From positions 1 through 24,484 of the IMG/VR virus record IMGVR_UViG_3300028895_000039: a DNA stretch of 24,484 bases; one strand, written 5' to 3'. The notes below the pieces were generated by a model. It saw nothing but the letters and a program-made list of their open reading frames with translations, did no database searches and was not told the DNA's origin. Of this stretch, positions 1 through 24,484 are shown piece after piece. Position 1 is the first letter of the stretch. Each line of letters opens with the position of its first letter. Source of the stretch: a virus. Made by a program: the position numbers and the translations under genes.

Positions 1-1
1 A

Positions 2-73
2 GTATTAACAATAGCATGTTCAGACAAACCACAGTTAGAACAATGTGTAAAATATCACAAGGAGGATCAATAA
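2..73 (+). CDS. C-terminal end of a small, possibly lipoprotein gene (partial)
   Basis: An open frame enters from the left edge and stops with TAA at 71-73, one base before the ATG of the next micro-gene. The 23 visible residues read VLTIACSDKPQLEQC and onwards. A hydrophobic stretch followed by Ala-Cys looks like the end of a lipoprotein signal peptide, although the -3 position (Thr) is not ideal for a lipobox. The other two frames give less natural endings. The start lies outside the window, so function cannot be assigned. A second small lipoprotein lies at 973-1140; together they could belong to a lysis or surface-modification set, but that is inference. Confidence 0.45.
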   Translation, partial: VLTIACSDKPQLEQCVKYHKEDQ

Positions 74-74
74 A

Positions 75-167
75 ATGCATCCACACGATATTTTAGGAAT
101 TATTTTAATTGTATTCATAATTGGATATGGCGCAGGTCTAATTAGATCTATAAAGAAAGAGGATTAA
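75..167 (+). CDS. 30-residue single-membrane-segment protein
   Basis: The ATG at 75 is preceded by a strong AAGGAGG-type ribosome binding site at about 59-65. The product begins MHPHDILGIILIVFIIGYG and ends in a charged KKED tail, so residues about 6-23 form one likely membrane helix with a basic/acidic C-terminal end. It sits between two other short reading frames with almost no spacing. No family is recognised. A lysis accessory (small holin-like) role is possible on size and topology only. The strong ribosome binding site and tight spacing are the main support for translation. Confidence 0.6.
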   Translation: MHPHDILGIILIVFIIGYGAGLIRSIKKED

Positions 168-170
168 CAG

Positions 171-251
171 ATGATTAGTTTAATATTATACATGGCTGGC
201 CCAATGTTAGTTACATACTTCTTATTAAAAAGATACAAGATTAAAAAATGA
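171..251 (+). CDS. 26-residue membrane micro-protein
   Basis: The ATG follows the previous stop by three bases, and the TGA overlaps the ATG of the next gene in an ATGA junction (248-251), which indicates translational coupling. AAAGAGGA at about 155-162 can serve as the ribosome binding site. The product starts MISLILYMAGPMLVTYFLL and ends in a Lys/Arg-rich tail: one membrane helix with a positively charged, presumably cytoplasmic, C terminus. No family is recognised. It may be a partner of the 30-residue protein just upstream. Confidence 0.55.
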   Translation: MISLILYMAGPMLVTYFLLKRYKIKK

Positions 252-751
252 AAGATTATAAAAACTACAGACCAAAGGTATCTTACAAGGGTACACCTAA
301 AAACCCAAGAGACACACTTGATAACATGAAGTTATGGACTACTTACGATGAGAAGTTGTCCTTTGAAGAAAATGCTCGGTTACACCATATGTTTAGAGTA
401 TTCATACAACAACAAAATCAAGCAAACTACCGCAAAGAAGGTTGGACACTTACATTCGATGAGTTTAAAGAAGCCTGGGACGATAAGTGGGACAACAGGG
501 GTCGTAAAAAAGGAACATATTGTTCAACACGAATTGATCAGACAAAACCTTGGACTGCTGACAACTATGTTGTAATGGTTCGCGGTGAAGTTTACGCTGA
601 TTGGTTTAGACGATTTGTTACACCAAAGGGTATATTTAAAGATATATCTGAAGCCGCTGATGCTTATAACTTATCAGTACCCGAGTTAAGAAAGATTAAA
701 GAAGAGAAACCAAATGAATTCTACTACACAAAAAAATCTAACACGATCTGA
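248..751 (+). CDS. Phage hypothetical protein with NUMOD/HNH-like DNA-binding features
   Basis: The protein has 167 residues and starts at an ATGA overlap with the preceding micro-gene. Two blocks are recognisable. Around residues 82-108, GRKKGTYCSTRIDQTKPW leading into TADNY resembles the Arg-Asp plus Asn stretch found in HNH/AP2-type phage proteins. The last 45 residues begin TPKGIFKDISEAADAYNLS and end PNEFYY. This resembles the modular C-terminal DNA-binding motif of homing-endonuclease-like proteins (NUMOD type: a Gly-Ile-Phe strand, then a helix-turn-helix-like EAA segment). I see no complete HNH or GIY-YIG catalytic motif, so a DNA-binding protein or a degenerate endonuclease relative is more likely than an active nuclease. 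Function is inferred from motif memory only. Confidence 0.8.
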   Translation: MKDYKNYRPKVSYKGTPKNPRDTLDNMKLWTTYDEKLSFEENARLHHMFRVFIQQQNQANYRKEGWTLTFDEFKEAWDDKWDNRGRKKGTYCSTRIDQTKPWTADNYVVMVRGEVYADWFRRFVTPKGIFKDISEAADAYNLSVPELRKIKEEKPNEFYYTKKSNTI

Positions 752-758
752 ACAAAAG

Positions 759-980
759 ATGGATTATAAAATAATAAACGGCAACAACATAGATGTATTA
801 AAGCAGGAGCGTAAGACAATGATCACTGATGCTTTTAGAAACTTTGTTAGAACTAATCACGCTGTTCAAGCAAAAATACTCGAAGTAGAAGCTAATAAAC
901 TTAGTAGAGCTCTACACCTTACAATTAACGAAGTAAATGAACTAAAAGAAACTGTTCAAAAAATTAAGGAACATGATTAA
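759..980 (+). CDS. Small helical hypothetical protein
   Basis: This short charged, mostly helical protein ends in an amphipathic segment (INEVNELKETVQKIKEHD) that looks like a coiled coil. The start is uncertain. ATG 714 would overlap the previous gene by 38 nt; ATG 759 gives 73 residues; ATG 819 gives 53 residues and has the best ribosome binding site (AGGAG at 805-809, nine bases upstream). I list 759 as the middle choice because codons between 759 and 819 look coding, but 819 is a serious alternative. The last eight bases overlap the start of the lipoprotein gene at 973. No family is recognised. Confidence 0.65.
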   Translation: MDYKIINGNNIDVLKQERKTMITDAFRNFVRTNHAVQAKILEVEANKLSRALHLTINEVNELKETVQKIKEHD

Positions 981-1140
981 GCTACTACCAATACTTCTTT
1001 TAACAGGTTGTGCTACAATATACGATAACGCTGATCCTTGTCAAAAACCTATTCATCCAAATTGGTGTGGTTCCGCAAAAGAGTCTGTTATAATTATTAT
1101 TGATAAGAAACAGTACAAAGGTAAATATTATAGACAATAA
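973..1140 (+). CDS. Small lipoprotein (55 residues)
   Basis: The product begins MIKLLPILLLTGCATIYD. It has a short basic N terminus, a hydrophobic core and a clear lipobox Leu-Thr-Gly-Cys with Cys13 as the lipidated residue. The mature part is about 43 residues with two more cysteines (Cys23, Cys32) and a basic, Tyr-rich C terminus. It would be exported and lipidated in the cell envelope of a Gram-negative host. The start overlaps the upstream gene by eight bases and AAGGA lies very close, so coupling is likely. Size and topology fit an outer-membrane spanin (Rz1-like) or an exclusion lipoprotein. It is not Pro-rich like Rz1, so the role stays open. Confidence 0.75.
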   Translation: MIKLLPILLLTGCATIYDNADPCQKPIHPNWCGSAKESVIIIIDKKQYKGKYYRQ

Positions 1141-1226
1141 GACATATTATTGTTTCCTTATAAATTTTTTTAAATTGATATTATAAAAATATAAACTCCT
1201 AACTATTTTTGAATAGTTAACAACTT
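1141..1226 (+). repeat. AT-rich non-coding stretch with a small perfect hairpin
   Basis: No gene is visible here. The first 60 bases are strongly AT-rich. Positions 1201-1218 form a perfect 7-bp inverted repeat (AACTATT, loop TTTG, AATAGTT) just upstream of the terminator. I looked for sigma-70-type -35/-10 pairs and found none with proper spacing. Confidence 0.5.
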
Positions 1227-1263
1227 AGCCCTAAGTTACTCCAATTGCTTAGGGCTTTTTTTT
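1227..1263 (+). terminator. Rho-independent terminator
   Basis: The stem AGCCCTAAG / CTTAGGGCT (9 bp, 1227-1235 with 1248-1256) encloses a 12-base loop and runs into a stretch of eight T (1256-1263). It ends the early-positioned small-gene block after the lipoprotein gene. A late-promoter-like box begins only four bases further on. Confidence 0.9.
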
Positions 1264-1266
1264 GCA

Positions 1267-1279
1267 CTAAATATTAGTT
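1267..1279 (+). promoter_or_regulatory. T4-like late promoter candidate for the STAS gene
   Basis: CTAAATATTAGTT lies between the terminator and the ATG at 1298. It matches the other boxes of this window (T-A-A-A-T-A core, then an AT-rich element containing TTA) and resembles the T4 late consensus TATAAATA. The predicted start of transcription would be about 1280, giving a leader of under 20 bases with AAGGA at 1286-1290. This is inferred from position and similarity; no downstream or -35 element was expected or seen. Confidence 0.55.
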
Positions 1280-1297
1280 CAGAAATAAGGAACTATA

Positions 1298-1681
1298 ATG
1301 CCGTGTTCATTACAACAAACAAAACAATGTATATGTCTTGGATGTGACGAGAGTTTCCGCACATTAATGCCTAATCTTGTTATTAAAGAAATACTAGAAG
1401 AAAAAACTGTTAAAATCGATATTAATAATCATTTTACTTTTGGAACATCAACCGAATTCTTAGATCTTGGTAAACAATGCTTCTTTAACAACACACTAAG
1501 ACACATAATAATTGACATGAGACATATTGAATTAGTATCACAAATTGATAGTTCTGCATTAGGTATGTTGATGTTATTACATGAAAAAGCCCCTAACGCT
1601 AAGTTTGAATTTCTAAACATGTCTAGCCAGATACAAAAAATATTCGAAATAACACGATTAGAAGAACGACTTAAACAATAG
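1298..1681 (+). CDS. STAS-domain protein (anti-sigma-factor-antagonist-like)
   Basis: The protein has 127 residues. Residues about 24-127 form a complete STAS domain: strands VIKEILEEKTVKIDI, a helix TSTEFLDLGKQCF, the strand HIIIDMRHI, then the signature VSQIDSSALGMLMLLHE, the strand KFEFLNMS, and a closing helix. The Asp84-Ser85-Ser86 motif is the site phosphorylated by anti-sigma kinases in SpoIIAA-type antagonists; it is intact. The sequence resembles the proteobacterial HsbA-like group more than Bacillus SpoIIAA. Residues 1-23 are an extra N-terminal segment with four cysteines (3, 11, 13, 16). AAGGA at 1286-1290 supports the ATG at 1298, although Met24 could start a bare STAS domain. 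The gene has its own candidate late promoter. A role in titrating a host anti-sigma factor or phosphorelay is inference. Confidence 0.88.
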   Translation: MPCSLQQTKQCICLGCDESFRTLMPNLVIKEILEEKTVKIDINNHFTFGTSTEFLDLGKQCFFNNTLRHIIIDMRHIELVSQIDSSALGMLMLLHEKAPNAKFEFLNMSSQIQKIFEITRLEERLKQ

Positions 1682-1706
1682 TTAAAACTGCTTCTGTACA
1701 ATTTAT

Positions 1707-1720
1707 CATAAATACATTAC
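1707..1720 (+). promoter_or_regulatory. T4-like late promoter candidate for the terminase block
   Basis: CATAAATACATTAC is seven of eight identical to the T4 late box TATAAATA and is followed by an AT-rich element as in T4. It lies in a 53-base gap. Transcription would begin near 1720, directly before AGGAG at 1721-1725 and the ATG at 1735, leaving a very short leader. Confidence 0.65.
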
Positions 1721-1734
1721 AGGAGATTAAACCT

Positions 1735-1947
1735 ATGGCTGAACAATCTAAGGATAACAAACCCGAAGTGGAAGAAATTGATTATGTTGATTTCACCAAC
1801 AATTTATTTTTAACTCCTGTTGGTGTAAGAAACATATTAGAGTCGCTTGAGTACGAAGATGATGATGTTACAACATTGTGGGCATTAGATGATCATCTTA
1901 AAGAAATAGCTAAAAATAGCGAGAAACAGCAACAAGATGTCAAGTAA
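1735..1947 (+). CDS. Small acidic hypothetical protein
   Basis: This 70-residue, strongly acidic protein has runs such as EVEEIDYVDF and LEYEDDDVTTLW and a Lys/Gln-rich C terminus. Its ribosome binding site, AGGAGA at 1721-1726, is well spaced. It is the first gene of the packaging block and overlaps the next gene by 11 bases, so the two are probably co-translated. No domain is recognised. Its position next to the small terminase suggests a packaging accessory, but nothing in the sequence proves it. Confidence 0.75.
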   Translation: MAEQSKDNKPEVEEIDYVDFTNNLFLTPVGVRNILESLEYEDDDVTTLWALDDHLKEIAKNSEKQQQDVK

Positions 1948-2257
1948 AAACTTTAATGGTGGTGTTAGATATGCTGATTGGTTAAAGACTTTAACTCCAG
2001 CTGAACGACAAGATCATTTACTTGAACGAGCACAACGCAGATCTAACAAACAAATGATGGAAGATATTAAAGGACATAATGCTCCTTACTGGGTTGCTGG
2101 ACTTAATAATGCCGCTGTTATACTTCTACAAAAAGCAATTACTGAAGGTGATGTTCAAGCATTTACCGCAGTATGGGATCGCATAGTAGGTAAGCCAAAA
2201 GAAGAAATACAAGTAGATGCAGAAACTCCTTTACCATGGAACGATGACCTTGACTGA
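1937..2257 (+). CDS. terS: Terminase small subunit (putative)
   Basis: The protein has 106 residues. The central segment WVAGLNNAAVILLQKAITEG, followed by a DVQAFTAVWDRIVGKPKEE stretch, is typical of phage small terminase subunits, where a helical core ends in a D-R-(I/L)-V-G-K-P motif. The N-terminal basic helices (ERAQRRSNKQ) could bind DNA at the packaging start site. Small terminases assemble as rings and present phage DNA to the large subunit; the gene's position two genes upstream of the large subunit agrees. Family assignment rests on the motif and context, not on a search. Confidence 0.75.
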   Translation: MSSKNFNGGVRYADWLKTLTPAERQDHLLERAQRRSNKQMMEDIKGHNAPYWVAGLNNAAVILLQKAITEGDVQAFTAVWDRIVGKPKEEIQVDAETPLPWNDDLD

Positions 2258-2444
2258 CAAAAATAAAACGGTTAATGTAGAAGTTACATTTAGTGAATTT
2301 GATCAACAGCTTATCATGGATGAGATTGGATCTGAAGCAGATGTTGAATCACTAATATATAATGTAGGTCTACAAGTTGTATCAGTATGTTATGTAGAGT
2401 TAAAGAAAGAACAACAAGAAAGATTTAAAAACTTTAGAAAGTAA
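2244..2444 (+). CDS. Hypothetical protein in the terminase block
   Basis: From ATG 2244 the product is 66 residues (MTLTDKNKTVNVEVTFSEFD and onwards), with one beta-rich part and a helical, Lys/Glu-rich C terminus. ATG 2217 would add nine residues but overlap the small terminase gene by 41 bases; I prefer 2244, which overlaps by 14. Neither start has a convincing Shine-Dalgarno, so translation is probably coupled to the gene before it. The stop lies one base before the endonuclease gene. No family is recognised. Confidence 0.65.
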   Translation: MTLTDKNKTVNVEVTFSEFDQQLIMDEIGSEADVESLIYNVGLQVVSVCYVELKKEQQERFKNFRK

Positions 2445-2445
2445 T

Positions 2446-2760
2446 ATGTATAGATCTAAATTCGAAAAACAAGTAGCAAAGAAGTTACACAAAGCAGACT
2501 ATGAACCTTACAGTCTACCTTTTGTGACACACCATACATATACACCTGACTTTGTTGATGGTAATAAAGTGTATGAAGCTAAAGGTTTCTTCAGAACTGG
2601 TGATATTAAAAAGTATCTCGCTATTAGGGACGAATTAATTAATCAAGGTAAAGAATTTATATTTGTGTTACAGGTGCCTAACAAGCCAGTAAGAAAAGGT
2701 GCTAAACTCACTATGGCAAAGTGGTGTGAGAAAAATAATATACAATGGATAACTGTATAA
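2446..2760 (+). CDS. Endonuclease I, T7 gp3-like Holliday-junction resolvase
   Basis: The protein has 104 residues. The motifs HTYTPDF (residues 30-36) and YEAKG (43-47), followed by a basic KK helix and a terminal WCEKNNIQW, match the T7 endonuclease I family. The expected catalytic set is present: Glu7, Asp35, Glu44 and Lys46, as in a PD-(D/E)XK-type nuclease. T7 gp3 is about 149 residues, so this is a compact version whose N-terminal dimer-swap region seems short. The enzyme resolves branched DNA so that replicated DNA can be packaged. It abuts the large terminase gene (TAA directly followed by GTG), which suggests that it works with the packaging motor. Confidence 0.88.
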   Translation: MYRSKFEKQVAKKLHKADYEPYSLPFVTHHTYTPDFVDGNKVYEAKGFFRTGDIKKYLAIRDELINQGKEFIFVLQVPNKPVRKGAKLTMAKWCEKNNIQWITV

Positions 2761-4044
2761 GTGCCATTAAGTGAAGCGCAAAAACAAGTCGCTAAAAGTA
2801 ACAAGCGATTTAGAGTTTTAATTACAGGTAGACGATTTGGTAAGACTACATTATCAATTCATCAACTATGTAAATTTGCTCACATGCCAAATCAAGAAGT
2901 ATGGTATGTTGCACCGTCTTACAGAATGGCCAAAGGCATTGTGTGGCGTAAACTTAAAAAGAAATTACAATCCTTACATTGGATTGAGAAAGCAAATGAA
3001 TCAGAACTAACTATCGAATTAAAGAGCGGTAGTCGTATCTGCTTAAAAGGAGCAGACAACTATGATTCATTACGAGGAGTTGGTATCGACTTCCTCATTA
3101 TTGACGAGTTTGCTGATGTTGATCCATTGGCATTCTACGAGGTGTTAAGACCTACACTGTCTGACACAAACGGTCAAGCATTGTTTGTAGGCACACCTAA
3201 AGGCACAGGCAATTGGAGTTATGACCTGTTTCATATGTTCAAGGACGACCCTACAAACTGGGACAGCTTTACCTTTACAACATTAGAAGGTGGATTTGTT
3301 TCAGAAGAAGAGCTACAATCAGCTCGTGAACTATTAGATGAGAGAACATTTAAACAAGAGTATGAAGCATCATTTGAAACAACATCTAATAGAGTGTGGT
3401 ACAACTTTAATAGAGATACACATGTGAAAGAATACGAGTTACCAGATGCTGTTCAGAAGTCTAAAACAGAAATGTGGAACAAACTTCGTGATGTACCAGA
3501 TGTTATATATGTAGGCATGGACTTTAACATCGATCCTATGTCAGCAGTTATATTCGCTAGACATAAAGATACAATTCATGTTATAGATGAAATAGAAATA
3601 TTTGGATCTAACACAGATGAAATGGTTGAGGAACTAAAGAATAGATACCCAACTCAAAAAATTACAGTATTTCCAGACCCAGCGTCTAGACAAAGAAAGA
3701 CTAGTGCTGGTGGTCTAACAGATTTAAAGATTTTACAAAATGCAAAGTTCGCAGTTAAAGCACCTAACAGTCATAACCCAATTAGGGATGGTGTTAATGC
3801 AGTTAACGGTAAACTTAAGAATGCAAATGGCGATGTTACAATGTATGTTGACCCTAAATGTCGCCGGTTAATAGAGTGTTTAGAAAAGCACAGTTATAAA
3901 GAAGGTACTACCATTCCAGAAAAGGATAAAGGGTATGACCACTTAGCAGATGCAATGCGATACTATATTGATTATGAGTTTCCAGTACGCCGCATCACAG
4001 AAAAACAAGCACCTCAGCGTTGGGGTCACAGCATCGGAGCATAA
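2761..4044 (+). CDS. terL: Terminase large subunit
   Basis: The protein has 427 residues and both terminase domains. ATPase: Walker A GRRFGKTT (23-30), Walker B FLIIDE (111-116), coupling motif GTP (144-146). Nuclease (RNase H fold): GMDFNIDP with Asp254, FPDPASRQRK near residue 300, and GYDHLADAMRYY with Asp393 and Asp397. It cuts and translocates DNA into the prohead through the portal. The start is GTG, directly after the stop of the endonuclease gene. The first internal Met (residue 42) lies beyond Walker A, so GTG must be right or the gene would be broken. There is no obvious Shine-Dalgarno, which again suggests coupling. GGAG near its 3' end (4036-4039) is the ribosome binding site of the portal gene. 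Confidence 0.97.
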   Translation: MPLSEAQKQVAKSNKRFRVLITGRRFGKTTLSIHQLCKFAHMPNQEVWYVAPSYRMAKGIVWRKLKKKLQSLHWIEKANESELTIELKSGSRICLKGADNYDSLRGVGIDFLIIDEFADVDPLAFYEVLRPTLSDTNGQALFVGTPKGTGNWSYDLFHMFKDDPTNWDSFTFTTLEGGFVSEEELQSARELLDERTFKQEYEASFETTSNRVWYNFNRDTHVKEYELPDAVQKSKTEMWNKLRDVPDVIYVGMDFNIDPMSAVIFARHKDTIHVIDEIEIFGSNTDEMVEELKNRYPTQKITVFPDPASRQRKTSAGGLTDLKILQNAKFAVKAPNSHNPIRDGVNAVNGKLKNANGDVTMYVDPKCRRLIECLEKHSYKEGTTIPEKDKGYDHLADAMRYYIDYEFPVRRITEKQAPQRWGHSIGA

Positions 4045-4047
4045 ACA

Positions 4048-5382
4048 ATGTCAAAAGAATTATATAAACGAGTAACTGCTAAAAACCCTGTGTATGAAGA
4101 CTACTCTAGTCAATGGCAGTATCTTTTAGAATCATATATGGGTGGTAAAATGTATCGTGATGGACAATACTTAACCCGTTATCAATTAGAAGATGATAAT
4201 GAATACACTGCACGACTATTATCAACACACTTAGACAATCATTGTCAGTCTGTTGTTAGTGTTTACAACTCATTCTTATTCCGCGAAAACCCTAAACGAG
4301 ATTTCGGACAGTTAGAGAATTTACCTGAAACAGAAGCATTCCTTAAAGATGCTGACTTAGAAGGTCGTACACTTAATAACTTTATGAAAGAAGTTAGCAC
4401 ATGGTCTTCAGTATACGGACACTGTTGGGTAATGGTAGTTAAACCAGCTACTAACGCAAATACAAGAGCAGATGAACTACAACAAGAAGTTAGACCTTAC
4501 ATTGGTTTAATGTCACCACTAACTGTATTAGATTGGGAATATGTTAGACAGCCTAATGGTGTATTCAACTTAACTTACTTTAAGTACATTGAAACAACGG
4601 CTGGTAACATACAAACTATTAAAGAATGGACTCCAGAAGTTATTATCACTTATGTATTAGACACAGACAAAGAAGTAGTTACAGAAACAATAGAAGAAGT
4701 TAACGGAATTAACAAAATCCCAGCAGTATTAGCTTACAACAAACGATCTATTACACGCGGTGTAGGATTGTCGGACATAAATGATATTGCTGATGCTCAG
4801 CGTTACATATATAACTGTAACAGTGAAATTGAACAATCAGTTAGACTTGAATCACATCCATCATTAGTTAAAACATCAGACACAGAAGCTGGTATTGGTG
4901 CTGGTTCATTAATACACATGCCTGAACATTTGGATCCAGGACTTAAACCATATGTATTAGACTTTGATGGCGCATCGGTACAATCAATTCTTAATACTAT
5001 TGATAATGTAACTGAAAGTATTGATAAAATGGCTAACACTGGATCAGTTCGTGCAACTGAAGGTAAAGTGTTAAGCGGTGTTGCAATGCAAACTGAATTT
5101 CAATTATTAAATGCTAGACTGTCTGAAAAAGCAGATAACTTAGAACTAGCAGAAGAACAAATATGGCGTTTATTCGCTATGTATCTTGATAAAGCATGGG
5201 ATGGTGAAGTAGAGTATCCTGGCTCATTTAACATACAAGATACACACAACGAGTTCGCACAATTAGTTTCGGCTAATAGTGCAACAGAGAATCCTCAGGT
5301 GAAACAAGTAATTAACTCTAAGTTAGTAGAATTACTTGGTGAAGATCCTGAAGAAGTTTTAGCAAATAACCAAATTGACTAA
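4048..5382 (+). CDS. Portal protein
   Basis: The protein has 444 residues, a normal length for a siphovirus portal. It begins with a helical clip/wing region (YSSQWQYLLESYMGGKMYRDG), has the central beta-rich segment containing RPYIGLMSPLTVLDWEYV, and ends with long helices (TESIDKMANTGSVRATEG, then SGVAMQTEFQLLNARLSEKA) of the stem and crown, where portals carry the GxAM/K signature. Portals form the dodecameric ring at one capsid vertex through which DNA enters and leaves and to which the tail joins. It directly follows the large terminase and precedes scaffold and capsid genes, the expected order. Confidence 0.92.
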   Translation: MSKELYKRVTAKNPVYEDYSSQWQYLLESYMGGKMYRDGQYLTRYQLEDDNEYTARLLSTHLDNHCQSVVSVYNSFLFRENPKRDFGQLENLPETEAFLKDADLEGRTLNNFMKEVSTWSSVYGHCWVMVVKPATNANTRADELQQEVRPYIGLMSPLTVLDWEYVRQPNGVFNLTYFKYIETTAGNIQTIKEWTPEVIITYVLDTDKEVVTETIEEVNGINKIPAVLAYNKRSITRGVGLSDINDIADAQRYIYNCNSEIEQSVRLESHPSLVKTSDTEAGIGAGSLIHMPEHLDPGLKPYVLDFDGASVQSILNTIDNVTESIDKMANTGSVRATEGKVLSGVAMQTEFQLLNARLSEKADNLELAEEQIWRLFAMYLDKAWDGEVEYPGSFNIQDTHNEFAQLVSANSATENPQVKQVINSKLVELLGEDPEEVLANNQID

Positions 5383-5387
5383 AATCA

Positions 5388-5401
5388 AATAAATACAATT
5401 A
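5388..5401 (+). promoter_or_regulatory. T4-like late promoter candidate for the capsid block
   Basis: AATAAATACAATTA in the 40-base gap after the portal stop is the same box as at 1707-1720, with TAAATAC followed by an A/T element. It would start transcription near 5402, just upstream of the GAGG-containing ribosome binding site and the scaffold ATG at 5423. A separate promoter here would allow far more capsid than terminase protein. Confidence 0.65.
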
Positions 5402-5422
5402 CTCAAAAGAGGCGAGGTAACA

Positions 5423-6118
5423 ATGACCGAAGAAACAAACATTGGCAATGATGGAGTAACTGAGACTCCTGCTAAAAACGATACTCAGGCTACAGCTAAC
5501 GAAGAAGTTAAAACATATACACAAGAAGAAGTTGATGCTATGATGGCTCGTACAAGATCAAGTACAGAGCATAAAACAGCTAAACGATATAGTGCATATG
5601 AAGAACTTGGTGATTTAGAAGAACTACGCGAACTTAAAGCATCTGCTGAAAAGGCCAAACAGAAGAAGCAAATTGAGAAAGGCGAGTTTGAAAAAACATT
5701 ACAAGAGTTAGCACAAAAGAAAGACTCACAAATTTCTAAGTTACAACAAGAAATAACTGAGTACAAAGTTAACACACCTTTAGTTAATGCGGCAGCAAAG
5801 TATAAGTCAGTTAATCCTGAACAAGTACGCGACTTGCTTATTAACAAAGTTAAAGTAGGTGATACTGGTGTTGAAGTAATTGGAGATGACGGCAGCGTTC
5901 GTTATAATGATGAAGGCAAGCCGTTTGCGGTTGATGACCTAGTGCGAGAATTCCTAGATTCGAATCCGCATTTTGTTCAACCTACTCCAAGCACAACTAA
6001 CACACAGAGTAGTCACAGTTCGAAGGTGGGTGAACTTGATATTACTAAACTGGATATGAATGATCCAGAACACCGTAAGATGTATGCGGAATACCGCAAA
6101 ACACACGGTATAGCCTAA
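5423..6118 (+). CDS. Capsid scaffolding protein
   Basis: This 231-residue protein is rich in Lys, Glu and Gln. An acidic, Thr-rich N terminus leads to a long coiled coil at about residues 60-120 (EELRELKASAEKAKQ and onwards through LQELAQKKDSQISKLQ). A compact C terminus ends MYAEYRKTHGIA, the typical coat-binding end. Scaffold proteins guide capsid assembly and then leave the head. Its position directly before the major capsid gene and its composition make the call secure even without a search. No protease domain is seen here or in the neighbouring genes, so scaffold release without cleavage, or cleavage by a protease coded elsewhere, must be assumed. Confidence 0.88.
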   Translation: MTEETNIGNDGVTETPAKNDTQATANEEVKTYTQEEVDAMMARTRSSTEHKTAKRYSAYEELGDLEELRELKASAEKAKQKKQIEKGEFEKTLQELAQKKDSQISKLQQEITEYKVNTPLVNAAAKYKSVNPEQVRDLLINKVKVGDTGVEVIGDDGSVRYNDEGKPFAVDDLVREFLDSNPHFVQPTPSTTNTQSSHSSKVGELDITKLDMNDPEHRKMYAEYRKTHGIA

Positions 6119-6149
6119 CAGAATATTATTTTTAAGAGGAGATATTACA

Positions 6150-7019
6150 ATGGCTGGTGAAATTGTTAGTACAACTACTACATTAAATGACTTGCTTCCT
6201 TCTATCGTGGCGGAAGCAATGTTTGCTGCTCAAGAGCAGTCAATCATGCGCGGCTTAGTTCGCAATTATGATTTACCTTATGGTTCAGGTACAACTATTA
6301 CTGTTCCTAAGTATAACGCTGTCGCTGCTGCTGGTTTAACAGAAGCTGACGACTTATCTGGTACTGCTGTATCAACTGATGGTGCTACATTAACAGTTGG
6401 TGAAGTTGGTGTAATGACTAATGTATCAGATCTTTCAGTTCGCACATCACCTAACAATGTTATTGCTGATGTTGGTCAAGTGTTAGGTAACGCTATCGCT
6501 AAGAAAATGGACCAAGACTTAATTGCTTTATTCGACGGTTTTTCTGTTGCATTAGGTGATGGTACTACAACTATTACAGTTGCAAACATCTTTAACGCTG
6601 TTACTAAATTAAAAGCATTAGGCTTAGGTTTAGACCGTGTTGCTTGTGTTTTACATCCAAACATTGCTTATGACTTAATGGCTGGTGCTACTAACACTAC
6701 TCTTGCTGCTTTCGGTGGCGGTGCTTATGGTGAAATTGGTAATACTGCAATGCGTTCTGGTTACTTAGGTCAGTTAGCTGGTATCCCAATTTACGAATCA
6801 GCAAACATCACTGATACAACTGGTGACTCAATTGGTGCTGTATTCCACCGTGATGCACTTGGTCTTGCTGTACTTGACGAGTTCAACATCGAGCCACAAC
6901 GCGATGCTTCTGCTCGTGCTACTGAGCTTGTTGCTACTGCTCGTTATGGCGTTGGTGAGTTAAACGACACTTATGGTGTTGAATTAAACTTCGACAGTAC
7001 ATTACTTGACGCTGCTTAA
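6150..7019 (+). CDS. Major capsid protein (HK97-fold)
   Basis: The protein has 289 residues. It follows the layout of HK97-fold coat proteins without a delta domain: a short N-terminal arm (STTTTLNDLLPSIVAEAM), a beta-rich E-loop region (LPYGSGTTITVPKY), the spine helix (VGQVLGNAIAKKMDQDLIAL), an A-domain around LHPNIAYDLM and LAGIPIYES, and a C-terminal strand with RYGVGELNDTYGVEL. A very strong ribosome binding site (AAGAGGAG at 6133-6140) and regular, Ala/Gly/Thr-rich codon use fit a highly made protein. It forms the icosahedral shell. Neighbours are scaffold upstream and connector downstream. Confidence 0.93.
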   Translation: MAGEIVSTTTTLNDLLPSIVAEAMFAAQEQSIMRGLVRNYDLPYGSGTTITVPKYNAVAAAGLTEADDLSGTAVSTDGATLTVGEVGVMTNVSDLSVRTSPNNVIADVGQVLGNAIAKKMDQDLIALFDGFSVALGDGTTTITVANIFNAVTKLKALGLGLDRVACVLHPNIAYDLMAGATNTTLAAFGGGAYGEIGNTAMRSGYLGQLAGIPIYESANITDTTGDSIGAVFHRDALGLAVLDEFNIEPQRDASARATELVATARYGVGELNDTYGVELNFDSTLLDAA

Positions 7020-7034
7020 TAGAGGTTCATAACG

Positions 7035-7484
7035 ATGGCTTTTATTAGTTCGAGCACAACAGTCTTATCGTTCGCTGAATATGCAGATGTTACAGCGGCC
7101 GATCAGCGTCTGTTCGAATCGAACGAAGGCCTCACTGAAGATAATGTTGAAGATTTATTAATTAGATCTACTGAACGCATTATGACTCAATTAGACAACA
7201 CATTAGGTAGAACACTTGATATAGATAACATACAGGATAGACAAAATGATTTCACAGATCTTTGCGTCTATCACTGTATGCACTATTACATCCTACCTAA
7301 GTTTGCTGACTTTGGAACTGAAGAAAACGCAGAAGTACAGAAGATGGGTTATTACCAAAACAAATTCGAAAACTTGTTCAATGAACTTGTAGCAGATGGC
7401 GATTGGTATGACTTAGACGAAGACGGAACCGTTGAAGCTGGTGAAGAAGTATCAGTATATGTAAATCTAAAAAGGGTTAGATAA
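7035..7484 (+). CDS. Head-tail connector (adaptor) protein with an EF-hand-like loop
   Basis: The protein has 149 residues. The first 115 or so are helical and resemble gp6/gp15-type adaptors that sit under the portal (repeated helices DLLIRSTERIMTQLDN and FTDLCVYHCMHYYILPKF). The C-terminal part carries a textbook EF-hand calcium loop, DLDEDGTVEAGE at residues 126-137: Asp at loop positions 1, 3 and 5, Gly 6, a hydrophobic residue at 8 and Glu at 12. The gene follows the capsid gene and overlaps the next by one base (TAATG). The adaptor call is from position and fold pattern; the calcium loop is seen directly, but binding is inference. Confidence 0.75.
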   Translation: MAFISSSTTVLSFAEYADVTAADQRLFESNEGLTEDNVEDLLIRSTERIMTQLDNTLGRTLDIDNIQDRQNDFTDLCVYHCMHYYILPKFADFGTEENAEVQKMGYYQNKFENLFNELVADGDWYDLDEDGTVEAGEEVSVYVNLKRVR

Positions 7485-7888
7485 TGAGATCAGAAGTTAT
7501 TACATACTTACAAGCAAACACTGTAACTGGATTTACTGTTACGGAAAACTTACCATGGACTAAGGATGGTGCTCCATTATATCAGCAAAACTTAAAGGTA
7601 TTATATACAGATCTAGACAATGTACTTCAGGAACCTTTATTTGACACATTAGATGGCGGCAGCGGCAGTATAGAAACTGTCGTTGTTACTGTTTATGTAA
7701 CAACAGATGCAAAAACACTACCGTCAAATTATGACACTATGATATCAACTGTTCGAGGTGCTAAGTTAGACTCTGCAGTTAGCCTAGGCTACACACAGAG
7801 AACAACGGACATCACTACAGAATATGTTGGTGACAATTTAGTAACACGATTTGATTTTAACTTTGACAAGATAACTTGTATCAATTAA
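7484..7888 (+). CDS. Tail terminator / tail completion protein (putative)
   Basis: The protein has 134 residues and starts in a TAATG overlap with the connector gene. It has the length and secondary-structure pattern of lambda gpU-like tail terminators: an N-terminal helix (SEVITYLQANT), a strand with ENLPW, a central VVVTVYVTT strand, a helix, and a closing beta hairpin ending FDFNFDKITCI. Such proteins form the ring that caps the finished tail tube and joins it to the head. Its place between connector and tail tube genes supports this. Sequence motifs alone are weak, so a neck protein is an alternative. Confidence 0.7.
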   Translation: MRSEVITYLQANTVTGFTVTENLPWTKDGAPLYQQNLKVLYTDLDNVLQEPLFDTLDGGSGSIETVVVTVYVTTDAKTLPSNYDTMISTVRGAKLDSAVSLGYTQRTTDITTEYVGDNLVTRFDFNFDKITCIN

Positions 7889-7904
7889 CACGAGGAATTA
7901 AACA

Positions 7905-8405
7905 ATGGCATATATGTATCCAGCACCTGGTGTAGCAGCAAAGCAAATGTGGATTAAAATCAAGGATGCGGACAATGTAGGTGGTTACACAGCTAACTCA
8001 CTTATGACTGTTCCAGCATTACAAGATACTACAATCAACAACGCTAAAGATGTTTTCACTTGGACTCAATTAGATAACACTGGTAAATTTTCATTACCAA
8101 CAACTTCTGATAACTCATTAACTGGTAACTTAGTTGTAGATAAAGACACTTTCTACGGCGATGGAACTACTGATGGTATTCAGGATATTGGTATTAACGG
8201 TGCTTCAGTAGCATCAGTAAAAGTCGCATTCGAACTTTACACTGGTGATGACTCTGAAGGTAACGACGGAAAATACATTTCGGGCGAAGGCTATGTAACT
8301 GGTCTTTCACCAACAGTATCATCTGATAGTCCTGTTTGGGTATCACCATTTACTATCACAGTAGACGGTGAGTACACAATCGCTGACACAGCACAGGTAA
8401 CTTAA
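7905..8405 (+). CDS. Major tail (tube) protein
   Basis: This 166-residue, beta-rich protein with few charged helices begins MAYMYPAPGVAAKQMWIK. Segments such as FTWTQLDNTGKFSLPTTSDN and VASVKVAFELYTGDD alternate as strands, as in lambda gpV-like tube subunits. The C terminus PFTITVDGEYTI is strand-like. It follows the tail terminator gene and is closed by a very strong terminator, which suits a highly expressed structural gene. It stacks as hexameric rings around the tape measure. Family assignment is from context and pattern. Confidence 0.8.
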   Translation: MAYMYPAPGVAAKQMWIKIKDADNVGGYTANSLMTVPALQDTTINNAKDVFTWTQLDNTGKFSLPTTSDNSLTGNLVVDKDTFYGDGTTDGIQDIGINGASVASVKVAFELYTGDDSEGNDGKYISGEGYVTGLSPTVSSDSPVWVSPFTITVDGEYTIADTAQVT

Positions 8406-8419
8406 TACTAAGTTGATTA

Positions 8420-8448
8420 TAACAGGGCTTAACGGCCCTGTTATTTTT
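8420..8448 (+). terminator. Rho-independent terminator after the tail tube gene
   Basis: A perfect 9-bp stem TAACAGGGC / GCCCTGTTA with a six-base loop (TTAACG) is followed by TTTTT at 8444-8448. It begins 14 bases after the tail tube stop. Only one base separates the T run from the next late-promoter-like box. Confidence 0.95.
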
Positions 8449-8449
8449 C

Positions 8450-8462
8450 ATAAGTATTAGTA
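8450..8462 (+). promoter_or_regulatory. T4-like late promoter candidate for the tail assembly block
   Basis: ATAAGTATTAGTA differs from the other boxes by one base in the core (TAAGTA for TAAATA) but keeps the downstream TTAGT seen at 1267-1279. It sits directly after the terminator and 21 bases before the ATG at 8484. The mismatch may mean a weaker promoter, which would suit the low-copy tail assembly proteins. Confidence 0.5.
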
Positions 8463-8483
8463 TGATTAAAAGAGAGTCAGATA

Positions 8484-8657
8484 ATGGACTTAATAGAAAG
8501 CAAAACTAACGATGAGCTACATCGTTCCCTACTGGCTGAAATAGCCAAAGCAAACAAAGAAATAAAAGATGCACAAGGTGACATTAAGAAAGCACAGTCA
8601 CGCTTGGGTTTCTCATTGGCTGTATTAAACAGCTTGATTAACAGAGGAAAAGATTAA
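8484..8657 (+). CDS. 57-residue helical protein upstream of the tail chaperone
   Basis: The ATG at 8484 follows AGAGAG at 8471-8476. The protein is almost entirely helical: DELHRSLLAEIAKANKEIKD, then DIKKAQSRLGF, then a hydrophobic SLAVLNSLINR. Its stop overlaps the next ATG by one base (TAATG). It looks like a coiled-coil protein. I have an impression of similar short proteins (LHR-LLAEIAKA, then LINR) in marine T4-type phages, but cannot confirm this here. As the first gene of the transcription unit, directly coupled to the tail chaperone gene, it may have a tail-assembly role. Confidence 0.75.
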   Translation: MDLIESKTNDELHRSLLAEIAKANKEIKDAQGDIKKAQSRLGFSLAVLNSLINRGKD

Positions 8658-8956
8658 TGGATATTACAAAATTAGCGGCAGAACCGCAATTAGTTAAAAT
8701 AGAATTAACTAACGAAGAGTTAGTTAAAAAATATGGTGAAGTTATTGAGTTTTACACTTGGGATCGTCAACCATTAGAAGAATTTATGCGTATAGCATCC
8801 GCAGTTGAAGATGAAAGTAATGTTATGATTGATGTAGCAAAAGACTTTATCTTAGATGCTGAAGGTAATAAAGTATTGACTGGTAAAACTACATTACCAA
8901 ACGATGTTTTAATACAAGCGATTAATGCGGTAGCATCTCGCTTGGGAAACTTGTAA
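8657..8956 (+). CDS. Tail assembly chaperone, short form (lambda gpG-like)
   Basis: The protein has 99 residues. The segment NEELVKKYGEVIEFYTWDRQ, followed by PLEEFMRIA, is the hallmark of phage tail assembly chaperones. The C-terminal helix ends VLIQAINAVASRLGNL. In lambda the short G form and a longer GT form, made by -1 frameshifting, coat the tape measure and recruit tail tube subunits. The expected slippery heptamer is found in frame two codons before the stop (8944-8950). The start overlaps the preceding stop by one base. Confidence 0.92.
   Translation: MDITKLAAEPQLVKIELTNEELVKKYGEVIEFYTWDRQPLEEFMRIASAVEDESNVMIDVAKDFILDAEGNKVLTGKTTLPNDVLIQAINAVASRLGNL
8944..8950 (+). promoter_or_regulatory. 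Programmed -1 frameshift site GGGAAAC
   Basis: The heptamer sits in the zero frame as G GGA AAC, which fits X XXY YYZ exactly, and is followed by TTG TAA. After slippage the tRNAs re-pair with GGG and AAA. The lambda G/T site is GGGAAAG. The -1 frame is open for 95 codons from here. Confidence 0.88.
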
Positions 8957-9237
8957 GCGGCAATATTGACTGGGATAACACAACCATTAGGATGATGATA
9001 TCCTTAGACAATATGGCACATCACTATAGCATATTACCTAGTGAAGCATTAAGCCGCTGTACAACATTCGATTTTCAAGTATTAGATGTAGCCACAAGAT
9101 GGCGAAACTATCAGTACGAGAAGCAACAGAATGGAGGCAAGGAACCACCTAAAGAATACTCAGATACTGAGTTATTAGAAATGTGGAATAATGTAAAGGG
9201 TCAAGTAGATGCCAATAGTAAGAAACAGAATCAGTAA
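8950..9237 (+). CDS. T extension of the tail chaperone, read as a G-T fusion by -1 frameshift
   Basis: After decoding AAC at 8948-8950, ribosomes slipping back one base read CTT GTA AGC from 8950 and continue for 95 codons. They add a domain with IDWDNTTIRMMISLDNMAHH, FDFQVLDVATRWRNYQYEKQ and an acidic C terminus. The fusion from 8657 would be 193 residues. An internal ATG at 8992 exists in this frame but has no ribosome binding site. The 14 codons between the slip site and 8992 read as natural protein, so independent translation from 8992 is unlikely. In lambda, T recruits the tube protein. The end overlaps the next gene by 29 bases. Confidence 0.88.
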   Translation, partial: LVSGNIDWDNTTIRMMISLDNMAHHYSILPSEALSRCTTFDFQVLDVATRWRNYQYEKQQNGGKEPPKEYSDTELLEMWNNVKGQVDANSKKQNQ

Positions 9238-9490
9238 GTCGCTTAACCGTAAAACATCTGATTTAGTTAATGTGCCAAAGAAAGCCTTTAAGTATTTTCA
9301 GAAGATTACACCTAAAGACACTGGCAACGCAAAGAGAAGCACAAGATTAAGAGGCAATATTATAGATGCCAACTATGAGTATGCTTCATACTTAGATAAT
9401 GGTCACAGTAAACAAGCTAAAGACGGTATGACTAAGCCTACAAGTAAATACTTAGACAAACTTATAAAACATATAATGAGGAACAAATAA
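9209..9490 (+). CDS. HK97 gp10-like tail/neck protein (putative)
   Basis: This basic 93-residue protein has the core ITPKDTGNAKRSTRL, then NIIDANYEYASYLDNGHSKQ, and a final helix YLDKLIKHIMRNK. The TP-DTG, YA-YL-(N/E)-G-S pattern is typical of the HK97-gp10 family of small head-tail or tail-completion proteins. AAAGGG at 9195-9200 supports the start, which overlaps the T reading frame by 29 bases. In most siphoviruses this gene lies between connector and tail tube genes; here it follows the chaperone, so its exact joint in the particle is unsure. Confidence 0.7.
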   Translation: MPIVRNRISKSLNRKTSDLVNVPKKAFKYFQKITPKDTGNAKRSTRLRGNIIDANYEYASYLDNGHSKQAKDGMTKPTSKYLDKLIKHIMRNK

Positions 9491-9491
9491 T

Positions 9492-11873
9492 ATGGCTGAT
9501 TTAACATATAGAGTTGATATAGATACCAGACAAGGTATCGCCAACATTAAAAAACTAAACACCTCATTAAAGCAAACTGAAAAGATTACTAAGAAAACTG
9601 ACAGTGCTTTTACTAAGATGGGTAAGGGATTACTGTCTGTTAAAACTGCGGTAGTAGGCTTAGTTGGTGCTGCCGGTCTTGGTGCTTTAGTTAAACAATC
9701 ACTTGCTTCTGCTGATGCACTAGGTAAAGTAGCAGACAAAGTTGGTGTTACTGTAGAAGAACTACAAGAACTTCGCTTTGCTGCTGAACAGTCAGGTGTT
9801 GCCTCTAAAACATTAGATGTATCACTACAAAGATTTTCAAGAAGAATTGGTGAAGCCGCACAAGGCACTGGTGTATTATCTAAAGTGCTTAAAGAGACTG
9901 GTGTTAGTATTAGAAACACTGATGGCACCTTACGCTCTACTAACGATATATTCAACGAATATGCTGATGCTATTGCCAACACAGCTGATCAACAAGAAAA
10001 ACTTAGATTAGCTTTTGCTGCCTTTGACTCAGAAGGTGCCGCACTTGTTAACTTGTTTAAGAATGGTTCCGAAGGTGTTAACGCATACCGTAAAGAGTTA
10101 CATGAACTTAATGGTGTTGTAGGTCGTGATCAAGTTGATGCCGCAGCACGAATGAATGATGCTTGGGGTAAGGTACAGACACAATTTAGAGCTATCGCTA
10201 CTATAGCTGCCGCAGAACTTGCTCCAGCACTTGAAGAAATTGCCAATAATATTCAACTTGCTTTAAAAGACAAAGAGAAGGTTGCTGAGATTGCTAATGC
10301 CTTTAGAAAGTTTGGTGAGGCACTTGTATTTGTTGTTGATAACTTTGGACCATTATTAGAAGCAGTTAAAAATTTAGCTATTGCTTGGGCTACATTAAGC
10401 ATCGCTAAACATATTAAATTATTTGATGCTTTCAAAACTGCTACTGCAAACTATGGTAAGGCTGTGGCAAGTGCTGGCTCTGCATCAGCTACTGCCGCTG
10501 GTATGTTTGGTAAACTTCAAAAAGCTGGTATTGCTTTAATTGGTCGATTGGGTGCTATTGGTGCTGCTGTGTGGTTCTTTACTGAAGCTGTACAAGGTAA
10601 CATAGGTTGGGTTAATCAATGGGCTAGAACATTAGGTGTTGTTAATACTTCTTTACAAGACCAACTTAACTTAGTTAAAAAACTTGAAACAGGTGATTGG
10701 GGTGATAGATTAAGATTCTTTGGTCCTGATGCTGAGTTATTCTCGCCAAGCACATGGGTTGAATACTGGAACGATGAAGAGTTAGCAAAAGCTCGTGCTG
10801 AAATTGAAGCTCAGATGCAAAAACAAGCTGATGAACTTAAGAAAGCACAAGATGAAATACTTGAAGCATCAACTGTTAACAAACCTACATTAGATGCTTC
10901 ATTAAACGGTGGTACTGATAACTCTGAACTTATATCTCAAAACAGAGACTTAGCACTCAGTTACTTGCCACTTAAAGAAGCACACGCTGATTACATTAAG
11001 AGTATTCAGAAGTTACAAGCCGCTAAAGCATTGGATATTAAAAACTCTGCTTTATATGATGAGGCTATTGCCGCGGCAGCTAATGCTTATAAAGAGTACG
11101 CCGACAGTTTAGACCCAGCTATTCAAGCACAGAAGAAGTTACAAGAAGAGCGTAAAGCTGAGAATGATCAACTTAAAGATATTGTTCAGTCATTAGCTGA
11201 TGAAGCTGATGTTTATAGTGACATTAAGAAACTTAAAGAACAAATCAACAAAGCTTCAGCTAGAGGTTTAGTTAATGAACGAACTCGTTTAGCTGCTTTA
11301 CAACAAATTGCTAAACAAGAAAAAGAAATTAGAGAGCAACAGTTAGCTGAGTCACGCAAATGGTCTGATGGTTGGCAACGAGCATTTAATGACTATGTTG
11401 ATGAAGCTACCAATGCCGCTAAACATGCTGAAGAAACATTCCGTGTTGCTACACAAGGCATGGAAGATGCTATTGTTAACTTTGCTAAAACAGGTAAGTT
11501 TGAATTTAAGTCATTCTTATCTGATATTGTAGATCAATTACTACGCTCACAGGCTCAACAGTTAGTTGCTAACTTGTTTGGCGGTCTAGGGTTAGGTGGT
11601 GCGACAGGTAAGTCAGGCTTTGCTGGCTTCTTTGCTAACGGTGGACTTATTCCTAGTGGACAGTTTGGTATTGTTGGCGAACAAGGTCCAGAATTAGTTA
11701 GTGGTCCAGCACAAGTTACACCATTAAATGGAGCTGGTGGTACAACTAATGTTAATTACTATATTCAGGCATTTGATACAAAATCTTGGCAACAACGACT
11801 TGCTACAGAGCCTGAGTTTTTATATGCTGTTACCGAACAAGGTAGAGCAGGAATTCCGAGTAGGAGGGTTTAA
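9492..11873 (+). CDS. Tail tape measure protein
   Basis: The protein has 793 residues. The N terminus TYRVDIDTRQGIANIKKLN is typical of tape measures. A hydrophobic segment at about 48-75 (TAVVGLVGAAGLGALV) and another near 340-365 (IALIGRLGAIGAAVWFF) may insert into the membrane on DNA ejection. Coiled coils lie near 430-460 and 575-620. Near 665-705, FEFKSFLSDIVDQLLRSQAQ and the region after it match the lambda-type tape measure C terminus, followed by FANGGLIPSGQFGIVGEQGP, a usual ending. At the accepted 1.5 angstrom per residue the tail would be at most about 120 nm. GAGGA at 9478-9482 is the ribosome binding site. Confidence 0.94.
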   Translation: MADLTYRVDIDTRQGIANIKKLNTSLKQTEKITKKTDSAFTKMGKGLLSVKTAVVGLVGAAGLGALVKQSLASADALGKVADKVGVTVEELQELRFAAEQSGVASKTLDVSLQRFSRRIGEAAQGTGVLSKVLKETGVSIRNTDGTLRSTNDIFNEYADAIANTADQQEKLRLAFAAFDSEGAALVNLFKNGSEGVNAYRKELHELNGVVGRDQVDAAARMNDAWGKVQTQFRAIATIAAAELAPALEEIANNIQLALKDKEKVAEIANAFRKFGEALVFVVDNFGPLLEAVKNLAIAWATLSIAKHIKLFDAFKTATANYGKAVASAGSASATAAGMFGKLQKAGIALIGRLGAIGAAVWFFTEAVQGNIGWVNQWARTLGVVNTSLQDQLNLVKKLETGDWGDRLRFFGPDAELFSPSTWVEYWNDEELAKARAEIEAQMQKQADELKKAQDEILEASTVNKPTLDASLNGGTDNSELISQNRDLALSYLPLKEAHADYIKSIQKLQAAKALDIKNSALYDEAIAAAANAYKEYADSLDPAIQAQKKLQEERKAENDQLKDIVQSLADEADVYSDIKKLKEQINKASARGLVNERTRLAALQQIAKQEKEIREQQLAESRKWSDGWQRAFNDYVDEATNAAKHAEETFRVATQGMEDAIVNFAKTGKFEFKSFLSDIVDQLLRSQAQQLVANLFGGLGLGGATGKSGFAGFFANGGLIPSGQFGIVGEQGPELVSGPAQVTPLNGAGGTTNVNYYIQAFDTKSWQQRLATEPEFLYAVTEQGRAGIPSRRV

Positions 11874-11875
11874 AG

Positions 11876-12259
11876 ATGGCATTTCAATGGGTATTCGATA
11901 ATGCAGAACAAATTAGTGGCAATAATAGAGCAATATCTGCTTCCACTATTACTAGAAATAATAGTGTTAGGGCTGTTTCTCGTGGCAACGGCATCCAGCG
12001 TTTTACTGTTAAGTTACCTGATGGAATGCGTTGGTCAGATATAGCAGACGAAATTGCTTTAATTGATGCTGCAGGAATGCACACAGTAGAGAATGTAGCA
12101 TTAAGTAATGCAAACTATACTGCCTGGATGCACAATGGCGACTTTACTAGTGGTCAAACATGGGATGTCATATGCGTACAGATACCAGAATGGAATATAT
12201 TTCAGCGCAATCAAGTTAGCTGGTCTGGACCGTTTGTGTTTTATGAGTCTATTGTATGA
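11876..12259 (+). CDS. Minor tail protein downstream of the tape measure (tail tip)
   Basis: The protein has 127 residues, with AGGAGGG at 11862-11868 as ribosome binding site. Features are SASTITRNNSVRAVSRGNG in the N-terminal half, a KLPDGMRWSDIADEIALID segment, and a C-terminal beta-rich part with WDVICVQIPEWNIF and VSWSGPFVFYESIV. Its position corresponds to lambda gpM or a small distal tail protein that caps the tube under the tape measure. I do not recognise a named family. The stop overlaps the next gene in an ATGA junction. Confidence 0.72.
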   Translation: MAFQWVFDNAEQISGNNRAISASTITRNNSVRAVSRGNGIQRFTVKLPDGMRWSDIADEIALIDAAGMHTVENVALSNANYTAWMHNGDFTSGQTWDVICVQIPEWNIFQRNQVSWSGPFVFYESIV

Positions 12260-12822
12260 TTGATTTAAGTTCATATGCAACAATTGAGTCAGCTTTATTT
12301 TTAAAGTGGGAAGTTCCTAACGAAACTCCGGCATATCTAAGTGATTATCACACAGATGTAACTATTGATGGTAATATATACACTAATATTGGCACATTCT
12401 TAGGAGCAACTGCACCGCAAAGCGAGCTTAAGGCATCAAGATCACAACTTACAATATCTTTAAGTGGTATTCCTACTGGTTCTGTACAGGATATTTTAAC
12501 ACAAGAGATAAAAGGTAGTAGTGTACAGTTATTTAGAGGTTTCTTTAATGCGTCAACTCATGCTTTATTAGATTTGTCGCCAAGTGATAACCCAGTGTCA
12601 CAGTTTAAAGGTGTTGTTACAAACTACGCGGTATCTGATAACTACGATAATGTTGCCGGTACTGCTACAACTACAATATCACTAACATGTAACAGTATTG
12701 TAGAAGTATTACAAAAGAAAGTGAGTGGCCGTAGAACTAATCAAAATGATTTTGATGATAACTCAATGGATAGAGTACAAGCACTTGCTAATTCACCATT
12801 TAACTTTGGAGCACCTCAATAA
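12256..12822 (+). CDS. Tail tip protein (lambda gpL / DUF2163-like)
   Basis: This 188-residue, mainly beta protein contains FLKWEVPNETPAYLSDY, LTISLSGIPTG, an LFRGFF strand and a TTISLTCNSIVEVLQK strand. It closes with SGRRTNQNDFDDNSMDRVQA followed by NSPFNFGAP. The GRRTN then F-FG ending is typical of tail-tip proteins that sit between the distal tail ring and the hub. In some families this end carries cysteines for an iron-sulfur cluster (lambda gpL); I see only one cysteine, so no cluster is predicted. Overlaps of 4 and 1 bases link it to its neighbours. Confidence 0.75.
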   Translation: MIDLSSYATIESALFLKWEVPNETPAYLSDYHTDVTIDGNIYTNIGTFLGATAPQSELKASRSQLTISLSGIPTGSVQDILTQEIKGSSVQLFRGFFNASTHALLDLSPSDNPVSQFKGVVTNYAVSDNYDNVAGTATTTISLTCNSIVEVLQKKVSGRRTNQNDFDDNSMDRVQALANSPFNFGAPQ

Positions 12823-15800
12823 TGGGATTCTTATCAGGCGTATGGAATTGGTTCACAGGTAACTCAGTTACCTCTCAGATTGCTAAAGTAGCAATGCTTG
12901 GGTATGCTTCGAGATTACTCAACGAAGAAACTAGTTCTGACAAAACAGACTTACCGGATGCAGTAGATCCAGGTGTTCGGTTACAACTTAACCCATCGAC
13001 AGAAACAAAGATACCTGTATTATACGGTGATGCTTTTTTTGGTGGTAACATTGTTGATGCTGCTATTAGTAGTGATAATAAAACAATGTGGTATGTTTTA
13101 GCACTTGCTGAAACAACTGGAACAAAATATAGTGATAGCAATGCAACATCTTATACATTTCACGATGTTTATCTTAATAACAATCGTGTTGTATTCAAAT
13201 CAGATGGTTATACAGTAGATTACACATTAGATCAATCATCTAATCAAGACATTAACATGAGAGACTTAGTTAAAGTCTACTTGTATGTTGATGGAGTACC
13301 AACACAACCAGATGGCGAAACTGGTACAACACCTGCAGCCCATACACTTATATCCCATTGGGATGCAATTAACTATGCAATGGATGGACTTATCTTTGCT
13401 ATTGTAGAAGTTAACTATAACCAAACAAAAGGCGTTAGTGGATTACCTCAATGTACCTTTAACATTGAAACAAACATGACTAAACCTGGTGATGTGTTGT
13501 ACGATTACATGACTAATAATAGATATGGTGCCAACATTGCAACTGCTGACATTGATACAACTTCAATAACTGCAATCAACACATACTCTGATACTGGCTT
13601 TAGCTACACAGACAAAAATGCTGTTGGGCAAACAGGTAATGTCACCATTAATGGTTTAGTAGATACTAAAACACAATGTTTACGAAACATGGAGGAAATG
13701 TGTGAGGCAGTTAACTCATGGCTTTCATACGATATACATGAAGGTAAGTGGAAAGTTATCATTAACGATACCACTGCTTCTAGCGCAACTATTACTGATA
13801 GCCATATTATTGGCGAGATTGGCATCACCGGTACATCTCTTACTCAGTTATACAATGCTGTTGATGTACAGTATCAGAACACAGATATTAAAGATAAAAC
13901 AGACTTTGTTAAAATTGAAATAGATGCACTTGACTTATTTGATAATGAGCCAAGAACCACACTACAGTTAAAAATGCCGTTTACTAATAAACAGGCTGTT
14001 GCTATGAAGGTGGGTTTAATTGCACTCAAACAAGCTCGTGCTGATAAGATTATTACATTTAGAACTGATTATAGTTTTATTAACTTAAAAGCAGGTGAAG
14101 TTGTTACTATTACATCAAGTTCCGCTTCATTAAATGCTGCACCATTCCGCATTATGAATGTTAAACAGGTTGAAGGGACTAACGGCGAAATACAATGTGA
14201 ATTTACAGCATTAGAATACTTAACCGCAGTATATGATTATGATATTACTGAGTTTAATGTAGAGACAGACAGTGGTATATTAGGCATTGGTACTATCGGT
14301 AAGCCAGATATACCTGTAACAACCAACAATAGTTCTGCTAACATGCCTCATGTATTAATTGAATCAGAAGTACCAAGTGGTATTGTTGATACTATGGAGT
14401 TTTGGTTAACTTACGATACAACAGAACCTAATGATGCACTTAGAAACTATGTACACATAGGATCGCAATCAAACACTGGTGGCGCATTATATTCAGAAAA
14501 CGATGATGTAGATTACAGATACAACTCTCTACAAACAGCTGACTTTTATGTTAAGGTGCGTGGTACTAACGCAATGGCTGTTGGTCCATTTAGTGATCCA
14601 AGCGGGTTAATTGAGTTTGTTCCAGAAGTAGTTGGTGATACATTAAGTGATGTACCTGTAGATTTTGGCGGCCAGTTAATGTCACTGGGTTTATTAACAT
14701 TGCTTAACCACTTAGATACATTAATGGATATCTTTACTGGTGATGTAGGTATCATGGAAGGGCTTGAACAAATATTCTTCCCTGGCTCAACAGAACCAAC
14801 ACAATCATCAGTAGCCGATCACTTATTAGCTGATCAAAACTTTATTGATAGTTTACCGATACCAGATGAACTTAACGATTTATCTGATGTTAGTGCCGCA
14901 GCTCCGACTGTAGATGACTTTCTTGTTTATGATGGTGCTAACTGGGTACCATCTGCTAACGCACCAAGTGGTGTTAATGCAATTGATGATTTAACAGATG
15001 TTGACACAAGTACAGTTACACCTAATGTTGATGATATATTAGTATGGGACGGCACTAACTGGGTACCACAACCTGGATGCTGTGATACAGACTTAGATGG
15101 TTGTGAGTTAACTATCGGTGGCATGTCCCCAGTTGATGATTATACTGCTTCGGCGTTAGATGATACAGTTAGCATTTGGTTCAATACAGATGATCCTTTG
15201 GATCCAAACGGTATTTTAGAGAACAGTGGTTCAGTATATCTTTATACATCTGATGGTACTTTAATAGAAACTAAAACAGCCGCACAGTGTACATTCGCAG
15301 GCTGGACTATTACTATACCATTTACAAACAGAGTCGCATGTACTGATTACTACATATTAATGGATCGTGGTGTAGGTAAAGACTGTAATGGTTGTTTAAC
15401 ACCTCGTATATGTTTACCAACTACATGGAACTTTACAACTACAACAGATGACTTACCAGTTGTGCCATCAGTACCTTACAATCCAACTTATGCTGTAGAT
15501 GATCCAGATGCACCTAGTGTTTGGACACCAACCCCTGCTATCAATCAAGTAGGCGAAAGCACAGACTGTCAAGCAACATTTACTGGTCGCAGTGGAGATG
15601 TTGAATTAACATTTAATCAAGAAGTTAAACCCGGGCTTGGGCAGTTACACATTAAAGACGGTGCTACTACTGTTCATAGTTTTGAGTCTTGTGAAATATT
15701 TGCAGATGGTAACATTGAATGGACAGAAGATGGTTACACAACAACAGGGGTTATACCTAGCTTCTTTACAAGTCCAGACAAGACATACAACATCACAATA

Positions 15801-16625
15801 GATGCTAATTTTGTTTCTGGCAGAATACCTGAATGTCCAAATAGTGCTACCGCAGTTGACTTTACACCAGACACAGTTGTTACTGAACCGTTACAAGGTC
15901 CATCAAACAACGAAACGACTGGTAGCTTTACAAGTAGTTCTGGTCACTATGAATTCGGAACACACGGTAACCCAGCAGTAGGTACCGGCAATGTATATCT
16001 TAAAGATAGAAACACTGGTGCAGTTATTGAAACTAAAACAGCCGCTGATGCTACATTAGATACTAGTGATGCCTTAGAGATTGTTACAGAAAAACGAGTT
16101 AACTGTTCACCAAACAACGGTGATACTGAAGTAAGTAGAAATACTAATATCACAATACAGTTTAATAAAACTATTATACCACAAACTGGTAACTTCTACT
16201 TGTACAAAGGTGCTACATTAGTGCAGACATTTGATATTACAACTAAGTTTACAGATGATATGACATCTGGTATTATTAGAGTAGGCACTGATACAGTTGT
16301 GTTAAACCCAACAGAGTGTTTAGAGGCTGAAACAGTGTATCATATCCGCTGGGACGCTAATGTTGTTAAAAGTATTTGTCAACTACCGCTTGCTGCTCAA
16401 ACAGATGATTCTGCGCTGAGCTTTACAACGATAAGTAAAGTAACACCAACAATGACATTCCCAACATTAGCACCAAATGCAAATCAGTCTATTAACGAGA
16501 CTGGTATAATAATTGATGCTCCTGGATCATTAGCACCAGGTAGTGGTAGTCTTTTCATATATGATGAAAATGACAATTTAATTGAAACAATCACTGCTGG
16601 TGATTCAAGAGTAAGTATTAACTAA
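12822..16625 (+). CDS. Tail hub / host-specificity protein (J-like) with Ig-like modules
   Basis: The protein has 1267 residues. Residues about 1-470 form the hub: VLYGDAFFGGNIVDAAISSD near the start and the late motif LKAGEVVTITSSSASLNAAP, then EFTALEYLTAVYDYD, as in J-type and similar hub proteins. Residues about 500-600 look like a fibronectin-type domain (FYVKVRGTNAMAVGPFSD). Two NWVP modules lie at about 685-750. The rest is Ig-like modules of the Big_5/SbsA kind (GSVYLYTSDGTLIET, ITIQFNKTIIPQTGNFYLY), unusually rich in cysteine. The protein ends at a TAA in the middle of such a module (DENDNLIETITAGDSRVSIN), and the same frame continues beyond. It overlaps the previous gene by one base. 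Confidence 0.88.
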   Translation: MGFLSGVWNWFTGNSVTSQIAKVAMLGYASRLLNEETSSDKTDLPDAVDPGVRLQLNPSTETKIPVLYGDAFFGGNIVDAAISSDNKTMWYVLALAETTGTKYSDSNATSYTFHDVYLNNNRVVFKSDGYTVDYTLDQSSNQDINMRDLVKVYLYVDGVPTQPDGETGTTPAAHTLISHWDAINYAMDGLIFAIVEVNYNQTKGVSGLPQCTFNIETNMTKPGDVLYDYMTNNRYGANIATADIDTTSITAINTYSDTGFSYTDKNAVGQTGNVTINGLVDTKTQCLRNMEEMCEAVNSWLSYDIHEGKWKVIINDTTASSATITDSHIIGEIGITGTSLTQLYNAVDVQYQNTDIKDKTDFVKIEIDALDLFDNEPRTTLQLKMPFTNKQAVAMKVGLIALKQARADKIITFRTDYSFINLKAGEVVTITSSSASLNAAPFRIMNVKQVEGTNGEIQCEFTALEYLTAVYDYDITEFNVETDSGILGIGTIGKPDIPVTTNNSSANMPHVLIESEVPSGIVDTMEFWLTYDTTEPNDALRNYVHIGSQSNTGGALYSENDDVDYRYNSLQTADFYVKVRGTNAMAVGPFSDPSGLIEFVPEVVGDTLSDVPVDFGGQLMSLGLLTLLNHLDTLMDIFTGDVGIMEGLEQIFFPGSTEPTQSSVADHLLADQNFIDSLPIPDELNDLSDVSAAAPTVDDFLVYDGANWVPSANAPSGVNAIDDLTDVDTSTVTPNVDDILVWDGTNWVPQPGCCDTDLDGCELTIGGMSPVDDYTASALDDTVSIWFNTDDPLDPNGILENSGSVYLYTSDGTLIETKTAAQCTFAGWTITIPFTNRVACTDYYILMDRGVGKDCNGCLTPRICLPTTWNFTTTTDDLPVVPSVPYNPTYAVDDPDAPSVWTPTPAINQVGESTDCQATFTGRSGDVELTFNQEVKPGLGQLHIKDGATTVHSFESCEIFADGNIEWTEDGYTTTGVIPSFFTSPDKTYNITIDANFVSGRIPECPNSATAVDFTPDTVVTEPLQGPSNNETTGSFTSSSGHYEFGTHGNPAVGTGNVYLKDRNTGAVIETKTAADATLDTSDALEIVTEKRVNCSPNNGDTEVSRNTNITIQFNKTIIPQTGNFYLYKGATLVQTFDITTKFTDDMTSGIIRVGTDTVVLNPTECLEAETVYHIRWDANVVKSICQLPLAAQTDDSALSFTTISKVTPTMTFPTLAPNANQSINETGIIIDAPGSLAPGSGSLFIYDENDNLIETITAGDSRVSIN
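14867..15072 (+). repeat. Two tandem LSDV/NWVP fibre modules
   Basis: Two neighbouring modules code for LNDLSDVSAAAPTVDDFLVY then DGANWVPS, and for IDDLTDVDTSTVTPNVDDIL then WDGTNWVPQ, spaced by about 115-120 bases. This motif (L-D-(L/V)-S-D-V, then D-W-G-NWVP) is a common spacer in phage tail fibres and marks the move from the hub to the receptor-binding part. Confidence 0.75.
16623..16625 (+). other. In-frame TAA that splits an Ig-like module
   Basis: The frames 12822-16625 and 16638-20717 are in the same phase, separated only by this TAA and four sense codons. Sequence before and after aligns to a single Ig-like unit when compared with the copy near 17260-17460. AAGGA overlaps the stop (16624-16628), nine bases before ATG 16638, so re-initiation is possible. 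Confidence 0.85.
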
Positions 16626-16637
16626 GGAAATAGATTA

Positions 16638-19600
16638 ATGGGTAAAATAAGAATAGATTTAGATGGCAGCTTTACAGAAAACAAGGCGTACTATGTTGTA
16701 GCCGATGAAGGTTTTACTGTAGATGCTAACACAGGTGAACCATCTCCAGCAATTACAGATACTAATGCTGTTACATTTACAGCGTTACCTGGATACACAG
16801 ACATCGAGACGGTTCCGGCAGATGATGCTGTTTCAGCAGATGACTTTCAGTTTGATGTAATTTCAAAAAGTAAAAGAATAGACATTACATTCGAACAAGA
16901 TGTATTTGTTGGTACTGGTGATATTAGATTATACAATAGTTCAGATGCTGTTATTCAAACATTTGATGTAACCACAGATGTTTACTTTAGATATTCGCCA
17001 CCAGACGCACCTAACACAACTGGTAAAAAGGTAACTATCTTTGCTAACTACATCACTAACTGGTTAGACGACACCAGCCCGAGTTACATACAAATTGATG
17101 ATGGTGCTTTTCTTGATGCTAACTGTATGACTAACAGAGCTATTGATACTCGCACAAGTTCTGATGTTACTGTTGATTTTAATTTTCAAACACTACCTAC
17201 AAGACAATCTGTATCTGAAAGTTACATTGATATTCAATACTGCGAAGGTGGTTTGGTTAAAGGGTCAGGTAATGTTTACCTTTATGACAGCACAGACACA
17301 TTAATCGAAACTATAGATGTTGATACAAGCGGATCTATTGTTACTATTACAAACGATGATGATCTTACAAATAACGGTTTACGCATTGTACCGAAGTACG
17401 AGTTACAAGAAGAAACAGATTACTATGTAACTTCTGATCGTGGTGTTATTGGCGATACACATGGTTTTAGTTATGGACCTATAGTAAAAAATGACACTGG
17501 TGTTGAAACTACATTTTATAAGCCTTATGTATTAGGTGACTTCATTATACAATTTAATCGTGATGTACGCAGAGGCGAAGGTAAAGTATATCTTAAAAAA
17601 CAAAGCGATGACTCTACAGTTAAGTGGTGGGATATACAATGGGACGACGAATGGATTGGAACAAATGATTTAACTGCTGATGATTTAATTACATTAACAG
17701 ATAACAGAGCATTTTTTAAAGCAGAAGTAGCACAAGGTATTGGATACTATATCTTAATTGATGATGGTGCATTTGTTGATTTAGATCAAATTCCTTTTAC
17801 TGGTTATTCGTTAGCAAGTGATTGGGACTTTGTTATATATGATGGTCCTGCAGTACAATCAGCATCATATGCATCCGGTGGTGATGTTACACTTGCATTC
17901 AATGAAGATATTAACCACGAAGTTACTGGTAACTTATATCTTCATTTAGATATTGATGATAGTTTAGTTAATACAGTTTCAACTAGCGGAGCAACAATCT
18001 TAAACGAAGACTTAACATTTGCGTCGGGTATTTTCGGGTTAGGCGGCGACGATTATTATGTGTTAACTGATAAGGAAATTGTCGCTAATGATTATAATTT
18101 CCAGCATAGAGCAGAAACTGACAAAACAATTGCTACATTTACTTCAACAACATCGATTCTTGCGTTAACACCAAACGATGATAGTTCGGATGTTACTGAT
18201 TTAGCAACTACTGGGTTTAGTATTCAATTTGATAGGAATATTACTGCTGGTGCTGGTAATATTACTCTAAAGAAAACAAGTGATGATAGTACAGTAGAAA
18301 CATTTGATTCCAATGATTTTAATATAGTAGATGACACAGTCACTTGTATTGTTACTGTAGAACTTGAAGATTTAACTGGTTATTATGTCACTGTTGACAA
18401 TAATGCTATTAACAGTACAGGCGGTTATTTTGATGGTATTACTGATAAGACATATTTTAACTTTACAATTAACGGTCTAAACATTGCTTCAAGTACACCG
18501 TCAGATAACGAAACTGGAGTTGATTACTTTGCTACAACTGGTATTACTATTGTGTTTGATGATGACATTACAGTTAACACAGGTAACATATATCTTAAGA
18601 AAACATCTAATGATAGCATTATAGAAACATTTGATGTTACAACTGATATCACAACACCAACATCAAGTAGTATTAATTTTATTGTAACACAAACTTTGCT
18701 AGGTACAACAGATTATTATATTACTATTGATGCCGGGACATTTACTGATACTAACAACAATGATTATAATGGGTTAACTGATAAAACAGTATTAAATTTT
18801 GAAACTTCAGGAATGGACATTTCGACTTCATCTCCATTAGATAACGAAACCGGTGTAGATTATTTTGCTACAACTGGTATCGACATTACTTTTGATACTG
18901 GGTTTACTATTAATACAGGTAACATATATTTAAAAGATTCATCTGATGATAGCACAATAGAAACATTTGATGTAACAACTGATATTACAAAAGTAGATGA
19001 AACTATTTCATTTACATCAACTGTTAATTTAGAACCATTGACTGGATGTTATATTACAATTGATAGTGGTGCATTTACTGATGACAATTCTATTGTTTAC
19101 GGAGGAATAAGTGATAAAACTAAATTAAACTTTACAATTGATGTTGAACCAGCAATTTCGTCAAGTAATCCACCAGATGATGGTGATATGGGCAGTAAAC
19201 AAGTAAGTGTTACTTTTGATGTTAACATGAAAGTCGGTACAGGTAATATTACAATGAAGAAAACATCTGATGATAGTACAATAGAAACATTTGATGTAAC
19301 AACTGATGTTAATATTACTAATAATGTTGTATCATTTACTGTTACTGCTGAGTTAGACCCATACACTGGTTATTATTTCTTAATTGATGATGGGGCATTA
19401 ATTTCAACAGAAAATATTATATATAATGGCATTAGTTCTAAGACTGGATGGAATGCTACTTCAACATACGATATTAATACTGTAACACGCATATTAGAGT
19501 TTACTACAACAGACACTTTAGGTTCTTGTAATTGTGGTGTTACTGTGTTAGATGTAGTTGCTGATTCGAGTAATAATAGATATGTTACAGGTTATATCGA

Positions 19601-20717
19601 ACATCCCACCGATGGAAGAAGTTTTGTTGCTAAATTAGATAGAGATGGAGTTGTTCAATGGTCTAGGGACTTAGAAAATCAATTAGGAGTATATCCTAAA
19701 ATGGTTTCTATTGATATTGATAGTTCTGGTAATGTATATGTTGCGGGTCGTGACGCAAGCGAATCACAGGCTATTATGGGCAAGTATAACAATTCAGGAA
19801 CTATACAATGGCAAAAAGAGTTTGTTGATACCAACCATTTCTATTCAATTACAGATATTAAAGTGTTGTCCGATGACACATTTATTGTGCTCGGTGCCAC
19901 TAGTACATCTGATTCTGTTGGTATTGCAAAATATAATGGTAGCGCATCATTACAATGGATGAAAGAAATTGCATTAACATCATTATCGTATGATACTGAT
20001 CCTCAATATAACAATTTATATATTGATTCAAGTGATAATATCTATTTTGGTATTAGAGAATCTGCAAACGGCGACACACATTTTGTTAAGATGTTGTCAA
20101 CTGGTGTAATTGACTGGCAAAAATCATTTGATTTTAGTAGTGGAACTTCATATTATAGAGGTTGTGTTGTAGATAGTTCAAATAATGTATATGTTGGTGT
20201 ACACCCTAATAAAATTATTAAATTTAATAGTGCTGGTGTTTTCCAAAGTAAGCATAATGTATCCAGTGCAGGACAAATAACATCGATGTACATTGATGAC
20301 GATGATTCAATCTATATTGGTTTTTCAGGTGGTTATGTAGGAAAATTAAATTCTTCATTAGTAGGACAATGGGGCAACCAAATTAGAGTAGGACAACCAG
20401 GAATACTTACTACATCAGAATATATTACAAGAACTTATGTTGATAACTTTAATCTTATAATGGCTGGCTGGGCTTCTGAAATTTCACCAGATCCTAACGA
20501 AAAATATGGCCAGATTTATGAATTTAAACCTAGCGGTGGTGGTTTAGGAACATATGATTATATTTCTTATGAATTAGGCACAACACCAGAAGTTACAACA
20601 GATACAGAAATTACAGTTAATACAAGTTCGTTATCTACTTCGTCGGCAACTCATGCCCATAGTGCAAGTTCATTTAATGATGCTACTGGTACTGTTATTG
20701 TGGTCGATCTTAAATAA
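16638..20717 (+). CDS. Ig-repeat adhesin / tail fibre protein with C-terminal beta-propeller
   Basis: The protein has 1359 residues. The first 50 or so complete the Ig-like module cut by the stop at 16623. About eight more modules follow, each with a GTGNIYLKKTSDDSTIETFD strand pair, a DYYITID strand and a closing LNF strand (Big_5/SbsA-like). The four between residues about 500 and 940 are closest to each other. From about 947 to 1320 the fold changes to seven repeats of the type IDSSGNVYVAG, then KYNNSGTIQWQKEF, which fit a seven-bladed beta-propeller. The end is Ser/Thr-rich. The likely role is a long stalk with a terminal receptor- or glycan-binding head. The start is supported by AAGGA nine bases upstream, but the gene may originally have been one with the gene before it. 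Confidence 0.88.
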   Translation: MGKIRIDLDGSFTENKAYYVVADEGFTVDANTGEPSPAITDTNAVTFTALPGYTDIETVPADDAVSADDFQFDVISKSKRIDITFEQDVFVGTGDIRLYNSSDAVIQTFDVTTDVYFRYSPPDAPNTTGKKVTIFANYITNWLDDTSPSYIQIDDGAFLDANCMTNRAIDTRTSSDVTVDFNFQTLPTRQSVSESYIDIQYCEGGLVKGSGNVYLYDSTDTLIETIDVDTSGSIVTITNDDDLTNNGLRIVPKYELQEETDYYVTSDRGVIGDTHGFSYGPIVKNDTGVETTFYKPYVLGDFIIQFNRDVRRGEGKVYLKKQSDDSTVKWWDIQWDDEWIGTNDLTADDLITLTDNRAFFKAEVAQGIGYYILIDDGAFVDLDQIPFTGYSLASDWDFVIYDGPAVQSASYASGGDVTLAFNEDINHEVTGNLYLHLDIDDSLVNTVSTSGATILNEDLTFASGIFGLGGDDYYVLTDKEIVANDYNFQHRAETDKTIATFTSTTSILALTPNDDSSDVTDLATTGFSIQFDRNITAGAGNITLKKTSDDSTVETFDSNDFNIVDDTVTCIVTVELEDLTGYYVTVDNNAINSTGGYFDGITDKTYFNFTINGLNIASSTPSDNETGVDYFATTGITIVFDDDITVNTGNIYLKKTSNDSIIETFDVTTDITTPTSSSINFIVTQTLLGTTDYYITIDAGTFTDTNNNDYNGLTDKTVLNFETSGMDISTSSPLDNETGVDYFATTGIDITFDTGFTINTGNIYLKDSSDDSTIETFDVTTDITKVDETISFTSTVNLEPLTGCYITIDSGAFTDDNSIVYGGISDKTKLNFTIDVEPAISSSNPPDDGDMGSKQVSVTFDVNMKVGTGNITMKKTSDDSTIETFDVTTDVNITNNVVSFTVTAELDPYTGYYFLIDDGALISTENIIYNGISSKTGWNATSTYDINTVTRILEFTTTDTLGSCNCGVTVLDVVADSSNNRYVTGYIEHPTDGRSFVAKLDRDGVVQWSRDLENQLGVYPKMVSIDIDSSGNVYVAGRDASESQAIMGKYNNSGTIQWQKEFVDTNHFYSITDIKVLSDDTFIVLGATSTSDSVGIAKYNGSASLQWMKEIALTSLSYDTDPQYNNLYIDSSDNIYFGIRESANGDTHFVKMLSTGVIDWQKSFDFSSGTSYYRGCVVDSSNNVYVGVHPNKIIKFNSAGVFQSKHNVSSAGQITSMYIDDDDSIYIGFSGGYVGKLNSSLVGQWGNQIRVGQPGILTTSEYITRTYVDNFNLIMAGWASEISPDPNEKYGQIYEFKPSGGGLGTYDYISYELGTTPEVTTDTEITVNTSSLSTSSATHAHSASSFNDATGTVIVVDLK
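18145..19460 (+). repeat. Four tandem Ig-like coding units, period 324-336 bases
   Basis: A shared GAAACATTTGAT anchor appears at 18297, 18624, 18960 and 19284, spaced 327, 336 and 324 bases apart, all multiples of three. A longer match, GATAACGAAAC then ATTACTTTGCTACAACTGG or close to it, begins at 18504 and 18840 (336 apart). Similarity at the DNA level suggests recent duplication and possible repeat-number change. Confidence 0.8.
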
Positions 20718-20727
20718 CAGTTTTAAG

Positions 20728-20738
20728 CTAAATACTTA
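20728..20738 (+). promoter_or_regulatory. T4-like late promoter candidate for the terminal fibre genes
   Basis: CTAAATACTTA lies ten bases after the adhesin stop, in the 71-base gap before ATG 20789. It shares the TAAATAC core with the boxes at 1707 and 5388. Transcription would begin near 20741, at the base of the hairpin at 20742-20763. Confidence 0.6.
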
Positions 20739-20741
20739 CAG

Positions 20742-20763
20742 CCTAGCAGCCTTAGTTGCTAGG
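20742..20763 (+). other. Stem-loop at the predicted 5' end of the fibre transcript
   Basis: A perfect 7-bp stem CCTAGCA / TGCTAGG encloses an eight-base loop (GCCTTAGT). There is no T run after it, so it is not a normal terminator. It lies just downstream of the late promoter box and 15 bases upstream of the CTTAGGAGAG ribosome binding region, where a 5' stem-loop could protect the messenger. Confidence 0.6.
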
Positions 20764-20788
20764 TTATCGCCCTTAGGAGAGAACACAC

Positions 20789-21271
20789 ATGGCAACCCTT
20801 ACTTTTAACGACTACATTAGCGGATCTAATGTATCTTCAATTAAAAAACAATATCCATCTTCACAATTCATAGTCAACTACGATGCTGGCGAAGATGTTA
20901 CAGACTGGACTTTTTCAGCTGATTATCAAACTATAGTAGTAGACAACATTGCATTTGATCGTGCAGGCGAACCTAACTTTACTTCAGCACAAGTATTAGG
21001 TTATTTTCCAGCAGTTACAATGACAGGCGGTGATGCTCCTGTAGTTACTGATGCTGCAAACGGCCTTGTAAAGTTTACTATACCAGGTGATATGTATGAC
21101 GGCCCAATTAACCCGAATATTCGAAATATTGGTGTAGTTACAGTAGTTGGCTTTACAGTCGAAACAGATGATGGAACAAAAGATACAACAAGATATGCTC
21201 GCTTACAGTGTTGGGAGTCAGGTGTAGATCTCGGTGACCCTGCAACACATACCGGCTATGTAGCCTTATAA
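20789..21271 (+). CDS. Putative virion structural protein near the fibre genes
   Basis: This 160-residue, beta-rich protein has TTAGGAGAG at 20773-20781 as ribosome binding site. It begins MATLTFNDYISGSNVSSIKK, continues with FIVNYDAGEDVTDWTFSADY, and ends in a strand-rich part with TRYARLQCWESGVDL. The N-terminal two-strand pattern (VTDWTFSADYQTI) resembles small baseplate or fibre-attachment proteins, but I do not recognise a family. It is the first gene after the late promoter at 20728, and the following fibre gene starts 14 bases after its stop. A structural or fibre-attachment role is inferred from position. Confidence 0.75.
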   Translation: MATLTFNDYISGSNVSSIKKQYPSSQFIVNYDAGEDVTDWTFSADYQTIVVDNIAFDRAGEPNFTSAQVLGYFPAVTMTGGDAPVVTDAANGLVKFTIPGDMYDGPINPNIRNIGVVTVVGFTVETDDGTKDTTRYARLQCWESGVDLGDPATHTGYVAL

Positions 21272-21285
21272 GGAGGGCATAGACA

Positions 21286-24200
21286 ATGGCAACATTTACA
21301 GAACAAACAGTTATTTCGGGTACATTTACTGAATCTGACGGAACAGTAACAACAGTAGATAATGGCGTAACAACAGTTACAGCACCAACAGTAGTTTCGG
21401 TTGCTGGCGCAGGTGTTCCTCCAGGAGGAGATGCGGGGCAACTATTATCTAAAATTAACAGCACAGATTATAATACTGAGTGGGTTGATAAAAATGATGC
21501 TGTATGGGGTAGTATCACAGGAACATTAAGTGACCAGACAGATTTATACACTGAGATAGATTCAAAGATTGGATCATTGGCCGAAGATACAACACCTCAA
21601 CTTAGTGCTGACCTAGATGTAAACGGCAATAACATTACAAGTGTATCTAACTTACGATTAACAACTCCAGTGTTACAAGCAAGACACCCAGGTGGTGGTA
21701 CATTTGATAAAACAACTTTAAACTTACTTTTACCTGATAATACCGGACAAACAAACAAATATTGTTTAATTCAACTTAATAACGGTAAGTTAGGATTACA
21801 GTACGAAGAAAATGCTGATAAAGTTACTATTTCAAACTCAACAGCTAACCCTATTAGTATAGATGGTTTAAATTATCCTACAGCTGATGGATCAGATGGC
21901 GATGTATTAACAACTGATGGTGCTGGTAACTTAACATTAGAAACTATTTCAATAACCGAATCTCAAATTTCTGATTTTGGTACATACATTCCTACTTCAG
22001 AAAAAGCCGCAGCAAACGGTGTTGCTACATTAGGAGCCGATAGTAAAGTTCCTTCAAATCAATTACCTGGCCTTGCATTAACAGATGTTAATACCGTAGC
22101 AAACCAAACAGAACAATTAGCATTAACAGCGCAAGAAGGCGATCTTGCTATTCGTACTGATGAAAATAAATCGTATGTACACAACGGTGGATCTGTAGGT
22201 GATATGACTGATTGGAGTGAATTACTAACTCCAACTGATGCTGTATTATCTGTAGATGGCAGAACTGGCACAGTTACATTAGGTGATTTGTATGCAGCAT
22301 TAGTTCATACACATACTGAATCAGAAATTACAGATTTAGACAAATACACACAAGCAGAAGTTAATGCTTTATTATCGGCACAGACTCACACAGAAAGTGA
22401 TATTACTGATTTAGACAAATACACACAAGCTGAAGTTGATACACTATTAAGTGGTAAAGCAAACACATCGCATACTCATGTAGAAGCAGACATTACAGAC
22501 TTAGGTGCTTACATTGAAGATATTACTGGTGAATCTTTAACGGATTTAAGTGATGTTCCTGCATTAACAGGTAATCAAGGTAAACTATTAAAAGTTAACG
22601 CAACCGAAGATGGACTTATATGGGGTGACCCATCTGGTGGTTCAATTAGTTGGGGTGACATTGCTGGAACATTAAGTGATCAAACAGATTTACAAACAGC
22701 ATTAGACGGTAAGTCTAATACAACACATACCCACACTAAAGCTGACATTACAGATTTCAATGAAAATGATTATGCTACAGGTGCTGAAGGTGACTTAGCT
22801 ACATCAGCATTACAACCTGGCGATAACATAAGTGAATTAGTTAACGATGCTGGTTATATTACTTCACTTGGCGGTGCTATAAGCAATGTAGTCGAAGATA
22901 CAACACCACAACTCGGTGGTCATTTAGACGCACAAGATTTTAATATTAATAATGGCGGTAATATATTTGCAGACAACTATTCGTTTAACGGCGGCGGTGG
23001 TTTAACCGCAGGCACACATGTTACAACCCTTGCATCAGAAACAGGAAAATCTTTAGATGTGCGAAGCGATGGCACTTTGTCAATACAATCAGCAACTGGC
23101 GGTGATATAGAATTAACTCCTGTTGGCGGCGGTAGTATCGAACTTAAAGGCACTGTTTCAATACAAGCAGGCAACAATTTAGTATCATCAGACTTAACAC
23201 CAATTAGTGTTGCTGTTGATTTAGATATGGGCACCAATACAATCACTGATGCTAAAGTTGGGCAATGGGACACAGCATATGGATGGGGTGATCACTCAAC
23301 TGAAGGTTACTTAACTTCGTTTACAGAAACAAATGATTTAACAAGTGCTGTTACTTGGGCTAATGTTCCAGACGCAAACATTACTGAAACATCTGTTACA
23401 CAACACGAATCGGCATTAAGTATTACCGAATCTCAAATTACAGATTTTGGAACATACCAACCAACTTCAGAAAAGGATCAAGCAAATGGATATGCTGGCT
23501 TAGATGGTAGTGGTTTAATTAACTCAGCACAGTTACCTGCTTTAGCAATAACTGAAACTTATACAGCCGCAAACGAAACAGCTCAATTAGCACTTACTGT
23601 ACAAGAAGGTGATGTATGTGTTAGAACAGATGAAAATAAATCATATATTGCTTTAAACAGCGACAATGCTAATATGGGCGATTGGCAAGTATTGTTAACA
23701 CCTACTGATGCTGTTTTATCTGTAGATGGCAGAACAGGCGCAGTAACATTATCAGACTTATATGCTGGTATATCACATACTCATGCTACTACAGATATTA
23801 CAAGTGGTACATTTGATGATGCTCGTATTGCCGAAACATCTGTTACTCAACACGAATCAGCATTAAGCATTACCGAGAGTCAAATAAGTGACTTAGGAAC
23901 ATACTTAACTGATATTACTAGCGAATCAATTGGTGATTTAAACGATGTTACAAACACAACACCAGCTGATAAACATGTCTTAATATATGATGGAATCACT
24001 GATAACAAGTACGAAAACCGTGCGTTAACCGAAGCAGATATTAGTGACTTTGGATCGTATGCTCTTTCTGGACACAATCATAGCGGTGTTTATGAACCAG
24101 CAGATGCTACTATACTTAAAGATGCCGATATTGGTGTTACCGTAGCTTCTGAAAGTCATACTCATGTTAAAGCTGACATTACTGATTTTAGTGATGCTGA

Positions 24201-24484
24201 TTATGCAACAGCATCACATGTTCACGAAGGAATAGATATTGATGCAACTGGTATTACAGATGGTTATGTGTTAACTGCTGATGGTGTTGGAGGTGCTGCC
24301 TGGGAAGTAGCTGCCGGTGGTGATTTAGTCAACGACACATCACCACAACTTGGTGGTGACTTAGATGTTCAGAACTTTGGACTTATTGATAGCAACGGCA
24401 ACGAGATGTTAGAGTTTAGTTCTAATGCAGGAGCAACTGAATACTTAACAATATCAAATGGCACAGACTCATCAAGCAACATCT
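21286..24484 (+). CDS. Tail fibre protein with HxH repeats (incomplete at the right edge)
   Basis: The frame opens at ATG 21286 with AGGAGG at 21271-21276 and stays open to the end of the window: at least 1066 codons, with the C terminus missing. It is built from well-known fibre modules: GVPPGGDAGQLLSK, then TEWVD near the start; WGSITGTLSDQTDL and WGDIAGTLSDQTDL; DTTPQLGG-LD (three versions); and PTSEKAAANGVATLGADSKV leading to SVDGRTG (two copies). HTHTESEITDL-type segments recur, with His-x-His pairs near 22305, 22385, 22470, 22725, 23776, 24073, 24154 and 24213. In T4 gp37 such HxH pairs bind iron along the fibre shaft. The product is probably a trimeric fibre that touches the host; its receptor-binding tip lies outside the window. 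Confidence 0.92.
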   Translation, partial: MATFTEQTVISGTFTESDGTVTTVDNGVTTVTAPTVVSVAGAGVPPGGDAGQLLSKINSTDYNTEWVDKNDAVWGSITGTLSDQTDLYTEIDSKIGSLAEDTTPQLSADLDVNGNNITSVSNLRLTTPVLQARHPGGGTFDKTTLNLLLPDNTGQTNKYCLIQLNNGKLGLQYEENADKVTISNSTANPISIDGLNYPTADGSDGDVLTTDGAGNLTLETISITESQISDFGTYIPTSEKAAANGVATLGADSKVPSNQLPGLALTDVNTVANQTEQLALTAQEGDLAIRTDENKSYVHNGGSVGDMTDWSELLTPTDAVLSVDGRTGTVTLGDLYAALVHTHTESEITDLDKYTQAEVNALLSAQTHTESDITDLDKYTQAEVDTLLSGKANTSHTHVEADITDLGAYIEDITGESLTDLSDVPALTGNQGKLLKVNATEDGLIWGDPSGGSISWGDIAGTLSDQTDLQTALDGKSNTTHTHTKADITDFNENDYATGAEGDLATSALQPGDNISELVNDAGYITSLGGAISNVVEDTTPQLGGHLDAQDFNINNGGNIFADNYSFNGGGGLTAGTHVTTLASETGKSLDVRSDGTLSIQSATGGDIELTPVGGGSIELKGTVSIQAGNNLVSSDLTPISVAVDLDMGTNTITDAKVGQWDTAYGWGDHSTEGYLTSFTETNDLTSAVTWANVPDANITETSVTQHESALSITESQITDFGTYQPTSEKDQANGYAGLDGSGLINSAQLPALAITETYTAANETAQLALTVQEGDVCVRTDENKSYIALNSDNANMGDWQVLLTPTDAVLSVDGRTGAVTLSDLYAGISHTHATTDITSGTFDDARIAETSVTQHESALSITESQISDLGTYLTDITSESIGDLNDVTNTTPADKHVLIYDGITDNKYENRALTEADISDFGSYALSGHNHSGVYEPADATILKDADIGVTVASESHTHVKADITDFSDADYATASHVHEGIDIDATGITDGYVLTADGVGGAAWEVAAGGDLVNDTSPQLGGDLDVQNFGLIDSNGNEMLEFSSNAGATEYLTISNGTDSSSNI
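21952..22318 (+). repeat. Fibre module, copy 1
   Basis: Codes for ITESQISDFGTYIPTSEKAA through SVDGRTGTVTLGDLYA and HTH. It matches copy 2 with a constant offset of 1470 bases (TCTCAAAT at 21961 and 23431; CTGT-TTATCTGTAGATGGC at 22241 and 23711), so the two are colinear with no net insertion. Confidence 0.85.
23422..23788 (+). repeat. Fibre module, copy 2
   Basis: Second copy of the 21952-22318 module, 490 codons further on, with clear divergence in the middle (VCVRTDENKSY against LAIRTDENKSY). A shorter piece (ETSVTQHESALSITESQI) occurs here at about 23384-23457 and again at about 23829-23903. Confidence 0.85.

Follow-up and report, generated by a model that had tools for sequence, protein, structure and literature searches.

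A STAS-domain protein gene of probable HsbA-like kinship behind a late-promoter-like site in an aquatic siphovirus-like phage

Positions 1298-1681 (+ strand) of the viral record IMGVR_UViG_3300028895_000039 are confirmed as a real gene for a STAS-domain protein, not a product of chance. Profile and tree comparisons support its membership of the HsbA-like subfamily of such small signalling proteins, with which bacteria free sigma factors from their inhibitors. The gene is accessory cargo, carried ahead of the packaging operon, probably with late expression from its own promoter-like site. The window, by which we mean the whole 24,484-nucleotide (24.5-kb) viral fragment analysed here, derives from an aquatic tailed phage of siphovirus-like type, and encodes a terminase, an SPP1-like portal, scaffold and capsid proteins, a lambda-type tape measure and large Ig-like tail genes. 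The features on which the argument draws are as follows.

975..1139, + strand: small lipoprotein-like ORF (MIKLLPILLLTGCA...DPCQ...WCG), the last of the upstream unit (from sequence)
1227..1263, + strand: intrinsic terminator with a 10-bp stem, 10-nt loop and T-run, the hairpin at 1227-1256 (RNA fold, -15.4 kcal/mol)
1268..1273, + strand: TAAATA core of a late-promoter-like site, 30 nt ahead of the STAS start codon (motif and relatives)
1298..1681, + strand: predicted HsbA-like STAS-domain protein of 127 aa, with the STAS domain at about residues 27-126 (profile, fold and tree)
1298..1366, + strand: extra N-terminus of 23 residues, four of them Cys (alignments with bacterial relatives)
1709..1714, + strand: second TAAATA, a separate late-promoter-like site of the next gene, at 1735 (motif)
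1735..2257, + strand: two small genes separating the STAS gene from the packaging genes (ORFs)
2446-2760, + strand: T7-type endonuclease I (domain/profile match)
2761-4044, + strand: large terminase (domain/profile match)
1268 (STAS gene), 1709 (gene at 1735), 5390 (scaffold gene) and 20729 (gene at 20789), + strand: TAAATA sites preceding genes (motif scan)

The gene had been described in the original prediction as placed between a terminator and the packaging genes, and the map agrees with this description, with the terminator at 1227-1263 upstream and the endonuclease I and terminase genes (2446-4044) downstream. This terminator is missing from the automated terminator scan, in which the loop limit was 8. 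Lipoprotein-like ORFs with the DPC...WCG pattern also occur upstream of the large terminase gene (TerL) in relatives, and in L011 and L012 one stands directly before a terminator and TAAATA, as in the window; what follows at once in these two loci is a small-terminase-like gene. In the window, the second of the two intervening genes (1937-2257) resembles, at 46-48% identity, a gene that immediately precedes TerL in several related contigs, a place expected for the small terminase subunit. The terminase itself is closest to uncultured IMG/VR contigs (up to 71%), followed by phage DSL-LC06 (55%) and Pelagibacter phages (approximately 49%). DSL-LC06, a complete circular genome of 29.8 kb (L082), has an annotation with several glycosyltransferase and surface-sugar genes and without replication genes. 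The T7-type endonuclease I gene, which precedes the terminase here, has the reverse orientation in L002 (4-183), the nearest relative. The region 12822-20717 of the window encodes a pair of very large tail proteins, of 1267 and 1359 aa, in which bacterial Ig-like (Big_5) domains recur.

The frame at 1298-1681 is unbroken over 127 codons, begins with an ATG behind an AAGGA ribosome-binding-like sequence and has a third-position composition (GC3 0.23) like that of the phage structural genes. Alignments show residues 1-23 to be a Cys-rich extension (C3, C11, C13 and C16) that is absent from bacterial relatives, which start near M24 of the phage protein; in the AlphaFold model, pLDDT is below 50 at residues 1-17. 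M1 is favoured as the probable start because of the AAGGA upstream and the TAAATA 30 nt before the first ATG. A start at M24 would match the relatives, but it is M1 alone whose ribosome-binding-like sequence is clear and whose distance from TAAATA is the usual one. Pfam gave no match for the Cys-rich N-terminus, and its interpretation as DUF1289-like was rejected.

Both the STAS signature and the strand-helix order, which the original prediction had called intact, are borne out by profile and structure. Pfam model PF01740 (STAS) matches residues 38-123 with E=4.6e-7 and 30 bits, above its curated cut-off of 22.6, while the NCBIfam model ant_ant_sig (E=8e-6) and likewise spore_II_AA fall below their own cut-offs. 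The sequence IDSSALGML occupies residues 83-91 and preserves the whole phosphoacceptor motif, D84-S85-S86-A-L-G-M-L. The elements of the AlphaFold model (mean pLDDT 69, and 82-87 across residues 71-120) follow the STAS order (E27-32, E37-42, H51-61, E69-73, H85-97, E102-106, H110-119), and the protein ends at residue 127 with no further domain after the STAS fold. The top Foldseek matches in the PDB are the anti-sigma antagonists SpoIIAA (with SpoIIAB), RsbV (with RsbW) and TM1442, at E values of 4e-5 and up, and the best VIA-align match, SpoIIAA, superimposes over 98 residues at 2.7 A with a Z score of 10.2. A fold search of BFVD with the same model returned nothing below E 0.001.

Sequence comparison with bacteria further suggests to which group of STAS proteins the phage protein belongs. 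A tblastn search of plasmid records first led to a Vibrio STAS gene which, on inspection of the ORFs, sits behind CheD-, CheB- and chemoreceptor-like genes and is followed by a gene for a REC-PP2C-GHKL protein (by Pfam). Of 398 genomes from the phylum to which the Vibrio genome G051 belongs, 77 gave matches, the strongest with E 2e-9 and 35% identity, and the best of them have in common the signature F-x-F-x2-H-x2-F-R ... DSSALGMLLLLRE ..., which we take to be of the HsbA/CrsA type. A profile built from 30 of these proteobacterial matches, with the phage protein left out, gives the latter 65.6 bits, and two other viral STAS proteins (on contigs L096 and L137) 85.6 and 74.3 bits; the same profile gives TM1442 52.6 and SpoIIAA 32.4 bits, both from sequences entered by hand, and two other Vibrio STAS proteins 23-28 bits. 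In a maximum-likelihood tree, the phage protein falls on the HsbA-like side of a split from the RsbV/SpoIIAA types (support 98/97), on a branch so long (5.16) that its exact position is unsure, and within a bacterial set gathered by similarity to the phage protein, which favours grouping with it. The kinship with HsbA-like proteins for which a phylogeny had been proposed is thus supported by both profile and tree. Within the first part of the signature, F46, F48 and F54 are kept and the His and Arg are absent, as they also are in one bacterial member (L117), and the alignment places three additional residues before IDSS in the phage protein relative to its bacterial relatives.

Homologues of the gene are scarce among phages. 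PF01740 has no match in any of 50 related records, and no HsbA-like ORF was found at 80 terminase-related loci, 50 of which reach at least 1.5 kb upstream of TerL; the gene is therefore accessory cargo in the slot between terminator and late-promoter-like site. A scan of 2.9 million IMG/VR contigs for [LIM]DSSALGM, which counts exact-motif copies only and perhaps does not include the source record itself, yielded ten stretches, of which two are HsbA-like STAS genes (L096/L136 and L137). Searches with the single sequence found no convincing relative in IMG/VR, among GTDB genomes or in phage GenBank, and PHROGs gave it no meaningful match; known STAS proteins themselves match PHROGs only weakly. 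More distant STAS matches, obtained with a Thermotoga query, lie in unannotated phage records, some labelled Listeria or Staphylococcus and others faecal. Judged from these searches, HsbA-like STAS proteins seem to be very rare in known phages.

A recent passenger without benefit, or a protein that is a virion part only, would fit the long tree branch, the lack of a homologue in related phages and the state of one of the two other viral copies, that of the T4-like contig L096 (49 kb; 7900-8192), which adjoins a GroES-like gene and is broken by an in-frame TAA. The window's copy, with its intact frame, conserved motif, GC3 like that of structural genes and promoter-like site of its own, instead suggests residence and expression, and we consider a passenger or purely structural role rather unlikely. 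The other viral copy, on the jumbo contig L137 (286 kb; 9510-10258), lies directly behind an acyl carrier protein (ACP) gene, and the two form a possible ACP-STAS pair. This arrangement bears on a role in which the STAS domain binds ACP or part of a transporter, as the STAS domains of YchM and MlaB do, and the YchM-ACP structure 3ny7 is indeed among the fold matches. Yet the window holds no ACP or transporter neighbour, the MlaB model matches weakly (E=0.066) and the protein has kept the phosphoacceptor motif that typifies signalling STAS proteins, so that such a role appears improbable.

The original prediction had also given the gene its own late promoter, and the TAAATA at 1268 is a late-promoter-like element that the relatives corroborate. 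The + strand of the window has seven copies of TAAATA, four of which lie just before genes. Coding sequences contain it twice against 9.8 expected from synonymous-codon shuffles, and its reverse complement three times against 16, with none of 300 shuffles as low. Counts over 773 kb of sequence from relatives are 435 for the gene strand and 63 for the opposite one. All 53 scaffold genes there have the motif in front of them, as against none of 78 TerL genes and none of 46 capsid genes, although these relatives are not mutually independent. The TAAATA before late genes of the siphovirus-like group (L002-L081) often stands right behind a hairpin. The late promoter of T4, named in published papers as TATAAATA, is read by the gp55 sigma; like it, the TAAATA core of this phage group precedes late genes on the coding strand and is avoided elsewhere. 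From these patterns we infer that the STAS gene is expressed late.

What did not emerge is the phage-encoded late sigma that had been supposed to read such sites: no match to Sigma70_r2 or Sigma70_r4 exceeds the cut-off in 19 related records, although these models may miss sigmas of the T4-gp55 type. No late transcription factor emerged when ten small genes from relatives were compared with PHROGs, and a sigma-70 promoter scan found sites no more numerous than in shuffles. The original reading of the protein as one that could free or redirect sigma factors in a phage with its own late sigma is thus supported in part, namely in its fold, motif, HsbA-like subfamily and late-promoter-like element, while an action on sigma factors or on a host partner switch is a reasonable proposal. 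The sigma results weigh against an action within the phage itself, in which the STAS protein would act on a phage sigma/anti-sigma pair reading the TAAATA promoters. The STAS gene is itself under TAAATA, in a phage group with strand-biased use of this element, but related loci with the same system have no STAS gene, and neither the sigma domains in the related records nor a GHKL domain in the window were found. We regard a phage-internal regulator as quite improbable.

The reading we prefer, to which we give close to an even chance, is that the protein takes the place of the host's own HsbA/CrsA late in infection, and that it would engage a GHKL anti-sigma kinase of the host and so alter which sigma factors are used. 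HsbA and CrsA bind the kinase/anti-sigma domain of HsbR and CrsR, which hold RpoS, and HsbA binds FlgM as well (PMC6482189). Made late as accessory cargo, the phage protein would bind a host kinase of the HsbR/CrsR type, by which its Ser85 might be phosphorylated; the sigma factor under that kinase (RpoS, or FliA through FlgM) would be displaced or redirected, and the stress or motility programme of the cell would be biased late in infection. We infer the late timing, the host partner and the direction of the effect. No GHKL (PF13581) or SpoIIE-PP2C (PF07228) domain lies above cut-off in the window, and any partner would therefore be the host's; the two other STAS-bearing viral contigs (L096 and L137) likewise have none above cut-off. 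A host partner is supported by the fold, whose nearest match is SpoIIAA in its crystal structure with the anti-sigma kinase SpoIIAB, by the HsbA-like profile and tree together with the late-promoter-like element, and by the neighbours of bacterial HsbA-like genes. These include genes of the HsbR/CrsR type, REC-PP2C (L112 and L114, both cut by the locus end) and REC-PP2C-GHKL (Vibrio, L084), and a CheW gene (L109); other bacterial members have no such neighbour within flanks of approximately 1.5 kb. Against a host partner stand the divergence of the phage protein, with its long branch, missing motif His and Arg and extended N-terminus, and the odd timing of late expression for redirecting host transcription. 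In addition, the record is a fragment, so that a phage-encoded partner may lie elsewhere, and an HsbR/CrsR-like partner in the host is presumed.

The serine of the D-S-S motif would also suit counter-defence, an alternative that the original prediction does not raise. STAS-GHKL pairs control the antiphage loci CapKS and VapKSC, of which VapKSC protects against a phage, with phosphorylation of the STAS serine as the proposed trigger (PMC13373217). By mimicking the antitoxin VapS or the repressor CapS, the phage protein could sequester the ssDNA-activated kinase (VapK/CapK) or keep hold of VapC, the toxin, and the defence would then stay silent during the late burst of phage DNA. The kept D-S-S serine and the lack of a kinase gene of its own in the fragment are compatible with such mimicry. 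Sequence nevertheless groups the protein with HsbA-like proteins (VapS and CapS being compared by description only), the winged-helix domain of CapS is absent and PADLOC, in a 2023 version older than these systems, gave no match. We hold counter-defence to be a serious rival, though an unlikely one.

Phages carry sigma factors and anti-sigma factors, and our literature search found no described phage anti-sigma antagonist. If working as a stand-in for the host protein, the STAS protein would offer another route for a phage to steer host transcription; alternatively, it would be a decoy against STAS-kinase switches newly shown to control antiphage immunity. Taken as a whole, it is a tentative proposition, held with somewhat less than even confidence, that a phage with a small siphovirus-like genome makes, late and from a TAAATA promoter like that of T4, an anti-sigma antagonist that seizes a partner switch of its host (RpoS/FliA) or else disarms an antiphage system of the STAS-kinase kind, VapKSC being an example.

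Among known systems, the closest likeness is to HsbA of P. aeruginosa and CrsA of S. oneidensis, known here by description, which likewise consist of a single STAS domain with a DSSALGML-type motif. The protein described here differs from them in being phage-encoded, in its Cys-rich N-terminus, in the absence of the H and R of FxFxxHxxFR and in its three-residue insertion before IDSS, and no gene for an HsbR/CrsR-type kinase-phosphatase adjoins it within the fragment. With SpoIIAA and RsbV of Bacillus and with TM1442 it has the fold (Z 9.5-10.2) and the D-S-[SA] motif in common, but structural identity is 14-17%, and SpoIIAA and TM1442 lie outside the HsbA-like group of the tree. CapS, with its C-terminal winged helix, and VapS, with a C-terminal helix reaching the toxin active site, are set apart from the phage protein by their descriptions. 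The viral STAS proteins of L096, whose copy has the in-frame TAA, and L137 resemble it in matching the HsbA-like profile.
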